From: Halococcus agarilyticus
GTDB lineage: Archaea > Halobacteriota > Halobacteria > Halobacteriales > Halococcaceae
Direction: 5' to 3'
Assembly: GCF_000334895.1 (NCBI RefSeq)
Contig: NZ_BAFM01000018.1
Location: 1-64,000 of the forward strand
Length of the DNA stretch: 64,000 nt
A program made the translations under genes and the position numbers. Under the pieces are notes generated by a model. The model was not told where the DNA came from, did not search any database, and saw only the letters and a program-made list of their open reading frames with translations. Shown piece after piece: positions 1 through 64,000 of the stretch; position 1 is the stretch's first letter; every line of letters starts with the position of its first letter.

Positions 1-491
1 GGATATACCTCTTGTTTCAGCAATCCAGTAGTTAAGTCGGCCAGAGAAAGTATCGGATAAGTTCTATCCCCATAGGGTATCACATCAAAGGTTTCGCACC
101 AATTGCCGATTTCCTGATATGCTCCGCAAATCTGTCCCGAGAAATCATCGGTCATCACGTTGTAGTGCGTACTGTCACCTCCCTCGTATCGCTCCAGATA
201 TTTCCATATCGGAACTATATCATAGTACTGGAACAGAATATTTTCAACGAACTCATTAGCTTTCTCCCGACGATACTCTCCTTCTTCCTCGGAATACATC
301 TCTATCCACCTCGGCTGAAGATACGTTTCTGTAACAAATATAGTATCAAGACAGTCAATGGAAAGCAGCTCTAAAACAATGTCTCGTCTAGCCTCCTCCT
401 GTTTCCAAAGCGGGACATACCGATTTATGTGTTTGTCTTTAATAATGGGTGAAGCAGACTTTATCTGGTACTTTTCTAATTTTTTCTTTCG
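1..491 (-). pseudogene. Unknown protein, 3' part of a split gene, truncated by the left edge
   Basis: A minus-strand reading frame stays open from just below a stop at 492-494 to the window edge, so its end is not visible. It has no ATG near its beginning; the first in-frame ATG is at 299. It overlaps the end of the small gene at 476-661 in the -1 frame, so the two probably form one protein broken or shifted at a run of six A. The product is rich in aromatic and acidic residues and carries a late ILSLADLT segment, which faintly recalls DUF3800-type RNase H-fold proteins; I would not name it on that. The DNA is clearly lower in GC than the genes to its right, which fits an acquired segment. 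Confidence 0.5.
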
Positions 492-661
492 TTATTTCGT
501 AGTATTTCTTGGTTGAATTCCTCGTGGTTCTCTACTGCAATGGCCACAGCAACGTTGCTAACTGCATCTGGGAACGTATCGTCAAACTTGTTCTTTGTGG
601 CGTCTGAAGCAATTATGCCCTCTTCAGTCATTACCCATATGTGGAGCCCCTGGTACATCAT
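476..661 (-). CDS. Unknown 61-aa protein, likely the N-terminal part of the frameshifted gene
   Basis: This short frame starts with ATG-ATG and is preceded at a good distance by GAGGTGA, a strong Shine-Dalgarno match that supports the start. The protein ends in a charged tail. The last codons read A-AAA-AAT before the stop, and a slip of one base back at this point continues straight into the frame covering 1-491 without a stop. Either a base was lost or gained in the A-run, or a programmed -1 shift joins the two. No family recognised. Confidence 0.5.
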   Translation of the reverse strand: MMYQGLHIWVMTEEGIIASDATKNKFDDTFPDAVSNVAVAIAVENHEEFNQEILRNNERKN

Positions 662-826
662 ACTATGGTCACCTCTCGGCGTTTCCCCTCGTTCTTCATG
701 TCCCCGTTATGTCCCATAGCACACCTGCTAGGGTCGCTCCTACGCTGTCCTAATCGGAGATCTCTGTGTTGCGGGTTCGAATTTTGTTTGCTGTTATAGC
801 CTTCAACAAGTGCGATTCACACTGAG

Positions 827-2464
827 CTACTCGAACTCGATCCGGCGGGCGACGACGACCGCGAGTACTACCACACCCGCGACCGCGGTGACGATCCCGA
901 CGGGCAGCGGTGAATCGTCGCCGATCCCGGAGCCGCCGTCCCCGCCTTCCCAGTCGGCGTCGAAGACCTTCCCGTAGTACTCTCCGGCTTCCGTCCCTTC
1001 GAGCACGACCGCGACCTCGCGGTTCTGGTCGGCGGAGTTGTTGTTCCAGTTGAGACTCCCCACCACGGCCGCTTCGCGGTCGATGATGACGCCCTTGGCG
1101 TGGATCTTCTCGAAGCGGTCGCCCGGATCGGCCACCTTGGCGTCGAGCGTGAGGTTTTCGGCCTCGGCCTTCCGGTTCAGCCAGTCGGCGAGCGCCGAGT
1201 TCTCCTCTTCGGAGTACCACTGGCTACTTAGCAAGATCCGCACGTCGACGCCGCGCTCGGCAGCCCGGATCGCCGCCCGAAGCAGTGGCTGGCGACGACT
1301 GCCGATCGAGGCCTGAATAATCTCGACCGACTCGTCGGCCCGATCGATTCGATCGACGAGCACCCGTTCGGCGTTGTCGGGTGCGGTGAGGAGCTGCACG
1401 CCGTCGACATCGACTGTCTTCGGCTCGAATCTCGTGGGGTAGCTCCCGCTCGCCGCCGGCTCGGTCTCGAACGTCTCGTTCGTGCGGTACGCGCGCCACG
1501 AAACCGTGTCGCGCCAGTCGACGTCCGCACGGAAGGTTTCGGCGAGTTCCGCGGCGGTTCGAGAGCTTTGGACCACCGTACCCCACCCGCGGCTCGATCG
1601 GCCACCGATGCCGGACGGTTTCCAGTTCTCCGTCATCACGAGCACGCGGTCGTCAACCACGGCGTACTTGGGATGGTGGTAGTCGTACCGCGCCCGCTCG
1701 CCACCGATGACCTCGACCGCGACGCCCGCGCTCGTGAGACGATCGAGGAGTTCTGCCTGTCGCACCGTCATCCCGCCGACGGGCGCGTCGTCGACGAGCA
1801 CTCGAACCTCGACACCGCGCTCGGTCGCACGTTCGAGCGCCGCGGCGGCACGCTCCGAGCTGAACGTGTAACCGGCGAGCAGGATTCGTCGGTCGGCCGA
1901 TTCGAGGACGTCGATCGGCACGGCTGGCGCATCGGGCAGGACGAACGCCCGAACCGTCGCGGGACCCGTCCGCACCGCCGAGAAGTTCGTCGCGCCGAGA
2001 TGCTCCCACGTCCAGCCGTCGGCGGTCCGGTTGTAGCGTTCGGTCTCCGGTGCGTCCTCGTAGGTCATCTCGTCGACGACGCGCTCGCCGTCGCGCAGCA
2101 TGACCTCGTCGCCACCGTTGGCGAGGCTCACCGACTCGTTCACCCCCACGATCGACGCGTCGGTGAGGTTCGCGGTCGCGTTCGGTGCGGCCGTGACCGC
2201 GATTCGGCCTTCCATCGTGGTGTTCGGCAGCGAGACGTTGGTTTCGCCGTCACTCAGCGTCCACCCGGTGAGGTTCGTCGCCTCGGGAAACGCGAGCACG
2301 ACGTGTTCGCCCGTGTCTTCGTCGGCGAGCGGGTTCGGGTACACCGCCACGACGTGCGGACCGTCGGGTCGGGCTTCGTCGGCCGTCACGCCAGACGTCG
2401 CCACCGCGACCCCGATCGGTGATGCGACGAGCACGAACGCGAGCACGACGACCCGGAGGGACAC
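827..2464 (-). CDS. Secreted phospholipase D-family protein with lamin-tail-like N-terminal domain
   Basis: A 545-residue protein with an N-terminal signal peptide (residues 1-28), a beta-rich lamin-tail-like region (about 35-150) and two phospholipase D domains. The first HxK motif, HHPKYAVVDD, is near residue 263 and the second, IHAKGVIID followed by GSLNWN, near 455, so both halves of the two-fold active site are present. A single hydrophobic helix followed by arginines ends the protein and should anchor it with the catalytic part outside. PLD-family enzymes cut phosphodiesters of lipids or nucleic acids; the substrate cannot be read from sequence. The start is GTG, chosen because a TATA-like element lies about 27 bases upstream (2489-2496), as in leaderless haloarchaeal genes. 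Confidence 0.85.
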   Translation of the reverse strand: MSLRVVVLAFVLVASPIGVAVATSGVTADEARPDGPHVVAVYPNPLADEDTGEHVVLAFPEATNLTGWTLSDGETNVSLPNTTMEGRIAVTAAPNATANLTDASIVGVNESVSLANGGDEVMLRDGERVVDEMTYEDAPETERYNRTADGWTWEHLGATNFSAVRTGPATVRAFVLPDAPAVPIDVLESADRRILLAGYTFSSERAAAALERATERGVEVRVLVDDAPVGGMTVRQAELLDRLTSAGVAVEVIGGERARYDYHHPKYAVVDDRVLVMTENWKPSGIGGRSSRGWGTVVQSSRTAAELAETFRADVDWRDTVSWRAYRTNETFETEPAASGSYPTRFEPKTVDVDGVQLLTAPDNAERVLVDRIDRADESVEIIQASIGSRRQPLLRAAIRAAERGVDVRILLSSQWYSEEENSALADWLNRKAEAENLTLDAKVADPGDRFEKIHAKGVIIDREAAVVGSLNWNNNSADQNREVAVVLEGTEAGEYYGKVFDADWEGGDGGSGIGDDSPLPVGIVTAVAGVVVLAVVVARRIEFE

Positions 2465-2488
2465 ACCCGCCGGTGGTCACGTTCTCCG

Positions 2489-2496
2489 ATTTAAGG
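2489..2496 (-). promoter_or_regulatory. TATA box of the PLD-family gene
   Basis: On the minus strand the element reads CCTTAAAT, centred about 28 bases before the GTG start at 2464. This spacing leaves essentially no 5' leader. Confidence 0.5.
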
Positions 2497-2536
2497 CTTC
2501 GTGCCGGATTCGACGGAGAAGACGTCGAAAGAAGTC

Positions 2537-4516
2537 TCAGGCCGGGGTTTCGGTCGCCTCGTCATCGGTCATCGCGTGTTCGGCCTTCTCGGCCTCGGTC
2601 TGGACGAGATACGACCGATCGTCGGCGTGCTCGCGGGCGGCGTCGAGTGCGCTCTCGGTCCCGATCTGGTTGAGCGCCCACGCCGCGCTCGCGCGAACGG
2701 AATTCGAGTCGTCCTCGTCGATCACGTCCGCGAGCGGATCGATCGCGCGCGCGTCGCCGATCAGCCCGAGCGCGCGTGCCGCATTCGAGCGGACGGTTTC
2801 GTTGTCGGCGACGAGGCGATCGGCGACCGGCTGTGTCGAATCCTCCGACCCGATTTCACCGAGCGCCTTCAGCGTGACCTTCTGGAGGCCGGGGTCGCTC
2901 TCGCCCTCGATGTACTCGTGAAGCGTGTCCAGGGCCCGGTCGTCGCCGATCTTCCCGAGCGCCGCGATCGGGAGCTTGTCGCGCTTCTGGGCGCGCTGTT
3001 CCATCGCGTCGTACGCTGCGGGCGCACCCAGCCGTTTCAGCGACTCCATGCAGTGCTCCTCCATGAAGTCGGAGCCGAACATCTCCAGCCCCCGGAGGAT
3101 CGGTTCGGGTTCGTTCTGCTTCTCGTAGATCTTGATCGCGTTCCACTCCGGCGGGAAGTCCTTGCGGTTCTCCGCTTCGAGCACGTCGTAAAAGCCCTCG
3201 GCGGCGAGCTTCTCGCGCACCGTGAGATCGTCCCACTCCTGTGCGTCGTCGAGATCGCCGGTGAGCCCCTCGGCCGCCTCGACCAGACCGGCGATCGTCT
3301 CCTCGTCCTCGTCGGGATCGAGATCGCGTGCCTCGATCGTCTCGATCACGTCGTCGAGCGCCGCGACGAGCGGGCCGTGGTCGTCGTCAGCATCGTCGGC
3401 GTTCTCGTCGGCAGCGTCGTCCCGATCCTCGCCACCGTCGGTCGCGACCTCCTCGTCGTCAGCGCTCGCGTCGTCACTGCGCTCGACGGCGAACTCCTCG
3501 TCGAGCACGTCGCCGGCCTCGTCGAGAAAGCGTTCGACGGCGTCGGCCGTCTCGTGCTCGCCTTGGTCGGTCCAGCGCGTCTCAGTGATGGTCGTCTTCG
3601 CACTCTCGACCGTCTCGACGACGTCCTCGGCGTACGGACCGCGCTGGGCCTCGATCGCCTCCCGGAGCTCGGTCACTCGCGACTCGATCTCGTCGCGCGT
3701 GCGCTCGTCCTCCTCGTCTTCATCGCCGTCGTCCGCGTCTTCGTCCTCGTCGGGTTCGGGGAGGTCGGCGGCCTCGACGTCCGCTTCGATGTCGTCGAGG
3801 TCGTCCTCGACCGCGTCGAGATCGGCTTCGGTCTCGGCGTCCTCGATCCTGGTCTCGATGTCGTCGAGGCGGTCGTCGAGCGACTCGGGGGTGTGCTTCG
3901 TTTCGATGGCGTCGGTTTCGGCGTCTTCATCGTCCGCATCGGCTTCCCCACCCTCGCCGTCCTCGTCGGCTTCGCCACCGTCGCTTTCGTCGTCCGTTTC
4001 CGTATCCTCGTCTCCGGCGTCCTCGCCGTCCTCCTCCGCATCGTCTGCGTCCGTCTCGGAGCCTTCGTCCGCGGGTTCTTCCTCGGTAGCATCCGCTTCG
4101 TCGGTGTCCTCGCTCGACTCCTCGTCTTCGGCCGCCGCGTCGTCTGCACCCTCGTCGCCAGGCTCCTCGTCCGCGCTCTCGTCTTCCGTCTCGTCGCGCT
4201 CCTCGGCGGCCTCGTCGGGAGCGTCGACCTCGGCGTCGTCGCCCGACGTCGACTCCTCCTCGGCCCGCTCGGCCTCCATCTGGTCGGCCTCCAGGCGGGC
4301 TTCCTCGTCGGCTTCGCCGGCCGGTTCGTCCTCGTTCCCTTCGGCGTCGGAGCCGGTGTCCTCGTCGGCGGCGATCTCCTTCGCCGTCGGGTTGTCCTCG
4401 TCGGATCCCAGCTCCGAATCGGCCGCCCCCGCCTTCTCGGCCGAGGCCTGGTCCGTGGCCCCGCCCGAGCCCTCCTCGTCGGCGTCGACGTCGGGTTCGT
4501 CGTCCCCGTTGCTCAT
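2537..4516 (-). CDS. HEAT-repeat protein with a long acidic disordered N-terminus
   Basis: A 659-residue protein. Roughly the first 250 residues are low-complexity Asp/Glu/Ala sequence, extreme even for a halophile; a mixed helical region follows; the last 250 residues contain tandem HEAT/PBS-type repeats recognisable by segments such as ARALGLIGDARAIDPL and AAWALNQIGTESAL. HEAT solenoids serve as protein-binding scaffolds, so a role in complex assembly is inferred, not shown. The start is the ATG at 4516, 23 bases after the stop of the lipid-synthesis gene upstream, so the two are probably co-transcribed. An open frame extends further upstream but only through the neighbouring gene. Several long antisense frames here are artefacts of the GAC/GAG-rich codons. 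Confidence 0.85.
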   Translation of the reverse strand: MSNGDDEPDVDADEEGSGGATDQASAEKAGAADSELGSDEDNPTAKEIAADEDTGSDAEGNEDEPAGEADEEARLEADQMEAERAEEESTSGDDAEVDAPDEAAEERDETEDESADEEPGDEGADDAAAEDEESSEDTDEADATEEEPADEGSETDADDAEEDGEDAGDEDTETDDESDGGEADEDGEGGEADADDEDAETDAIETKHTPESLDDRLDDIETRIEDAETEADLDAVEDDLDDIEADVEAADLPEPDEDEDADDGDEDEEDERTRDEIESRVTELREAIEAQRGPYAEDVVETVESAKTTITETRWTDQGEHETADAVERFLDEAGDVLDEEFAVERSDDASADDEEVATDGGEDRDDAADENADDADDDHGPLVAALDDVIETIEARDLDPDEDEETIAGLVEAAEGLTGDLDDAQEWDDLTVREKLAAEGFYDVLEAENRKDFPPEWNAIKIYEKQNEPEPILRGLEMFGSDFMEEHCMESLKRLGAPAAYDAMEQRAQKRDKLPIAALGKIGDDRALDTLHEYIEGESDPGLQKVTLKALGEIGSEDSTQPVADRLVADNETVRSNAARALGLIGDARAIDPLADVIDEDDSNSVRASAAWALNQIGTESALDAAREHADDRSYLVQTEAEKAEHAMTDDEATETPA

Positions 4517-4539
4517 GGGAGAACCTGCGGCGCAGTCTA

Positions 4540-5247
4540 CTAAGTGCGTTTCCCTTCGGGAGTCCCGCGACGATACAGCCGCGGCGCGAGCACGAGGTAC
4601 GCGAGTGCGGCAGCGAGCAGGGTACGGGGAAACAGCCGGCCGAACGCGGTCGGGACGATGATCGACAGCGCCTGAATCCCCCCCATGACCAGGGCGTCCC
4701 GAACCCGGAGGTCGGGATACCGGACGGGGACGACCATCAACACGACGAAGACGAGAGTCACGCCGAGAAGCACCGCGGGCGAGCGCACTCCGGCGAGATA
4801 GGCGACCGCGAGCACCGTCGCCGCCAGTGTGGTCTGTGCGCCCTCGGTCGCCCCACGCCCGATGTCGTAGGCGGTGTACAGTCCGAGCCTGACGACCGCC
4901 GTCACGACGAACAGTCCGGTCACGGAGAGGGCGAGCACCAGACGAAGGGACGGTGCGGCGAGCGAGAGGTCCCACGCGGTGCGCGCGACCCCGAAGACGA
5001 ACAGCGCGGGCGCGACGCCGAAGGAGGCGACGTCGGCGAGCGAATCGAGGAACTCCCCGACCGGCGTGCTCCCGACGTGCTGGGCGAGCGCGCCGTCGAG
5101 GCCGTCGGCGACCGCCGCGAGGAGGATCAGCCTCGCGGCGAGTCCCGGATCGACCGCCGCGGCGGCCGCCGCGAGGAATCCGAGACCGGCGTTCGTCGCC
5201 GTGACGGCGTCGGCGAGGCCGAGCCGTGCGACGAAGCGGGGCTGCAT
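4540..5247 (-). CDS. CDP-alcohol phosphatidyltransferase, archaetidylserine synthase type
   Basis: A 235-residue membrane protein with about six hydrophobic helices. The CDP-alcohol phosphatidyltransferase signature is visible near residues 48-72: DG, then A-Q, GEFLD and SLAD, giving the three metal- and substrate-binding aspartates; the Arg usually found after the Ala is Gln here. In haloarchaea members of this branch make archaetidylserine, the precursor of archaetidylethanolamine, which is tied to membrane anchoring of archaeosortase-processed proteins. The usual decarboxylase partner is not next door. TATA-like sequence lies near 5278-5284. It is followed closely by the HEAT-repeat gene. 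Confidence 0.85.
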   Translation of the reverse strand: MQPRFVARLGLADAVTATNAGLGFLAAAAAAVDPGLAARLILLAAVADGLDGALAQHVGSTPVGEFLDSLADVASFGVAPALFVFGVARTAWDLSLAAPSLRLVLALSVTGLFVVTAVVRLGLYTAYDIGRGATEGAQTTLAATVLAVAYLAGVRSPAVLLGVTLVFVVLMVVPVRYPDLRVRDALVMGGIQALSIIVPTAFGRLFPRTLLAAALAYLVLAPRLYRRGTPEGKRT

Positions 5248-5334
5248 ACCACCGGAGTCGCCGACCCGCGGTTTAGGGGTTTATCTTCGGCGCGCTCGTC
5301 CCGGATCGGGCCTCCTGCGGGCCGTATCGAGAGG

Positions 5335-5341
5335 CCTATAC
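5335..5341 (+). promoter_or_regulatory. TATA box of the halocyanin gene
   Basis: CCTATAC lies about 26 bases before the ATG at 5364, a spacing that predicts a leaderless message. Confidence 0.55.
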
Positions 5342-5363
5342 CCCGGGAAACCCGATATCGAGC

Positions 5364-5783
5364 ATGGATCGACGCGCGTTTCTCGGAACGGCCGCGGGCG
5401 TCGTCGCCGTCGGCCTCGCGGGCTGTACCGGCCAGTCGAGCGAACAGGGCGACTACGACATCGGGATGAGTTCGAGCGCGTTTCTCCAACCCGAGAACTT
5501 CGAGCCACAGGTCGGCGAGTCGGTCGTCTGGCGCAACACCGGCTCGCGAACCCACACCGTGACCGCCTACGAATCGCAGATTCCGGACGAGGCGACGTTC
5601 TTCGCCTCCGGCGGGTTCGAGGGGACGGACGCGGCTCGTGACGCCTGGCTCCAGGGTGGTGGCGGCGGTATCGGGAGCGGCGAAACGTTCGAGGTGACGT
5701 TCGACGTCCCCGGCACGTACGACTACTTCTGCATCCCACACGAAAGGGGTGGGATGCGAAACGAGTTCACCGTCGTCGAATAG
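5364..5783 (+). CDS. Halocyanin-like cupredoxin lipoprotein
   Basis: A 139-residue blue copper protein. The N-terminus carries a Tat signal with Arg-Arg at residues 3-4 and ends in the lipobox LAGC, so the mature protein is exported folded and lipid-anchored on the outer face of the membrane. The copper ligands are all visible: His in RTHTV, Cys and His in YFCIPHE, and Met in GGM near the C-terminus, the standard type-1 set. Halocyanins shuttle electrons between membrane complexes. It stands alone between divergent and convergent neighbours, with its own promoter. Confidence 0.92.
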   Translation: MDRRAFLGTAAGVVAVGLAGCTGQSSEQGDYDIGMSSSAFLQPENFEPQVGESVVWRNTGSRTHTVTAYESQIPDEATFFASGGFEGTDAARDAWLQGGGGGIGSGETFEVTFDVPGTYDYFCIPHERGGMRNEFTVVE

Positions 5784-5801
5784 CGCGTCGAAAACGCCGA
5801 T

Positions 5802-6437
5802 TCAGACCTCGACGTCGTCTTCCTCGACGTCGACTGCGGTCTCTTCCTCCTCGGCGACTTCCTCGGGATGGGCGTCGAGCGCGAGCTTGGCGACCTCCAC
5901 CCGGCGAAGCGGGTAGATGGTGCGCGCCTCGCCGTAGATCGCACTCGACAGCCGGCCCTGGGTCACGCTGTCGACGAGTTCCTCGAAGGTCCGCTCTCGG
6001 GCCGCCTCCTCGACGAGTTCGGTCATCCGCCGACGGATCGCGCGTTCCTGGCTGTCGTCAGCCTTCTGGGTCGTGAACGCGACCGGCTGGATGCGAACCC
6101 GGTAGTCGTCACTCGTCAGGACTGTGAGGTACGCCTCGACCTTCGAGGCCCCGCGGCGCACGAGACTGTCGAGGTAGTCCCGGGTGAGCTCGTGTTTGAC
6201 GAACTCGGTGTAGGCCGCGTCGCTGCCCATGTCCCTGATCCGAAACGTGAGCTTGACGTTGTTCGCGCCGGCGTCGTCGGTGAGGTCGCCGAGCGTGGTT
6301 TCGATGGTGCGATCGAGCACCTGGTCCGGTTCGTCCGCGGGGGTCTCGCCGAGCTCGGCCCGGTCGAACTCCTCGGGCGCGAACACGGTGTACCACCGTT
6401 TCTCCTGTTGCTGTCGTGAAACTGATCGTTCGCTCAT
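5802..6437 (-). CDS. rps3ae: 30S ribosomal protein S3ae (eS1)
   Basis: A 211-residue protein of the eS1/S3ae family, recognisable from its opening RWYTVFAPEEF, the central DYLDSLVRRG segment and the RIYPLRRVEV-type end. It is part of the small-subunit platform near the mRNA exit. The tail is a haloarchaeal run of Glu and Val. Its ATG overlaps the stop of the Pcc1 gene by four bases, so it is the last gene of the S15, RecJ-like, Pcc1, S3ae operon. Confidence 0.97.
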   Translation of the reverse strand: MSERSVSRQQQEKRWYTVFAPEEFDRAELGETPADEPDQVLDRTIETTLGDLTDDAGANNVKLTFRIRDMGSDAAYTEFVKHELTRDYLDSLVRRGASKVEAYLTVLTSDDYRVRIQPVAFTTQKADDSQERAIRRRMTELVEEAARERTFEELVDSVTQGRLSSAIYGEARTIYPLRRVEVAKLALDAHPEEVAEEEETAVDVEEDDVEV

Positions 6438-6775
6438 GGGTTGGTGTCGTCGGTTGTCTGGGTGTCGTCCGCGTCGTTCGCGGTTCGCGGTTGGTCGGTC
6501 ACTCGGTTCGCTGCTGTTCGATCCGCCTCGTGGTCGGTCCTTCGATCGGTCGTGCGCTGCTCGGCCGCCCCCGCGACGCGTTCGGCCACCGAGAGGTTGA
6601 CAACGTAGTCGTCGACCGTGGTGCGGAGTCCGCCGGTCGTCTCGCGCGTGATCGTGGTCTCGATCGTCTCACCGTCGACCGTCGTTGCCATCTCGGCGGT
6701 GTTGTCGGGGACGAGCGCCGCGGCGACGACCTCGGCGTGGGTCGATGCGGTCCGGAGACGAGCGTGGCGGCTCAC
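6434..6775 (-). CDS. pcc1: KEOPS complex subunit Pcc1
   Basis: A 113-residue protein. The first 75 residues have the Pcc1 fold pattern: an early helix with AEVVAAALVPDN, then strands ending in TTVDDYVVNLSVAERV. Pcc1 bridges two KEOPS assemblies and supports the t6A37 modification of tRNA. The C-terminal 35 residues are a polar Thr/Asp tail. The start is GTG in a GTGA overlap with the stop of the RecJ-like gene; its own stop overlaps the S3ae start, so translation is probably coupled. Confidence 0.85.
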   Translation of the reverse strand: MSRHARLRTASTHAEVVAAALVPDNTAEMATTVDGETIETTITRETTGGLRTTVDDYVVNLSVAERVAGAAEQRTTDRRTDHEADRTAANRVTDQPRTANDADDTQTTDDTNP

Positions 6776-7935
6776 GCCATCGCCTCCCGGAACGCCGCGA
6801 CGAACGCCTCGTCGTCGGTGAAGGTCGCACGGCCGCGGCGTTCGCTGCCGGTTCCGTCGCCGTCGGCGGCCGTCGCAGCCTCGTGCATTCGGGTGCCGAG
6901 GTTCCGGTCGTCGGTCGCGGCGGCGGCTGCCCCGGTTTCGCCGACGACCAGCACGACCGGCTCCGGCGACCGGAACTCACAGAGGAGTCGTGCAGTCGTC
7001 GCGAGCGGCGCGTCCGTGTCGGTGCGGGCGATCACGAGGTTGCGGTGTCGCGCGGTCGTCGCGGTCCGAACTGCGGCGTGCGCGCGCTTTGCGTGCGCTC
7101 GCCACGCCGACAGCGCTGCGTCGCGGACGTCGTGACCGATCGCCAGCGCGAGCCCGGTGCCTGGCCGCTCGTGGGCACACGCCCGGAGCACGTCCGCGTA
7201 CCCGCCGACGGTCGCGAACTCGGCATCGGTGGCCGACCCGTCGTCGGACCGTTCGCCGATCGCGTACGGCCGGAGCGCGTGCTCGACCGTCTCGGCGGCG
7301 CGCGGTGTCGCGTTCTCCGCGCCGGCGGCCGCGAGCGCGACGATCGAGGCGATCTCGCGTCGTTCCTCGTCCGTGTCGGCGGTCTCGCGGCCGGCGAGTG
7401 TCTCGCGCACCGCGTCGGGATCGCCCGAAAACCCGGCGTGGACGAGCGTCGTGTGGGCGAGCCCGTCGGCGAAGTCCGCCATCGGGATCGCGACCCCCGG
7501 ACGCTGTTCGATGAGTGTCTGGTCGCGCGCGGCCTCGAACGCGGCGCTCCCTTCGAGCGCGGCGTCGGAGACGGTGAGCGCGCCGGCGAGCGCGAGGATC
7601 GGGTCGGGATCGCTCCCGAGTTCGCGTGCGGTCTCGAACGCTGCCTCGCTCGCCGACCCGGGTGGGTCGAGCGTGACGTCGGCGGATTCCGTGCCGCCGA
7701 TACGCACGGTCGTCGTGTCGTTGGTGTCTGCAGTATTGGTCGTTGCCGGTCGTCCGCCGTGGACGACGCTCGCCTGAAACGGGGTGCCCCGCTCGGTGAG
7801 CGCTCGGGCGAGGAGCCCGGCAGCCGCCAGCGCGTCGCCGTCGGCCGCGACGCGAAACCGGACGAACCCGGCCTCGCGGAGCGCGGCGGCGACGCCGTCG
7901 GGGGCTGCGTCCTCGGAACGACCGGCGACGGCCAT
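6772..7935 (-). CDS. RecJ-like exonuclease family protein of the S15 operon
   Basis: A 387-residue protein, very rich in Ala and Asp. Its place directly between ribosomal protein S15 and KEOPS Pcc1 is the conserved haloarchaeal location of a gene annotated as a RecJ-related exonuclease. The beginning, with ADGDALAAAGLL, is compatible with the first phosphoesterase motif, but I see no clear DHH motif and the Asp/His metal ligands are not obvious, so nuclease activity is doubtful. It may be a degenerate RecJ paralogue with a structural role, as Cdc45 is. The start ATG abuts the stop of S15. Confidence 0.65.
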   Translation of the reverse strand: MAVAGRSEDAAPDGVAAALREAGFVRFRVAADGDALAAAGLLARALTERGTPFQASVVHGGRPATTNTADTNDTTTVRIGGTESADVTLDPPGSASEAAFETARELGSDPDPILALAGALTVSDAALEGSAAFEAARDQTLIEQRPGVAIPMADFADGLAHTTLVHAGFSGDPDAVRETLAGRETADTDEERREIASIVALAAAGAENATPRAAETVEHALRPYAIGERSDDGSATDAEFATVGGYADVLRACAHERPGTGLALAIGHDVRDAALSAWRAHAKRAHAAVRTATTARHRNLVIARTDTDAPLATTARLLCEFRSPEPVVLVVGETGAAAAATDDRNLGTRMHEAATAADGDGTGSERRGRATFTDDEAFVAAFREAMA

Positions 7936-8397
7936 CTACAGGAGTTCCCGTGCGCGCTCGTAGGTGTACTTGAAGTCCTCGTTGAGCTCGTCGCCGCGGT
8001 AGTAGTCGGCGAGCCGACGGACCTTCGCCTCGGCGTTCTGGAGCGCGCGCTTGTTCTGGGCGTCGCCAGGGTTGGCGGCCATGTGCTCGCGGAGCCGGAC
8101 CGCGCGTTCGAGCAGGTTCCGGAGGTCCTCCGGCAGCTCCGAGCCGGCGTCGTGCTCGTCGAGGATCTCGGTCACCTTCTTGTCGGTCGCGAGCTGGACG
8201 TCCGGCACCGGCGTGCCCTGAACGCCCTCGTCGCGCAGCTTGAGACCGATCTGGCTCGGGCCGTAGCCCTCCTCTGCGAGTTCGACGACGCGCTTCTCGA
8301 TGGCGTCGGTGTCGACGTCGCTCCACTCCGGCGGATCGTCCGCCACGGGCGTGTCCGAACTGGACGACCCGCGGCGTCGTGTGTGCATTCGTGCCAT
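7936..8397 (-). CDS. rps15: 30S ribosomal protein S15
   Basis: A 153-residue archaeal S15. It opens with MARMHTRRRGSS, typical of archaeal uS15, then has the N-terminal extension with GYGPSQIGLKLRDEG and the core helices ending in RRLADYYR. S15 binds the central domain of 16S rRNA. The reading frame is open for seven more codons upstream, but the ATG at 8397 is where homologues begin. It is the first gene of the S15, RecJ-like, Pcc1, S3ae operon. Confidence 0.97.
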   Translation of the reverse strand: MARMHTRRRGSSSSDTPVADDPPEWSDVDTDAIEKRVVELAEEGYGPSQIGLKLRDEGVQGTPVPDVQLATDKKVTEILDEHDAGSELPEDLRNLLERAVRLREHMAANPGDAQNKRALQNAEAKVRRLADYYRGDELNEDFKYTYERARELL

Positions 8398-8550
8398 ATG
8401 TGAGGATAGGAATCGCACGAAACGCTACCGAACACTACCGCAATCCCGGAGCCCACGTGGGCGAGTCAGATTTGCGGCCGTGCTGTTCCCATCCTCACTC
8501 ATCCGTGGGCCGGGTTAAACCGTTTCGACTCGGTGCGTCGGGTTCGATGG

Positions 8551-8557
8551 GTTTATG
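8551..8557 (+). promoter_or_regulatory. TATA box of tRNA-Ala
   Basis: GTTTATG lies about 30 bases before the 5' end of the tRNA. Confidence 0.5.
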
Positions 8558-8583
8558 CGATCGACGACGATGGTACTGAGTGC

Positions 8584-8655
8584 GGGCTCGTAGATCAGTG
8601 GTAGATCATCCCCCTGGCACGGGGAAGGCCCCGGGTTCAAATCCCGGCGAGTCCA
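8584..8655 (+). tRNA. tRNA-Ala (anticodon GGC)
   Basis: The acceptor stem GGGCTCG pairs with CGAGTCC (one G-T pair), followed by discriminator A; CCA is not encoded. The anticodon stem TCCCC/GGGGA encloses a loop CTGGCAC with anticodon GGC, reading GCC. The T-arm has the standard GGTTCAAATCC. There is no intron. The downstream DNA contains partial copies of its T-arm and acceptor end (8692-8719). Confidence 0.97.
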
Positions 8656-8691
8656 TCGGAGCGAGCGAGTTTTACGAGCGAGAATAGTCGA

Positions 8692-8719
8692 GCCGGGATT
8701 CTGAAGTAGACGAGTCCAT
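8692..8719 (+). repeat. Degenerate tRNA-tail stem-loop after tRNA-Ala
   Basis: GCCGGGATT at 8692-8700 is the reverse complement of the 3' part of the tRNA-Ala T-arm (8640-8648), and CGAGTCCAT at 8711-8719 repeats the acceptor end (8648-8656). The same order, inverted T-arm then direct tRNA end, occurs after tRNA-Ser and tRNA-Ile; this copy has lost its loop and most of the 3' arm. Confidence 0.5.
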
Positions 8720-8740
8720 TCCGTCGCTCACTACGTTCGC

Positions 8741-9721
8741 TCAGTCGCCCGCGTCGGCTGCACTCTCCTCCCGATCGTGCCTCATGGCGTCGGAGTACGC
8801 CGATCGATACCGGGAGAGTTTCCGGAGCAGGTAGCCGCCCGCAACCCCGTCGTAGAGTAGAACGAACGCGACGAACACGATCGGTGTGAACGGGATGAAC
8901 AGGGGGAGGTACGTCGCCAACGTGTTGTAGGTGCCGTGGACGAACGCCGCGACGAGCAACCCCTTGACCATGATCGGACCGGCGCTCTCGGGGTTGAACC
9001 GTGCGAGTCCGAGGTAGTACCCCGAGATCGAGGTGTAGATCACGTGGCCCGGTCCGGCGAACGATCGGACGAGCGTGATACCGACAGTCGCCTGCAAGAC
9101 CCCGGTGTTCGTCTGTGCGGCGGCGAGGAACTGCTGGGTGATGTACAGTGAGTTCTCGATCGTGGCGAAGCCGAGTCCGGCGACCGCACCGTAGATCGCG
9201 CCGTCGATGACCGCATCGAAGTGATCCTCGTAGGCGTAAAACCGGACGGCGGCCCACTTGACGGTCTCCTCCAGCGGACCGACGACGAGGTAGAAAAACA
9301 GCGCCAGCCCGACGATCGGGACCACCCCGAACACCCGTTCGAGAACCGTGTTGATGATCGCGGCGAAGCCCGCGAACAGCACGCCCAGCAGGAAGGTGAC
9401 GACCAACGGCTTGAGCGGCTGACGGATCGTCACGTCCTCGTACCAGATGTACCCGGCAAGCGCGAACGCCGGAACGATCGAGAGAAGCATGAACACACCG
9501 AGCGTCGGATTGACGTACACCGCGAGCGCGGTCACCGCGGACTGGGCGACGAGGATCAACACCGCGACGGCGACGACCACGGAGCGGCCGGATCGGGTCA
9601 GGCCGCCGTGAACACGGACAGCGAGTCGGTCGAGTCGCGTCCGTGGGTCCCACGTCGAGATGTCGTAGAGGTCGCGCGAGGAGCCGAGTTTCGCCGCGAT
9701 CGGATCGCGGTCCCGAGTCAT
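8741..9721 (-). CDS. PrsW-family intramembrane metalloprotease
   Basis: A 326-residue protein with about eight hydrophobic helices. The motifs of PrsW/CPBP-type membrane proteases are visible: GPLEETVKW with the Glu-Glu pair near residue 150, GHVIYTSISGY near 225 and FVHGTYN near 262, supplying Glu and two His for zinc. The family cleaves membrane or membrane-associated proteins; Bacillus PrsW cuts an anti-sigma factor, but there is no such target here and the haloarchaeal substrate is unknown. Single gene with start ATG at 9721. Confidence 0.9.
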   Translation of the reverse strand: MTRDRDPIAAKLGSSRDLYDISTWDPRTRLDRLAVRVHGGLTRSGRSVVVAVAVLILVAQSAVTALAVYVNPTLGVFMLLSIVPAFALAGYIWYEDVTIRQPLKPLVVTFLLGVLFAGFAAIINTVLERVFGVVPIVGLALFFYLVVGPLEETVKWAAVRFYAYEDHFDAVIDGAIYGAVAGLGFATIENSLYITQQFLAAAQTNTGVLQATVGITLVRSFAGPGHVIYTSISGYYLGLARFNPESAGPIMVKGLLVAAFVHGTYNTLATYLPLFIPFTPIVFVAFVLLYDGVAGGYLLRKLSRYRSAYSDAMRHDREESAADAGD

Positions 9722-9883
9722 ACCGCTTCCACAGTACGTAGCGTATTAACTGCCGACCCCTAAGAAACCGTCATCGGAGCGTCCGAATTCCGTTGTGCTC
9801 GTTCGTACTCGAGAGTCGACAGTCCCGGTGCGAAACGGCGTGCGACACCGCCGCTCGGTCGCGAACGGGAACCGAACGGTAAT

Positions 9884-9890
9884 CCTTTTA
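9884..9890 (+). promoter_or_regulatory. TATA-like element of citrate synthase
   Basis: CCTTTTA sits about 29 bases before the ATG at 9916, consistent with a message that has almost no leader. Confidence 0.45.
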
Positions 9891-9915
9891 CTGGCAGGTT
9901 GGGTAGGCTGAAGGG

Positions 9916-11067
9916 ATGTCAGACGAGCTCAAGCGCGGTCTCGAAGGCGTGCTGGTGGCCGAATCCTCGCTCAGCAACATCGACGGCGACGCGGGGCGGC
10001 TGGTATACCGGGGCTACGCCATCGAGGATCTCGCTCGGGACGCGAGCTACGAGGAGGTGTGCTACCTCCTCTGGCACGGCCATCTCCCCGACCGTGACGA
10101 GCTCGACGCGTTCGAAGACGACCTCACGAGCGAGCGCGCGGTCGACGATCGGGTTCTCGCGACGCTCGACGATCTCGCCGGCGACGAGCGGCCGATGGCC
10201 GCGCTCCGCACCGCGGTCTCGATGTTCTCGGCCGGCGATCCCGACTCCGAAGCCAATCCCCGCGAGCGCGAAGCGACCCTCCGGAAGGGGCGACGCGTCG
10301 CCGCGAAGGTGCCCACGGTGCTCGCGGCGTTCGACCGCCTGCGCAACGGCGAGGAGCCCGTCGAACCGCATCCGGATCTGGGCTACGCCGCGAACTTCCT
10401 CTACATGCTCACCGGCGAGGAGCCCGACGACGTGGCGGCCGAGACGTTCGACCAGGCGCTCGTGCTCCACGCCGATCACGGCCTGAACGCCTCGACGTTC
10501 ACCACGATGGTGATCGCGAGCACGTTCGCCGACGCCTACAGCGCGCTGACTGGCGGCGTGGGTGCGCTGTCGGGGCCGCTCCACGGCGGCGCGAACCAGG
10601 ACGTGATGGAGCTGCTCCACGAGATCGACGAGGCGGGCGCGGACCCGGTCGAGTTCGTCGCCGACGCGCGCGCAAACCGTGAGGACTGGCGGGTGCCTGG
10701 CTGGGGCCACCGCGTCTACAACGTCAAGGACCCCCGCGCGGACATCCTTCAGGATCGGCTGGAGGAGCTCGGCGAGTCCGCCGGCGAAACCAAGTGGTAC
10801 GACGCCACCACCGCGATCGAGACCCACCTCCGCGAGGAGGGGCTGATCGAGAAGGGGATCGCCCCCAACGTCGACTTCTACTCGGGTTCGGTCTACCATC
10901 AGCTCGGGATCCCGATGGACATGTACACCCCGATCTTCGCGATGAGCCGGGTCGGCGGCTGGCTCGGCCACGTCCTCGAATACCAGGAGAACAACCGGCT
11001 GATCCGCCCGCGCGCCCGCTACACCGGTCCCGAGAACGAGTCGTTCGTGCCGGTCGACGAGCGCTAG
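9916..11067 (+). CDS. citZ: Citrate synthase
   Basis: A 383-residue citrate synthase, the normal length of the short archaeal form. It condenses acetyl-CoA and oxaloacetate at the entry of the TCA cycle. Visible marks: the N-terminal GLEGVLVAESSLSNIDG opening, the first catalytic His in LHADHGLNAS, the family signature GPLHGGANQDVMELL, the second His in PGWGHRVY, and the C-terminal RPRARYTGP substrate-binding arginines. It is monocistronic; a perfect inverted repeat follows the stop. Confidence 0.96.
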   Translation: MSDELKRGLEGVLVAESSLSNIDGDAGRLVYRGYAIEDLARDASYEEVCYLLWHGHLPDRDELDAFEDDLTSERAVDDRVLATLDDLAGDERPMAALRTAVSMFSAGDPDSEANPREREATLRKGRRVAAKVPTVLAAFDRLRNGEEPVEPHPDLGYAANFLYMLTGEEPDDVAAETFDQALVLHADHGLNASTFTTMVIASTFADAYSALTGGVGALSGPLHGGANQDVMELLHEIDEAGADPVEFVADARANREDWRVPGWGHRVYNVKDPRADILQDRLEELGESAGETKWYDATTAIETHLREEGLIEKGIAPNVDFYSGSVYHQLGIPMDMYTPIFAMSRVGGWLGHVLEYQENNRLIRPRARYTGPENESFVPVDER

Positions 11068-11078
11068 GAACACCCACT

Positions 11079-11137
11079 TTTTTGGAGAGGGTTCGAGGGA
11101 GCAAGCGAAGCGAGCGACCGAGAACCCTCTCCAAAAA
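11079..11137. terminator. 16-base inverted repeat after citrate synthase
   Basis: TTTTTGGAGAGGGTTC at 11079-11094 is exactly repeated in inverse at 11122-11137, with a 27-base loop made of AGCGAAGCGAGC-type sequence. It begins twelve bases after the citrate synthase stop, so a transcript-end structure is likely. Confidence 0.5.
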
Positions 11138-11409
11138 CCTGTCTTGCTGAGCGAAGCGAAGCAAGGCTCGGAAGACGAGCGAAGCGAGTCTTCCGGTGGA
11201 CTAAAAACACCCGCTCGTTCGCTTCGCTCACTCGCGGCGAACCGCGCTCGCTTCGCTCGCGCGGACGACACCGCCACCGCACAGCACCGCCCGAGCCCTC
11301 AACGCGCGCTCACTTCGTTCGCTACTCGCTCCCGCCGGTCGCTCGCGCGTTTCGCCCTCGATCCGCCAGGTCCGCTCCCGCAACCGCACCGCCGCCGGTT
11401 GCGCGGCGG
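11138..11409. repeat. Intergenic palindromic DNA with a family A repeat (minus orientation)
   Basis: No gene is visible between citrate synthase and the MATE gene. The stretch is made of GCGAAGCGAGC-type palindromes. At 11269-11393, read on the minus strand, it matches family A: a GCGGTTGCGG element, CCTGGCGGAT-GAGGGCGA, a variable palindromic segment, then GAGGGCTCGGGCGGTGCTGT and GCGGTGGCGG. Other copies are at 19674-19770, 38883-39026, 39028-39090 and 39967-40236. Confidence 0.6.
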
Positions 11410-12825
11410 CTACGCCTCCGTCCCGCTCCGCTCGTCGAGCATCGACGCGGCGCGTGCCGCCCAGTCGCCACGCCGGAACCCGACCGCGACGATCACCGCC
11501 ATCACGGCGTAACTGGTGGCGATCCCGACGTACGCACCGAGCACGCCGTAGTCGAGGGCCACACCGAGGAGGTACGACACGCCGAGCAACCCGCCGAAGG
11601 TGCCGACGACTCGGCCGAGAAACGGCGTCCGGGTGTCGCTTCCCCCTTGAAGTGCGCCAGAGATCACGGTAAACGCGACGAGAAACGGCGCGGCGAGACC
11701 GTACGTCCGCGCGAAGTCGGCAGCGTAGCCGAGCGTCGCGGGGTCGTCGGTGAACAGCGCGACGAACGGTTCCGCGAGCAGCGCCACGAGAACCCCGACC
11801 GCACCGACCGTCACGAGCCCGAGCACACACACCGCCCAGCCGTTGAACCGGGCACGCTCGGGATCGCCCTCGCCGAGCGGCTGGCCGACGACCACGTTCG
11901 CCGCCACGGCGTACCCCCGCGAGAGCGGGCCCGTGACCTGCTGGTACGCCCGCCGCCCGATCTGGAACGCAGCGTTGACTGCCGTCCCGAACCCGAGCAA
12001 CAGAGCATTGAAGGGGAACTCCGCGAGCGTCGCCACCAGGCCTTCGCCGATCCGTGGGAGGCTGACAGCGACGAGCTGGCGTGCAATGACCGGGTTCCGC
12101 GGCCGGACGAAGCTCGCGGCAGTCCACGGCCCGCCGAGCCGTCCCGACGGAACCGCGATCGCCACCGCGAGCACGCACGCGGTGAAGACGTTCGCGCCCG
12201 CGGTGGCGAGCCCGACACCGACGACTTCGAGTGCGGGCGCGCCGAAGTAGCCGAGCCCTAGCACGACCGAGCCGACGACGTTCAGGACGTTGGCGACCAC
12301 GTTGACGTACATCGGCGTCCGGGTGTCGCCGGTGCCCTGGAGCGAGCGCGCGGCGATCAGCGCGACGTGGCGCGCGGGCGCGGTCGCAAGGATCACCGCG
12401 AGATAGGTCCCACCCATCCGCGCGACCCGCGGCGGCGCACCCAGCAGCGCGATCGCCTGCTGGCCGAACAGCAGCCCGAACGCGACGAACGGGATCCCGG
12501 CGAGGAGCCCGAGCACGAGCGCCTGCGTCACCGCCTCGTCGCGGGTTGCGTCCGCGCCGCGGCCGGTGTCCTGACTGGAGAGCGCGATCGCACCCCCGCC
12601 AAGCCCGAGCCCGATCCGGAGCGGAAATCGGGCGTAGAGATCCGCGAGTCCGACAGCGGCGACCGCTGCCGGCGAGAGCAGGCCGGTGACGAACACGTCG
12701 ACCGTCCGCATCAGCGTCCGGGTGGTCTGCTCGGCCATCACCGGCCACGCGAGCGAGAGGACGCGCCGCCAGACCCCGAACAGCCGCTCGCGCGTCCCGG
12801 TCGCCCCGTCGGCCTCGCGTGACAT
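11410..12825 (-). CDS. MATE-family multidrug/sodium antiporter
   Basis: A 471-residue protein with twelve hydrophobic helices in two homologous halves, the normal size for a MATE exporter. The first helix opens with the LAWPVMAEQ signature and the second half has the matching VSLPRIGEGL. The conserved segment QGTGDTRTPMY is present in the first half and is echoed by QGGSDTRTPF in the second, showing the internal duplication. MATE pumps expel cationic compounds in exchange for Na+ or H+. I start it at the ATG at 12825; the frame is open upstream, but that part lacks homology and would run into the promoter region shared with the divergent ilvA gene. Confidence 0.9.
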   Translation of the reverse strand: MSREADGATGTRERLFGVWRRVLSLAWPVMAEQTTRTLMRTVDVFVTGLLSPAAVAAVGLADLYARFPLRIGLGLGGGAIALSSQDTGRGADATRDEAVTQALVLGLLAGIPFVAFGLLFGQQAIALLGAPPRVARMGGTYLAVILATAPARHVALIAARSLQGTGDTRTPMYVNVVANVLNVVGSVVLGLGYFGAPALEVVGVGLATAGANVFTACVLAVAIAVPSGRLGGPWTAASFVRPRNPVIARQLVAVSLPRIGEGLVATLAEFPFNALLLGFGTAVNAAFQIGRRAYQQVTGPLSRGYAVAANVVVGQPLGEGDPERARFNGWAVCVLGLVTVGAVGVLVALLAEPFVALFTDDPATLGYAADFARTYGLAAPFLVAFTVISGALQGGSDTRTPFLGRVVGTFGGLLGVSYLLGVALDYGVLGAYVGIATSYAVMAVIVAVGFRRGDWAARAASMLDERSGTEA

Positions 12826-13042
12826 CGCCGGGTCTCCACTCGCGTCGGGTTTGACGCTGCCGGAAGCGGCACACGGTCCGACGGTGGCGTGGCGCTTCGT
12901 TTGCCATCGCTTACCGCTGCTCTCGACGGCTTCGGAACCCAGCTTCACATTCACCCCGCATGGCAGAGGTTGAAGACGAACCGGGCTCGATCACCAGTGG
13001 GTCACACGCCTCGGCGGTTCTCTCCGCCGCCGTTTTCGACAA

Positions 13043-13052
13043 CCGTTATACC
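13043..13052 (+). promoter_or_regulatory. TATA box of ilvA
   Basis: CCGTTATACC is centred about 26 bases before the ATG at 13074. This fixes the start there, not at the upstream in-frame ATG at 12960. Confidence 0.6.
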
Positions 13053-13073
13053 GCGGAGCAACCGACTCGCCGC

Positions 13074-14285
13074 ATGATCGAACTCGCCGACGTGCTCGAC
13101 GCCCGCGAGCGCGTCGCAAGCGTCGCCCGCCACACACCGCTCGAATACTCGTACTCGTTCTCCGAGATGACCGGTGCGGCGGTCCACCCCAAACTGGAGG
13201 TGTTCCAGCGCACCGGCTCGTTCAAGCTCCGCGGCGCGACCAATCGGATCGCGCTTCTCTCTGCCGACGAGCAGGCGGCGGGCGTCGTCACCGCGAGCGC
13301 GGGCAACCACGCTCAAGGAGTGGCGCTCGCGGCCACCCGCGCGGACGTCGACAGCGTGGTCGTGATGCCCGAACACGCCCCGATCGCGAAGGTCCAGGCC
13401 ACCCGAAGCTACGGGGCCGAGGTCGTGCTCCACGGTGCGGACTACGACGCAGCCCAGGCCCGCGCTCACGAAATCGAGGCCGACGAGGGTCGAACCTACG
13501 TCCACGCGTTCGACGATCCGGCCGTGATGGCCGGCCAGGGAACGATCGGTCTGGAAATCGTCGAGGACTGTCCCGAGGTCGACACCGTGGTAGTGCCGAT
13601 CGGCGGCGGCGGCCTCATTTCCGGAATCGCCACCGCAGTCGAGGCGAAATCGCCCGACACGCGGGTTGTCGGCGTCGAGGCCGCGGGCGCACCGAGCGCG
13701 GCCCGATCGCGCGAGGCGGGGACGATCGAGGAACTCGACGGCGTCGACACGATCGCCGACGGGATCGCCACCCGCAAGGTCGGCGATCGGACGTTCGAGG
13801 TGATCGAGGAACGCGTCGACGAGGTGGTGACGGTCTCGGATCCCGAGATCGCGGTCGCGATCACGACGTTGCTCGAACGCTCGAAAACGCTGGTGGAGGG
13901 CGCTGGCGCGGTCCCGATGGCCGCCGTTCTCTCGGAGGCGTTCGAGTACGCCGACGACGAGGTGATCGTCCCCGCACTCTGTGGCGGCAACATCGACCTC
14001 AACATGCTTCGGACGGTCGTGATGCGCGGCCTCGTCGAGACCGGCCGCTATCTCCGCCTGCGGACCACGCTGGCCGACCAGCCCGGTTCGCTCGAACAGC
14101 TCATCGGGATCATTGCCGCGGAGCGCGCGAACATCTACGCCATCCAGCACGACCGGACCACCCGCGACACCGGGATGACCGCGACCGAGGTCGAGATCGA
14201 CCTCGAAACGCGGGGCGAAGCCCACGTCGCGGCCCTCCTCGACGAACTCGAAGCCAACGGCTACGACGTCGACGTGCTCGTCTAG
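13074..14285 (+). CDS. ilvA: Threonine ammonia-lyase (threonine dehydratase)
   Basis: A 403-residue PLP enzyme that deaminates threonine to 2-oxobutyrate, the first step of isoleucine synthesis. The PLP lysine is in TGSFKLRGA near residue 49; the substrate and cofactor loops SAGNHAQGVA and PIGGGGLISG follow. After the catalytic domain (about 1-315) comes a C-terminal ACT domain beginning at LRLRTTLADQPGSL, which usually binds the feedback regulator. The start at 13074 is supported by a TATA box 26 bases upstream; homologues begin at this MIELADVL. Confidence 0.94.
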   Translation: MIELADVLDARERVASVARHTPLEYSYSFSEMTGAAVHPKLEVFQRTGSFKLRGATNRIALLSADEQAAGVVTASAGNHAQGVALAATRADVDSVVVMPEHAPIAKVQATRSYGAEVVLHGADYDAAQARAHEIEADEGRTYVHAFDDPAVMAGQGTIGLEIVEDCPEVDTVVVPIGGGGLISGIATAVEAKSPDTRVVGVEAAGAPSAARSREAGTIEELDGVDTIADGIATRKVGDRTFEVIEERVDEVVTVSDPEIAVAITTLLERSKTLVEGAGAVPMAAVLSEAFEYADDEVIVPALCGGNIDLNMLRTVVMRGLVETGRYLRLRTTLADQPGSLEQLIGIIAAERANIYAIQHDRTTRDTGMTATEVEIDLETRGEAHVAALLDELEANGYDVDVLV

Positions 14286-14354
14286 AGGAAACGGTCCACG
14301 GCGACACGCGTTCGATGGCGCGGTATTTAGGTCGCCAGCTGACGAGGCAGACGT

Positions 14355-14666
14355 ATGACGGACCACTACGACAAACTCGTTCGCGACCAGATTCCGGAAA
14401 TCATCGAGCGCGACGGCGAAACCGCGGTCACGCACGTTGCGGACGACGACGAGTACCAGCGCCGGCTGTGCGACAAACTCGACGAGGAGACGGCGGAGTT
14501 TCGAGCGAGTGGCGACCTCGAAGAACTCGCGGATGTCGTGGAAGTGGTCTCCGCTATCTGTACCTCGCGGGACATCGATCCGGACACGCTGAAGCAACGA
14601 CGACGGGCAAAAGCCGACGCGAGAGGAGGGTTCGCGGATCGAATCGTGCTGGAGCGCGTCGAGTAG
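14355..14666 (+). CDS. MazG-like nucleotide pyrophosphohydrolase
   Basis: A 103-residue all-helical protein. The opening YDKLVRDQIPEII is the hallmark of the small house-cleaning pyrophosphohydrolases related to HisE/MazG, and the metal-binding pattern DEETAEF followed by EELADVVEVV supplies the acidic residues that bind Mg2+. Such enzymes hydrolyse unwanted nucleoside triphosphates; the exact substrate is not known. The next small membrane gene starts immediately after its stop, so the two form an operon. Confidence 0.88.
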   Translation: MTDHYDKLVRDQIPEIIERDGETAVTHVADDDEYQRRLCDKLDEETAEFRASGDLEELADVVEVVSAICTSRDIDPDTLKQRRRAKADARGGFADRIVLERVE

Positions 14667-14876
14667 ATGCAACCACGAACCAAGGCGAGTCTGCTGTGGG
14701 GCGCGATCGCCGCGCTCGTCTTTCTCGTACTCGTCCAGGGCTATACGCTCCTCGTCGCCTCGGGGCCGACGATCGGCATTCTCTCGAAACTCGGGGTCTC
14801 CGGGGTCGTCGGCGTCTGCGGGGCTGCATCGAGCTACGCGCTGGAGGGGTGGCTGGCGCGGAGCGAAAGGTCTTAA
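14667..14876 (+). CDS. Small two-helix membrane protein
   Basis: A 69-residue protein of unknown function with two hydrophobic segments (about residues 9-30 and 36-58), a basic N-terminus and an arginine near the end. The ATG follows directly on the stop of the pyrophosphohydrolase gene, so it is translated from the same message. It might anchor or partner that enzyme, but there is no direct evidence. Confidence 0.65.
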   Translation: MQPRTKASLLWGAIAALVFLVLVQGYTLLVASGPTIGILSKLGVSGVVGVCGAASSYALEGWLARSERS

Positions 14877-14902
14877 CCGCCGACTCCGGTAGGCTCATTC
14901 GA

Positions 14903-14983
14903 GCCGGGATGGCCGAGTGGTAAGGCGCACGCCTGGAAAGCGTGTTCCCTTTGGGATCCGGGGTTCAAATCCCCGTCCCGGCG
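14903..14983 (+). tRNA. tRNA-Ser (anticodon GGA)
   Basis: Acceptor stem GCCGGGA pairs with TCCCGGC, discriminator G. The anticodon GGA is at 14935-14937 and reads TCC. The long variable arm, GTTCCCTTTGGGATC, is the class II feature expected for serine. TATA-like CTTAAC lies about 28 bases upstream. A second copy of its 3' end is at 15093-15113. Confidence 0.97.
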
Positions 14984-15023
14984 CTTCTGCGAGGAACGGA
15001 CGTGACGAGCGAAGCGCACATCA

Positions 15024-15113
15024 CGGGGATTTGAGCAGACCAGTCGCAGCCCGGGAAGCGAGCGGAGCGAGCGACCCGGAACGTCTGGGCGAGTTCAAAT
15101 CCCCGTCCCGGCG
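15024..15113 (+). repeat. tRNA-tail stem-loop after tRNA-Ser
   Basis: CGGGGATTTGA at 15024-15034 is the inverse of the tRNA-Ser T-arm, and GTTCAAATCCCCGTCCCGGCG at 15093-15113 repeats the last 21 bases of the tRNA. The two arms can pair with each other. Between them is CCAGTCGCAGCC, which also occurs in the corresponding unit after tRNA-Ile. Confidence 0.7.
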
Positions 15114-15298
15114 TTCTCGTGAATAGTGCGGGACCGAATCCCGCGGACCATGCGAACGGTGGCTTCGCCACCGTGAGCAGACGAAGTGGACGAGAGCTCG
15201 GGGCGGCGAAGCCGTCTCGAACGACTCCGCTCGACAGAACGCCGAGACGGCTTCGCCGTCTCGTGATGACGAGAGAGCAACGCTCTCTCGAACCACGA
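15113..15298 (+). repeat. Family B palindromic element, long copy
   Basis: Starts with GTTCTCGTGA, directly joined to the tRNA-Ser tail copy. It holds a string of hairpins: GCGGGACC.., GGTGGCTTCGCCACC, the block GACGAGAGCTCGG, then a perfect hairpin at 15243-15263, the spacer TGATGA, a second perfect hairpin at 15270-15290, and AACCACGA. The same order is seen at 40088-40202, and the hairpin pair alone again at 15346-15403. The stems differ between copies while the spacers are conserved. Confidence 0.65.
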
Positions 15299-15345
15299 GA
15301 CAGAGCAGGGAGCAGCTTCGCTACAACCGTGCTTTTGCTGTCGTT

Positions 15346-15403
15346 CGAAAGGCGCTCCGCGCCTTTCGTGATGGCGAAAACGCTACGCGTTTTCGAACCA
15401 CGA
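15346..15403 (+). repeat. Family B hairpin pair, second copy
   Basis: A 10-bp perfect hairpin (15346-15368), the spacer TGATGG, an 8- to 9-bp perfect hairpin (15375-15395) and AACCACGA. It repeats the layout of 15243-15298 with different stem sequences. Confidence 0.65.
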
Positions 15404-15417
15404 ACGGACGCGAGCAG

Positions 15418-15537
15418 CTACAGAAGTCCCAGATACGCTGCCCCGAAAAACAGTCCGAACACCACGACGAGCAGCAACAACAGACCGATCATGTACTGAT
15501 ACATGCCATCGACCGACATCGGCGACGGGAGATCCAT
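15418..15537 (-). CDS. Very small single-helix membrane protein (39 aa)
   Basis: A 39-residue frame from ATG at 15537 to TAG at 15418. The first half is polar and Met-rich; the second half is one strongly hydrophobic helix with a run of Leu and Val followed by FGLFFGAAYLGLL. Codon use (GTC, CTC, CTG) is haloarchaeal, while the surrounding DNA is repeat. Tiny single-span proteins of this kind are common in haloarchaea and usually unannotated. Function unknown. Confidence 0.55.
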   Translation of the reverse strand: MDLPSPMSVDGMYQYMIGLLLLLVVVFGLFFGAAYLGLL

Positions 15538-15624
15538 GGGCGACTCGTACCAGCGGAGACGTTTAGCACTACCGTAATACTCGCACGGACGGCGCTGGTC
15601 GCTGGCGACGCGGCCGGTCGAGGG

Positions 15625-16731
15625 TCAGAGCCGTGAAAGCACCCGATCGATGTCCTCGGCGGTGTTGAACGCGTGGGCCGAGATCCTGATCGCGTCGGGC
15701 GACGGGATCGATCGAACCCGAATGTCGTGGCTCGCGAGTCGCTCGACAGTGGCATCGGGATCGCCGACGTCGATAGTCACGAGCCCCGATTCGTACTCGC
15801 GCGGGCTCAGGAGAACATCGTCGTCGAGACCGTCCTTGAGCCGGTCGGTAAGGCGTTCGATTCGCCCCTCGATCGTGTCGAAACCGATCGAATCGAGACA
15901 CTCGATCGCCGCAGCGAGGCCCGCGTGCGGGGCGGGCGAAGCGGTGCCGACTTCGAGCCGACGTGCGCCCGCAGCGAACCCCTCATCCAAGTCGTTCGGG
16001 TCCGTGACGCTCCGGTAGCCCACTCGCTGGGGGTCGAGCGCCGCGGTGGCGTCGTCGGCGACGTACAGAAAGCCCGCACCCCATGGCCCGAGCAGCCATT
16101 TGTGGCCGGCCCCGACCACGAAGTCAGCCTCCCACTCGTCGACGTCGACCGCGACCTGACCGGGCGACTGGACCGCATCGATCAGGACGCGAACTCCCGC
16201 ATCGTGAGCCATCGCGACCGCCTCCGTGATCGGGAGTCGCGTCCCGTAGTTCCACGTGATCGAACTGAGACAGAGCAGGTCCGCGCCGTCGAGGGCGGTC
16301 GCGAGGTCGTCGCGGTCGAGGCGTCCACGGGTAGTCTCGATCACGCGCGTCTCGACGCCGTGGCGGTCGGCGAGGCGCTCCCACGGCAGGATGCCGGCCG
16401 GGTGCTCGCAGTCGGTTCGGACGACTATGTCGCCCGCTTGCCATGGCAGCGCGGTCGCGATCCGGTTGATCCCGTCGGCGGTGCTCTGGGTTAGCGCGAT
16501 CTCGTCCGGGTCGGCCCCGAGGAAGTCGGCGACGGTCTCTCGTGTGTCGTCGAACGCCGCGAAGAGCGCGGGGTACATCCCCTCCGCGGCGGGCGCGACG
16601 TACTGGTGGTGTTCGACGCAGTCGGTGACGGCCTCGACGACGGGACGCGGAGCGGGGCTCGCGGCACCCGTGTTGAGGTAGGTGATCTCGTCGAGCGCCG
16701 GGATCGCGTCTCGGAGATCGAGTGGGTCCAT
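15625..16731 (-). CDS. Class V aminotransferase (cysteine desulfurase/IPN epimerase-like)
   Basis: A 368-residue PLP enzyme of the aminotransferase class V fold. It begins IPALDEITYLNTGAASP, the usual opening of this group; the PLP lysine is in VGAGHKWLLGPWG near residue 205, preceded by the aspartate in VLIDAVQSPG that binds the pyridine nitrogen. No Cys-bearing loop of a group I cysteine desulfurase is seen, so it may be an isopenicillin-N-epimerase-like or selenocysteine-lyase-like enzyme; the reaction is not fixed. The ATG at 16731 is taken because homology begins there; the open frame continues antisense through the next gene. It is divergent from the creatininase gene. Confidence 0.85.
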   Translation of the reverse strand: MDPLDLRDAIPALDEITYLNTGAASPAPRPVVEAVTDCVEHHQYVAPAAEGMYPALFAAFDDTRETVADFLGADPDEIALTQSTADGINRIATALPWQAGDIVVRTDCEHPAGILPWERLADRHGVETRVIETTRGRLDRDDLATALDGADLLCLSSITWNYGTRLPITEAVAMAHDAGVRVLIDAVQSPGQVAVDVDEWEADFVVGAGHKWLLGPWGAGFLYVADDATAALDPQRVGYRSVTDPNDLDEGFAAGARRLEVGTASPAPHAGLAAAIECLDSIGFDTIEGRIERLTDRLKDGLDDDVLLSPREYESGLVTIDVGDPDATVERLASHDIRVRSIPSPDAIRISAHAFNTAEDIDRVLSRL

Positions 16732-16803
16732 ACTCGGGCTACGGCGGGTGGGGATTGAAACGTTCCCATCCGGAGCCGCGGCCACGAGAGCCGAAGTGGA
16801 CAC

Positions 16804-16812
16804 CGTTATGCG
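16804..16812 (+). promoter_or_regulatory. TATA box of the creatininase-family gene
   Basis: CGTTATGCG lies about 27 bases before the ATG at 16834, predicting a leaderless transcript. Confidence 0.5.
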
Positions 16813-16833
16813 GGGTCCGCTCGACACGCCGGT

Positions 16834-17628
16834 ATGTACCTCGCGGATCGGACGTGGCCGGAGCTCGGCGAGCACGTCGCGAGCGAGTCGCTCGCGGTCG
16901 TTCCACTGGGATCGACCGAACAGCACGGCCCGCACCTCCCGCTCGCCACCGACCACCTGATCGCCGAGCATCTCGCCCGCGAGGCGACCGATCGGGCTGA
17001 CGTGCTCTGTACCCCGACCGTGAACGTCGGCGTCAGTCCCCACCACCGGCAGTTTCACGGCACACTGTGGGTCGACGCACCTGCCTTCCGTGACTACATG
17101 GAGAGCCTCGCGCGTAGCCTCTCGTACCACGGGTTCGATCGGATCGTGTTCGTCAACGCCCACGGCGGCAACACCGTCCACCTCCGCGAGGTCGGCCGGC
17201 GGCTCCGCGACGACGATACTGCCTACGCCATCGAGTGGATGTGGAACGACTCGATCCCCGAACTCGTCGACGATCTGTTCGCCCAGAACGGTCCGCATGG
17301 AGGGCCAAAGGAGACCGCGATGATTCAGCACATCGCCCCCGATCTCGTTCGGGACGACGAACTCGACGCCGCCCGCGATGGCGGAATCGCCGATCTCGAC
17401 GAGGCCGACGTGATCGTCAACGGTGCGCGAACGTTCTACGATTCGATCGACAACACCGAGAACGGCGTGCTCGGCGATCAGACCGACGCGACGGCGGCGA
17501 AGGGCGAGCGGCTGTTCGAGGCCGCGGCCGACCAGCTCGTGCAGCTGCTCGCCTGGCTCGACGAGCAGCCGCGCGACGCGCTCATGGCGAAACCGCACGT
17601 CGACCCGCAGCCCGGTAGTCGGCGGTAG
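16834..17628 (+). CDS. Creatininase-family amidohydrolase (possible ArfB-type deformylase)
   Basis: A 264-residue protein. The creatininase metal sites are visible: Glu and His in PLGSTEQHGPHLPLATD near residues 25-41, and the FVNAHGGNT motif near 112. Known functions in this family include creatinine hydrolysis, mycofactocin peptide cleavage and, in archaea, ArfB, the formylaminopyrimidine deformylase of riboflavin and F420 synthesis. A haloarchaeon needs the last, and riboflavin synthase is encoded 13 kb away, but the specific role is an inference. Confidence 0.82.
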   Translation: MYLADRTWPELGEHVASESLAVVPLGSTEQHGPHLPLATDHLIAEHLAREATDRADVLCTPTVNVGVSPHHRQFHGTLWVDAPAFRDYMESLARSLSYHGFDRIVFVNAHGGNTVHLREVGRRLRDDDTAYAIEWMWNDSIPELVDDLFAQNGPHGGPKETAMIQHIAPDLVRDDELDAARDGGIADLDEADVIVNGARTFYDSIDNTENGVLGDQTDATAAKGERLFEAAADQLVQLLAWLDEQPRDALMAKPHVDPQPGSRR

Positions 17629-17681
17629 TCACGTGGCGGGGGGATTTCGGTCGCGAGTACGGCGTCGAAGCCCACGAATCA

Positions 17682-17791
17682 CGGTACAAATGAGAGACCG
17701 CAGGCCACGCCCTCCCCAACCGATTCGCTCCGTTCGCTTTGCTCACTTCGCTCATCCCTCGCGCGAGTCGCGCTTCGCGCTCCCGCGCGCC
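17682..17791 (+). repeat. Family C intergenic repeat, copy 1
   Basis: Runs from CGGTACAAATGAG through GACCGCAGGCCACGCCCTCC, CAACCGATTC, a palindromic segment, ATCCCTCGCGCGAG and ends in CGCGCGCC. Copies are at 18901-19030 (same strand) and 36683-36794 (inverted). Confidence 0.65.
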
Positions 17792-17798
17792 AACCGCT

Positions 17799-17826
17799 CT
17801 CTCACAGGTACCTGAACCTGTGAGAG
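17799..17826. terminator. Perfect 11-bp hairpin between convergent genes
   Basis: CTCTCACAGGT and ACCTGTGAGAG form an 11-bp stem with a six-base loop, ending one base before the stop of the DMT transporter. It lies between two convergent 3' ends and could stop transcription from both sides. Confidence 0.5.
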
Positions 17827-18735
17827 TCAGGTCGCGCGCGCTCGTGACGTGACGGCGATCCCGACGAGCACGATCGCGCCGCCGACGACGGTGATCGCGC
17901 TCGGGACCTCACTCAGCAGGACGAGTGCGAGCAGCGCGCTCCCGATGGGTTCGCCGAGCAGCGAGACGCTGACGACGCTGGACTCGACGTGGGCGAGCGC
18001 CCAGTTCAACACGGTGTGACCGAATATTCCTGGGCCGACCGCCATCCCGAGGAAGAGCAGCCATTCGCTCGGCGGGTAGTCGACGAGGGCCGCGCCGTCG
18101 GCGACGGTGAGCACGAGCAACACGACCGCACAGACCGAGTAGACCACGATGACGTACGGGATCAGCGGGATGCGCTGGCGGAGCGAGCGCCCCGCGAGCA
18201 CGTACCCTGCCGCACAGACCGCACCGACGAGCGCGAGAGCGTTGCCGTACAGCGGGGCCGCACCCGCGACGTTCGCGCCGGTGAGGGCGTCGCCCACGGA
18301 CATCACCGCGATGCCGGCGAGTGCGACGACCATCCCCGCGAGGGTGCGGCGGGTGACGTGTTCGGCGAGCAGGAGCGCCGCGCCGGCGGCGACGAACAGC
18401 ACCTGGGACTGGACGATCGTGACCGAGGCGGCGACGCTGGTCCATTCGAGGCTCTCGAACCACGACGCGAAGTGGATCGCGAGCGCGACCCCGCCCGCGC
18501 TCGCCACGAACCAGTCCCGGCCGGAGAGCCGGCCGAACGCGTCGCGGTGGCGACGGAGTGCGAACGGGACGAGCAGCAGGGTGGTGAAGAGCACCCGGTA
18601 AAAGGCCTTCACGAGGCTCGGGGCCGAACTGTAGCGCACGAGGATCGCGCTGGTGCTGACCGCGACGACCGCGACCGCGAGCGCCGCGAGGGGCGGCGTC
18701 GCGCGCTCGACACGTCGAAAAACGCCGGTGCTCAC
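17827..18735 (-). CDS. EamA/DMT-family transporter
   Basis: A 302-residue protein with ten hydrophobic helices in two EamA repeats, the usual length for this group of metabolite exporters. Marks are VVAVSTSAILVRYSSAP in the first helix, AFYRVLFTTLLLVPFAL in the next and LGEPIGSALLALVLLSEVP near the end. Substrate unknown. The start is GTG; the family C repeat lies on both sides of the gene. Confidence 0.85.
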   Translation of the reverse strand: MSTGVFRRVERATPPLAALAVAVVAVSTSAILVRYSSAPSLVKAFYRVLFTTLLLVPFALRRHRDAFGRLSGRDWFVASAGGVALAIHFASWFESLEWTSVAASVTIVQSQVLFVAAGAALLLAEHVTRRTLAGMVVALAGIAVMSVGDALTGANVAGAAPLYGNALALVGAVCAAGYVLAGRSLRQRIPLIPYVIVVYSVCAVVLLVLTVADGAALVDYPPSEWLLFLGMAVGPGIFGHTVLNWALAHVESSVVSVSLLGEPIGSALLALVLLSEVPSAITVVGGAIVLVGIAVTSRARAT

Positions 18736-18900
18736 GCCCGGTCCGATGGTGGCCGAGCGCTTACGGGTTGTGATGGACGACAGGCGCTACTCCGACAAGC
18801 GACGCTGATCAAGCAATATCTGTCAGATTACCATAGAACGGCTCCAGTAGCGATCGATGGGAGGAATCCGATAGTGCTATCGCGAAAACCGCTGCGATGC

Positions 18901-19030
18901 CGGTACACATGAGGACCGCAGGCCACGCCCTCCCCAACCGATTCCTTCGTCTCGTTCGTTTCACTCACTCGACCCAGTCATCCCTCGCGCGAGAGAGCAC
19001 TCCCGCACCGCGGCGTGCTCTCCGCGCGCC
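18901..19030 (+). repeat. Family C intergenic repeat, copy 2
   Basis: Same order of conserved blocks as copy 1 (CGGTACACATGAG, GACCGCAGGCCACGCCCTCC, CAACCGATTC, CATCCCTCGCGCGAG, CGCGCGCC), but with different palindromic inserts in the two variable positions. Confidence 0.6.
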
Positions 19031-19038
19031 GGCCAGAA

Positions 19039-19602
19039 CTATTCGGCGTCCGCGGGCGTGTCGAAGTCGTGGAAGTGCTCGCCCTTCTCCTTGGTGAGGA
19101 CGTTCAGGGCGGCCGCCGCGCCGTCGCCCGCCGAGATGACCGCCTGCCACTCCTCGGCGCGAACCATCGCGCCCGTGGCGTAGGCGTCCTCGACCGTGGT
19201 CTCCATCGTCACGTCCACGTCGACCACGTCCTCGTCGGTGAACGAACAGCCGAGGTCCTCGGCGAGGTCGCGGTTCGCACCCGTCGCGAGGACGACGTAG
19301 CTTGCGTCGTGCTCGCCCCCGTCGGTCTCGACGGTGAACCCGTCGCCGTTCTCCGCGACGGCAGTGACCGAGGTTCCCTGGTGGCGCTCGACGCCGAACT
19401 CCTCGACCTGGTCGCGTGAATCCTCCATGAACGCCGAGCCGTCCTCGCTCTCGATCCCGAGGTAGTTGAACAGGTGGGCCTTGTGCATCCACGTCTCGTC
19501 GGTGTCGAACACCTGGGTGCTCAGCCCGTTCTTCGCGGTGAACAGCGCCGCGCTCAGTCCTGCCGGGCCGCCGCCGACGACCGCGACGTCAGTTTCTGTC
19601 AT
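19039..19602 (-). CDS. FAD-dependent pyridine nucleotide oxidoreductase, single-domain thioredoxin-reductase-like
   Basis: A 187-residue flavoprotein. The FAD-binding GGGPAGLSAALF is at the N-terminus and the second FAD motif, ATGA before a charged segment and DAYATGAM, is near the end. At this length it has the FAD part but not a separate NADPH domain, and no CxxC redox pair is seen, so it is not a standard thioredoxin reductase. Such short proteins are frequent in haloarchaea; their partner is unknown. Confidence 0.8.
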   Translation of the reverse strand: MTETDVAVVGGGPAGLSAALFTAKNGLSTQVFDTDETWMHKAHLFNYLGIESEDGSAFMEDSRDQVEEFGVERHQGTSVTAVAENGDGFTVETDGGEHDASYVVLATGANRDLAEDLGCSFTDEDVVDVDVTMETTVEDAYATGAMVRAEEWQAVISAGDGAAAALNVLTKEKGEHFHDFDTPADAE

Positions 19603-20054
19603 GCGGTGTCACGTACCGCGGCGAGCCTGATAAATCGTGGTGGCGAGGGCTGTGGTCGACTGTGGCTGCGGAGCGGTGCGGTTGCGGGGCGGGCCTGGCG
19701 GATGAAGGGCGAGATCACGAACGAAGTGAGTGATCGAGGGCTCGGCGGTGCTGTGCGGTGGCGGTTGCGGTGTGGTGGCGGGAGGAAGCCACGCGGCCGC
19801 GTTTCATCGCGGCCGCACGGGGAGGAGTGGGGACTTCAGCGCGTGCCGGGCGTCCGCGAGCAACGCGAGCGGACGAAACGGGCGAACGGCGCAGCCGTGA
19901 GCCGGGCCACGCGCCCGGCGCGCGCAATCGCGGTGCTGTGCTGCCTGGTGGTGCTGAAAAATCGGAGATTTTTGCATGTCAAAAACGCCGTGGAACGGCG
20001 TTTTTGAGCGACATGAAAAGGGCGAGCGCTCGCGCCGAGCGAGCGCGAGGGCTT
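19603..20054. repeat. Intergenic stretch with a family A repeat and two hairpins
   Basis: No gene is supported here. Family A copy 2 is at 19674-19770 on the plus strand: GCGGTGCGGTTGCGG, GGCCTGGCGGATGAAGGGCGA, a palindrome with ATCAC/GTGAT, then TCGAGGGCTCGGCGGTGCTG and GCGGTGGCGGTTGCGG. Near 19955-20020 are two strong hairpins, AAAAATC/GATTTTT and a 12-bp stem built on CAAAAACGCCG, just beyond the 3' end of the 85-aa gene. Confidence 0.6.
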
Positions 20055-20312
20055 TCAGCGACCGGCACTCACGTACGCCATCGGGGCGATCACGATGAGC
20101 CCGATGCCGAGGTAGAGATAGAGGTTCGGGCCGTCGATGCTCGGAACCAGCATGAACACGAGGCCGAAGACCATCGTCTGGAGGGCGACGATCTTCAGCG
20201 ACCGCTGGGTGAGCGCGGCGAGCGTCGCGAGCACGTAGACGAGCAGCAACACCTGGCCCAGATTGTACTGGAGCAGGAAGTTGTCGATCACCTGCAGCGG
20301 GAGCGCGAACAT
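20055..20312 (-). CDS. Small membrane protein (85 aa), function unknown
   Basis: Three hydrophobic segments fill almost the whole protein (roughly residues 12-32, 38-57 and 62-82), ending AYVSAGR. Codon use is haloarchaeal and the frame is the only good one in this interval. The family is not recognised. Start ATG at 20312; another small membrane gene lies upstream on the same strand, 92 bases away. Confidence 0.65.
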   Translation of the reverse strand: MFALPLQVIDNFLLQYNLGQVLLLVYVLATLAALTQRSLKIVALQTMVFGLVFMLVPSIDGPNLYLYLGIGLIVIAPMAYVSAGR

Positions 20313-20403
20313 CCTCGCCCGAACGTCTGCGGGTCGCCGGCTTCAAGCTTACGAGTCCCGGGCGAGCGCGGTCGGGGTGCTCGGGTCCCGAGGCCGTCGC
20401 GCC

Positions 20404-20604
20404 TCACCCGGCCGGCCCCGTGAGATCGAGCGGCCGGACCCATCGATACCAGACCACGAGTGCCATCGTGAGGTAGCCGACGGCCCAGACGACCATCCCC
20501 GCCGTGTCGAACCCGGCGTTCGAGAGGGCGAAATCGGCAGCGCCAGGGACGACCACGCCGGTGGCGAGGACGAGTCCGAACACCACCCGCTCGTCGAGCG
20601 TCAC
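20404..20604 (-). CDS. Small two-helix membrane protein (66 aa), function unknown
   Basis: Two hydrophobic helices (about residues 8-26 and 34-54) and a short polar tail. The start is GTG. It precedes the 85-aa membrane protein on the same strand and may share its transcript. No family recognised. Confidence 0.55.
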   Translation of the reverse strand: MTLDERVVFGLVLATGVVVPGAADFALSNAGFDTAGMVVWAVGYLTMALVVWYRWVRPLDLTGPAG

Positions 20605-20878
20605 GGACGTTTCACTCCAGTTTGCCGGGGTCGACGACGGCTCATACGCCTCGCTACGGGTTCGAGCCGCCTCAATGGCTCGGTTCGCCGTGCGCGCCTA
20701 TCGGCGCGACGCTCGCGATGGGATCGGCTGGAACGGTGTGCAACGGCGCGTAACGATGCTCGTGGTTCAATAGCCACCCGACCGTTCACACGGTCGTTGC
20801 CGGCCGCCGAGCCGCCACGAGCCCCCGACGGCCGGACAGCCGTTGACGGTTGGACCCCACCGACTTCGGCCCTCCACC

Positions 20879-21166
20879 ATGCGCAACGCACCGCCGACCC
20901 ACATGCTAGGGAACCACGACGAACCGACCGCACCCGCCGATCTCGCCGTCGGCGACGTCATCCGCGACAGCGACAGCGGCGAGAAACACCTCGTCGTCGT
21001 CGACGTCGACGATGCGGGCGTCACGGTGCGCCGTGGCGACGTCGAGCGATTCGTCCCCCACGCACAGTTCGGCCCGTGGAACGACGAGACTCTCGTCGTC
21101 CATCGTCGAAACGCCAGCGAGCGGAGCGATCGCGAACGATCCGACGCGCGCGAAGGGCACTGCTGA
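20879..21166 (+). CDS. Acidic 95-aa protein, function unknown
   Basis: A small soluble protein with a beta-rich middle, LAVGDVIRDSDSGEKHLVVV then VDDAGVTVRRGDVERFV, resembling a small barrel, and a basic tail of Arg and Ser. The start is placed at the ATG at 20879; the ATG at 20903 also fits. No homologue recognised. Confidence 0.55.
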   Translation: MRNAPPTHMLGNHDEPTAPADLAVGDVIRDSDSGEKHLVVVDVDDAGVTVRRGDVERFVPHAQFGPWNDETLVVHRRNASERSDRERSDAREGHC

Positions 21167-21531
21167 GCCAGGCCAGTCGCCACCCCGCAAAATCGAGTCA
21201 CGGATCCGACGGTGCCACGCGGCGACGGAACGCCAGATCGCACCCCGCGTCCGGCCACCTCCCTGCATCCGACAATCGCCCCGGAGCACGACGACATATA
21301 CGGCAGTGGTATGCCCACACAAGGCTTATGCTCGTGAGGAGCCGAGTGTTGGGTGGAGCGTGGCGCGCTCCACGGGACAGCGGGGCTCCGTTGCGTGGCA
21401 TCACCTGTAACTTCACCCCTGCTGTCTTTTTAGCAGTCAGCTGATGAGCAACCGGTCTATCGTTGGATGGGGCGCAGCCGTCATGGCGTCTCGAACCTCG
21501 TGCTCGTCGCTCGTGGGAGTGTGACGAGAAG
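21167..21531. other. Gene-free stretch with a possible small RNA
   Basis: I see no protein gene. A TATA-like GGCTTATGC is near 21323-21331, followed by a stem GTGGAGCG/CGCTCCAC and further GC-rich pairing, then CTGTCTTTTT near 21425-21434. That layout suits a short structured transcript of about 80-100 bases, but nothing identifies it. Confidence 0.3.
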
Positions 21532-21616
21532 AATGGGCCAACGCGGATTTGAACCGAAGCCAGACGATCCGACTCACACCGTTCGCCGGCTGCGACTGGC
21601 AGGGCTCAAATCCGCT
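21532..21616 (-). repeat. tRNA-tail stem-loop after tRNA-Ile
   Basis: A 25-base segment (21532-21556) is identical to the last bases of tRNA-Ile (21672-21696), and GCGGATTTG, read in inverse, is at 21607-21615. Read along the tRNA strand the order is inverted T-arm, CCAGTCGCAGCC, CGTCTGG, direct T-arm and acceptor, exactly as after tRNA-Ser, with the arms matching this tRNA. Confidence 0.7.
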
Positions 21617-21673
21617 CGGTTGTATTTTCGACGCTCATCGGACTCACTCCGTTCGTCGATTCGCGCACGAAAA

Positions 21674-21747
21674 TGGGCCAACGCGGATTTGAACCGCGGA
21701 CCTCCCGGTTATCAGCCGAGCGCTCAACCTAACTGAGCTATTGGCCC
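21674..21747 (-). tRNA. tRNA-Ile (anticodon GAT)
   Basis: Acceptor stem GGGCCAA pairs with TTGGCCC, discriminator A. The anticodon loop CTGATAA carries GAT, reading ATC. The D-arm AGCTCAGTTAGGT and T-arm GGTTCAAATCC are standard. A TATA-like CCCTTACAAG lies about 28 bases upstream. Without tRNA-tail copies included, it is 74 bases with no intron. Confidence 0.97.
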
Positions 21748-21806
21748 GACATCCGGAGTTGCGCCGTACCGCTTGTAAGGGTTTCTCTTCGCGACTCGGC
21801 CGTCGG

Positions 21807-22298
21807 CTACTCCCGGCTGGGTTCGCGGTCGTCGCGGCCCGACCCCACGTCGTACACGTCCGAATCGTCGGTGTCCGATCCACCGGGGAACCCACCGACG
21901 TAGACGTTCCCGGAGGCGATCCCGCCGGTCTTCCGGTCGATGTACGGCACGACGAACCACCGCTTGATGGCCTTCCGGATCGGCCACCGGGTGACGGGAA
22001 CGACGAGCAGCAGTCCCACGGCGTCGGTGACGAGGCCTGGCGTGAGCAAGAACGCGCCCGCAGCGATCAGGAGCCCCCCATCGAGGAGCTCGTCGCCGGG
22101 GAGCTGGCCGTGCTCGACGCGCTCTCTGATCTTCCGAGCCGTGTGACGGCCCTCGGCACGGACGAGGAGCATCCCGATCAGCGCCGTGAGTACCACCAGC
22201 GCCACGGTCTGGATCGCGCCGATGAAGTTCGCCACCGCGACGAGCAGCACGGCATCGAACAGGGGGATGAGGAGAAGCAGCCCGATGATCCGGAGCAT
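21807..22298 (-). CDS. fxsA: FxsA-family membrane protein
   Basis: A 163-residue membrane protein. It begins LLLIPLFDAVLLVAVANFIG and continues with GMLLVRAEGRHTAR, GDELLDGGLLIAAGAFLLTPGLVTD and GLLLVVP, the full pattern of FxsA. The E. coli protein was found through its effect on phage exclusion; its cell role is not known. The C-terminus has an added Gly/Asp-rich tail. The start is ATG at 22298; the long open frame upstream is antisense to the divergent thioredoxin-domain gene. Confidence 0.92.
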   Translation of the reverse strand: MLRIIGLLLLIPLFDAVLLVAVANFIGAIQTVALVVLTALIGMLLVRAEGRHTARKIRERVEHGQLPGDELLDGGLLIAAGAFLLTPGLVTDAVGLLLVVPVTRWPIRKAIKRWFVVPYIDRKTGGIASGNVYVGGFPGGSDTDDSDVYDVGSGRDDREPSRE

Positions 22299-22388
22299 AT
22301 CGTGACTACTCGTCCCGCACGCAAAACCCTTTATGCTCCGACGGGTTCGGAGTCCGAAGCGCTTTGCCCCGTCCGCCGAAGGACTCAC

Positions 22389-24002
22389 ATGGACGCCCGC
22401 GCGGTCGATACGCTGGTCGAGTGGCGAGAGTGGGGTGACGCGGCGTTCGCCGAGGCCCGCGAGCGCGACGCGCCGATCCTCTGCAACCTGCGCGCCCACT
22501 GGTGTCGGGAGTGCCGCGAGATGGACCGGACCGCGTACGCCTCGCCGACCGTCGCGGCCAACCTGAACGACGGGTTCGTGCCGGTCCGTGTCGACGTGGA
22601 TCGCCGGCCACGGGTCCGAGAGCGCTACAACATGGGTGGGTTCCCCTCAACCGTGTTCCTCACACCGACAGGCGATCTCATCACGGGTGCGACGTATCTC
22701 GGGGCCGACGGGCTTCGCCAGGTGCTCGAACGCGTGCGGACGGCGTGGAACGAGAACGGCGAGGAATCGGGGCGGGTCCCACGCGAACTCCGCGACGCCG
22801 ACCCGCCGGCGGGCGAGCTCTCCCCGGCGATCGAGGTCCACATGGAGCGCGAGATCGAAGCGGCGTTCGACGAGGAGTTCGGCGGGTGGGGCACGGGACC
22901 GAAGTTCCCGCTCGCACCCGCCATCGAGTTCGCCCTCAAACGCGATCGGAAGAGAGCGCTCCGGACGCTCGAAGCCATCCGGACCCACCTCCACGACACC
23001 TACGCCGGCGGCTTCTTCCGGTACGCCGTCGAGCGTGACTGGAGCGACCGCCAGACCGAGAAGACCCTCGACACCAACGCCGGGCTCTGTCGAACGTTCG
23101 CCGCGGCGGCGCGCTACGACGACGAGTATGCCGATCCCGCGGTACGCACAGCCGAGTTCCTCACCACCACTCTCGCGAGCGGCGACGGGTTCGCGGCGAG
23201 CCAGTCGGGCGACGAGGCGTATTACGGTCTCCCGCCGAGCGACCGCGAGGCTGCCGACCCGCCCCCGATCGACGGCACCGTGCTCGCCGGGGCGAACGGC
23301 CTCGCGATCGACGCACTGCTCGAAACCCACGCCGTCACCGGCCACGAGGGGTCGCGTCGCGGGGCCGAGCGCGCGCTCGACCATCTGCTCGATAGCCTCG
23401 TCGAGGATGGACGGGTGATCCACTACCGCACTAGCGACGCGACTGGCCCCCGTGGACTGCTCGCCGACCAGGCGCGCGTCCTCGGTGCGCTCACGAGTGC
23501 CGTCCAGGTGCTCGGCGACGACTGGCTCGCGCCCGCCGAACGGATCGCGGCGTACACGATCGCGGAACGCCGCGAGGGGGATTCGTTTCTCGACGGCCCT
23601 CCAGAAGGGGCCGGACTGCTCTCGCGCCCGCTGCGACCGCTCGGGACGAACGTCGCGATCGCGGACGCGCTGTACGAGCTGGGCGTGCTGACCGGTGAGG
23701 ACCACTATCACGAGATCGCGTGCGAAACGCTCGCGGCCTTCGCGGGCGCGGCCGACAGGATGGGAGTCGAGGTCGCGGGCTACGCGACGACCGCAGCGCG
23801 CGTGCTTTCGGGGACCGAAATCGCGGTCGCCGCACCCGCCGGTAGTGATTTCCACCACGCCGCCCTCGACATCCCGGCCCACGAGGCAGTCGTGATCCCT
23901 GACGCGGATGGCGAGGCCGACACCGCACGGATCACCATCGACGGTGAATCGACGGTCGTCTCCAGCCCGTCGGCGCTTCACGAGTGCGTCGCCGGCGAGT
24001 GA
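22389..24002 (+). CDS. Thioredoxin-domain protein of the YyaL/SPATA20 type
   Basis: A 537-residue protein: an N-terminal thioredoxin-like DUF255 domain (about 1-115) with the redox motif HWCRECREM near residue 40, followed by an alpha-barrel glycosidase-like region with WGTGPKFPLAP, GGFFRYAVERDW and TLDTNAGLCRTF. Full-length YyaL proteins exceed 650 residues, so this haloarchaeal form is shorter. The combination suggests a redox-linked enzyme acting on a sugar or related compound; no reaction is established. It starts at ATG 22389, divergent from fxsA. Confidence 0.85.
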   Translation: MDARAVDTLVEWREWGDAAFAEARERDAPILCNLRAHWCRECREMDRTAYASPTVAANLNDGFVPVRVDVDRRPRVRERYNMGGFPSTVFLTPTGDLITGATYLGADGLRQVLERVRTAWNENGEESGRVPRELRDADPPAGELSPAIEVHMEREIEAAFDEEFGGWGTGPKFPLAPAIEFALKRDRKRALRTLEAIRTHLHDTYAGGFFRYAVERDWSDRQTEKTLDTNAGLCRTFAAAARYDDEYADPAVRTAEFLTTTLASGDGFAASQSGDEAYYGLPPSDREAADPPPIDGTVLAGANGLAIDALLETHAVTGHEGSRRGAERALDHLLDSLVEDGRVIHYRTSDATGPRGLLADQARVLGALTSAVQVLGDDWLAPAERIAAYTIAERREGDSFLDGPPEGAGLLSRPLRPLGTNVAIADALYELGVLTGEDHYHEIACETLAAFAGAADRMGVEVAGYATTAARVLSGTEIAVAAPAGSDFHHAALDIPAHEAVVIPDADGEADTARITIDGESTVVSSPSALHECVAGE

Positions 24003-24044
24003 GTTCGACCGTTGCTCGGTGGACAGCCACCGGAGCGATTCGGG

Positions 24045-25130
24045 TTACGACCGCGAGAGCAGTGTTTTCAGACTCTCGGGCGAGAACAGCGTGGTCGGTT
24101 TGTCCATGTGAACGCCGATCTTCCCGGAAAGAGCGGACAAACCGGCGTTCTGGAGGGGTTTCGGCAGCGAGTACGCCCGACGAACCCAGTGGCCGAGCCG
24201 GATCTCACGCGCGAGGTCGTCGCGCCACGCCGTCTCGTAGTCGGCGAGCGTTTCCGGAGATCGGGGATCGATCTCGCGGGCGGCGTGGTCGGCCGCGGTC
24301 ATCCCGTAGACGATCCCGCCGCCGGTGAACGGCTTGGTCTGGGCGGCGGCGTCGCCGATCAGGAACGACCGATAGCCGGTGACGCGGTCGGGCGGTCCGA
24401 TCGGGATCATCCCGGCACACGTCTCGCCGGTCTCGACCCCGTAGCCGTCGGTGAACGTCTCGAACAGTCCGGTGGCGTTCTCGCCGGGTGCGGCCGCGAG
24501 ACCGTACTCGACGCCCGCCTCGGCTCGGGGGATGCGCCACGCGAAGAACTCCGGCACCGAGAGGTGGACGTCGACGTGTGCACCGGGATCGTTCTCCGCC
24601 GAGAACGCGAGCACGCCCTGGAGTTTCTCACCGGGCTCGGGCATGTCGAGGTCGCGTCGAACCCGCGACACCGGTCCATCACAGCCCGCCACCATCCGGG
24701 CGTCGAAGGTGCGGTTGCCGTCGGGCGTCCTCGCGGTCACCGAGACACGATCGGCGTGCTCCTCGACGCCGATCACGCTGTGGTGCTCTCTGAGATCGGC
24801 ACCCGCCTCGCGGGCCGCCCGCGCGAGCGTTCGGTCGAGTTCGACCCGGTCGATGACGTTCGAGATCGTCTCGTCCTTGTAGAACAGGTGTGCGCGCTCG
24901 CCGGGCCCGCCGGCATGAAAGCGCGCGCCCGAGATCTCGTTCTGGAGGAGGTCCGCACGCGCGCCATCGGGGGTGAAATTCCAGATATCGGTGCTGACGT
25001 GGCCCGAACACGCGAGCGGCGTGCCGACTGCGCCGCGTTCGAGACAGAGCACGTCGTGGCCCGCCGCGGCGGCCCGGCGGGAGAACCGCGACCCGGCCGG
25101 CCCGGCACCCACGACGACGAAATCGTACAT
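24045..25130 (-). CDS. Geranylgeranyl reductase family flavoprotein
   Basis: A 361-residue FAD enzyme. It opens YDFVVVGAGPAGSRFSRRAA, the dinucleotide-binding motif, has a Cys in LACSGHVST that matches the family's conserved PxxCSG position, and GDAAAQTKPFTGGGIVYGM near residue 285, the second FAD motif. The family saturates the double bonds of geranylgeranyl chains of archaeal lipids or of isoprenoid quinones. UbiA, which builds those lipids, is elsewhere in the window. The ATG at 25130 is the natural start; the open frame upstream is antisense. Confidence 0.9.
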   Translation of the reverse strand: MYDFVVVGAGPAGSRFSRRAAAAGHDVLCLERGAVGTPLACSGHVSTDIWNFTPDGARADLLQNEISGARFHAGGPGERAHLFYKDETISNVIDRVELDRTLARAAREAGADLREHHSVIGVEEHADRVSVTARTPDGNRTFDARMVAGCDGPVSRVRRDLDMPEPGEKLQGVLAFSAENDPGAHVDVHLSVPEFFAWRIPRAEAGVEYGLAAAPGENATGLFETFTDGYGVETGETCAGMIPIGPPDRVTGYRSFLIGDAAAQTKPFTGGGIVYGMTAADHAAREIDPRSPETLADYETAWRDDLAREIRLGHWVRRAYSLPKPLQNAGLSALSGKIGVHMDKPTTLFSPESLKTLLSRS

Positions 25131-25282
25131 CGCACGGGCGTAGCCGGCGTCGGTGCAAGTACCTTCCCACTCGGACCCGCCGCGCCCGTCGACCGGCGAG
25201 CGGCCCGGTTCGAACGGAGCCCCGAGGTCCCGGGGAGGGACGAAGCCGCCACTTCGAGTGGCCGATCGACGAGATCGCGGGC

Positions 25283-26311
25283 TCAGGAGTCGTCGGTCGT
25301 GTCCGTTTCGGCCGTCTTCGGCGCGTAGCAGTAGCGGACATCGCCGTCGAGCACCGCGTAGCGGCCGCGCGAGCGGTCGTGGATCGCGCGTTTTTCGATG
25401 TCGATCGCCACGTCCACGAGGTCCTCCAGCGAGTCCATCCACACGACGGACCCGCCCGACGGTTCCGGGATCGTCCCCGCCGAGAGCCACTCGGCGTAGC
25501 GCTGCTCGTGGATCCGCCGGCGGACCACCGTCGCGTCGATGCCGCGCCGGAGCCACGTTCCGGCGACCGCCGCGATTGCGAGCGATCCGAGACCCAGCAG
25601 GCCCAGCGGACCGTACACGAGCGGATCGGCCGATCCCGTCCGGGTCCGCGTGACGGGCGTCGTCCGGGTCCGGTTCGCGTCGAGGCTCCCCGCGATGGTG
25701 TAGGTGTTCGACTCGATCCGCAGCGGTGCGGACGCGTCGAGCACGCCGGAGTAGTTCGCGGTCTCGTAGGTGACGTTGATGGCGAGGGTGGGCTGGATCG
25801 TGCCGGCGTCGCCGAGGGTAGCCTCGATCTCGTCACGCCGATTCCGGATCCGGGTCACGTTCAGTGTCGTGTCGTTCGTGGCCTCACCGTCGACGATGGT
25901 CCGAGTGCTCTCGACCGGGGTCTGATGGGTGCGCCAGAACGTCCGGCCATCTCGCTGAGCGCGGTACTCCAGGGTGATCGTCCGGGTCACGTCGACCGGC
26001 CGATCGTCGGGCACGTCGAGCGTCTGTGTGAGGGTGAGATCGGGGGCCGCCGAGAGCACGTACACCGGCGCGTCCTCGATGCGGTCTCGCTGTTGCCACA
26101 GCGAGCTCCCGTTGGCCACGAGGGCGCTCGTGTGCACCTCGGAGGCGAACGTCTGCTCGTCGGTCCGAGCGGTGTACTCCTCGGTGGGCGGTGTGGCGAC
26201 CACCCAGCCGGCCCCCGCGAGACAGCACACGCCCACGAGCGCCAGCACGGCCACGACCGGCCAGCCGTACTCGGCGACGATCAGCCTCGCCTTCAGCGCG
26301 CCCGGCATCAT
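25283..26311 (-). CDS. DUF5305-type membrane protein
   Basis: A 342-residue protein with an N-terminal hydrophobic helix (about 15-40), an extracellular beta-rich region of some 190 residues, and a second helix (about 230-250) followed by a cytoplasmic C-terminal part. The layout and position, downstream of a SipW-like signal peptidase and its secreted substrate, match the DUF5305 proteins of haloarchaea. Its ATG overlaps the stop of the small gene upstream by four bases, so it is the last gene of that operon. Confidence 0.75.
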   Translation of the reverse strand: MMPGALKARLIVAEYGWPVVAVLALVGVCCLAGAGWVVATPPTEEYTARTDEQTFASEVHTSALVANGSSLWQQRDRIEDAPVYVLSAAPDLTLTQTLDVPDDRPVDVTRTITLEYRAQRDGRTFWRTHQTPVESTRTIVDGEATNDTTLNVTRIRNRRDEIEATLGDAGTIQPTLAINVTYETANYSGVLDASAPLRIESNTYTIAGSLDANRTRTTPVTRTRTGSADPLVYGPLGLLGLGSLAIAAVAGTWLRRGIDATVVRRRIHEQRYAEWLSAGTIPEPSGGSVVWMDSLEDLVDVAIDIEKRAIHDRSRGRYAVLDGDVRYCYAPKTAETDTTDDS

Positions 26312-26631
26312 CGTCGGCGGTACCCCTCCTCCCGATCCGAGCGTCGACCGGGAACGGCGGCGTCACGGGACCGTACGTCGGTTGCTTCGGTCGGCCGTCT
26401 CCGGTCGGGCGACACACCCGCGCGACCGTTCGATCCGTTCACCTGGACGTTCCCGTCGGCGGTGCCGTCTCGACCGCCCGTCGCGTTTCCGGTGGCGTCG
26501 ACGTGTCGTGACCCGAGACTGCCGGCAGAGATCGAGACCGCCCGAGTCGTCGTGTTCATCGTCGTTCTTCCTCGTGATCGTATCGACCACAACGGTCGTT
26601 CTTCGCTCGTTCCATCGAACCTCCTCAACAT
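26308..26631 (-). CDS. Small polar protein in the signal-peptidase operon, unknown
   Basis: A 107-residue low-complexity frame, rich in Arg, Gly, Asp and Thr, with no domain recognised. It is kept because its start overlaps the stop of the malectin gene by seven bases and its stop overlaps the next ATG by four, the pattern of a coupled operon gene. The alternative ATG at 26559 follows GAGGA and would give 83 residues with a weakly hydrophobic start. It could still be a leftover linker frame. Confidence 0.45.
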   Translation of the reverse strand: MLRRFDGTSEERPLWSIRSRGRTTMNTTTRAVSISAGSLGSRHVDATGNATGGRDGTADGNVQVNGSNGRAGVSPDRRRPTEATDVRSRDAAVPGRRSDREEGYRRR

Positions 26632-28577
26632 TCGATCCAGTCGAGTTCGTACGTGCTCTTATCGGCGGTGATCCGAATCACGTGCCGACCCGCCGACAGT
26701 GAGACCTTCTTCGTGCGGATCGTTCTGTAGGTGCCGTAGCTCCCCGTCCCGCTGAAACGTTTCTTCGCGACCTGGATTCCGTCGACCGAGACGGCGAACG
26801 ATCCCCCACCGACCGACGACACCCGTGCGGCGATCCGACAGGACGTGTCGGCGGAGACGTCGACCGTGTACTCCAGCCACTCGTCGGTTTCGATGGATCC
26901 GACGACGTGGCCGCCCGAACCGGCCTCGATATCCACGTCCGAGGAGCGGTACTCGCCGGCGGTATCGTCTTCCTCACCCGGCGTGGTGTCGTGATACGAG
27001 ACGCCCTCGCCGCCGGTATCGAAGTCCTCGGCCTGGACCCGGCCGGGCAGCGTACGAGCGGTCCCGCCGTAGGGCTGCTGACCGGACGGACTCTCGGTCG
27101 TCGAACCCGCCGTGGTCGCCGTGGTCGATCCACCGCTGGCGTTTCGGACGCGGATCGCTCCGAGCGTGGCCTTGTCGGCCGATGGGGTGAACCCGAGATC
27201 CAGTCGGCCGTCGGTCACCGTGACCGTCCGTGTGAGGTCGAGTGCCGTATCGTGACCCGCTCGGCGATAGACGTCCAACGCGTCGATCACCTGCGATCCT
27301 TCGGCGGTGACGTCGAACACGCGCGACCCCGTGCCGCCACCGTTTCCATCCCCGCCCCAGTAGATCTCGGCGAACTTGAACGTGACCTCGTACTCGCCGT
27401 CCGGCAGCGAGACGTCGTACTCGAAGTCACCCTTGCGCTCCGATCGGTACAGCGGGTCGTCGGTCGTCCCGTCGATCGACTCGCCTTCCTTCACGCCCGA
27501 CGCACCACCACTGAAACCGGTGTCGGCTCGATAGACGGTCCCGGCATCGGTGGTGTAGTTCCCGCCGCCGGCGTTGACCGCGAACACCGTCTCGCCGCTC
27601 GTCGGCTGTTCGACCTCGTCGACACGGATCGCCCCGAGCGTGGCCTTGTCGGCCGATGGGGTGAACCCGAGGTCCAGTCGGCCGTCGGTTACCGTGACCG
27701 TCCGCGTGAGGTTCAGCGCCGTGTCGTGGCCAACGCGACCGTGGACGTCCAACTGGGTGATGACCTGCGAGCCTTCGGCGCTGACGTCGAACACGCGTGA
27801 TCCCGTGCCGCCACCGTTTCCATCTCCGCCCCAGTAGATCTCGGCGAACATGAACGTGACTTCGTACTCGCCGTCCGGCAGCGAGACGTCGTACTCGAAG
27901 TCCCCTTTGCGCTCCGATCGATACAGCGGATCGTCGGTCGTCCCGCCGATCGACTCGCCCTCTTTCACACCCGACGCTCCGCCAGTATAGGCGGTGTCGG
28001 CTCGGTAAACTGTTCCATCCCCTGCGGTGTAGTTCCCGCCGCCGGCATTGACCGCGAAGACGGTCTCGCCACCGCCACCACCGCTGTCCGGTGTACAGCC
28101 CGATTCGATGGTGGCGCTCCTGTTCAGCGTGGCCGAGGCCCCCGATCCCGACACCTCGATGGTCGCCGAGGCCGGCTGGCCCACGAGCGCGTCGTCGCAG
28201 GTCACCGCGAGATGGACTTGCTGGGCGCTACCCGCAGCGAGCGAGACGGACGCCGAGCCGCCGACGTTCTGTCCACCGACGACGAGATCACCGGGCGAAC
28301 CCGAATCCAGCGCCACCGTGATCGAGACGTCGCCGCCGAACTGGTTTTCGAGTCCCAGATAGTCACTCGTCGTGCCGGTCGCGGGTCGGGAGACGGTCAC
28401 GCCGAGTGGTCCCTCGGAGTCCGTCACCACGTCGGCGTTGGCGTCCCGTGAGAGGGTCGCCGTCGAGAACGCGTCGGTGGCCATGGCGACCATCAGCGGT
28501 GCGGTCAGCGCGAGCACGGCCACCAGCAGGTAGATCCGCCACCGTCGGTTGCCCGACCCACGCGAGATCGAACTCAC
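26625..28577 (-). CDS. Secreted protein with two malectin domains and a CBM6-like domain
   Basis: A 650-residue exported protein. The first helix (about 15-35) ends near ATDAFSTATLS; the sequence just after it, DANADVVTDSEGPLGV, matches the small DUF1102 protein encoded two genes upstream, so both are likely cut by the same peptidase. Then come a beta domain (to about 165), two nearly identical malectin-like carbohydrate-binding domains (about 172-315 and 330-473) and a C-terminal CBM6-like domain (about 510-650) ending LDWIEC. It binds glycans outside the cell, perhaps as matrix or surface protein. The start is GTG in a GTGA overlap with the peptidase stop. Confidence 0.85.
   Translation of the reverse strand: MSSISRGSGNRRWRIYLLVAVLALTAPLMVAMATDAFSTATLSRDANADVVTDSEGPLGVTVSRPATGTTSDYLGLENQFGGDVSITVALDSGSPGDLVVGGQNVGGSASVSLAAGSAQQVHLAVTCDDALVGQPASATIEVSGSGASATLNRSATIESGCTPDSGGGGGETVFAVNAGGGNYTAGDGTVYRADTAYTGGASGVKEGESIGGTTDDPLYRSERKGDFEYDVSLPDGEYEVTFMFAEIYWGGDGNGGGTGSRVFDVSAEGSQVITQLDVHGRVGHDTALNLTRTVTVTDGRLDLGFTPSADKATLGAIRVDEVEQPTSGETVFAVNAGGGNYTTDAGTVYRADTGFSGGASGVKEGESIDGTTDDPLYRSERKGDFEYDVSLPDGEYEVTFKFAEIYWGGDGNGGGTGSRVFDVTAEGSQVIDALDVYRRAGHDTALDLTRTVTVTDGRLDLGFTPSADKATLGAIRVRNASGGSTTATTAGSTTESPSGQQPYGGTARTLPGRVQAEDFDTGGEGVSYHDTTPGEEDDTAGEYRSSDVDIEAGSGGHVVGSIETDEWLEYTVDVSADTSCRIAARVSSVGGGSFAVSVDGIQVAKKRFSGTGSYGTYRTIRTKKVSLSAGRHVIRITADKSTYELDWIEC
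27151..28098. repeat. Tandem 474-bp repeat inside the malectin gene
   Basis: Two units of 474 bases (158 codons) lie head to tail and differ at scattered, mostly synonymous positions. The similarity is strong enough to point to a recent or homogenised duplication of one malectin domain. Confidence 0.7.
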
Positions 28578-29590
28578 TCGCGCTCACCCCCATCCTCGAA
28601 CCACGATCCGGGACCGGCCCGACGACGCGTCGGCGCGAACCGCAGCGGCGTCCGTCCGTCGTAGAGCAGGGTGTAGAGCACGAACAGCGGCCCGAGCGCA
28701 GCCAGCACCGACCCGAACATCGCCGCGATCGGGTGGGCCGCGTGCAGACGCGCGACCACGCCGTAGGGCAACGTCAGCGGGTAGGAACGCACGCTCACGG
28801 TGGTCTCGATGGGGCCGAGGCTCTCGGGTGGTGGGATCTCGACGCCCAACACTACCGATTCGTTTTCGGCGGTTCGGTTCGTGATGGTCATTCCGTCTGC
28901 ATCGATGAACGTGTGAGTGAACGGCCCGGTCCGGGCGTTCACCGTGATGTTCTGTGTCGTGGGCTCGCCCACGGGGAGGGTTCGTGGCGAACCGGTCGGC
29001 GTGTCGGTGGCGACGTAGTCCAGGCCGGCGGTGTGGCTGCTCAGCGCGATCAACACGACGGTGAGCAGCGCGGCCCCGACGAACAGCGGCATCAGTACGT
29101 CGCCAACCCGGAGCACGCCCCGATCGGGGCGGTCGGAGCCACGCACCAAGCCCACCGCTGCGAGGGCGAAGCCCGCAACGAGCACCGCGAGCCGGTTCGT
29201 GCGGAGGAACGCCACCGCCGCGCCGAGGTTCGGGATCACGACCGGCTCGCCGCCGACCGAGAACGCCTCGCCGATGATCCGCGACTGTCGTATCGGTGGG
29301 GTGCCGCCCGCCTGATCGGTGGAGGGGTTGGCGTCACCCTGCGTGATGAATCCGGTGTCGATCTGCTCCACGACGCGGTGGGTCACCCGGCCCTGCTCCG
29401 CGCTCTGGAAGGTGATGATATCACCCGAATCGACATTGCCGGCCGGAACGAGGAGAAACCCGTCGCCCACGCCGATGGTTGGTTCCATGCTCCCCGAGGT
29501 GACGTAGGCCACCTGGACCGGCGACGAAGCCGGGGCGACGACGAGCACGAGGGCCACTACCACCGCCACGAGCGCGATCCGCTTGAGCAT
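28574..29590 (-). CDS. Archaeal-type signal peptidase I (SipW-like)
   Basis: A 338-residue membrane protein. The catalytic Ser is in TSGSMEPTI near residue 34 and the archaeal His, in place of the bacterial Lys, in VTHRVVE near 71; DGFLLV and GDIITF are the family boxes between them. After the peptidase domain come further helices and an extracellular beta-rich insert, making it longer than housekeeping peptidases. Its neighbours, two secreted proteins with the same segment behind the signal helix, are the likely substrates. Confidence 0.88.
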   Translation of the reverse strand: MLKRIALVAVVVALVLVVAPASSPVQVAYVTSGSMEPTIGVGDGFLLVPAGNVDSGDIITFQSAEQGRVTHRVVEQIDTGFITQGDANPSTDQAGGTPPIRQSRIIGEAFSVGGEPVVIPNLGAAVAFLRTNRLAVLVAGFALAAVGLVRGSDRPDRGVLRVGDVLMPLFVGAALLTVVLIALSSHTAGLDYVATDTPTGSPRTLPVGEPTTQNITVNARTGPFTHTFIDADGMTITNRTAENESVVLGVEIPPPESLGPIETTVSVRSYPLTLPYGVVARLHAAHPIAAMFGSVLAALGPLFVLYTLLYDGRTPLRFAPTRRRAGPGSWFEDGGERE

Positions 29591-29642
29591 GGGACTGGTC
29601 GTCTCCTGAAATACTGAAGACCGCGTTCGGTCGTGTAGCCGC

Positions 29643-30167
29643 TCAGGCGTCCACGCTCAACGTGCCGTTGATCGTGTCGCCGTCGGTCATGTCCGTGGTG
29701 TCGAACTCCATGACCACGTAGACGCTGCTCCCGCTCGACACCGGGGTCGAGACGGAGCCACCGGACGTGTCGCCGACCGTCGAGCCGTCCTGAACGAGCG
29801 TGAAGTCGACACCGTTGATGTCCTCGTTCAGGCTGACGGTGTGTTCTCTGTTGTCCTGATTGGTGATGGTGAACGCGTTCTGGCTCGATGCGTTGCTCGC
29901 ATCACCGATCGTGTAGACTGCATCCGGGTTGACACCGGATGCGGTGGCGGAGTCGTCGAGATCGATGCTGAGCGCGCCGTCACCGTCGTAGCCGACGAAC
30001 TCGCTGTCCGCGTCGGGGCTCAGAGCGAGTGGCCCTTCGTTGTCCTGAACCACGTCGACGCTCACGCTCCGGTCGAGGGAGGCGCTCGTGAACGCCGAGG
30101 TTCCGAGGAAGCCTGCCGTTGCTACCACCGCCACTACCAATACGATCGCGTATCGTGTTTTCGTCAT
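29643..30167 (-). CDS. DUF1102-type secreted protein, likely SipW-like peptidase substrate
   Basis: A 174-residue protein with an N-terminal hydrophobic helix ending AFTSASLDRSVSVDVV, then DNEGPLALSP and a beta-rich domain of about 130 residues with many Thr and Ser. This is the DUF1102/camelysin-TasA-like pattern in which a dedicated SipW peptidase releases an external fibre or matrix protein. The segment VQDNEGPL is shared with the malectin protein. It is the first gene of the operon; a TATA box lies near 30256-30266 and a 16-codon upstream frame stops on its ATG. Confidence 0.8.
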   Translation of the reverse strand: MTKTRYAIVLVVAVVATAGFLGTSAFTSASLDRSVSVDVVQDNEGPLALSPDADSEFVGYDGDGALSIDLDDSATASGVNPDAVYTIGDASNASSQNAFTITNQDNREHTVSLNEDINGVDFTLVQDGSTVGDTSGGSVSTPVSSGSSVYVVMEFDTTDMTDGDTINGTLSVDA

Positions 30168-30214
30168 CTGGTCTGAGTTCCTTGTCGAGTTTCGCCGTCG
30201 ATTCGTTCGTTCAT
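30164..30214 (-). CDS. Short upstream frame overlapping the DUF1102 start
   Basis: ATG at 30214 opens a 16-codon frame whose TGA overlaps the ATG of the DUF1102 gene in an ATGA junction. It lies inside the predicted leader (TATA near 30260). It may couple translation or do nothing; a frame of this length can also arise by chance. Confidence 0.35.
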   Translation of the reverse strand: MNERIDGETRQGTQTR

Positions 30215-30255
30215 GCGTCTTCCGTCCCGTTCGTATTCGAGTTCCACGGTGGTTC

Positions 30256-30266
30256 GTTTTATACGC
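30256..30266 (-). promoter_or_regulatory. TATA box of the signal-peptidase operon
   Basis: On the minus strand GCGTATAAAAC gives a strong TATA box about 93 bases before the DUF1102 ATG, so this operon should have a leader of about 65 bases, unlike most genes in the window. Confidence 0.55.
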
Positions 30267-30484
30267 TGTTTCGGGCGTATACTACGTCATCGAGAGGATA
30301 TACATAAGTCTACCCATTCTTGCATACATCGTTGGATGCGAGGTTATCGTAGTCTCAGTACTCCGTATTAGCAAGGCTCTTCCGTGGAAAATGAGTGCCA
30401 CGGTAATGAATACCAGAACAGCAGGGTACTGGGATCACAACCGGGTCGATTCCGCGGCACTTCGTCCCGATCGCGGGAACGTCT
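30267..30484. other. AT-rich intergenic region before the signal-peptidase operon
   Basis: Lower GC than its surroundings with no coding frame I can support. It should hold regulatory sequence for the exported-protein operon. It ends at the stop of riboflavin synthase, whose 3' end faces away. Confidence 0.4.
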
Positions 30485-31072
30485 CTATCGATACCCCTCC
30501 GTGAGGCGTTCGACGTACTTCGCGATCACGTCGACTTCGAGGTTGACCGGATCGCCTGGCGTCTTCTCGCTCAGGGTCGTCAGCTCGTACGTCGCCGGGA
30601 TCACGGCGACCGAAAACGAGTCCGGACGGAGGTCGGCGACCGTGAGACTGATGCCGTCGACGGTGATCGAGCCCTTCTCGACGACGTAGCGCGCGACCGG
30701 TTCGGGCAGCGAGAACGCGAACTCCCAGTCGTCGTCGATGCGCTCCACGGATCGGAGTTCGGCGGTCGCATCGACGTGACCCTGAACGAAGTGGCCGTCG
30801 AACCGGCCGTCGGCGGGCAACGCACGTTCGACGTTGACCGCGTCGCCGGCTTCGATCGTCGAGAGCGTCGTCCGGTCGAGAGTCTCGGTCGAGCAGAACA
30901 GTTCGAACCACCCCTCGTCGTGCTCCTCGACGGTGAGGCAGGTCCCGTCGATGGCGATGCTCTGGCCGTGTGCGAGGCCATCGAGGGCGGCCCCGATCCG
31001 AACGCGTCGACCCCCCTCCTCGTCGGTGACCTCCCGAACGTCGCCCGTGGTCTCGACGATGCCGGTGAACAT
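30485..31072 (-). CDS. ribE: Riboflavin synthase
   Basis: A 195-residue protein with the two lumazine-binding repeats of the alpha-subunit type. It opens MFTGIVETTG; the second half begins GHFVQGHVDATAEL, and DGISLTV echoes DGTCLTV of the first half. It dismutates two molecules of dimethylribityllumazine to riboflavin. Many archaea use an unrelated synthase, while haloarchaea carry this bacterial type. It is divergent from the helicase gene, and the frame upstream of ATG 31072 is antisense. Confidence 0.95.
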   Translation of the reverse strand: MFTGIVETTGDVREVTDEEGGRRVRIGAALDGLAHGQSIAIDGTCLTVEEHDEGWFELFCSTETLDRTTLSTIEAGDAVNVERALPADGRFDGHFVQGHVDATAELRSVERIDDDWEFAFSLPEPVARYVVEKGSITVDGISLTVADLRPDSFSVAVIPATYELTTLSEKTPGDPVNLEVDVIAKYVERLTEGYR

Positions 31073-31156
31073 GGCGAGCGGTACGGACTGTCGTGTGATG
31101 AGAGTGCCGTTCGACGGCCGCTCCGGGACACGCCACACCGCACCGGGAGCCACGTC

Positions 31157-31165
31157 GTTTATAAC
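31157..31165 (+). promoter_or_regulatory. TATA box of the helicase gene
   Basis: GTTTATAAC is centred about 27 bases before the ATG at 31188, which supports that start over earlier in-frame codons. Confidence 0.6.
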
Positions 31166-31187
31166 GGATGGGTGCCTGTTGTGGGCC

Positions 31188-33017
31188 ATGTCTACCGACT
31201 CGCACGTGACCCGGCTGTTCGGCGGCCCGGGGAGCGGGAAGACCACGGCGCTGCTCGACCGCGTCGAGGACATCCTCGACGAGCCAGGCGTCACGGTCGA
31301 CGACGTGCTCGTGGTATCGTACACGAGGGCGGCGGCCGCCGAGATCAGGGAGCGCCTCGCCGAGCGCCTCGACGTCAGCCCGCGCTCGCTCAAGGGTAAC
31401 GTCTGTACGATGCACGCGAAGGCGTACGAGCTCCTCGACCTCTCGCGCGGCGACGTCGTGGGCGAGTCCGACAAGCGCGAGTTCTGTGAGGAGTACGGCA
31501 TCGAGTTCGAGGACGAGTACGAGGGGTCGCGCCGCCGGACCGCGCGCTCGACCACCATCGGCAACAAGACCATCGCCACGAGCCAGTGGCTCCAGCGCAC
31601 CACCCGGGACGTCGCCGACTGGTACGACGTTCCCTTCCAGTGGAACGACGAGGAGGTGCGCCTCCCACCCGAGATCGACGACAACGCCCAGCAGGGCAAC
31701 AAGTACACCCCGACGTGGCCGAGCGACGACGACCGGATCGACATCCCGGAGGCGATCCGGGCGTGGCGCACCTACAAGGGCGAGCAGGGATTGACCGGGT
31801 TCGCGGACATGCTCGAACGCGTTCACCAGCGCTCGCTCGTCCCCTCGGTCGAGTACCTCGTGATCGACGAGTTCCAGGACATCACCACGCTCCAACACGA
31901 GGTGTACGAGGCGTGGAAACCCCACGTCGAGCGCGCGCTGATCGCGGGCGACGACGACCAGGTGGTGTACGCGTGGCAGGGCGCGGACCCGCAGCTCCTG
32001 CTCGACGAGGTGGGCGAGGACGTGATCCTCGACAACTCCTACCGGCTGCCGTCGCGCGTGTTGAACGTCGTGAACCGCGAGGTCCGCCACATCGAGCAGC
32101 GCCAGGAGAAGAACCTCCGGCCCCGAACCGAGGGCGGATCGGTCGAAACCGTCAGAAGCCCGTCGATGCTCGATCTCGTGCGGAACGTCCGGGCGACGGT
32201 CGAGAACACCGACGAGACCCTGATGGTGCTGTTTCGGGCGCGCTACCAGCTGTTCCGGTTCATGGACGAGTTCATCGACGACGGCATCCCGTTTCAGGCG
32301 CTCACCGACCAGCGGATGTGGACCGACCGGCTGACCGACTACATCGGCGCGATCGAGCGGGTCGACGAGGGCGAACCCATCACGGGGCTCGAAGCCCGCC
32401 GGCTCGCCGACATGCTCGCCGACACCGCGTTCGGAACCAACCACCGCGACGCCCTCTACGAGGCGCTCGACGACGAGCAGGAGGCGGCGGGCGTCGAGGA
32501 CGTCGCCGATCTCACGATCGATCCCGGACTGATCGACGAGCACGTCCCGTTCATGCCCGGCCCGGCGTCGGCCGACGACATGCTCCGAAAGGTCTCGCAG
32601 TTCCAGAAGCAGTCGGTCGCGGCGTACTTCGACGGCGAGTATCAGGACGTCGACCGCGATCGCGTTCGTGTGGGGACCATCCACTCCGCGAAGGGCCGCG
32701 AGGCCGATCACGTGTTCGTCGCGACCGACCTCACCGAGAAGGTGGTCGAGCAGATGGCGGCCTCGGTCGACGATCCGGACGCCGTGCCGGGCGACGAGCC
32801 GTTCAGCAAGAACACCGATCCGGTGCCGATGCTGACCGACAACGAGCGCCGGGTGTTCTACGTCGGGATGAGCCGCGCGCGCGAGCGCCTCGTCCTCCTC
32901 GAAGACCTCGTCGGCGGCGCACCGACGCTCCCGGTCGACGTGTTGCTCGACAACCAGCCCTCGGGAATCACCGTCGAGGACGTGCTCAGCGAGACCGAGG
33001 CCCCCGCCGCGGATTAG
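31188..33017 (+). CDS. UvrD/Rep-family DNA helicase
   Basis: A 609-residue superfamily 1 helicase. Motif I is GGPGSGKTT near residue 12, motif Ia/Ib follow, the DEFQD Walker B is near 226, VVYAWQGAD is motif III, and GTIHSAKGREADHV with VGMSRARERL are motifs V and VI. It unwinds DNA 3' to 5' in repair or replication restart. It is shorter than bacterial UvrD, as usual for the haloarchaeal branch. No nuclease domain is seen. The next gene runs in the opposite direction and overlaps its end by four bases. Confidence 0.92.
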   Translation: MSTDSHVTRLFGGPGSGKTTALLDRVEDILDEPGVTVDDVLVVSYTRAAAAEIRERLAERLDVSPRSLKGNVCTMHAKAYELLDLSRGDVVGESDKREFCEEYGIEFEDEYEGSRRRTARSTTIGNKTIATSQWLQRTTRDVADWYDVPFQWNDEEVRLPPEIDDNAQQGNKYTPTWPSDDDRIDIPEAIRAWRTYKGEQGLTGFADMLERVHQRSLVPSVEYLVIDEFQDITTLQHEVYEAWKPHVERALIAGDDDQVVYAWQGADPQLLLDEVGEDVILDNSYRLPSRVLNVVNREVRHIEQRQEKNLRPRTEGGSVETVRSPSMLDLVRNVRATVENTDETLMVLFRARYQLFRFMDEFIDDGIPFQALTDQRMWTDRLTDYIGAIERVDEGEPITGLEARRLADMLADTAFGTNHRDALYEALDDEQEAAGVEDVADLTIDPGLIDEHVPFMPGPASADDMLRKVSQFQKQSVAAYFDGEYQDVDRDRVRVGTIHSAKGREADHVFVATDLTEKVVEQMAASVDDPDAVPGDEPFSKNTDPVPMLTDNERRVFYVGMSRARERLVLLEDLVGGAPTLPVDVLLDNQPSGITVEDVLSETEAPAAD

Positions 33018-33259
33018 TTCTGGTCTCCCTCGTCGTCCGGATCCTTCGCGATCGTGCCGACGGTCCGTTCGGCCGCCATCGCCGGCAGATCGTCCGGCGT
33101 GGTGACGTACGTTTTGACTGCGAACATCAACACCGCGACGGCGATCATCGCGATGCCCGACATGGTCTGGCCCTGGATCAGAAAGAGCGTTCCGAGCATC
33201 GCGACTGGCAGCGCGAGGACGAGCGTGATGACCGTTCCGAACGTGCTGATGATGCCCAT
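33014..33259 (-). CDS. Small two-helix membrane protein (81 aa), unknown
   Basis: Two hydrophobic helices (about residues 5-28 and 33-50) and an acidic polar tail ending DEGDQN, which should face the cytoplasm. The 3' end overlaps that of the helicase gene. No family recognised with confidence, although proteins of this layout are common in haloarchaea. Confidence 0.65.
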   Translation of the reverse strand: MGIISTFGTVITLVLALPVAMLGTLFLIQGQTMSGIAMIAVAVLMFAVKTYVTTPDDLPAMAAERTVGTIAKDPDDEGDQN

Positions 33260-33327
33260 ACCACGCGTTGAGTGACGGGATCACTTACCGGCTTCGCCGC
33301 GCGCTGCCCGAAGGTCGTCTCCCAGAA

Positions 33328-33513
33328 TCAGGCCGATCGCGGTGTCCAGCCACACACCGTGCAGGTGGTCGCGTCGGACGCGTGGAGTCCCCCACAGTCC
33401 GGACACTGCTTCTTGTTGTAGCTCTCCTCCCATCCCGGCGACCCGGTTTCGTGGCCGCGCTGCGCGAGGAACTCGTCGACCTCGGCGTCGGCGTCGTTGG
33501 GTGCGGTCGCCAT
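33328..33513 (-). CDS. HVO_0416-like small zinc-finger protein
   Basis: A 61-residue protein. After an acidic N-terminus with VDEFLAQRGH it has CPDCGG and, 15 residues on, CTVCGW, two CxxC knuckles that make one zinc site. This matches the small haloarchaeal zinc-finger proteins named after Haloferax HVO_0416. Their partner is unknown; small proteins of this sort often act in regulation. I use ATG 33513, since the longer in-frame versions add sequence that is not conserved. Confidence 0.8.
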   Translation of the reverse strand: MATAPNDADAEVDEFLAQRGHETGSPGWEESYNKKQCPDCGGLHASDATTCTVCGWTPRSA

Positions 33514-33596
33514 ACGTGCTACGGTATGACGCACCACCCATATAGCTCTGGTGCTTGCCGGCAAACCTCACCTGCAACGGGGGCGAATCGGTCGTC

Positions 33597-35099
33597 TCAC
33601 AGGTCGTACAGCGCGCCGTACTTCTCCGTGGCGTGATCGAGGAAGTAGTCGGCGGTGAACGCCTCGCCGGTGGCCTCCTCGATCAGGTCGGGCGTGGTGT
33701 AACGCTGGCCGTGACTGTGGACGTTTGCGGTGAGCCAGTCGTGGAGCGCGTCGAACTCGCCGGCCTCGATGTCGCCGTCGAGGTCGTCGATGGCCTCGTC
33801 GGCGCTCGCGTACAGTTGGGCCGCGAGTACACTGCCGAGCGAGTAGGTGGGGAAGTACCCGAACGAACCGTGCGACCAGTGGATGTCCTGAAGACAGCCC
33901 TCCGCATCGGTGTCGGGACGAATTCCGAGATACTCGTCCATCTTGTCGTTCCAGACGTCGGGCACCTCGCGCACGTCGAGATCGCCCTCGATCAGCGCGC
34001 GCTCGATCTCGAACCGGAGCACGATGTGCATGTGGTAGGTCAGCTCGTCCGCCTCGACTCTGATGAGATTGTCGTCGTACACCCGGTTCGCGGCCTCGTA
34101 GGCGTCACGCGCGGTGACGTCGTCGAGCCCCGCAAAGCGCTCCGTGACTTTCGGCAGGAACAGCGACCAGAACGGCTGCGACCGCCCCACGTGATTCTCC
34201 CAGAGCCGTGACTGGGACTCGTGAACCGAGAGATTGCGACTCTCACCCAGCGGAGTTCCGTACTCCTCGTCGGGCAGCCCGAGGGTGTAGGTCGCGTGGC
34301 CGAACTCGTGGACCGTGCTCATCAGCGCGCCGAGCGGGTCCTCCTCGTCGAAGCGCGTCGTCACGCGCGCGTCGAACTGCGTGCCGGTCGAGAAGGGGTG
34401 CGGCGCGGTGTCGAGTCGGCCCCTGTCCCAGTCGTAGCCGAGCGTGTCGAGCGCGTCGCGTGCGAGCGCCTCCTGGGCATCGGCGTCGAACGTTCCTTCA
34501 AATGGACGAGCGAGTTCGACGTCGCTTTCGCCCACGTCGTCGATCAGCGGAACGAGCTCCTCGCGCAGTCGGTCGAGGATCGTCTCGGCGGTGTCGAGCC
34601 CGAGATAGGGTTCGTAATCCTCGAAGAGGACTTCATACGGTGGTCGGCTCGAATCGATGTGGTCGGCGTACTCCCGTTTGAGATCGAGCAGGTCCTCGAG
34701 GATCGGCGCGAACGTCTCGAAGTCGTCCTCGGCTTTCGCCTCCTTCCAGACCGGGAGCGCCTCGCTTGTGGTCTGTGAGATCTCCGCGACGAGATCCGTC
34801 GGAACGCGCGCCGCGCGATCGTACTGGCGGCGGATCTCCCGGACGACGGCGGCCTCCTTCCCACCGAGATCCGCGCTCTCGGCTTCCTTGAGTGCGGCCT
34901 CGGTTTCGTCCTCGACGAGGAGTTCGTGGCTCGTCGCCGACAGCGCCGAGCGCTGGGCCGAGCGCGCCGGCGTGCCGCCGTCGGGCATCATGACTTCCTG
35001 ATCCCAGCTCAACACGCCCGCCGCGCTCTGGATGTTGCTGATCCGCTCGTAGCGTTCGAGGAGCTCGTCGTAGGCGTCGGCCGTGGCGTCGGATGCCAT
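33597..35099 (-). CDS. Carboxypeptidase M32 (Taq-type metallocarboxypeptidase)
   Basis: A 500-residue peptidase of family M32, the usual length. The zinc site HEFGH is near residue 262, with the downstream Glu in SVHESQSRLWEN near 293; other family marks are SWDQEVMMP at the start and HIVLRFEIERALIEGDL. It removes C-terminal amino acids from peptides in the cytoplasm, probably in protein turnover. Start ATG at 35099; the extra upstream codons in frame are within the neighbouring promoter. Confidence 0.95.
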   Translation of the reverse strand: MASDATADAYDELLERYERISNIQSAAGVLSWDQEVMMPDGGTPARSAQRSALSATSHELLVEDETEAALKEAESADLGGKEAAVVREIRRQYDRAARVPTDLVAEISQTTSEALPVWKEAKAEDDFETFAPILEDLLDLKREYADHIDSSRPPYEVLFEDYEPYLGLDTAETILDRLREELVPLIDDVGESDVELARPFEGTFDADAQEALARDALDTLGYDWDRGRLDTAPHPFSTGTQFDARVTTRFDEEDPLGALMSTVHEFGHATYTLGLPDEEYGTPLGESRNLSVHESQSRLWENHVGRSQPFWSLFLPKVTERFAGLDDVTARDAYEAANRVYDDNLIRVEADELTYHMHIVLRFEIERALIEGDLDVREVPDVWNDKMDEYLGIRPDTDAEGCLQDIHWSHGSFGYFPTYSLGSVLAAQLYASADEAIDDLDGDIEAGEFDALHDWLTANVHSHGQRYTTPDLIEEATGEAFTADYFLDHATEKYGALYDL

Positions 35100-35284
35100 A
35101 CCCGTGAACGGAGTCGTCGACCTATCAATTCTTGCCTCCCGGTCCGACCGCTCGCCCACGCTCCACGGTCGGCCAGCGAGCGGGCAAAACCCTCACGACT
35201 CCGGCCAGCTCTTCCGACGAATTCGGTCGCGCTCGCGCTTGCAAGCAGCGAATTCAAGCGAATCGCACTCCACAATCGGACGCA

Positions 35285-35512
35285 ATGGCAACGACCGAGC
35301 ACTCCCAACCCGAGACCGGACAGGACGACCTCCCAGTCGACGCGGAGCCGAAAGTCAGCGACGCCGCGGTGCTCGCGGCCGGCGCGTCCGTGCTGTTCGC
35401 GCTGTTCGAGTTCTACGTGCGTGGCAACGAGAACCGCGGCATCTTCGTCGGCCACTGGGCTCCGACGATCCTCGCCTTCGCGAGCTACTTCCGCAAGCGG
35501 CGCGACGACTGA
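35285..35512 (+). CDS. Small membrane protein (75 aa), unknown
   Basis: An acidic N-terminal third, then a hydrophobic stretch of two short helices (about residues 27-44 and 53-68) and a basic end, FRKRRDD. Begins at ATG 35285. The frame has haloarchaeal codon bias and stands alone. No known family. Confidence 0.6.
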   Translation: MATTEHSQPETGQDDLPVDAEPKVSDAAVLAAGASVLFALFEFYVRGNENRGIFVGHWAPTILAFASYFRKRRDD

Positions 35513-35535
35513 CAGTCCGATCCGAAGACCTCGGA

Positions 35536-36612
35536 CTACTGCGATTCGGCCATCATGCGATAGAGTTCGTAACATCGATCGAGAACGTCGAGCGATACAC
35601 TCTCGTCTTTGGTGTGGGCCTCGCCCGGTTCGGCAGGGCCGCAGATCACGCAGGTCACGCCCGTCTCGGCGAGCCAGCCCGCGTCGGTCGCGTGGGGTTT
35701 CGTGACGAGTTCGGGCTCGCCCTCTTGGACAGCGGCGGCGGCCGCTCGCACCGCCTCGGCGAACGCCTCGTCGTCACAGGCCATCGGCGGGAGGTCCTGA
35801 TCGACCGTCCACTCGACATCCACGCTCTCGACCGTCGTCAACGGAGCGCGCTCGCCCGGCACCGTCCGCTCGTCCACGGTGATCGAACACGACTCCGGAA
35901 TCACGTTCCACGCCGAGCCGCCGTCGATCTCGGTCACGACGACGCTCCCTGTCACCCGCTCGCCGAACACCTCGGTAGCGGGTGCGTCGATCGCGCGAAC
36001 CGTCTCGACCGCCTCGCACGCGGTGTAGACGGCGTTCTCACCGGCCCCGGGTTCGCTCGCGTGGGCCGCCGTTCCGCGGGCGGTGATCGTGCTCGCCCGT
36101 CGACCCTTGTGCGCCACCGCGACATCCGTCGTTTCGGAGGAAGAGTAGCCCGTCGTTCCCTCGCCGACGATCGCGTAGTCGGGCGCGAACCCCTCGTCGA
36201 TGGCATGGCGTGCGCCCTCGCCACCGATCTCTTCGCCGGCGAAACTCGCGAAAACGAGTTCTACCGATGGATCACTGTCGCGAAAGGTCAACATCGCGGC
36301 CGCGACCGCGCCCTTCATGTCCGCCGCACCCCGGCCGTACAGCCGACCGTCGCGCTCCTCGACGACGTACTCGCCCCCTGTCGCCTGGGTGTCGTCGGGC
36401 GGCACGACGTCGTGATGACCGACGAGCGCGAGCGATTCGTTCGCGTCGGCGTCCGTGTTTCGACGAGCGATGACGTTCCCGACCTCATCGCGGGTCACGT
36501 CGGCGTCGGTCTCCTCCCGGAGCCAGGCCTCGATGAAGTCACCTGCATCGGTCTCGTCCTCGTGACTCGGGATCGCAACGAGGTCGCGAGTGAGATCCGT
36601 GACGGCGGCCAT
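35536..36612 (-). CDS. M20-family metallopeptidase (ArgE/DapE-like)
   Basis: A 358-residue zinc hydrolase. The first metal motif LALVGHHDVVPP is near residue 65, GRGAADMKGA near 95 provides the bridging Asp, and FAGEEIGGEG near 125 holds the catalytic Glu pair; the dimerisation domain follows. The family removes acyl groups or cleaves dipeptides, for example acetylornithine deacetylase, succinyl-diaminopimelate desuccinylase or carboxypeptidase; the substrate cannot be told here. I begin at ATG 36612; ATG 36669 would add 19 residues. Confidence 0.88.
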   Translation of the reverse strand: MAAVTDLTRDLVAIPSHEDETDAGDFIEAWLREETDADVTRDEVGNVIARRNTDADANESLALVGHHDVVPPDDTQATGGEYVVEERDGRLYGRGAADMKGAVAAAMLTFRDSDPSVELVFASFAGEEIGGEGARHAIDEGFAPDYAIVGEGTTGYSSSETTDVAVAHKGRRASTITARGTAAHASEPGAGENAVYTACEAVETVRAIDAPATEVFGERVTGSVVVTEIDGGSAWNVIPESCSITVDERTVPGERAPLTTVESVDVEWTVDQDLPPMACDDEAFAEAVRAAAAAVQEGEPELVTKPHATDAGWLAETGVTCVICGPAEPGEAHTKDESVSLDVLDRCYELYRMMAESQ

Positions 36613-36682
36613 GGAGTCACGGTCCGTGAGAAGCGTGATAAGATTGCCGTTGGACGGAGATCCGTTCACCGTCAGGGGCGGT

Positions 36683-36794
36683 GGCGCGCGGGAGCGCGAA
36701 GCGCGCGACTCGCGCGAGGGATGACCGAACGGAGCGAGCGAAAGCGAGCGGAGAGAGGGAATCGGCTGGGGAGGGGGTGGCCCACGGTCTCTCG
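36683..36794 (-). repeat. Family C intergenic repeat, copy 3 (inverted)
   Basis: On the minus strand this repeats the blocks of 17692-17791 almost exactly, including the TCATCCCTCGCGCGAG core and the CTTCGCGCTCCCGCGCGCC end. The palindromic insert differs. Confidence 0.65.
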
Positions 36795-36903
36795 TGGGAG
36801 TCGTGACTGCTGCAGACGAATTGGATCTCCGTCACCGTATGCTGGGGCGGTATCGTCGGATATGCCTGAACCGGCAGTACGCTTTCGAGCGCGCTTGAAC
36901 ACC

Positions 36904-36910
36904 CTTTTGA
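36904..36910 (+). promoter_or_regulatory. TATA-like element of the PIN-KH ATPase gene
   Basis: CTTTTGA lies about 26 bases before the ATG at 36933; a weak match but at the right distance. Confidence 0.35.
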
Positions 36911-36932
36911 TCCTGCCGGCCGAACGACACGC

Positions 36933-38831
36933 ATGACTGTCGTACCGGACACGAGCGCGGTCATCGACGGGCGCGTGTCCGAACGAGTGGAGAGCGGTGC
37001 GTTCGAGGGGGAGACCGTTGCGGTCCCCGAGGCGGTCGTCACGGAGCTCGAATCCCAGGCCAACGACGGCCGCGAGTCGGGCTGGGACGGCCTCTCCGAG
37101 CTCCAGCGACTCGCCGAACTCGCCGACGAAGGGAGTGTCGAGGTCGAGTACGTCGGCCGGCGGCCGGGCGACGGCGAGCGCCACGCCGCCGGGGAGGGCG
37201 CGGTCGACGCGCTGATCCGCGATCTCGCTACCGAAAAGGGAGCCACGCTACTCACGAGCGACAAAGTTCAAAGCGAGGTCGCCCGGGCGAAGGGCCTCGA
37301 CGTCGAGTACGTCGATCCCGAGATCCGCGGGGACGCGCCCGAGAACCTCGCGATCGAGGAGTTCTTCGACGACGAGACGATGAGCGTCCACCTCAAGACC
37401 GGCGTCGCACCGATGGCGAAGCGCGGTGCGGTCGGCGAGATGCGCTTCGAGACCATCGGCGACGAGCCGCTCACCGAGGACGACCTCCACGAGTGGGTCG
37501 CGGAGATCGAGACCGCCACGCGGGCGTCGAGCGACGGGTTCACCGAGCTCGATAGAAATGGAATGACGATCGTCCAGTTCGGGGAGTACCGGATCGCGCT
37601 CGCCCGGCCGCCGTTTTCGGACGGGCTGGAGATCACCGCGGTCCGGCCGATCGTCGAGACCGAGCTCGACGACTACGACTACGCCGACGACCTCCGCGAG
37701 CGACTGCTCGACCACCAGCGCGGCGTCCTGATCGCGGGCGCACCGGGCGCGGGGAAGTCGACGCTCGCGGGTGCGGTCGCGGGGTTCCTCGCCGATTCGG
37801 CGTTTTCGGTCAAGACGATGGAGAAGCCCCGCGATCTCCAGGTGGGCCCCGAAATCACGCAGTACACCGAACTCGACGGACAGATGGAGAACACCGCGGA
37901 CTCGCTGTTGATGGTCCGGCCCGACTACACGATCTACGACGAGGTGCGGAAGACCGAGGACTTCTCGGTCTTTGCCGATATGCGGCTCGCTGGCGTCGGG
38001 ATGATCGGCGTGGTCCACGCCACCCGGGCGATCGACGCGCTCGGGCGGCTGGTGGGCCGGGTCGAACTCGGGATGATCCCCCAGGTCGTCGACACCGTGG
38101 TGTACGTCGAGGCGGGCGAGATCGAGACGGTCTACGATGTCCGGACCGAGGTCAAGGTCCCCGAGGGGCTCACCGAGGAGGACCTCGCGCGGCCGGTGAT
38201 CCAAGTCCGGGACTTCGAGACTCAGCGACCCGAATACGAGATCTACAGCTTCAACCGCCAGGTCGTCACCGTGCCCGTCGGCGACGCCGACGACGAGGAC
38301 AGCGGCGTGGATCGGATCGCGAAACAGGAGATCGAGCGCGAGATCCGGTCGGTCGCGCACGGTAGCTGCGAGGTCGATCTCAAGAGCGCGAACACCGCAG
38401 TCGTCTACGTCGAGGAGGCCGACATCTCGACGGTGATCGGCAAGGGCGGCGGGCGGATCACCGACATCGAGAACCGCCTCGGGATCAGCATCGACGTGCG
38501 GACGTTCGACGAGCGCCCCGGTGGTCGGGGTGGGCGGTCGGGAAACGCGAGTAGCGGGGGTGGCGGTGGTGGCGGCAGTCGGACCGGGAGCGGTGGCGGA
38601 TCGAGCGGCGCGGGCGAGATCGTCACGCCCGAGATCACCTCGCGGCACGTCGTGGTCCCGATGGACGGCTACGCGGGCGAAACCGTCGAGATCCAGGCCG
38701 ACGGCGAGTACCTCTTCACCGCGACGGTCTCGCGGGGCGGCGAGGTCCAGGTCTCGCGCGGCAGCGCGATCGCGGAGGAGCTGGAGGACGCGATCGACCG
38801 CGGTCGCCAGGTCACCGTCGCGCCGTCGTAG
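36933..38831 (+). CDS. PIN-domain ATPase with KH domain (PINc/VapC-family ATPase)
   Basis: A 632-residue protein with four parts: an N-terminal PIN nuclease domain (PDTSAVIDGR, later acidic residues to about 125), a secretion-ATPase-like domain with Walker A GAPGAGKSTLAG near residue 272 and Walker B region, a KH RNA-binding domain with VIGKGGGRITDIE near 505, and a Gly/Ser-rich linker leading to a final TRAM-like or small beta domain. The family is conserved in archaea and expected to degrade or remodel RNA using ATP, though biochemistry is limited. Single gene, leaderless by promoter spacing. Confidence 0.93.
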   Translation: MTVVPDTSAVIDGRVSERVESGAFEGETVAVPEAVVTELESQANDGRESGWDGLSELQRLAELADEGSVEVEYVGRRPGDGERHAAGEGAVDALIRDLATEKGATLLTSDKVQSEVARAKGLDVEYVDPEIRGDAPENLAIEEFFDDETMSVHLKTGVAPMAKRGAVGEMRFETIGDEPLTEDDLHEWVAEIETATRASSDGFTELDRNGMTIVQFGEYRIALARPPFSDGLEITAVRPIVETELDDYDYADDLRERLLDHQRGVLIAGAPGAGKSTLAGAVAGFLADSAFSVKTMEKPRDLQVGPEITQYTELDGQMENTADSLLMVRPDYTIYDEVRKTEDFSVFADMRLAGVGMIGVVHATRAIDALGRLVGRVELGMIPQVVDTVVYVEAGEIETVYDVRTEVKVPEGLTEEDLARPVIQVRDFETQRPEYEIYSFNRQVVTVPVGDADDEDSGVDRIAKQEIEREIRSVAHGSCEVDLKSANTAVVYVEEADISTVIGKGGGRITDIENRLGISIDVRTFDERPGGRGGRSGNASSGGGGGGGSRTGSGGGSSGAGEIVTPEITSRHVVVPMDGYAGETVEIQADGEYLFTATVSRGGEVQVSRGSAIAEELEDAIDRGRQVTVAPS

Positions 38832-39392
38832 ACGATCACAGTCGACTGGATTTTCCAGGGCAGTTGCACGGTAAAGCGGCTGCGGTGACGGTGCGGGCCT
38901 GGCGTCTCGGCGAGCGCAGCGAGCCGAGGCTCAGGAGAGCGTTGCTCTCCTGGTGGATGAAGGGCGAGACTGCGAGCGACGCGAGCAGTCGAGGGCTTCG
39001 GCGGTGCTGTGCGGTGGCGGTTGCGGTCCTTGGTGGATCGAGGGCGATCGACTGAAAGGAGTGAGGGCTCGGGCGGCACTGTGCGGTTGCAGAGCGGGAC
39101 GAGGAGGGCTAGCCGTTGTACCGCGAGCGAGCGCCGCAGGCGCGAGTGAGCGGGCCGAGGAACCCCCGGAGTTCTCGTGAGTAGCGCGGGACCTTCGGTC
39201 CCGCGGACCATGCGAACGGGGGCTCGGAAGAGCTTGCTCTTCCGGTGGGGGTGACGCAGGCTTTTGATCCACATTTTGCGAGGGAGCGAGCGTCGAGCGG
39301 GCCGAAGGCCCGCGAGAAGAAAGCGAGCGACCGTAGCAAAAGGTGGAGGCAGGGTCCGAAAAGTCCTTATGGGCGAGTGGACAACGATCAAA
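38832..39392. repeat. Repeat region upstream of the 7S RNA (family A, plus orientation; B-like end)
   Basis: Family A copy 3 is at 38883-39026 and a shorter, tandem second unit at 39028-39090. Copy 3 contains a hairpin CAGGAGAGCGTTGCTCTCCTG followed by TGGTGGATGAAGGGCGAGA and TCGAGGGCTTCGGCGGTGCT. From 39171 is GTTCTCGTGAGTAGCGCGGGACC, the same start as the family B copy at 15113, followed by GCGGACCATGCGAACGG. The region holds no supported protein gene. Copy 3 is matched in inverse on the other side of the 7S RNA. Confidence 0.65.
39365..39371 (+). promoter_or_regulatory. TATA box of the 7S RNA gene
   Basis: CCTTATG is about 26 bases before the predicted 5' end of the RNA at 39393. Confidence 0.5.
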
Positions 39393-39703
39393 TCGGACTA
39401 GGCCGGGCAGTTAGGCCCTGCTCGTCACCCGCGATACGGTCTTCAGCGGGGGCCGAACCCCGGGTGCGTCCGTGCCGACCGGCACGGGCCCCGCAAGCCA
39501 ACGTGGAAGCCTCGTCCGTCGGGGGCGGCGGTCCGCGGCACCTCGTCCGCAGGGACGACTCGCCGCGGTTGACCGGCGGCAGTCCGCCAGGCGCGGAAGC
39601 GAGCAGCGGACCGCCGGACAGCCGTCGCTCGCCGGGTCGCGGGGTGGAGAAGGCGCGCGGGTCTCCCCGTGCCGGAACGCCGGGCAATCCCGGGAGTCCG
39701 ACC
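39393..39703 (+). ncRNA. Signal recognition particle 7S RNA
   Basis: About 310 bases with the haloarchaeal 7S RNA order: the ends TCGGACT and AGTCCGA pair, followed inward by GGCCGGGC and its partner; the 5' domain has GGCAGTTAGGCCCTG; the GGGGGCCGAACCCCGGG segment and the GCGGAAGCGAGCAGC stretch (helix 8 loop with GGAAGC and AGCAG, the SRP54 binding site) are recognisable. It scaffolds SRP19 and SRP54 to target membrane proteins. The promoter and the long terminal stem agree on the ends to within a few bases. Confidence 0.9.
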
Positions 39704-40240
39704 TTCATCACCACCTTTTGCTACGCTCAGTCGCATCGCTGACGCTTGCTCCTGCTCACGGGTCGCTACGCTCCCCGTTCGCTTGTCCGGCGACGCTTCA
39801 CTACGTTCGCGCCGCCCGCCGCTCGCAAAACTTGGTTCAAAAGCCTCCTCTTTCCCTCGTCTCGCGGCTTCGCCGCTCGACCATCCGAGACGCTTCGCGC
39901 CTCGCACCGGTCAGTCGTCGGCCCGCTCGCTCACTGCGTTCGCTCGCGGTGCGATCACCACATCACCCGCAACCGCTGCCGCACCGCCACCGCACAGCAC
40001 CGCCGAAGCCCTCGACTGCTCGCGTCGCTCGCAGTCTCGCCCTTCATCCACCAGGAGAGCAACGCTCTCCTGAGCCTCGGCTCGCTGCGTTCTCGTGAAC
40101 CGAAGGTGAGCGAGAGCTCGGAGTCGTTCGAAAGGCGCGAAGCGCCTTTCGTGATGACGAGAGAGCGAAGCTCTCTCGAACCACGCGCGAAGCGTGCTTC
40201 GGCGCTCGCCGAGACGCCAGGCCCGCCCCGCCAAACCAGA
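39704..40240. repeat. Repeat region downstream of the 7S RNA (family A, minus orientation, with inserted family B)
   Basis: Family A copy 5 at 39967-40087 plus 40203-40236 is the near-exact inverse of copy 3. It is interrupted at one point by 115 bases (40088-40202) that are a family B element. The 39710-39960 part carries GCTTCGCTC-type palindromes and no supported gene. Confidence 0.65.
40088..40202 (+). repeat. Family B element, copy inserted into a family A repeat
   Basis: Starts CGTTCTCGTGAA and contains GCGAGAGCTCGG, a perfect hairpin at 40129-40151, TGATGA, a perfect hairpin at 40158-40178 and AACCACG. The same junction in copy 3 of family A (near 38905) is uninterrupted, giving an empty site for comparison. 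Confidence 0.65.
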
Positions 40241-40654
40241 CTACACCACGCCGAGCGCGCGAGCGTACCACGCCCCGCCGATCGGCACCGCGAGCGAGAC
40301 GGCCGCGAGCACCCACCGGTGGTACGCGACGAGATCGGCCCGGGAAAGCTGGAAGACGATCGACTCATCGACCGTCACGGCCCAGACGATCGTGAGGCCC
40401 GCGATACAGATCCCGAAGACCAGGCCGACGCCGGCGGCGGTCGCTCCATCGGTGCGACCCGCACGCCCCGCGGCGAGGACGATGATCGAAACGGCGGCGA
40501 ACAGGCCGGCGACGAGCGGCGTCGGCCCGGCCCCGGCGTCGTAGTAGACGCCGACCGCCCCCGTGTCGGCGACGAGATACGGGACGACGAGCGCGACGAT
40601 CGCGGCGAGACAGCCGGCGATGCCCAGCAGGGGAGCGGACCGCGTACCGTCCAT
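40241..40654 (-). CDS. Four-helix membrane protein, unknown
   Basis: A 137-residue protein with four hydrophobic helices (about residues 8-30, 46-65, 74-95 and 112-134). A few conserved-looking Asp and Arg lie in the loops. It looks like a haloarchaeal membrane protein of unknown function. ATG at 40654; the family A/B repeat region begins at its 3' end. Confidence 0.7.
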   Translation of the reverse strand: MDGTRSAPLLGIAGCLAAIVALVVPYLVADTGAVGVYYDAGAGPTPLVAGLFAAVSIIVLAAGRAGRTDGATAAGVGLVFGICIAGLTIVWAVTVDESIVFQLSRADLVAYHRWVLAAVSLAVPIGGAWYARALGVV

Positions 40655-40752
40655 ACTCCCGGTCCGAACGGCGGCGTCTTAATCGCCGTGTTCGACGCTC
40701 GCTGATCGCCGGCGAGCACAAAAGCCACGTGGCTCCGCTCCAAGGGACCCAC

Positions 40753-41157
40753 ATGGGACTCGGAACCACGGCCAAGAAGCTCCAGACGGTGACCGAGATG
40801 GCCGAGAAGCTCTATACGAAAGTCGACGAGCTCAGAAAGCAGGTCAACGACGTCAAGACCCACGTCGAGGCCACGAGCCAGCGCGTCGAGCGGATCGAGC
40901 GCGACCTCGACGAGCAGCGCGCGATCCTCGACGCGCTCGCCGAGGAGCAGGGGATCGACGTCGACGAGCGGGTCGCCGAGGCGACGATCAAGGAAGCCGA
41001 ACCCGATCACGAACTCGCCGACGCCGATCCCGCAACCGAGGACGGAGCCGACGCGAGCGACGCTGAGACGGGCGACGTCGAGGTGAACGAAACCGGAACG
41101 GACGAAACCGAAACGGACCGGAGCGGGGCGGAGGGCACCGCCGAAGCCAACCAGTAA
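40753..41157 (+). CDS. DUF5798-like coiled-coil protein
   Basis: A 134-residue protein. Residues 5-75 form a continuous coiled coil (KLQTVTEMAEKLYTKVDELR and on through ERDLDEQRAILDALAEEQGID); the rest is a disordered acidic tail of Asp, Glu and Thr. It matches the small haloarchaeal DUF5798 proteins in length and layout. Function unknown. ATG 40753 is used; the earlier frame start is not conserved. Confidence 0.75.
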   Translation: MGLGTTAKKLQTVTEMAEKLYTKVDELRKQVNDVKTHVEATSQRVERIERDLDEQRAILDALAEEQGIDVDERVAEATIKEAEPDHELADADPATEDGADASDAETGDVEVNETGTDETETDRSGAEGTAEANQ

Positions 41158-41194
41158 GTCAGCCCGATCGTCACCACGAAATCAGGCAGTCGCC

Positions 41195-41602
41195 TCAGCA
41201 GAGCCGCCCGTGTTCGACCTTCATACATTTGTCCTCGACGACCTGCCGCCCGGCGTCCTCGGCCCGGTCGGTTGCCGCCCGGTCGCGAATCCCGAGCTGA
41301 GTCCAGATGACGGGTGCATCGTCGCGATCGAGCGCCGCATCGACGATCCCGCTCACCTCGTCGCTCGGACGGAACACGTCGACGATGTCGATTGCCTCGT
41401 CGACGTCGGCGAGCGAATCGGCGGGCTCTTGGCCGAAGATCTCCTCGGCGTGGGGATTGACAGGGACGACCTCGTAGCCGTGTTCGCGGAGGTAGCGCGG
41501 GATCTCGTGGGCGTCCTTGCCCCGCGTGGACGAACACCCGACGACGGCCACCGTCTCTAGGTCCAGAATCTCACGGAGTTCGTCGTCGTCAGTCACTGGC
41601 AT
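41195..41602 (-). CDS. CoA-binding protein
   Basis: A 135-residue single Rossmann-fold CoA-binding domain. TVAVVGCSSTRGKDAHEIPRY holds the CoA phosphate loop, YEVVPVNPHAEEIFG follows, and VEDKCMKVEH is the typical end with an exposed cysteine. Proteins of this size may carry CoA as a protecting disulfide or act as regulators; the enzyme activity is unknown. Start ATG 41602, where homologues begin. Confidence 0.88.
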   Translation of the reverse strand: MPVTDDDELREILDLETVAVVGCSSTRGKDAHEIPRYLREHGYEVVPVNPHAEEIFGQEPADSLADVDEAIDIVDVFRPSDEVSGIVDAALDRDDAPVIWTQLGIRDRAATDRAEDAGRQVVEDKCMKVEHGRLC

Positions 41603-41666
41603 ACCCGTTCGGAGGTGATCCGCGGACAAAAGCACACCGCCGCTTGCGGTGGTGGCTGTGGCCGGC

Positions 41667-42506
41667 TCAGACCGTGACCGCGAGCCGGCCGACGACGAAC
41701 GCGGCGGCAGCGAGGAACATCGCGTAGCTCAGGTGCTCCTGGCCGGCGGTCGGGTCGGCGAAGCTCTCGACCGCAGCGTAGGCCATGGCGAGATCGGCGA
41801 GCGCGACCACGACGAGATACGGCCAGCCGAAGGTCTCCTGCACATAGGGGAGCGGGCTGGCGACCAGCGCGACCGCGAGCAAGCCGGCGGCGAGCCAGAG
41901 CGCGGTGCGCTCGCCGACGGCGATCGGAAGCGTGTTCAACCCCTCGCGGCGGTCGCCCGCGACGTCCTCGACGTCCTTCACGATCTCGCGGGCCACGGTC
42001 GAGAGGGCCGCCAGCGCGAACAGCACGACGACCGCGTCCGTGATTCGGCCGACCGCCGCCGCGCCGAACAGGAAGGTGCTCCCGCCGAGATAGCCGACGA
42101 CGGCGTTGCCGACACCCGGCAGCCCCTTGAACAGCTCCGTGTACGCGACGAGCGCGAGAAGGTTCACGACGGCGATCGCGATCGCAAGTGAGGGTAGCGT
42201 GAGCGCGAACACGACCGCCCCGGCGAACAGGACGAGGCTGAACGCGAGCGCCTCGCGGGGCGTGACCGCGCCGCGGGGGATCGCCCGATCGGGCCGGTTG
42301 ATCCGGTCGATCTCGCGGTCGAAGTAGTCGTTCATCGTGTTGCCGGCGGCCACGGCGAGCACGGTCGCGCCAACCGCCGCGGCCACCGCTCCCTGATTAC
42401 CAAGTCTGCCGACGACGAACGCGCCGATGAACGTCAACGCACCCGCGGCGATCGCGTTGATCGGGCGCGTGAGTTCGAGCAAGCCACGGGCGCGCTCGCC
42501 GGTCAT
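41667..42506 (-). CDS. ubiA: Geranylgeranylglycerol-phosphate geranylgeranyltransferase (UbiA family)
   Basis: A 279-residue integral membrane prenyltransferase with about nine helices. The two aspartate motifs that bind Mg-diphosphate are clear: NDYFDREIDRINRPDR near residue 60 and DVEDVAGDRREGLNTLP near 180. This branch adds the second geranylgeranyl chain to geranylgeranylglyceryl phosphate, making DGGGP, the core of archaeal membrane lipid. Other UbiA roles such as menaquinone synthesis are less likely from the NRPDRAIPRG segment. Confidence 0.88.
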   Translation of the reverse strand: MTGERARGLLELTRPINAIAAGALTFIGAFVVGRLGNQGAVAAAVGATVLAVAAGNTMNDYFDREIDRINRPDRAIPRGAVTPREALAFSLVLFAGAVVFALTLPSLAIAIAVVNLLALVAYTELFKGLPGVGNAVVGYLGGSTFLFGAAAVGRITDAVVVLFALAALSTVAREIVKDVEDVAGDRREGLNTLPIAVGERTALWLAAGLLAVALVASPLPYVQETFGWPYLVVVALADLAMAYAAVESFADPTAGQEHLSYAMFLAAAAFVVGRLAVTV

Positions 42507-42594
42507 ACCTGCGACTCCCGGGGGCTGGCGAATAAAGGGCGCGGAACGCGTCGATCGCGGGGTTTAACTGCGACTCGCCTGTACCGGTTTTCGA

Positions 42595-42669
42595 GGGCGC
42601 TTAGCTCAGTTTGGACAGAGTGTTTGGCTTCGGACCAAATTGTCGCGGGTTCAAATCCTGCAGCGCCCA
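42595..42669 (+). tRNA. tRNA-Arg (anticodon TCG)
   Basis: Acceptor GGGCGCT pairs with AGCGCCC, discriminator A; CCA not encoded. Anticodon stem TTTGG/CCAAA encloses CTTCGGA with anticodon TCG, reading CGA. T-arm GGTTCAAATCC is standard. A TATA-like TTTAAC lies about 29 bases upstream. It marks the border between core genes and the low-GC accessory region. I find no second copy of its 3' end in the window. Confidence 0.97.
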
Positions 42670-42909
42670 TTCGGTTTTCGAACGGTCCGCATTTGGCCGA
42701 CGGCGTACGGATGCTTTTAAACGATCCTTCGACCACGCGTTTGATTTCATTCGATTATCGAACGCGATGCCTGCCGTCTTGCGGTTCACAACATCCGAAA
42801 CGGTATCGGACCATATAATCAATCGGCGGTTGCGGTAGATTTATACCGAATGATCTACTCTCACACGCCTTCCACTAGGGCTGTACTTTCGCTTGCGGGA
42901 GTCGAGACG

Positions 42910-43452
42910 CTACCGAACGATTCCGTCGCCTCGCGATTTGTGCTCGAGACGGTCTTGTTTAGACGTGGGGCAAAAGCAGGTTCCGTTCACTGTAGCTACG
43001 AACCAATCACTCAGATAAACTATATATCGAGACTGTCGGAGTTCCGTCGAGACAGGCGAGTGCCACACTCGTACCGAAATCAGGGGCCGGCGAACATATA
43101 ACGCTCCTGTGCCTCGATTGTAAGCTGCAACCGCTGTATCGCTCAAGTTTGCGTGCTCGATACCAGTCCCTAAATTGATACGAGATGAGTCGCGAGTCCC
43201 ATCTTCAGTCTCAATAGGATCCTCGAGAAGAGCCCAGATCGCGTATTTAGCGTGGACGTGGCCTCGTTCTGTATCGAGAATCGTTTGATCGGTCTCATCC
43301 ATATCGAGGCTCCGTATGGCCTCAAGAATGTCTTCTCGTTGTGTCCGGAGCGCATCGTCACCCCGGAACGCTTTCAGCGTGTCGAGGTCACTTGCCCGAG
43401 GATGCGGAATCAGGAGCTGAATACGTCGTGGCGACGTACTGCACGCCAGCAC
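42910..43452 (-). pseudogene. Unknown protein fragment
   Basis: A 180-codon frame whose middle part (about residues 10-115) has good amphipathic sequence, including GHVHAKYAIWALLEDP, but whose C-terminal third looks random and Cys/Arg-rich. The likely picture is a real coding fragment fused to non-coding DNA. It overlaps the plus-strand fragment by about 110 bases, so they cannot both be intact. No family recognised. Confidence 0.35.
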
Positions 43453-43715
43453 GGATCCGGAAACAGGTGCGGACGATGGTCGTCGAGGAGGGTCGTGAGT
43501 TCGGCCTACATCTGAACGACGACCTCTATCCGCGCGTGGTCGAGGATATCTGGGCCGAAGACTGGCTGGAACTGATGGACCTCGACGTTTCGTTCACGCC
43601 CGCTGAGGTGTATCCACTGGTCGCCAAGCGCTGTATTACCGAACTCCGGAAGATGCAGACGAACGCCGACCTGAACGATACCGATCCCACCGAAATCTGG
43701 CAGCATCTCTCGTGA
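43341..43715 (+). pseudogene. Unknown protein, C-terminal fragment
   Basis: From about codon 30 on the frame is acidic with regular helices (ARIRKQVRTMVVEEGREFG, then EDIWAEDWLELMDLDVSF) and ends with a stop after EIWQHLS. The first 30 codons read as antisense of the opposite fragment, so the true beginning is missing. No family recognised. Confidence 0.4.
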
Positions 43716-43760
43716 TGGTCGCAGATCTCGATGCCTCTGCGTGACTAAGGCGATGGATCG

Positions 43761-45215
43761 TCACGTGAAGCCCTCTTCGCGGGCGTAAGCGACGAGGGCG
43801 TCTGGATGGAGAGGGTTGTCATCATCGGTCAGAACGTCGGTGACGCCGTCGAATGTTCCACTGCCAGCGACGTAAGCCGAGGCGGCCACAGTGTACTGCC
43901 CATCGGCTGCGAGCGGGCCGTCTCGTCTCGTGACTTCTTCGACGCCGTCGGTGGTCCAGTCGACGGTCAGGCCGTCGAGGTAAGCCCAGACGGGGTTGTC
44001 TGGGTATTCGTCGGGACGGATGGCGGAGTCTACCAGCGCCCGGAGTTGGGAGCCGTCGAGTTCGATGACTGCAATGGGTGCCTCGAAGGGATATAGTCCG
44101 CGTACTTCGCCAACGGTGATGTCGCCAGCCAGTGGTGGGCCATCGCGGACGCCACCGGAATCGATGACACCGATGTCGGCGTCGACCGCCCACCGGGTCG
44201 CGGCGGCGACGAATCTGGCAACCGTCGAGGTGCCGTCGTAACGGGTCTGCCGGTCCCGGGGAACGGGCGTCTCGACGTGGGTGACGACATCATCGAGGCC
44301 GGTACCTTCGCGGAGGTTGCGGACTCGGTCGCCGACCGGCGTGTCAGGAGCCCAGTCGGGAACGTGCCGGGAAGCTACTTCCAAGGTATCGAGATCGACG
44401 ACGCTGACGAGTTGGCCATTGGCATCCGGACGGACGATGCAGGTGCCGTCCACGTGGTCGACGCGCTCGGAGTGGACGTGGCCGGCGCACACCACGTCGG
44501 CCGCGGTCTCCCGAGCAAGGGTTGTTGCCGTCTCGTCGCCGACGTGCGCGAGGAGGACTACGTAGTCGCAATCCCGTTTCAGGTGGTCGGTCACCTGTCG
44601 TGCCGCGTCCACGGGGTCGGTGGACCCAACGCCGTCCAGCCAGTCGCCGATAGCATCCGGTGTGGTAACGCCAGTGGTGCTGATACGCCCGTCGTTGCGT
44701 TCGATGGCGACTGACTGCGGGATGTCTACGTCGGGGAGCGTGACGTTCGCTGATACCCAGGGCTGGGGTGATTCCTTGATAATGGTCTGGAGAGCGTTGG
44801 TGCCGAAGTCGAAGTCGTGGTTGCCGAACGTCTCTGCGGCCGGTCCGACGGCCTCGAAGAACGGGAGTGCCTGACGGCCCTCGTGTTCGTTCGCGAGGGC
44901 ACCGGGGGCGAGGACATCGCCGGACCCGACGACGACGGCGTCGGCGGGTGTCTGGAGGGCCGCCGCGAGCCTCGCGACACGCTCGGGGCGGTCGAAGGCG
45001 TTCTCGACATCGGAGTAGTGGAGGAGCGTTGGCACGCTATCACTTTGTCGTGACGCGGGATCTTGAACATTCGAGTTCAGACGAACACGACCCTCGGAAT
45101 AGTTCGCCCGATCGAGTTCGTCGCACACTGCTTCACGAATCACGATTCGGAGTTCCTCGTTGGTTGTATCTACCGAGGGACAACCGTCAAGGTCCTCGGC
45201 AGTGACACAGGCCAT
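43761..45215 (-). CDS. Cytoplasmic metallophosphatase/5'-nucleotidase family protein
   Basis: A 484-residue protein of the UshA type without signal peptide. After a unique N-terminus of about 60 residues come the metallophosphatase motifs LLHYSDVEN, GSGDVLAPG, FGNHDFDFG and VCAGHVHSE, which supply the two-metal site. The C-terminal nucleotidase domain starts near residue 300 and includes SGGVRDGPPLAGDITVGEVRGLYPF, the substrate cap. It may dephosphorylate nucleotides inside the cell; related haloarchaeal proteins are annotated only as bifunctional. It is intact although flanked by debris. Confidence 0.85.
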   Translation of the reverse strand: MACVTAEDLDGCPSVDTTNEELRIVIREAVCDELDRANYSEGRVRLNSNVQDPASRQSDSVPTLLHYSDVENAFDRPERVARLAAALQTPADAVVVGSGDVLAPGALANEHEGRQALPFFEAVGPAAETFGNHDFDFGTNALQTIIKESPQPWVSANVTLPDVDIPQSVAIERNDGRISTTGVTTPDAIGDWLDGVGSTDPVDAARQVTDHLKRDCDYVVLLAHVGDETATTLARETAADVVCAGHVHSERVDHVDGTCIVRPDANGQLVSVVDLDTLEVASRHVPDWAPDTPVGDRVRNLREGTGLDDVVTHVETPVPRDRQTRYDGTSTVARFVAAATRWAVDADIGVIDSGGVRDGPPLAGDITVGEVRGLYPFEAPIAVIELDGSQLRALVDSAIRPDEYPDNPVWAYLDGLTVDWTTDGVEEVTRRDGPLAADGQYTVAASAYVAGSGTFDGVTDVLTDDDNPLHPDALVAYAREEGFT

Positions 45216-45520
45216 CCCTCAGTCATTGAGACGCGTCACAATACGATAAACCATTGGCGCAGATCTCAATAGTGACTCGCTCTCAGTCCGCTAATCAGAG
45301 GCTAGATAGGTGGATTCACCAGGCATAGTCTCCTGTGAAATTTAGATGTCGATAGAAATTCGAGCCCAGTGATGTATGAGCACTCTACTCGCCTGACTTC
45401 TGCTGACGGAGGTAGCCGAAATGGATATTACTCGTGATTAGAGAGCCAGGACGAGTAACGACGAACAGGAGGTTTGAAGAGTCACCTCCGAGCGCGACGG
45501 ACATCAGAGGGAACTCCAAG

Positions 45521-45760
45521 CTAAGGGTTCGGAGTCCTGGAGTTTCGTGCGTTGAGTGTGCGTTCGACACCCTGTTGGGCGGTACGAAGCGTCTCGACGA
45601 GGCTGGCGATGTCGGTCAGGACTGGATAGGTGACTGGGAGCGTCTCGTAAAGATACTGCGTGAACTCGTGATCGATGTGGTGAGTGCCCGGAATGTGCTG
45701 TTCTCGAAGGGTAGCTTGACGATCGGCGGCGAGCTGGCCGCATTCCTGTTGGCTCCATAA
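45521..45760 (-). pseudogene. C-terminal protein fragment, unknown
   Basis: About 78 codons in frame down to a TAG at 45521, with a plausible helical sequence (REQHIPGTHHIDHEFTQYL and SLVETLRTAQQGVERTL). There is a stop just upstream and no start codon, so it is a fragment. The family is not recognised. Confidence 0.45.
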
Positions 45761-46383
45761 CTTTTAAAACTAGAAGCTCAAAGTTTGACTGCTAATCAGT
45801 TCCTGATGGGTACCGTAGTCTGTGAGTACTTTTGTGAAGAAATATGTTTTAGTATTGTGGTATGTGAATTAATTAGTACAGATACAGCTATTTCTAAATT
45901 TGAGTGGGCGATAGAGGTTTGATTCGCGAAATCCGTTCAATATACAGAGACTCCACCAATCGATGCGAAACCGATGACTGTGGCTCTCTGACACACAATC
46001 ATTCGCTTACAGGGTTAATCACTAGACCCAGCACCCGTTGCCTTCCGGTAACTAAATACGGGCAAATAATTTTGATTGGTTTGGTGCCTCCATGAACCCT
46101 CACTGCACTACACGCCGTCGAGTAACGCGCGTATAGTTGTTATCGTCTGTTCGGTTCGAATACATCGTTGAGTAACGAGCATCCGTTCTAGGCTAATTCT
46201 GACGTGACCGGACGAATTGGGCAGAAGTCTGCTGTTCAGCGGGAGAACGCGACCGTTCGTTGACGGCGATCGCTGGATCAGTGCCTGCTCAGGAGCGCTC
46301 ACGACGGTGAGCGCTCCGAAGTTCTCGATGAACGCTAGTGCTGTAGCTGTGGAGTCTCACGAATCCGGTCCGATTACACCGGA

Positions 46384-46560
46384 TTACGCGAGGTCAGCGT
46401 CGAACTGCTCGTGCTGCACCTCGTCGAGCAACAGGATGCGGTGAGCGTTCGGATCCAACGCATCGTTCAGCAGTGATTCGACCAAGCTCGGCGGTTCATA
46501 GCCGAGTCGCTCAGCGACAAGGAGTCCCGTCAGACATCGCCTGGGATGAGGACCTCTGGG
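46384..46560 (-). pseudogene. C-terminal protein fragment, unknown
   Basis: In-frame sequence VAERLGYEPPSLVESLL, then HRILLLDEVQHEQFDADLA and a stop at 46384-46386. It reads as the end of a real protein, but no start is present. It partly overlaps the plus-strand fragment ending at 46661. Confidence 0.4.
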
Positions 46561-46661
46561 AAACCATCGTGCGCCCCGTGAATATCGCCGCGATCGACGC
46601 CGAGACCGAACAACTCGATGCCGAGAAACGCAACCTCGACGACGAACTTCTGTTCATGTGA
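46530..46661 (+). pseudogene. C-terminal protein fragment, unknown
   Basis: A short end fragment with DEDLWETIVRPVNIAAIDAE and a charged tail closing in DELLFM. No start or upstream domain; it seems to be cut off by the adjacent fragment. Confidence 0.35.
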
Positions 46662-46714
46662 TCTTCCTACCTTCGAATGTGAACGGCGATGAACCAACGC
46701 TCAAAGAAACCCGC

Positions 46715-46731
46715 GTTTGTGCTTGACAAAC
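46715..46731. promoter_or_regulatory. GTTTG-N7-CAAAC palindrome, site 1
   Basis: GTTTGTGCTTGACAAAC. It lies inside the debris about 800 bases before the first gene of the carbohydrate locus; whether it still has a target is unclear. Confidence 0.45.
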
Positions 46732-46790
46732 ACCTTGGTCGTGACGGGCAACGCTTGCCACATTTTAGTCTGGGTCTGTCTCCATAGTAT

Positions 46791-47220
46791 TCACCGGCAG
46801 CGTTGAGATAGGCAGCGGTTCCAGAACCACGTGAAGTAACGGAGACAGTTGTGGGCAGAATCGACGCTGTGGCCGGTGAAGGAGGCGGAGAACGCGTCGA
46901 TCTTTTTGAGAAACCGCCGCGTCGTGAGGTAGTTTCTCAACGGCGCGACACCCAAATGGACAACCTCACACGTCACGGAATCGAGCACGGCAGACAGTAC
47001 GAACTGTTCGCCGCGCTGGATCGCTGCAGTTTCGTCCAGCAGGATTGTCGACGGGACCTCGGCGAAGGACTGGCGGCTCGTTGCCGAGAGTCGGTCGCCG
47101 AACTTCTGTATTCAGTTCCAAACGGCGATGTGGGAGCGTTTGACACCGTTCCAGCCCATCACCTGTCGAGTCTTGCGGAGGCACTCGTTAACTTTGCGCT
47201 GTCTATTCATCTCGGTAATG
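46791..47220 (-). pseudogene. Decayed IS transposase (IS6-like DDE family)
   Basis: Read on the minus strand it begins near ATG 47210 with MNRQRKVNECLRKTRQVMGW, stops at a TGA after SHIAVWN, then continues in the same frame with IQKFGDRLSATSR, LLDETAAIQ, APLRNYLTTRRFLKK and ends FTWFWNRCLSQRC. This is the order of a haloarchaeal IS6-type transposase, with one nonsense change and a deletion: the C-terminal KKIDAFSASFTGH follows straight on the RRFL segment, so the region with the second and third catalytic acids is missing. No terminal repeats were found. Confidence 0.7.
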
Positions 47221-47270
47221 AGTAATATACTGGCCAGATTTGTGTAAGGAGATATTCATTTAGTCAAAAT

Positions 47271-47287
47271 GTTTGTCTCTGACAAAC
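47271..47287. promoter_or_regulatory. GTTTG-N7-CAAAC palindrome, site 2
   Basis: GTTTGTCTCTGACAAAC, a six-base inverted repeat on each side of five bases, about 243 bases before the dehydratase ATG at 47530. Confidence 0.55.
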
Positions 47288-47453
47288 AACACATACGTAT
47301 ATTTTCATTAGTTCCGGATGGTGTACTTACTTGCTTACAGATGGTTGAATATTTTGGATAGTGAGTGGGATCGAGAAACAGTCAAAAGGGTATCGATACA
47401 ACGAGCCACGATGGAATCTGAGAGTTGGGACTACTAACTGCTGAGAGCAGATC

Positions 47454-47470
47454 GTTTGTCATAGACAAAC
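47454..47470. promoter_or_regulatory. GTTTG-N7-CAAAC palindrome, site 3
   Basis: GTTTGTCATAGACAAAC, with the same six-base arms as site 2, 60 bases before the dehydratase start. Both sites are followed by the same ACACATA/CCACATA sequence. Confidence 0.6.
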
Positions 47471-47529
47471 CACATAGAATCGGTACAGAACACCAGATTA
47501 CTTGAGGGAGTGTATGAAAGGTAGAGTCG

Positions 47530-48708
47530 ATGTCGGATCACGAAATCGTAGATATCGAGCACCACGTTGTTGCGAATCCCTGGAAACCGTGGGTATTCGT
47601 ACACGTCGAAACCGCATCAGGCTATCAAGGTGTCGGTGAAGCGACGACGCCGCGAAAACCTGAAACAGTTACAACGGCCATCGACGAGGTCGCACACCGA
47701 TACCTCGGAAACAGTCCGTTCGAAACCGAACGCTTCCGCTTGGAGATGTACCGGACCGAGGGTGGAATGATGCCCCACCGCATCAACATGGCCGCGATGA
47801 GTGCGCTGGACATGGCCTGTTGGGATTTGAAAGGAAAGATACTGGACCAACCCGTGTACAATCTGCTGGGCGGGTCGGTACAAGGCGACTCGTTACGAGC
47901 GTACGCGAACGGATGGTACACGGACGCCGGGGGGGAACCAGAAGGATTCGCGGAGGCGGCGACGGAGGTAGTCGAAGCCGGCTACGACGCGATGAAGTTC
48001 GACCCGTTTGGGGCCGCATGGCTCCGGATGGAGCGTCGAGAAATCGAAGATGCCATGGACATCGTCAAGGCGGTCCGCGAGGCAGTCGGTCCCGATGTCG
48101 ACTTGCTCATCGAAGCGCACTATCGGTTCGCTCCAGGCACGGCAGTGGACATTGCTCGCCGACTCGAGGACTTCGACATCACATGGCTTGAACAACCAAC
48201 GCCACCGGATAACGACGCCGCGCTAAAGCGAGTCGTCGAACACTCATCGGTTCCGGTCGCTGTCGATCGGTCACCGGAAAGCCGTGTGAATCAGGATCTC
48301 CTGTCTACCGGTGTCGACATCCTGCAACCGGACCTCATCTACGTTGGTGGCATCACCGAGGCGAAGAAGATAGCTGGCATGGCAGAGGCAGAACACCTCA
48401 GCTTGGCACCGCACAACGCCAATGGGCCAGTGTCAACAGCCGCGTGTGTGCATCTCGACGCGACTACATCGAATTTCATGATTCAGGAAGTGTTTGCTGA
48501 CTTTGCGTACCAAGACTGGGCGGACGACCTGACAACGCGTGGCCCGGCCATCGCTGACGGTCGGCTCCAGCTTCCGGACGACCCTGGTCTTGGGATTGAA
48601 CTTGACATGGATGTTGTTCGAGATAACACGTACGATCCGAGTACTGACGCCGAGGACAAGCTTGACCTCTTCGAGAAGGAGTGGGAGACTCGAAATTTGG
48701 GCGAGTGA
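47530..48708 (+). CDS. Enolase-superfamily sugar-acid dehydratase (mandelate racemase subgroup), first copy
   Basis: A 392-residue protein with the capping domain (1-115) and TIM barrel of the enolase superfamily. The lysine motif is YDAMKFDPFG near residue 155; metal ligands appear in LLIEAHYRF near 196 and WLEQPTPP near 221; the general acid/base His is in LAPHNANGP near 296. At the third metal position relatives have VATGER or VAVGEP, but here it reads VAVDRSPESR, so the usual Glu seems replaced. It would dehydrate an aldonic or aldaric acid if active. First gene of the locus, after two palindromes. Confidence 0.83.
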   Translation: MSDHEIVDIEHHVVANPWKPWVFVHVETASGYQGVGEATTPRKPETVTTAIDEVAHRYLGNSPFETERFRLEMYRTEGGMMPHRINMAAMSALDMACWDLKGKILDQPVYNLLGGSVQGDSLRAYANGWYTDAGGEPEGFAEAATEVVEAGYDAMKFDPFGAAWLRMERREIEDAMDIVKAVREAVGPDVDLLIEAHYRFAPGTAVDIARRLEDFDITWLEQPTPPDNDAALKRVVEHSSVPVAVDRSPESRVNQDLLSTGVDILQPDLIYVGGITEAKKIAGMAEAEHLSLAPHNANGPVSTAACVHLDATTSNFMIQEVFADFAYQDWADDLTTRGPAIADGRLQLPDDPGLGIELDMDVVRDNTYDPSTDAEDKLDLFEKEWETRNLGE

Positions 48709-49083
48709 CATATCGGTAGCGGCAGCCCCGCTAAGAGGGGGAACGCGGCACGACTACCCACTACGGGGACTGGTCAGTCGTGGTCCTGGCACGTCCCCGT
48801 TAGCGCTATCCTTGCCCAGTCGTCCTCTCACCAGAGCAGATGGATTATACGGACCGATAGCTCTTGAGTCAAGCTACTCGGCCACGGCCTGGGCTTGCCC
48901 GATCGAGTAAAATGGTTGCGTATGGATTATATCGGCCGCTCGGCGAAACCGACTCGTCCGGTCGGCCGTAAGAGATGGCGGCGTTTCCGCTGAGTGGAGA
49001 GACGGCGCGGGCGAGGAGGCGATATGGGGGATCGCTAACGCAGGAAAAATTTAATATAGGAGTGAGGTCCTGTTCTGCATATC
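48709..49083. other. Intergenic region before the ABC transporter genes
   Basis: No coding frame is supported. Its last 40 bases contain the AT-rich promoter of the transporter ATPase. The rest shows only a few short GC-rich inverted repeats. Confidence 0.4.
49047..49058 (+). promoter_or_regulatory. Promoter of the ABC transporter ATPase gene
   Basis: AAATTTAATATA, a strong TATA element, about 31 bases before the ATG at 49084. Confidence 0.6.
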
Positions 49084-50196
49084 ATGGGAGCGTTAGACAT
49101 AGAGAACGTTGTCAAGGAGTTCAGTACAGGCGATATCCTCGCCGTTGAGGACCTAAACTTGAAGATCAAGGATGGAGAGTTCCTCGTTGTGGTCGGCCCA
49201 AGTGGCTGTGGGAAGAGCACGACACTGAACATGATTGCGGGGCTTGAGAAACCGACCAGTGGGAGTATCCGGTTGGAAGGAGCCGACATCACGAATCTGC
49301 CACCACAGGAGCGGGACAGTGCAATGGTATTCCAGAACTACGCACTGTACCCGCACATGAACGTCGAGAAGAATATTGGGTTCGGCCTCCGCATGTCAAC
49401 GGACGTTTCGGGAGAGGAACTCGATAGACGGGTACGGGAGGCGGCCGAACTACTGCAGATTGAGGATCTGCTTGATCAGCGACCAGCCGAACTTTCCGGA
49501 GGGCAACAACAGCGCGTCGCGTTGGGTAGGGCGATCGTTCGCAAACCCGAGGTGTTTTTGATGGACGAACCACTCTCGAACCTTGACGCTAAGCTCCGTA
49601 GTGACATGCGGACCGAGATACAGCGTCTCCAGAATTCGCTCGGCATCACGACCGTTTATGTGACTCATGACCAAACGGAGGCGATGACGATGGGCGATCG
49701 GATCGCAATTATGAACGATGGACGACTTCAGCAGGTTGCAACCCCCGAGGAGGTATATCACAAGCCCACCAATCGGTTCGTTGCTGGCTTCATCGGCGAA
49801 CCGTCGATGAACTTCTTTGATGTGACTATTTCAGAGGGCAATAGCCTGCAGTTTGAGGGCACCGACGTGTCCTACGACCTGTCGGTCGTGCCGGAGGATG
49901 TGCGGGACCACTCTGACGACCTCGTTTTAGGGATCCGGCCGAACCAATTAGAGCTGGACACAGGCGAGAACCCCGATTTCGAGGCCGAGGTACAGGTCGT
50001 TGAGCCGATGGGAGAATATAACCTGCTCCACGGCACATTCGGTGGGGAGTCGTACACGGTCAAGGTCGCCGGGGACCGGCGGCCGGCCGAAATGTCGGTC
50101 ACCGGCTTTTCGATCCCGCAGGATCAGATCTATTTGTTCGATCGCGCATCCGGGGCTGCGATCCACCATCCGTCTGTTAGGGAGGTTCCGGCTTAG
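49084..50196 (+). CDS. Sugar ABC transporter ATP-binding protein (MalK/UgpC type)
   Basis: A 370-residue ATPase. Walker A GPSGCGKST near residue 38, Q-loop VFQNYALYPHM, signature LSGGQQQR near 136, Walker B VFLMDEPLSNLD and the H-loop VTHDQ are complete. The C-terminal TOBE/OB domain (about 240-360) is the regulatory part typical of carbohydrate importers. It energises the permease pair at 51926-53754 with the binding protein at 50351-51772. Confidence 0.95.
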   Translation: MGALDIENVVKEFSTGDILAVEDLNLKIKDGEFLVVVGPSGCGKSTTLNMIAGLEKPTSGSIRLEGADITNLPPQERDSAMVFQNYALYPHMNVEKNIGFGLRMSTDVSGEELDRRVREAAELLQIEDLLDQRPAELSGGQQQRVALGRAIVRKPEVFLMDEPLSNLDAKLRSDMRTEIQRLQNSLGITTVYVTHDQTEAMTMGDRIAIMNDGRLQQVATPEEVYHKPTNRFVAGFIGEPSMNFFDVTISEGNSLQFEGTDVSYDLSVVPEDVRDHSDDLVLGIRPNQLELDTGENPDFEAEVQVVEPMGEYNLLHGTFGGESYTVKVAGDRRPAEMSVTGFSIPQDQIYLFDRASGAAIHHPSVREVPA

Positions 50197-50316
50197 CTGT
50201 CGGCTATCTCGACGTTGTGGGGGTCTCTCGGGGATGAGTGTCCGCGTTCGCCGGCCACCTCGGTGTGCTCCATCTCTCCCCTGTTATTCTTCTAGAATCG
50301 ACAAGATGAATACCAA

Positions 50317-50326
50317 CATTTATATG
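50317..50326 (+). promoter_or_regulatory. TATA box of the binding-protein gene
   Basis: CATTTATATG lies about 30 bases before the ATG at 50351. The binding protein thus has its own promoter and can be made in excess over the ATPase. Confidence 0.55.
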
Positions 50327-50350
50327 ATAGCATACAATTGGTGTTGGTTG

Positions 50351-51772
50351 ATGGCACAAGACAACCCAGTCAGCCGTCGTAGAATCATCAGAGGTCTTGC
50401 CGTTGGTGGTGCAGCCAGCATCGCTGGGTGTACAGGCGGCGGAAACGGTTCCGGTGGCGACGGTAGTGGGAACGGCAGTTCCAATCAAGACAACAGTAGT
50501 GGGAACGGTAGTTCCAGCCAAGGCAACAGTAGCGGGAACAGCAGTTCCGGCCAAGGAGTCGAGTTCACCGCGTGGTCATTCGGACCGAACTTCCCGGTGA
50601 TGCAGGAAGCAGCGAAAGCTTGGACGGAAGATGTGCCGCACTCGGTCCAGCCAAATGAGATCGACGGTGGTGTCAAACCCTGGACATCAGCACTACAGGT
50701 CCAGTCCGGGCTCCCCGGATACGGCCTGATCCAGTATCCGGCGTACCGCTCGGCCGCCACCAACGGTGGGCTTGAGAACCTAAATGATATTATCTATCCA
50801 AATATGGATCAGCTCATTGACTCAGCCATCAGCGCAACCCACGTCGGTGGGAACTTCTTCGCTTTCCCGCATAGTATCAACCCAGTGACGCTGATCTACA
50901 ACAAGAGCATGTTTGAGGACGCCGGACTCCCAGGGAACCCGCAAGATGTGATGGACCAAATTCAGGTTTACGATGACCTCATCCAAGCTGGCGAACAAAT
51001 GAAGAGCGAACTTGATGCTAATCTTCTCGTACACGGGGCTAGCAATATCAGACCGCCGAACGCGCTGTTCACCCAGCTCAACGGGGGCTTCTACAATAAA
51101 GAGGGGGAGTTCCAGTTTGATCAGGAGCCCAATCTCAAGGCGATGGAGATATGCAAGTCACTACAACCGTATGGTGCGAATTTAGATCTGTTTGGGAACA
51201 CCATCTGGAAGGAGTTCAAAAACGAGAACATCGCCTCGTTCCTTGTTCCAGGGTGGTACATCAACTTCATCCAAGAGGATCTTGGTGACATGTCCGGACA
51301 GTTCCGGATGATCCAGCTCCCAGCGACGACAGAGGGTGGACCACGGGGTGCGACAGCAGGTGGCGCTCCAGAGACGATCCCGATAGCGAAGGATAGCAGT
51401 GTCAAGGAGGCGGCCAGACAGTTCGGCGAGTACCGGACGTTCACCAAGGAGTCATACAACCGGAAGCTAAGCAGCTATATTTTCCCGGCCAATACTGTCG
51501 ATAACGCAGAGGTACTGAATCAAGAAGTGGAGTTCTTCGGTGGCCAGACTATTTTCAGTATGATTCAGAAAACGCTGGAGGTGAGTCCACCGCAGGACTC
51601 GGCACCAAGCCAGGAAATCGACCTGATGTATCAAGAGGCCTACCGAAAGATCATGGCAGAGGATGCTCCTATTCAGAAAACGATGACAAACACCAACAAG
51701 CAGATGCTTGAGGCTCTCGATGACTCGGAGAAGTCTCGGATGACCGTCGAGGAGGTTCGGAATCAGGCGTAG
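50351..51772 (+). CDS. Extracellular solute-binding lipoprotein (family 1), Tat-exported
   Basis: A 473-residue sugar-binding protein. The signal has Arg-Arg-Arg at residues 9-11 and a lipobox SIAGC at about residue 27, so it leaves by the Tat route and is lipid-anchored. A Gly/Ser/Asn-rich linker of about 45 residues tethers the two-lobed domain that follows (about 70-470). Family 1 binding proteins take up oligosaccharides or polyols. Its lower GC and shorter acidic content set it somewhat apart from the core genes. Confidence 0.9.
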   Translation: MAQDNPVSRRRIIRGLAVGGAASIAGCTGGGNGSGGDGSGNGSSNQDNSSGNGSSSQGNSSGNSSSGQGVEFTAWSFGPNFPVMQEAAKAWTEDVPHSVQPNEIDGGVKPWTSALQVQSGLPGYGLIQYPAYRSAATNGGLENLNDIIYPNMDQLIDSAISATHVGGNFFAFPHSINPVTLIYNKSMFEDAGLPGNPQDVMDQIQVYDDLIQAGEQMKSELDANLLVHGASNIRPPNALFTQLNGGFYNKEGEFQFDQEPNLKAMEICKSLQPYGANLDLFGNTIWKEFKNENIASFLVPGWYINFIQEDLGDMSGQFRMIQLPATTEGGPRGATAGGAPETIPIAKDSSVKEAARQFGEYRTFTKESYNRKLSSYIFPANTVDNAEVLNQEVEFFGGQTIFSMIQKTLEVSPPQDSAPSQEIDLMYQEAYRKIMAEDAPIQKTMTNTNKQMLEALDDSEKSRMTVEEVRNQA

Positions 51773-51925
51773 ATAGGGCGCGTTTGGAGTTTGACGCACC
51801 CAGTTCGAACCACTAGTCTCACACGACGAGCCACCACCCGCATCTCCCGTGCCAGCTGCCGCCGCTGTGAGACGACAATACACATCAAAGCTTAATACGG
51901 TGGTCGTCGTTGCTTATCATGGTCT

Positions 51926-52852
51926 ATGGCGACACAAACAGGTGAACAAGGGTCTACCCGAACAGACATCGGGTTGCTCAACCGGGCAAAACGATTGTTC
52001 CGATACAACGAGACGTTCAGCGCGTACTGGCTGCTGTTGCCGTTTCTTGTGATGGCACTTATATTTAAAGGATGGCCGACGCTCTGGGCTCCGTGGATGG
52101 CAACACAGGAGTACTCGCTGGTGGGAACAGAATTCATCGGGCTCGACAATTACATGGCCCTCTTTCAGCGGGACGTCTTCCTCCAATCACTAACGGTCAC
52201 AGGAATAATCACGGCGATTCGGGTCCCAATTGCAGTCGGGACAGGACTCGTGGCCGCGCTTGTAGTGAATTCAGTGTTCATCAAGCATCGGTCGGTCTGG
52301 CGAACGCTATTCATCGCGCCCATCGTAATCGCTCCGGTCATCATCGCGATCCTAGGGCGGATGTTCCTCGAACCACAGGGCATCGTGGACCTGGCCACGA
52401 ACGCCCTCTTCGGCATTCAGATCTCGTGGCTCAACAGCCCGCTGCCAGCCCAAGTCTCCGTTGCTCTTGTAGGGGCGTACGTCGATATCGCGGTGAGCTT
52501 CATCTTCTTTCTCGCGGGGCTGGTCGGGATCGACTACGATCTCTACCGTGCAGCCAGGGTGGATGGCGCAAACCGGCTACAGCAGTTCCGGCACGTCACG
52601 GTTCCTCAACTGCGACCCATCATCGCACTTGTACTCATCTTTGTAACTCAACGTGCGCTCAAGATGTTCGAGGGGCCTCAGGTGCTGACCAACGGGGGAC
52701 AGCCAGGTGGCGCGACACGTACGCTGGTCGTACTCCTCTACCAGCAGGCGTTCGTTGAACTCAATCTCGGCTTTGCGGCAGCCATTGGGGTCGCGCTCAC
52801 GGTCATCATCGGAACAATCGTCGTCATCGAATACACCTTCATTTCGGACTAA
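51926..52852 (+). CDS. Sugar ABC transporter permease (MalF type)
   Basis: A 308-residue permease with six helices. The cytoplasmic EAA-type loop that contacts the ATPase is RVDGANRLQQFRHVTVPQL near residue 210. The stop TAA overlaps the ATG of the next permease by one base, so they are translated together. N-terminal residues up to 35 are polar; the start at ATG 51926 gives MATQTGEQG. Confidence 0.93.
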   Translation: MATQTGEQGSTRTDIGLLNRAKRLFRYNETFSAYWLLLPFLVMALIFKGWPTLWAPWMATQEYSLVGTEFIGLDNYMALFQRDVFLQSLTVTGIITAIRVPIAVGTGLVAALVVNSVFIKHRSVWRTLFIAPIVIAPVIIAILGRMFLEPQGIVDLATNALFGIQISWLNSPLPAQVSVALVGAYVDIAVSFIFFLAGLVGIDYDLYRAARVDGANRLQQFRHVTVPQLRPIIALVLIFVTQRALKMFEGPQVLTNGGQPGGATRTLVVLLYQQAFVELNLGFAAAIGVALTVIIGTIVVIEYTFISD

Positions 52853-53754
52853 TGGCAATAGAAAACCCACTCACGAGCGACGAAAGCGACACGGAAGAAC
52901 AGGCGTACAGTACGACATCCGAGCACATCGAGCGCCTCGCCAAGTACTCAACGAAGACGACTATCGCGTTCATCGCGGTCCTCACAGGCTTTCCCCTCTA
53001 CTACCTGCTCATTGCGTCGACGTACCCACAGGGCGGGCTAGGGACGTTCCCACCCCAGCTGCTTCCTAGCGGGCATGCCATCGAAAACTATACCTTCCTC
53101 CTGACAGAAACTATATTCCCAGGGACGCTGTTGAACTCGGTTATCTACGCCGGAGGCACCACACTGGGAATGCTCATCATCTCAGCACCAGCTGGGTACG
53201 CGCTCGCGAAGATAGACTTCAGAGGGTCAACGACGATGCTGATCATCGTCCTAGTGATGATGGCTATCCCGTTCCAACTCATGTCGATCCCCTTATTCGA
53301 GATGGCCGTCAACTGGGGACTAATCAACACCTACTTCGGTGCCATCATCACTTCGGTCACCATCCCACTCGCGGTGTTCTTCGTTAAGCAAAACGCCGAA
53401 CAGGTGCTACACGACGACTTACTTGACTCGGCTCGGGTCAACGGAGCGTCCGAGTTTCAGGTGTTCAAGAATATTGTGCTGCCGCTGCTCTGGCCTGCTC
53501 TGATCGCCATTTCGATGTACATCTTCATCACCCGGATGCAGTCATACTACTGGCCGCTGATCATCCTGCGGAACGAGGATGTCATGGTCGCCCAGGTATG
53601 GATCTCCATCTGGGAGGGCGGCATCGAGACGCCGACACCCTTCCACCGCATACTGCCGGCATCGGTTATTATCGTGTTACCGCTCCTCATCACGTTTCTG
53701 CTTGGGCAGAAGTACTTCGTCAAAGGTCTGACCGGAGGCTCGATAAAGGGGTAG
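52852..53754 (+). CDS. Sugar ABC transporter permease (MalG type)
   Basis: A 300-residue permease with six helices and the EAA loop ARVNGASEFQVFKNIVLPLL near residue 200. It ends with the short basic tail usual for MalG-type subunits (GGSIKG). It completes the importer with the MalF-type partner, the ATPase and the binding protein. Confidence 0.93.
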   Translation: MAIENPLTSDESDTEEQAYSTTSEHIERLAKYSTKTTIAFIAVLTGFPLYYLLIASTYPQGGLGTFPPQLLPSGHAIENYTFLLTETIFPGTLLNSVIYAGGTTLGMLIISAPAGYALAKIDFRGSTTMLIIVLVMMAIPFQLMSIPLFEMAVNWGLINTYFGAIITSVTIPLAVFFVKQNAEQVLHDDLLDSARVNGASEFQVFKNIVLPLLWPALIAISMYIFITRMQSYYWPLIILRNEDVMVAQVWISIWEGGIETPTPFHRILPASVIIVLPLLITFLLGQKYFVKGLTGGSIKG

Positions 53755-53857
53755 TCTCCACCGACTGGCCCGCAGTTTTGTCTCGCTTATCGCCCTGAGA
53801 CAACGAGAACACGAACGTTCGACAGACTCAATAGGTTGCCTGTTCTTCGCCGTGCTA

Positions 53858-54181
53858 ATGCGCTCTGGCCTCTACGAAGCGACGAACCCACTCTACTATA
53901 TCGTCATCGTCTCGACGTTGGTATGGGTCTGTGCACTCGCGGCCGTGCCACTGGTGAACGCCGCGGGTCTCGTCGCCGAGTACTATCTCGTTGTCCTCGC
54001 CAACTGGGCGGTGCTGCCGGTGGCGATGGCGTTTGACATCGGCATCGTTCGTCAGCGGTTCGGCTTCTCCGCGCCAGTGTCCATCCTGTTCATCGTCTTC
54101 TCGGCGATTCCGGTCGTCGCGGTGTTCGGCGGCGGCGGGTACGTCCTTTATCGTGCTCGGGTGGTCGCGCCGTCCGAGTAG
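53858..54181 (+). CDS. Membrane protein (107 aa), unknown
   Basis: Three to four hydrophobic helices and a short cytoplasmic tail ending VVAPSE. The ATG at 53858 is used; a GTG two codons earlier is also in frame. It lies between the transporter and the sulfatase and has no recognised family; a role in the transport system is possible but not shown. Confidence 0.65.
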   Translation: MRSGLYEATNPLYYIVIVSTLVWVCALAAVPLVNAAGLVAEYYLVVLANWAVLPVAMAFDIGIVRQRFGFSAPVSILFIVFSAIPVVAVFGGGGYVLYRARVVAPSE

Positions 54182-54193
54182 CGTGTCGGCGCA

Positions 54194-54203
54194 ACATATA
54201 ATA
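54194..54203 (+). promoter_or_regulatory. TATA box of the sulfatase gene
   Basis: ACATATAATA is centred about 28 bases before the GTG at 54227, which supports that leaderless start over the out-of-frame ATG two bases earlier. Confidence 0.6.
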
Positions 54204-54226
54204 CTCAGTGCCGAGCGAGTTGAGAT

Positions 54227-55690
54227 GTGTCCGACCCAGAGCGACCGAACGTAGTCTTCGCATTCAGCGACCAACATCGGGGTATGGATATGGGGTGTGC
54301 CGGCAACGATGACGTGGAGACGCCCGCGATGGATCGGCTCGCGGCGTCGGGAACGCGGTTGACGAACGCTTACAGTAATCATCCGATATGCGGGCCAAGT
54401 CGCGCCAGCCTCATCAGTGGCCAGTATCCCACGACCAACGGCGTCATCACGAACGAGTTCTCTCTACCAACGGAGGCCCCGTCTATCGCCGAGGCTTTCC
54501 GCGAGGCGGGTTACCGGACCGGCTACGTCGGCAAATGGCATATTGACGGCGTTCCGCGGGATAAATGGACGCCGCCAGGACCGCGCCGACAGGGATTCGA
54601 CGATTTCTGGGCGGTTCACAACTGTGTCCACGACTACTTCAACCCGCAATACTATCGTGACTCACCGGAGCTCATCCGTGAGGAGGGGTATGAACCCACG
54701 GTCCAAACGGACCTGGCTATCGAGTTTATCGAACAGGACGACGACCGTCCGTTCTGTCTGTTCGTCTCATGGGGGCCGCCACACGACCCATATCGACTCG
54801 TTCCTGAAGCGTTTCGGGAGCGCTACGACGCTGCGGAGTTAACCCTACGACCGAACGTCGAACCGATACTTCCGGGCCACTCGCTGAATCTCACAACAGG
54901 GAACACGGACGCGCCACCGATCCGCGAGTGGGGCGAACGCGTCTCGCCGGATGCCTACACGGCTGGTGACCGGTACGACTACGACGATCCGCGGGAATGT
55001 TATGCAGACTACTACGCCGCTATTACTGCTATCGACTATGAGCTTGGCCGCCTTCTTGATGCGCTCGACGCGAATGGATCCGCTAAGGAGACGATACTTG
55101 CCTACTCTTCGGACCACGGCGACCTGCTGTACTCCCACGGTAACAACCAGAAGGGCACACCGCACGAGGAGGCTGCAAACATCCCACTCCTGATTCGGTG
55201 GCCCGGGCGGATTCCGGCCGGTGTCGAGAACGACGCGCTCTTTGGTATCGTTGACGTCGCACCGACACTCCTCACTCTCGCGAACATCCCTGTGCCCGAA
55301 GCGATGGATGGCCGCGACCGCTCGGCGCAGGTTCGAGAGCCGACCCATGACGGTCCTCGAGAACTGTTCCTGTACGGCCAGAACTGGCGGGCCGTACGAA
55401 CCAAGCGGTACATGTACGCCTGCGTCCCGACAGATCTGGAAGAATTCGCTCATCTTCCGGAGGGTCACGCGCTTTTGTTCGATAACGAGACGGACCCATA
55501 CCAGCAGCGGAACCTCGTCTACGACCCGGAATACGAAGACGTTCGGTCGCGACTCCGAGAAACGCTCGATGTACAGCTTGACGCGACGGATGATCCACAC
55601 TACCACCTCGAAGCGATGGTCGAACACCTCAACCGCGAAGATGACTGGGCACGACGGCAACGTTACATCGCTGGAGACATAGAAGAATAA
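54227..55690 (+). CDS. Sulfatase (arylsulfatase/carbohydrate sulfatase family)
   Basis: A 487-residue sulfatase. The catalytic Cys, to be oxidised to formylglycine, is at residue 55 in ICGPSRASLISG, matching CxPSR; metal ligands are in FAFSDQHRG near residue 13 and the SSDHGDLL segment near 290; VGKWH near 105 is the conserved Lys-His. No signal peptide or lipobox is present, so it acts inside the cell. Next to a GH88 hydrolase and an oligosaccharide importer, removal of sulfate from an imported sugar is the likely job. Start is GTG. Confidence 0.9.
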   Translation: MSDPERPNVVFAFSDQHRGMDMGCAGNDDVETPAMDRLAASGTRLTNAYSNHPICGPSRASLISGQYPTTNGVITNEFSLPTEAPSIAEAFREAGYRTGYVGKWHIDGVPRDKWTPPGPRRQGFDDFWAVHNCVHDYFNPQYYRDSPELIREEGYEPTVQTDLAIEFIEQDDDRPFCLFVSWGPPHDPYRLVPEAFRERYDAAELTLRPNVEPILPGHSLNLTTGNTDAPPIREWGERVSPDAYTAGDRYDYDDPRECYADYYAAITAIDYELGRLLDALDANGSAKETILAYSSDHGDLLYSHGNNQKGTPHEEAANIPLLIRWPGRIPAGVENDALFGIVDVAPTLLTLANIPVPEAMDGRDRSAQVREPTHDGPRELFLYGQNWRAVRTKRYMYACVPTDLEEFAHLPEGHALLFDNETDPYQQRNLVYDPEYEDVRSRLRETLDVQLDATDDPHYHLEAMVEHLNREDDWARRQRYIAGDIEE

Positions 55691-55716
55691 GGCGAACTGA
55701 GTCGATTCGTCACGGA

Positions 55717-56481
55717 TCAGCTGTCGAGTATCTCGGCTGAATTGTCTCGCGGGTGGTACCCTAGCCCCCGGAGCGCCTCAATGAGCGTGTGATACCGGTC
55801 ATCGTTGCGTGAGACGAGATTCACCGTCAGCGGATTCTGGTTGAGGTCGACGGTGACAGCTAGCCGAATCGCTTGGCGGTAGTCGCGCGGGCTGAGGTAC
55901 ATTGCCCGTGCTTGTCGTGCACGCTTAGGCTCGTCGTCTTGATGGTCTCTGAGGGTCGCTTCTGTCTGGAGGTAGCCGATGCGGAGATTGATAACTTCGA
56001 GTCCGTAGCGGTCAGCGTAGAGGCTTCCCAACCCTTCACCGGCCAGTTTGCTCACTCCATAGTATGAGGAGGGCCGGAACGAGTCGTCCGTCGAAACGGA
56101 TCGTGCGTCCGTTATCGTCCCGCTGGGTTCGTCCGGTGCAGGCATATTGTACATGTGGGTGATGTGGTTGCTGCTGCCGAATATTACCCGTTCGATGCCG
56201 GCCTCTCGGGCGGCATCGAAGACGTTGTACGTTCCATCGATATTGATTCGGTTGACGCTCTCCCACGGTGCCGTCGCCGACCCATTTGCCGCCATGTGGA
56301 CGACGGAGTCGTAGCCGGTGAATGCGTCCACGAGGCAGTCTTTGTCTTCGAGTTCGATAACGGTGCTCTCTATGTCATCGTGGTCTCTGTGCGTGAGTGC
56401 GGTAACGTTGTGCTCAGAGAGTGCCGGAAGTGTCTCGCGGCCAATTTTTCCGGCAGCTCCGGTTACTGCGATACGAGCCAT
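55717..56481 (-). CDS. NAD-dependent epimerase/dehydrogenase, uronate dehydrogenase-like
   Basis: A 254-residue extended SDR-fold enzyme. The NAD-binding TGAAGKIGRET is at residue 7, VVHMAANGSA near 66, and the catalytic Tyr and Lys in SSYYGVSKLAGE near 140. Length and sequence resemble hexuronate dehydrogenases and the haloarchaeal Azf-type sugar dehydrogenases, which oxidise C1 of a sugar to a lactone. In this cluster the partner would be the SMP-30 lactonase. It is divergent from the DapA-family gene and starts at ATG 56481. Confidence 0.8.
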   Translation of the reverse strand: MARIAVTGAAGKIGRETLPALSEHNVTALTHRDHDDIESTVIELEDKDCLVDAFTGYDSVVHMAANGSATAPWESVNRINIDGTYNVFDAAREAGIERVIFGSSNHITHMYNMPAPDEPSGTITDARSVSTDDSFRPSSYYGVSKLAGEGLGSLYADRYGLEVINLRIGYLQTEATLRDHQDDEPKRARQARAMYLSPRDYRQAIRLAVTVDLNQNPLTVNLVSRNDDRYHTLIEALRGLGYHPRDNSAEILDS

Positions 56482-56565
56482 GATACTTCTTCGCGCAGGA
56501 CTGCACTTAGTCATTGTCGTATCCCGCTTCGTCTCCCACGTCAGAGTCCTATCACAGAAAGTTTC

Positions 56566-56575
56566 AAGTATAATC
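56566..56575 (+). promoter_or_regulatory. TATA box of the DapA-family gene
   Basis: AAGTATAATC is about 31 bases before the ATG at 56602, leaving a leader of only a few bases. Confidence 0.5.
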
Positions 56576-56601
56576 ATCACGCACTGGCATTTGGTGGACT
56601 A

Positions 56602-57531
56602 ATGACAGAGACAACCCTACACGGAGTATGTCCGATAGTCGATACACCATTCACCGAGTCAGGAGATGTCGACTACGGGGGGCTCGAGTTTCTCTCGGAA
56701 ACGCTGATCGACGGTGGGTGTCACGCGCTCGCGCTGTTCGGGTACGCGAGCGAGTTCTACAAACTCAATGAAGAGGAGCGCGAGCGGATGACGAGAATCG
56801 TCGTCGACGCCTGCGACCGCGGCGGTATCCCGTCTATCGTCTCGGTCACCGCACAGTCTACAGATGTTGCAATCGACCAAGCACAGTTTATCGAGAAAAG
56901 CGGTGCCGACGCGCTGATGATCCTTCCGCCACACGTTCGTGGTCCACCCGAGAGCGGTGTCTTCGACCACCTCGAAGCGATCGCCGAGTCGGTGTCGCTC
57001 CCAGTGATGGTCCAGTACGCGCCAGGGTCGACCGGTATGACCCACTCACCACGGTTCTTCGCCAACCTGTACGACGAGGTCGAAAACATCGACTACTTCA
57101 AAATTGAGTGTGACCCGCCCGGAAAGTTCGTCTCGAGGCTTCACGAACTGACAGATGGTGGCGCAAACGTCCTCGTCGGCAGGGCTGGTTACGAGATGAT
57201 CGAGGGCTACGACCGCGGTGCCGTTGGAGTCATGCCCGCCTCAGCGATGTACGACATCTACCTCCGCATCCACACCTACTATCAACAGGGAGACCGACAG
57301 CGGGCGGTCGACCTCCACAGCGAACTCGTCGCCTTACTCAACCAACTCACGAAGGTGGGAATCCAGTTCGAGAAACGGATTCTGGCCGATCGAGGACTCG
57401 TCGACTCAGCGTACTGTCGCGCGCCCGAAACCACGTTCGACGAGACGTACGACGACATCTATGAAGAGTACTACGAGAAGTATGTCGAACCGAACATCGA
57501 CGCCAAACAGACCGCCGAAGCGACCGACTGA
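56602..57531 (+). CDS. DapA-family aldolase/dehydratase
   Basis: A 309-residue TIM-barrel protein of the DHDPS/NAL superfamily. The Schiff-base Lys is in DYFKIECDPPG near residue 167 and the conserved Tyr in PVMVQYAPGS near 138. Relatives include 2-keto-3-deoxygluconate aldolases and KdgD, which turns 5-keto-4-deoxyglucarate into 2-oxoglutarate semialdehyde. The latter role would follow the aldarate dehydratases here. ATG at 56602 is chosen by homology and a TATA box; the long frame upstream is antisense to the SDR gene. Confidence 0.87.
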   Translation: MTETTLHGVCPIVDTPFTESGDVDYGGLEFLSETLIDGGCHALALFGYASEFYKLNEEERERMTRIVVDACDRGGIPSIVSVTAQSTDVAIDQAQFIEKSGADALMILPPHVRGPPESGVFDHLEAIAESVSLPVMVQYAPGSTGMTHSPRFFANLYDEVENIDYFKIECDPPGKFVSRLHELTDGGANVLVGRAGYEMIEGYDRGAVGVMPASAMYDIYLRIHTYYQQGDRQRAVDLHSELVALLNQLTKVGIQFEKRILADRGLVDSAYCRAPETTFDETYDDIYEEYYEKYVEPNIDAKQTAEATD

Positions 57532-57899
57532 CCGAGGCACCAAGACCGACAATAGTTACTGAATTTACTCGAATTTCGTCGGTTGCGGGCTCACCACGCA
57601 GACGGGACTAGTAATCGCGAACTCGGCGGCGATTACGGTAAGCACCCTGACTGGCGTGCTGACATCCACCCCTTCTTTGAGTGGGCCGACGCGAAATCCG
57701 CATCGTTCGTCTCGGAGAACTACGCCAACTGGTAGTCGGCGGGCTGTCGAATTCCTCAACCGTCGTCTCCACCGACTGTTCTCTCGTCACTACACTTATA
57801 CTCCCCTGCGCCAACGTACGGACTGATGAAGTACCAGCCAAGCGTCGAGCTACCGAGACGTATCGAAGGGAATCGTTCGCGAACAGTTCATCCGCCGAC
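57532..57899. other. Intergenic stretch with a small coding remnant and the MFS promoter
   Basis: Contains a 42-codon frame (57607-57735) described separately and a TATA-like CTTATAC at 57795-57801. No complete gene is present. The MFS start is not certain, so part of 57,825-57,899 could be coding. Confidence 0.45.
57607..57735 (+). pseudogene. C-terminal remnant of an unknown protein
   Basis: In frame to a TAG it reads ELGGDYGKHPDWRADIHPFF and then EWADAKSASFVSENYANW, with aromatic-rich, protein-like composition and codon use. There is no start. It looks like the tail of a gene lost from this position, possibly related to the carbohydrate pathway. Confidence 0.45.
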
Positions 57900-59054
57900 G
57901 TGACCGAGCACGGAGTAGGCGGACGTCTGCTGCGCGTTCCGGCAGTCATCGGTGGGACCGGGACGACCATCTCTGGCCGGGTCCTGCTCGCCTCGCTCCT
58001 GCCAGCCATCCGCGAGTTGCTGTCGATGAGTTCGGCGGCCGTCGGCCTCTCGCTCACGGGGTTCGCTATCGTCGTCGCGTTCGCGCACTTCCCTGCGGGT
58101 CGCCTCGCGGACGCGCTCGGCCACCAACTCGTCCTCGTGAGCGGTCTCGACGGATTGGCTGTCGGGGCGACCCTCTTCGCAACCACGATCGGTAGCGGTC
58201 AGTTCGTGGCCACGCTCCTCGTCTACGGGCTCGGGATGGGACTGTACATGCCCGGCGCGGTCATCGCTCTTTCCGAACGCTGTCCCGACCGACGCGGCGT
58301 AGTGCTCGGCCTGAACTCCGGCTCGGCGCAACTCGGCGGTATCGCCGCCTCACTACTCGCTGTCGCCGTCCTCTCCCACACCGCCTGGCAAGACGCGTTC
58401 GTCCCGGTCCTTGGGCTCGTTGTCGTCCTCACGGCCGTTCTTCACCTCACTCGCTGCGGATCATACATGGCCAGCACCGTCTCGTTGGACGCGCGAGCGA
58501 CGGTCACTCGCTTATTTTCGAACCAGAGCCGCCGTCGTGCGGTTCTCGCGGCCGGGTTGCTGATGATCGCCATGGAGGGCGCGACAGTATTCCTCCCGAC
58601 GTTCCTGCACGTCGCCAAGTCGCTCCCGACGGCAGCGGCGAACGACACGTTTGCGCTCTTCCTCGTCGTCGGATTACTCGTCAACCCCATCGCTGGGCGA
58701 CTGGCGGACCGGTATCGCCCACGACTGACGGCGGCAGTCGCCGTGGTGGTGGCGGTCGGCGGCGTTCTGTTACTCGTCGTCGCCGGATCACAACCGGTTC
58801 TCGTCGCCGGTCTCGTGTTGCTCGGCGTCGGCATCGCGAGGTTCTGGCCTCCGTTCAACGCCCACCTCATGGCCGTTCTCTCGGACGACGACCGAGGGAG
58901 CCAGTATGGGGCCGCACGGATGTGCTGGATAGTCATCGGTAGTGCCGGGCCCGCTATCGTCGGAACGATAGGCGGCGCGGTCGACTACGCGACCGCCTTT
59001 GCCGCGCTCGGTGTCGCCCTCTGTCTGACCTGTGTGGTACTCGTCGATAGCTGA
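57900..59054 (+). CDS. MFS transporter
   Basis: A 384-residue protein with twelve hydrophobic helices. The MFS loop motif between helices 2 and 3 is HFPAGRLADALGHQ, and its second-half copy is VNPIAGRLADRYRPR. The first helix begins VIGGTGTTISGRVLLASLLPA. Substrate could be a uronic or aldonic acid, given the locus. There is no ATG near the beginning; I use GTG 57900, the first plausible start after the TATA box at 57795-57801. The true start may be earlier with an unusual codon. Confidence 0.8.
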   Translation: MTEHGVGGRLLRVPAVIGGTGTTISGRVLLASLLPAIRELLSMSSAAVGLSLTGFAIVVAFAHFPAGRLADALGHQLVLVSGLDGLAVGATLFATTIGSGQFVATLLVYGLGMGLYMPGAVIALSERCPDRRGVVLGLNSGSAQLGGIAASLLAVAVLSHTAWQDAFVPVLGLVVVLTAVLHLTRCGSYMASTVSLDARATVTRLFSNQSRRRAVLAAGLLMIAMEGATVFLPTFLHVAKSLPTAAANDTFALFLVVGLLVNPIAGRLADRYRPRLTAAVAVVVAVGGVLLLVVAGSQPVLVAGLVLLGVGIARFWPPFNAHLMAVLSDDDRGSQYGAARMCWIVIGSAGPAIVGTIGGAVDYATAFAALGVALCLTCVVLVDS

Positions 59055-59088
59055 CCTCACTCGGCGAGAGACCGAACGAGACCGGACG

Positions 59089-60255
59089 TTAGCGCTCCAC
59101 GAGCGCGGAGTCGTCGGTGTACTCGGCCAATGCGTCGGTGTCGACGGTGACACCCAGTCCGGGTCCGTCCGGAAGTACCGCTTGTCCGCTCTCGACGGTA
59201 ACGTCGTCGAGGAAGTCCTGTGAAGCGTCGTACCAGCGCTGCTGGTGCTCCTGAATCATGGCGTTGTCGACGGCGGCCGAGAGGTGCCACGTGGCGACCA
59301 TTCCGAGTCCGAACGACCCGCCGAGGTGCGGCGCGATCGGTACGCCGGCGCGATCGGCAAGGTCGGCAACCCGGCGACCTCCGGTGAGACCCGTCCGCGG
59401 CACGTCCGGTTGCGCAACGGACATCGCACCCGCCGAGAGCCAGTCCTCGAACTGCTCCGCGGTCCGGAACGGCTCGCCGACGGCGACAGGGACGTCCACC
59501 GCCTTCGCCAGTCTTGCGTGGGCGTCGCGTTCGGTCGCGCCCAGCGGGGCCTCCATCCACGCGGCGTCGACCTCGGCCAGCAGGTCTCCCATGCGCGTCG
59601 CGCTCGGAAGGTCGTACGCCCAGAAGAGGTCGGTGAAAAGCTCCGGATTCGGCCCGACGGCCTCGCGGATGGTCTCGACCGCCTCCCGTTCGGTCACGGG
59701 ATCGTGACGGAGGTACAGTTTGACACCCTCGAACCCCTCGTCGATGGCGGCTTCGGCGGCGCTCACTCGTTCGTCGAGGCTATCGGCTCGCAACCCGGAG
59801 AGGTACGCCGGCAGGCGCTCTCGGCGTCGCCCGCCGAGTAACTCCGCGACCGAGGCCCCGTAGCGCTTCCCGGCGAGGTCCCAGAGGGCGACGTCGAGTG
59901 CGGCGACAGCGTCGGCGTAATAGCCATACGAGTGACCGCGGACGGACATCGCGTCGACCATCGCGTCGTGACAGGCGACCGGTTCGAGGCTGTCTCTGGT
60001 CAGTAGGAACGGACCGAGCAGCCTGTCGATGACGCTCTGGACGGCCTCGGGCCCGGCGGGGGCCTGTGCCTCGCCCCACGCGACTTCTCCGTCTGTTGTC
60101 TCAATGCGGACAAACAGTGCTTCGAGACCCGTCGGGTAGAACCGCCCGAAGTTGTCGAGGTCGTAGGGTCGGTCCGGGAGGCCCTCGTCATCGAGGTCGA
60201 GGTGTCCCTGGTCTGTGTGTCTGACGACAAACGTCTCCACTGACTGCAGCGGCAT
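59089..60255 (-). CDS. Enolase-superfamily sugar-acid dehydratase, second copy
   Basis: A 388-residue protein with the mandelate racemase-type fold. Lysine motif FEGVKLYLRHD is near residue 160, metal ligands include TDLFWAYD near 187, WMEAPLG near 212 and VAVGEPFRT near 237 with the Glu retained, and the His in IAPHLGGS near 288. All the catalytic groups of an acid-sugar dehydratase are there. It probably dehydrates an aldarate or aldonate. Start ATG 60255; it follows the GH88 gene closely, so these two form one operon. Confidence 0.88.
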   Translation of the reverse strand: MPLQSVETFVVRHTDQGHLDLDDEGLPDRPYDLDNFGRFYPTGLEALFVRIETTDGEVAWGEAQAPAGPEAVQSVIDRLLGPFLLTRDSLEPVACHDAMVDAMSVRGHSYGYYADAVAALDVALWDLAGKRYGASVAELLGGRRRERLPAYLSGLRADSLDERVSAAEAAIDEGFEGVKLYLRHDPVTEREAVETIREAVGPNPELFTDLFWAYDLPSATRMGDLLAEVDAAWMEAPLGATERDAHARLAKAVDVPVAVGEPFRTAEQFEDWLSAGAMSVAQPDVPRTGLTGGRRVADLADRAGVPIAPHLGGSFGLGMVATWHLSAAVDNAMIQEHQQRWYDASQDFLDDVTVESGQAVLPDGPGLGVTVDTDALAEYTDDSALVER

Positions 60256-60268
60256 ACGACAGACAACA

Positions 60269-61399
60269 TCACCGGCTACCAAATAACTCCCGATGTCGGT
60301 CAACGGTCAGGCTGCATAGCAAGTAGTACGTTGACCAGATGAGTTCATGCTGCGGGGCCACGTCGTCGACGGCGTTGTAACAGCCTTCCCGAAGTTGGCC
60401 GCGGCGCGATCCTTCGCTGGCGAGGTACCGTTTGACGAGCGACGAGCGGACGGTCCGGCCGTACTTCCGAAGTGCCTCAGCCCGCGGCGACTCATCAGCG
60501 AGGCGAACCAGTCCATACGCGGTGAGCGCCGCCGCGCTGGTGTCGCGGTACGTCTCCGGCGCGGCGTCGCCGAGTTCGGCAAAAGGGACGTCATCGGGTG
60601 GCGTATGCTGACGATAGTACGTTATGTGGCGTTCTAGCGTGTCGAGATACTCGGTCTCCCCGGTCGCGTTGTACGCGTCGGCGAGACCGGCGATGCTCCA
60701 GCCTAGTCCCCGACTCCAGCACGTATCCGGCGCGCGTGTCAGTTGGTTGTAGTGCTTCTGGACGTCGCCCGTCTCGGTATTGTAGGCGACTTTGTGCCAG
60801 ACGCTTCCGTCCGCTCTGACGAACCAGCGGCGGTGCGTCGCCGCGTGCCGCTCCGCGAGACGTCGGTACCGCTCGTCACCGGTTTCGCGCGCCGCCCGCC
60901 ACAGAACGCCGCCGGCGGTGTACACCGCGTCAACGGCGGCGATTCCCTCCGTGTTCACTCGGACGTGATGTTCGAGTCCCCGCGTTCCGAATGATCCGAC
61001 GGGGATGATACTGGCGGTTTCGTCAAAGAGCGCCCGACTGTCCTCCGCCCCGTGCTGGCCGAACGCTGACAGCGAGGGCTCGTCCGTGATGTCCGCGGCA
61101 CGATAACCGGCGTATCGGTAGTTCATTCCGGAGAACAACGAGTTCTGGAGGGCGTCCCATCCCGCTTGTTCGGTGTATGCTCTTGCCGCTCGCTGGAGCG
61201 TAACTGTGTCCGTAGCGTCGGTGACGGCCGACGCGAGCCACAGGAGGCCAATCCAGTGCCCAGCACACCAGTTACCGTCGGCGGTCGTCTCCCATGTCCC
61301 CGTTTTCGAGTCAGCGTACAGAGGGAACCGGCTGTCGACCTGTTCGAGCGTTCCTTCAACCCGAGCGCCGAGCACGTCGATCGCGTCCGATGTATTCAT
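60269..61399 (-). CDS. GH88-family unsaturated uronyl hydrolase
   Basis: A 376-residue (alpha/alpha)6-barrel hydrolase. Visible marks: GNWCAGHWIGLLWLA near residue 42, VRVNTEGIAAVDAV, and DTCWSRGLGWSIAGLAD near 220, with aspartates in the barrel serving as catalysts. GH88 enzymes hydrate the double bond of a 4,5-unsaturated uronic acid left by a polysaccharide lyase, releasing a keto-uronate. No signal peptide is seen, so it works on imported oligosaccharides. The ATG at 61399 follows GGAG; the ATG at 61441 lies 27 bases after a TATA-like element and would add 14 residues. Confidence 0.88.
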   Translation of the reverse strand: MNTSDAIDVLGARVEGTLEQVDSRFPLYADSKTGTWETTADGNWCAGHWIGLLWLASAVTDATDTVTLQRAARAYTEQAGWDALQNSLFSGMNYRYAGYRAADITDEPSLSAFGQHGAEDSRALFDETASIIPVGSFGTRGLEHHVRVNTEGIAAVDAVYTAGGVLWRAARETGDERYRRLAERHAATHRRWFVRADGSVWHKVAYNTETGDVQKHYNQLTRAPDTCWSRGLGWSIAGLADAYNATGETEYLDTLERHITYYRQHTPPDDVPFAELGDAAPETYRDTSAAALTAYGLVRLADESPRAEALRKYGRTVRSSLVKRYLASEGSRRGQLREGCYNAVDDVAPQHELIWSTYYLLCSLTVDRHRELFGSR

Positions 61400-61462
61400 T
61401 TTCGTCTCCAGTGTGACGCCGCTGGTGAGAGACGTCGACATTTTGTCCCTTGTCACCGCCGC

Positions 61463-61472
61463 ACATTAATGT
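61463..61472 (-). promoter_or_regulatory. TATA-like element of the GH88 operon
   Basis: ACATTAATGT is symmetric and lies 27 bases from the ATG at 61441. With the IclR promoter it forms a divergent control region of about 120 bases. Confidence 0.5.
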
Positions 61473-61515
61473 ATGTGTTCGTGGCTCGGACTCAGCCGGT
61501 GGTATTTCCCCCATA

Positions 61516-61532
61516 GTTTGGTCATCGCAAAC
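61516..61532. promoter_or_regulatory. GTTTG-N7-CAAAC palindrome, site 4 (IclR promoter)
   Basis: GTTTGGTCATCGCAAAC ends at the base before the TATA box of the IclR gene, where a bound regulator would block TFB and TBP. It is the best evidence that IclR controls itself and this set of sites. Confidence 0.65.
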
Positions 61533-61540
61533 GTTTATAC
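61533..61540 (+). promoter_or_regulatory. TATA box of the IclR regulator gene
   Basis: GTTTATAC is centred about 27 bases before the ATG at 61564, predicting a leaderless transcript. Confidence 0.6.
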
Positions 61541-61563
61541 AGGTTCGCCACAGATGATATGCC

Positions 61564-62358
61564 ATGAGCAAGCAAACAAAAGGGAACGAAGCGGGGAAAC
61601 GGCAGGTGGCGTCGGTCGCCAACGCCTGTGATATCATCGATTTACTCTACGAACAGGACGGGGCCAGGGTCAGCGAAATCGCTGAGGCACTAGGACTGAA
61701 TAAAGGGACGGTTCACACTCAGCTATCGACGCTCAAGGAACGGGGATACGTCCACATGCGAGGAAAAGTCTACCACCCGAGTATGCGGTTTCTCGAAATC
61801 GGCGAGGGCGTCAAGACCCAGATAGAGGTTTTCAAGGCCGCCCGCGACGAACTCCACCAACTGGCCGAACAGACTGACGAATACGCCCACCTGATGATCG
61901 AACAGAACGGGTGGGGATACATCATCCATAAAGAGAAAGGCGACAAGGCGGCCACGACGACATCGCGGGCGGGCAAGAAACTACACCTCCATTACACCTC
62001 CACCGGCAAGGCGATTCTCGCGCATCTTCCTGACGAACGAGTTCGAGAGATCATCGACCTCCGGGGACTCCCGGAACGGACAGAAAAGACCATCACGGAC
62101 TACGAGAGCCTCCAGTCGGAACTAGCCGAGATACGAAAAACAGGCGTCTCCTACGACCGCGGCGAACAGATCAACGGTGCTCGGTGCGTCGGCGCACCGG
62201 TCCTAGAACCAGATGGGACGGTTCTCGGGGGAATCAGCGTCTCGGGACCGGTTAGTCGGATGAGCGGGGACTTCTACCAAGAGGAGTTACCAGATCTCGT
62301 CTCCAGTACGGCTAACATTATTGAGCTGAACATTGAGGTCGATCGGCTCGACAGTTGA
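61564..62358 (+). CDS. IclR-family transcription regulator
   Basis: A 264-residue regulator. The winged helix-turn-helix domain (about 15-85) has ACDIIDLLYEQDGARVSEIA and LGLNKGTVHTQLSTLKERGY; the effector domain (about 95-260) has HYTSTGKAILAHLP and SYDRGEQINGARCVGAPVL, the usual IclR ligand-binding pattern. IclR regulators bind short palindromes and respond to sugar acids or aromatic acids. It sits between the GH88 and SMP-30 genes and should sense a pathway intermediate. Confidence 0.93.
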   Translation: MSKQTKGNEAGKRQVASVANACDIIDLLYEQDGARVSEIAEALGLNKGTVHTQLSTLKERGYVHMRGKVYHPSMRFLEIGEGVKTQIEVFKAARDELHQLAEQTDEYAHLMIEQNGWGYIIHKEKGDKAATTTSRAGKKLHLHYTSTGKAILAHLPDERVREIIDLRGLPERTEKTITDYESLQSELAEIRKTGVSYDRGEQINGARCVGAPVLEPDGTVLGGISVSGPVSRMSGDFYQEELPDLVSSTANIIELNIEVDRLDS

Positions 62359-62372
62359 CTATCTGCAGATTG

Positions 62373-62389
62373 GTTTGGCTAACACAAAC
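62373..62389. promoter_or_regulatory. GTTTG-N7-CAAAC palindrome, site 5
   Basis: GTTTGGCTAACACAAAC lies about 20 bases upstream of the TATA box of the SMP-30 gene and fits the same consensus as the IclR-promoter site. Confidence 0.6.
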
Positions 62390-62410
62390 AAATTACGGAA
62401 TGGCATAGAT

Positions 62411-62420
62411 TCTTATATTC
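62411..62420 (+). promoter_or_regulatory. TATA box of the SMP-30 gene
   Basis: TCTTATATTC lies about 23-27 bases before the ATG at 62438, fitting a leaderless start. Confidence 0.55.
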
Positions 62421-62437
62421 TACTCGACTTGTGTAGC

Positions 62438-63319
62438 ATGGCCCGCACAATGAATACACCAACTCGTTACAACAACCACAGAAGTCAGTTAGCGGAGTGT
62501 CCGATGTGGCACCCGATGGAAGACTGCCTCTACTGGACCGACATTGACGAACAACGACTGCTTCGATTCCCCGGAAAGGATGGTGGGGTCGAAGTCGTCT
62601 GCCAAGATTGCCTCATCGGTGGCTTTACCCTCCAGTCCGACGGCTCACTGTTACTGTTCATGAACCACGGTACAGTGGGTAGATACGCCGACGGAGAGTT
62701 GCAGCGGGGCGTCTTCAGTCTTACCGGGATTTCGGGGCGATTCAACGACGTAGTTGCGGACCCGAATGGTCGGGTTTTCTGCGGTACGATGTCTGATGCT
62801 GACGAACCCGGACAGTTGTATCGACTGGACAGAGACGGCACGTTCGAGCAACTGCTCAGTCGAGTCCACGTTCCGAACGGGATGGGGTTCTCACCCGACT
62901 ACGAACAACTTTATGTTACAGAGACAAACAATCATCTGATACACGCATTTGACTATGACGTGGAATCCGGTTCGATTACCGATCGTGATACGTTCGCCGA
63001 TTTCAGGGATAGCGAAGGCAAGCCCGATGGATTGACCGTTGATGCGAAGGGCCGGGTTTGGTCGGCGCAGTGGGGTAGCGGCGACGTGGCCTGCTTTACC
63101 GAATCAGGGAAACTCGAAACCCGACTCTCTCTGCCGGTGATCAACGTGACGAGCGTCACATTCGGTGGACAGGAGCTGAATCAACTATTCATCAGCACGG
63201 CACGTAGTAACTCAAAACCCGATCACGAAGGCGGACATATCTTTTCAGTTGAGACTGTAGAATCTGGACAAACCGACCATTTTTCGAATGTCACTACACA
63301 ATCATCGGGAATATTTTGA
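62438..63319 (+). CDS. SMP-30/gluconolactonase-family lactonase
   Basis: A 293-residue six-bladed beta-propeller. The metal ligands are visible: Glu in LAECPMWHP near residue 19, Asn in HVPNGMGFSPD near 147, and Asp in GKPDGLTVDAKGRVW near 195. The family opens sugar lactones such as gluconolactone or glucarolactone. In this locus it would act after the uronate-dehydrogenase-like SDR. ATG 62450 is an alternative start; the leaderless promoter points to 62438. Confidence 0.9.
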   Translation: MARTMNTPTRYNNHRSQLAECPMWHPMEDCLYWTDIDEQRLLRFPGKDGGVEVVCQDCLIGGFTLQSDGSLLLFMNHGTVGRYADGELQRGVFSLTGISGRFNDVVADPNGRVFCGTMSDADEPGQLYRLDRDGTFEQLLSRVHVPNGMGFSPDYEQLYVTETNNHLIHAFDYDVESGSITDRDTFADFRDSEGKPDGLTVDAKGRVWSAQWGSGDVACFTESGKLETRLSLPVINVTSVTFGGQELNQLFISTARSNSKPDHEGGHIFSVETVESGQTDHFSNVTTQSSGIF

Positions 63320-63609
63320 TGTTTGGCTTTGTCTGGTCAACGTTCAGCAATTCCCCAACCAGACGGTGGTCATCGATCATCTGACTTGATTGTTGGATAT
63401 TCTAGTAGTAAACGAACTCGGCGAGCCAGTACACAGCGTTGGCAAGCCCGTCGTTCCAAATATTGGGAAGCGGCTGATCCGCATTTTGAGTGTCTGGGTT
63501 CTTTTTGATACTATCGCGGTAAATATAATCAATCTGACTGCTCAGATCCGTATGTGAGAGCGGTCAAGCACCCGAACCCGTCGACCAATAACTCTGCCGC
63601 AAACCTGTC
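63320..63609. other. Intergenic region before the broken PEP carboxylase
   Basis: AT-rich with no supported gene. There is no clear promoter for the fragment that follows. Confidence 0.35.
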
Positions 63610-63988
63610 GTGGACGCACCCACTGCACGCGTGCTCGAACAGTTCGATCGACTGAACGACTGGCAGCGCGAGTACGGCGCGGACGCCATCGATACCTACT
63701 GCATCTCGATGGCCGAGAAGTCAAGCCACATGCTCGAAATCCTTTTCCTCGCGGATCAGGCGGGCGCGGTCTCCCTCCCCGAATACTGTGGACTCGATGT
63801 CGTGCCGCTGCTCGAAACCGAGGCCGCGCTCGACGGCGCGCGAGATCATGGGTACCCTCTTCGACAACGAGGCGTACGGTCAGGCGCTCGCCGCCCGTGG
63901 GGTCGTCCAGAAGGTGATGCTCGGGTACTCGGACTCGAACAAGGAAGATGGCTTCTTCCCTACGAACTGGGATCTCCACCGTAACTAG
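63610..63988 (+). pseudogene. Phosphoenolpyruvate carboxylase fragment with frameshift
   Basis: The sequence IDTYCISMAEKSSHMLEILF then GLDVVPLLETEAALDGAR is clearly from PEP carboxylase, and after one frame change near 63840-63845 it continues IMGTLFDNEAYGQALAARG, LGYSDSNKEDGFF and NWDLHRN before a stop. Only about 125 of some 900 residues remain, from the catalytic barrel region. It has neither start nor end of the enzyme, so it is a remnant of a second ppc copy or of a rearrangement. Confidence 0.88.
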
Positions 63989-64000
63989 TGATAGTTAGAT

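Follow-up and report, generated by a model that had tools for sequence, protein, structure and literature searches.

A 60-bp two-hairpin repeat within an interrupted palindrome of Halococcus agarilyticus: a probable non-autonomous mobile element resembling SMR-A

Introduction

Among described systems, the closest to the element considered here are the SMR-A repeats of Haloquadratum walsbyi (HqIRS42, HqIRS43 and HqIRS55), which insert without target duplication in near-terminal palindromes of PATEs and IS605-type transposons, and the mobilisation of which has been called enigmatic (PMC3119063). PATEs also produce no target duplication, carry palindromes near their ends and are too short to code (PMC3119063), in all of which they resemble our element; they lack inverted ends, whereas our element has such ends and in several cases lies inside palindromes. 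Further comparison is offered by REP, BIME and REPIN sequences with their RAYT transposases, which likewise consist of paired palindromes without an autonomous gene (PMC3116915, PMC3733652) and in several families of which dimers of unlike hairpins are favoured too (PMC3733652), and by MITEs, which are similarly small, non-autonomous and bounded by inverted ends.

We analysed a stretch of 64,000 nt of the Halococcus agarilyticus genome (hereafter, the window), in which one copy of a palindromic repeat, family A, carries 115 bases missing from another copy. A unit of 60 bp within these bases can be likened to SMR-A in the way it works, judging by behaviour and published description rather than by element sequence: it is non-coding and multicopy, has inverted ends, makes no target duplication and has no assigned helper (PMC3119063); some of its copies appear to lie within palindromes of other elements, including IS605-type ends, and its insertions are strain- or species-specific. 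The two differ in size, SMR-A being about 110 bp and the common form of the unit 56-62 bp (111-117 and about 170 bp are rarer), and in range, which is one species for SMR-A and most of an order for the unit. Among the open-licence papers searched, none described the unit sequence in haloarchaea.

Results

Copies 3 and 5 of family A

The locus comprises the archaeal SRP RNA gene flanked by family A copies 3 and 5 in inverted orientation:

38886..39021, minus strand: family A, copy 3, the uninterrupted counterpart (sequence comparison)
39391..39703, plus strand: archaeal SRP RNA gene between copies 3 and 5, context outside the element (Rfam RF01857)
39983..40087, plus strand: family A palindromic repeat, copy 5, left part (sequence comparison)
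40088..40123, plus strand: left part of the 55 non-unit nt, containing GTTCTCGTGAA (homologous segment in L003 and L004)
40184..40202, plus strand: right part of the 55 non-unit nt (homologous segment in L003 and L004)
40203..40233, plus strand: family A, copy 5, right part (sequence comparison)

The 115-base excess of copy 5 over copy 3, reported in the original prediction, was confirmed together with its junction words. The copies share 99% identity across 110 nt, and matching resumes for 25-32 nt past the 115 nt unique to copy 5. The position of the junction is free to vary by 3 nt (GCG on either side), and it reads either as 115 nt without duplication or as 112 nt with a 3-bp repeat; taken singly, the copy 5 site is compatible with such a repeat.

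Family A has 51 matching places in the H. agarilyticus genome. Thirty copies were fetched, and the arm in question was measurable in 28, being 20-24 nt long in 27 of them and 137 nt in copy 5; in L222 the arm, missed by the script, is short by eye, and L232 has no arm. A long arm likewise occurs in two more copies, L003 and L004. With the short arm as the common state, the simplest reading of copy 5 is a gain, which is likelier than a loss.

Removal of the 60-bp unit from copy 5 leaves 55 nt that are absent from copy 3. In L003 and L004 a segment homologous to this remainder occupies the same arm, with the unit at another position; therefore, copies 5 and 3 are separated by at least two events, and GTTCTCGTGAA falls in the remainder. 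The 55 extra bases, GTTCTCGTGAA included, belong to a different family A variant. The earlier proposal that the whole 115-nt block is the mobile unit does not hold, since filled and empty orthologues define 60 bp and the other 55 nt are seen in L003 and L004. Neither does GTTCTCGTGAA (at 40089 and 15113) mark a unit end, as had been suggested: it occurs in the window at chance level (24 matches against 21 expected, at most two mismatches) and belongs to the residual 55 nt.

Congeners differ in how the SRP RNA gene (window 38886-40233) is oriented with respect to the genes on its right: it is colinear with them in L071 and L072 and reversed in L066-L069, L073 and L075. In the reversed congeners the left-hand gene of the locus is non-adjacent, and a simple flip is therefore not the case. 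Elsewhere in the window, a second instance of the tRNA-Ser 3' end (TTCAAATCCCCGTCCCGGCG) lies some 120 bp downstream of the first, resembling an integration footprint (14903-15113), and the Rfam search revealed an S15-Halobacteria ribosomal protein leader (8432-8492, minus strand).

The 60-bp unit

The core is non-coding and consists of two hairpins joined by a conserved TGATGA linker between T[C/G]GTTCGA ends, which form 8-bp near-perfect inverted repeats with one mismatch. Its parts and its other copies in the window are:

40124..40183, plus strand: putative mobile unit, 60 bp, T CGTTCGA-hairpin 1-TCGTGATGACGA-hairpin 2-TCGAACC A, at G^CG (filled and empty orthologues; covariance model, 82 bits)
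40129..40151, plus strand: hairpin 1, 10-bp stem CGAAAGGCGC / GCGCCTTTCG (covariation, single-strand DNA fold)
40152..40157, plus strand: conserved linker TGATGA between the hairpins (63-copy alignment; the search pattern included most of this linker)
40158..40178, plus strand: hairpin 2, 9-bp stem CGAGAGAGC / GCTCTCTCG (covariation, fold)
15340..15402, plus strand: second complete core copy, with flanking G and CG (pattern and covariance model)
15241..15297, plus strand: third core copy, 5' end degenerate (covariance model)

The pattern hairpin-TGATGA-hairpin-AACCACG, which had been noticed in the 115 nt and at 15113-15298, has three matches in the window against 0.00 expected by chance, and the covariance model recovers the unit within the 115 nt with E = 8e-19. 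The second site consists of two cores. Another palindromic family, GTTCTCGTGA..GCGGGACC-hairpin-GGACCATGCGAACGG-hairpin, lies at 15113-15200 and 39171-39260 of the window, and similar sequence is found in loci such as L021 and L022.

Beyond the positions set by the pattern, the 5' end reads GTCGTT in 88 of 94 copies, and both stems are maintained; the 94 had been selected by a loose form of this same end. GTCG, and GTGG on the other strand, adjoin the hairpin foot. The stems are hypervariable, and only foot and linker are fixed. In the 63-copy alignment, both members vary in 12 of the 18 stem pairs and 98% of cells are paired; the covariation score reached 0.53, whereas shuffles gave 0.17 and slid controls no more than 0.13. 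With 247 double changes, G-T pairs account for only 6 of 1134 stem cells, a near-absence that would better fit maintenance of the unit as DNA hairpins than as RNA helices. The two hairpins of one unit never had an identical 5' arm (0 of 94; 9.9 expected; minimum 2 in 5000 shuffles), a comparison that is not a strict probability because the copies share ancestry. Single-strand DNA folding of the window copy yielded both hairpins (z -3.8), and the Rfam search gave no matching family for the unit. Loop sequences are found about equally often in either sense (GAA/TTC, GGA/TCC), as though the tips of the hairpins could flip.

Filled and empty sites

Orthologues were sought with probes from 12 of 21 sites in genomes G001, G003 and G009. 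Next to the SRP RNA gene the unit is present in G001 and missing from the same place in G003, the difference being exactly 60 bp with a single optimal alignment: GACATTCGAGG precedes and CGCTTCGCG follows the inserted TCGTTCGA...TCGAACCA. The comparison of relatives recommended with the original prediction yielded six orthologous sites across three sister species that are filled in one and empty in another, namely L066/L068 and five with a gap of about 60 bp (L270/L301, L277 vs L302 and L303, L271/L297, L274 vs L299 and L300, L275/L306). At two sites G003 is filled and both other sister species are empty. Other probed sites had filled orthologues, larger differences or ambiguous alignments.

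An exact-join test enumerated all cuts after which the joined flanks match the empty site exactly. For L066/L068, and for L277 against both L302 and L303, one cut was possible and it was the predicted 60-bp unit; L270/L301 gave two cuts 1 nt apart. L271, L274 and L275 allowed no cut, as substitutions lie close to the junction or, in the case of L275, the target loop is inverted (GAAG vs CTTC); these three sites rest on alignments. The L275/L306 pair thereby presents a target hairpin loop inverted between sister species.

No target duplication was detected at the three exact-join sites, with an ambiguity of at most 1 nt, and adjacent direct repeats of at least 3 nt fell within the range of shuffled flanks. 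Clean insertion or removal, as originally claimed, therefore stands for the 60-bp unit, supported by the sister-species sites, and not for the 115-nt block; the exact empty sites are scar-free and filled/empty pairs exist beyond the first. Movement of the MITE type, which had been invoked, finds no support since target duplication is absent at the exact-join sites; the unit differs from MITEs in this respect and in that no parent transposon was seen in the fetched loci.

Flanks of 67 distinct copies had G before the unit in 64, C or T next in 66 and then G in 54, giving the target G^YG; these copies were not chosen by a YG pattern, and a mild bias is possible, as the model that found some of them contains these columns. 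Copy L009 of the window's own genome agrees with these ends, reading GAGCGAACGGAG[unit]TGAGCGAG, with GAGCGAACGGAGTGAGCGAG being an arm sequence typical of family A. In several cases the unit is inserted inside the loop or arm of another palindrome. In H. agarilyticus the targets are family A arms of unassigned kind; in Salinirubellus, one copy sits at the 3' end of a TnpB gene; and in the Haloquadratum metagenome-assembled genome (MAG) of L108 (G060) several of 20 copies are at palindromes of the GCCTCGGGG^CTTGACCCCGAGGC- and GCCTCGGGG/CCCCGAGGC-type, a modest preference (15 of 1000 shuffles as high). The Salinirubellus and Haloquadratum sites match the description of SMR-A (PMC3119063). Palindromic targets found no significant support as a general rule, left and right flanks of 90 copies being no more complementary than shuffled pairs.

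Distribution and longer forms

Scanning one genome per species with the exact pattern returned at least 120 stretches, nearly all haloarchaeal, with a few chance matches in bacteria. Model R1 matched 47 of 60 relatives (E <= 0.001) and gave 62 matches in the window's own genome at the same threshold, some counted on both strands; as the unit is nearly symmetrical, one copy may enter the R1 counts twice, once per strand. In a phylum sample of 120 genomes, all 19 positive genomes were of the same order. Copy number in haloarchaea reaches dozens, and the Haloquadratum MAG G060 had 51 matches with strands counted separately. Plasmids also carry the unit (35 PLSDB records, haloarchaeal among those listed); H. 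walsbyi plasmid PL47 had no model match. Two viral contigs of IMG/VR matched the exact pattern and were weak by the model, so that viral carriage was not retained.

Unit lengths cluster at 56-62, 111-117 and 169-174 nt, corresponding to two, four and six hairpins with common ends; four- and six-hairpin forms are rarer than the two-hairpin form, and most entries of other lengths match the ends by chance. In G001, the 117-nt L281 and the 60-nt L066 have in common their near flanks, both outer hairpins (hairpins 1 and 2) and well over 100 bp of surrounding repeat; by this sequence similarity, one form may be convertible into the other, or the repeat may have been copied between sites. Relatives of about 170 nt, L015 and L020, have conserved linkers GGACAGTGCGATTCC, CTTGCAGTCGGGC and CTCAGTGACGA and no Rfam match, and L060 is a related, partly duplicated long form.

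Discussion

The unit within the 115 bases very probably moves. It is probably a non-autonomous small mobile repeat of haloarchaea, of the SMR-A behaviour class, inserted whole at G^YG without target duplication. Copy 5 would then have formed in at least two steps, the rise of a family A arm variant with some 55 extra bases and the entry of the 60-bp unit into that extra segment. The most likely route would be strand transfer into single-stranded or cruciform DNA, because the ends are hairpins, duplication is absent and stems are Watson-Crick with almost no G-T.

The main rival to insertion, unlikely in our view and yet live, is homologous recombination or gene conversion between dispersed palindromic repeats, which would add or remove the middle of the arm scar-free without transposition. 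Family A is dispersed, and copies 3 and 5 are nearly identical; many unit sites are themselves repeats, where conversion from a filled copy could mimic insertion, and target words, e.g. GAGCGAACGNAGTGAGCGAG, recur at several sites. The repeat shared by L281 and L066 points the same way, and even at the cleanest pair the 60-bp L066 form could derive from the 117-bp form by loss of its middle. Against conversion, the unit ends at one and the same base in differing flanks, at the G^YG consensus, and a unit with identical ends recurs across the order.

Returning to insertion, the original prediction that the unit codes for nothing and relies on a helper was supported, and any enzyme would therefore have to act in trans. 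Mobilisation of a REP/REPIN-like element by a Y1 HUH transposase of the IS200/RAYT type, the REP-type helper suggested earlier, is distinctly improbable. Paired hairpins, GT[C/G]G by the hairpin foot on both strands, the absence of target duplication and the presence of Y1 genes in 25 of 60 relatives all speak for it. However, the window's own genome, 98% complete, has no PF01797 (Y1) match, 19 of 39 unit-bearing genomes that are at least 90% complete are without Y1, copy number is unrelated to Y1 (rho 0.14, P 0.39), with no correlation over 60 genomes, and stem sequence is free to vary. The unit also differs from REP/RAYT systems in lacking a GTAG or CGTC tag, its ends being GTCG / GTGG, and in combining hypervariable stems and a fixed foot and linker with a genome devoid of a Y1/RAYT gene. 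TnpB (PF07282) was likewise rejected as helper (rho 0.15, P 0.35 in more complete genomes; 0.25, P 0.05 in all); weak unit-like matches were found in 3 of 20 TnpB loci.

That the unit is instead a selected structural or RNA element, such as a terminator or mRNA stabiliser, and not mobile seems highly unlikely, albeit such a role would be compatible with mobility. Compensatory conservation of two stems with a fixed linker, and longer forms with conserved linkers, would suit it, but presence and absence at orthologous sites, placement inside other repeats, almost no G-T (that is, G-U) pairs and the lack of an Rfam match argue otherwise. Deletion of 115 bases from copy 3 through slippage between short repeats (GCG) can be given very little credence: the 3-nt overlap at the junction would allow it, and it is opposed by the short arm in 27 of 27 other measured family A copies and by two other sites where two sister species are empty and one is filled.

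Whole-unit insertion may be extended, tentatively and with more doubt than confidence, to an order-wide haloarchaeal class of non-coding elements of two, four and six hairpins that insert at G^YG without duplication and are moved by an unrecognised non-HUH enzyme, which would read hairpin structure and the fixed linker, not stem sequence, the two hairpins being obliged to differ.

Conclusions

What was called an enigmatic repeat class in one species seems to extend across an order. Its ends are defined, it follows a target rule, and filled and empty sites are ready to hand, so that the missing enzyme can be sought by comparison of gene content and is testable in tractable haloarchaea. The two hairpins of a unit always differ in their arms, and the stems covary with hardly any G-T pairs; both features suggest that DNA structure is recognised or maintained, something of which few known transposition systems make use.
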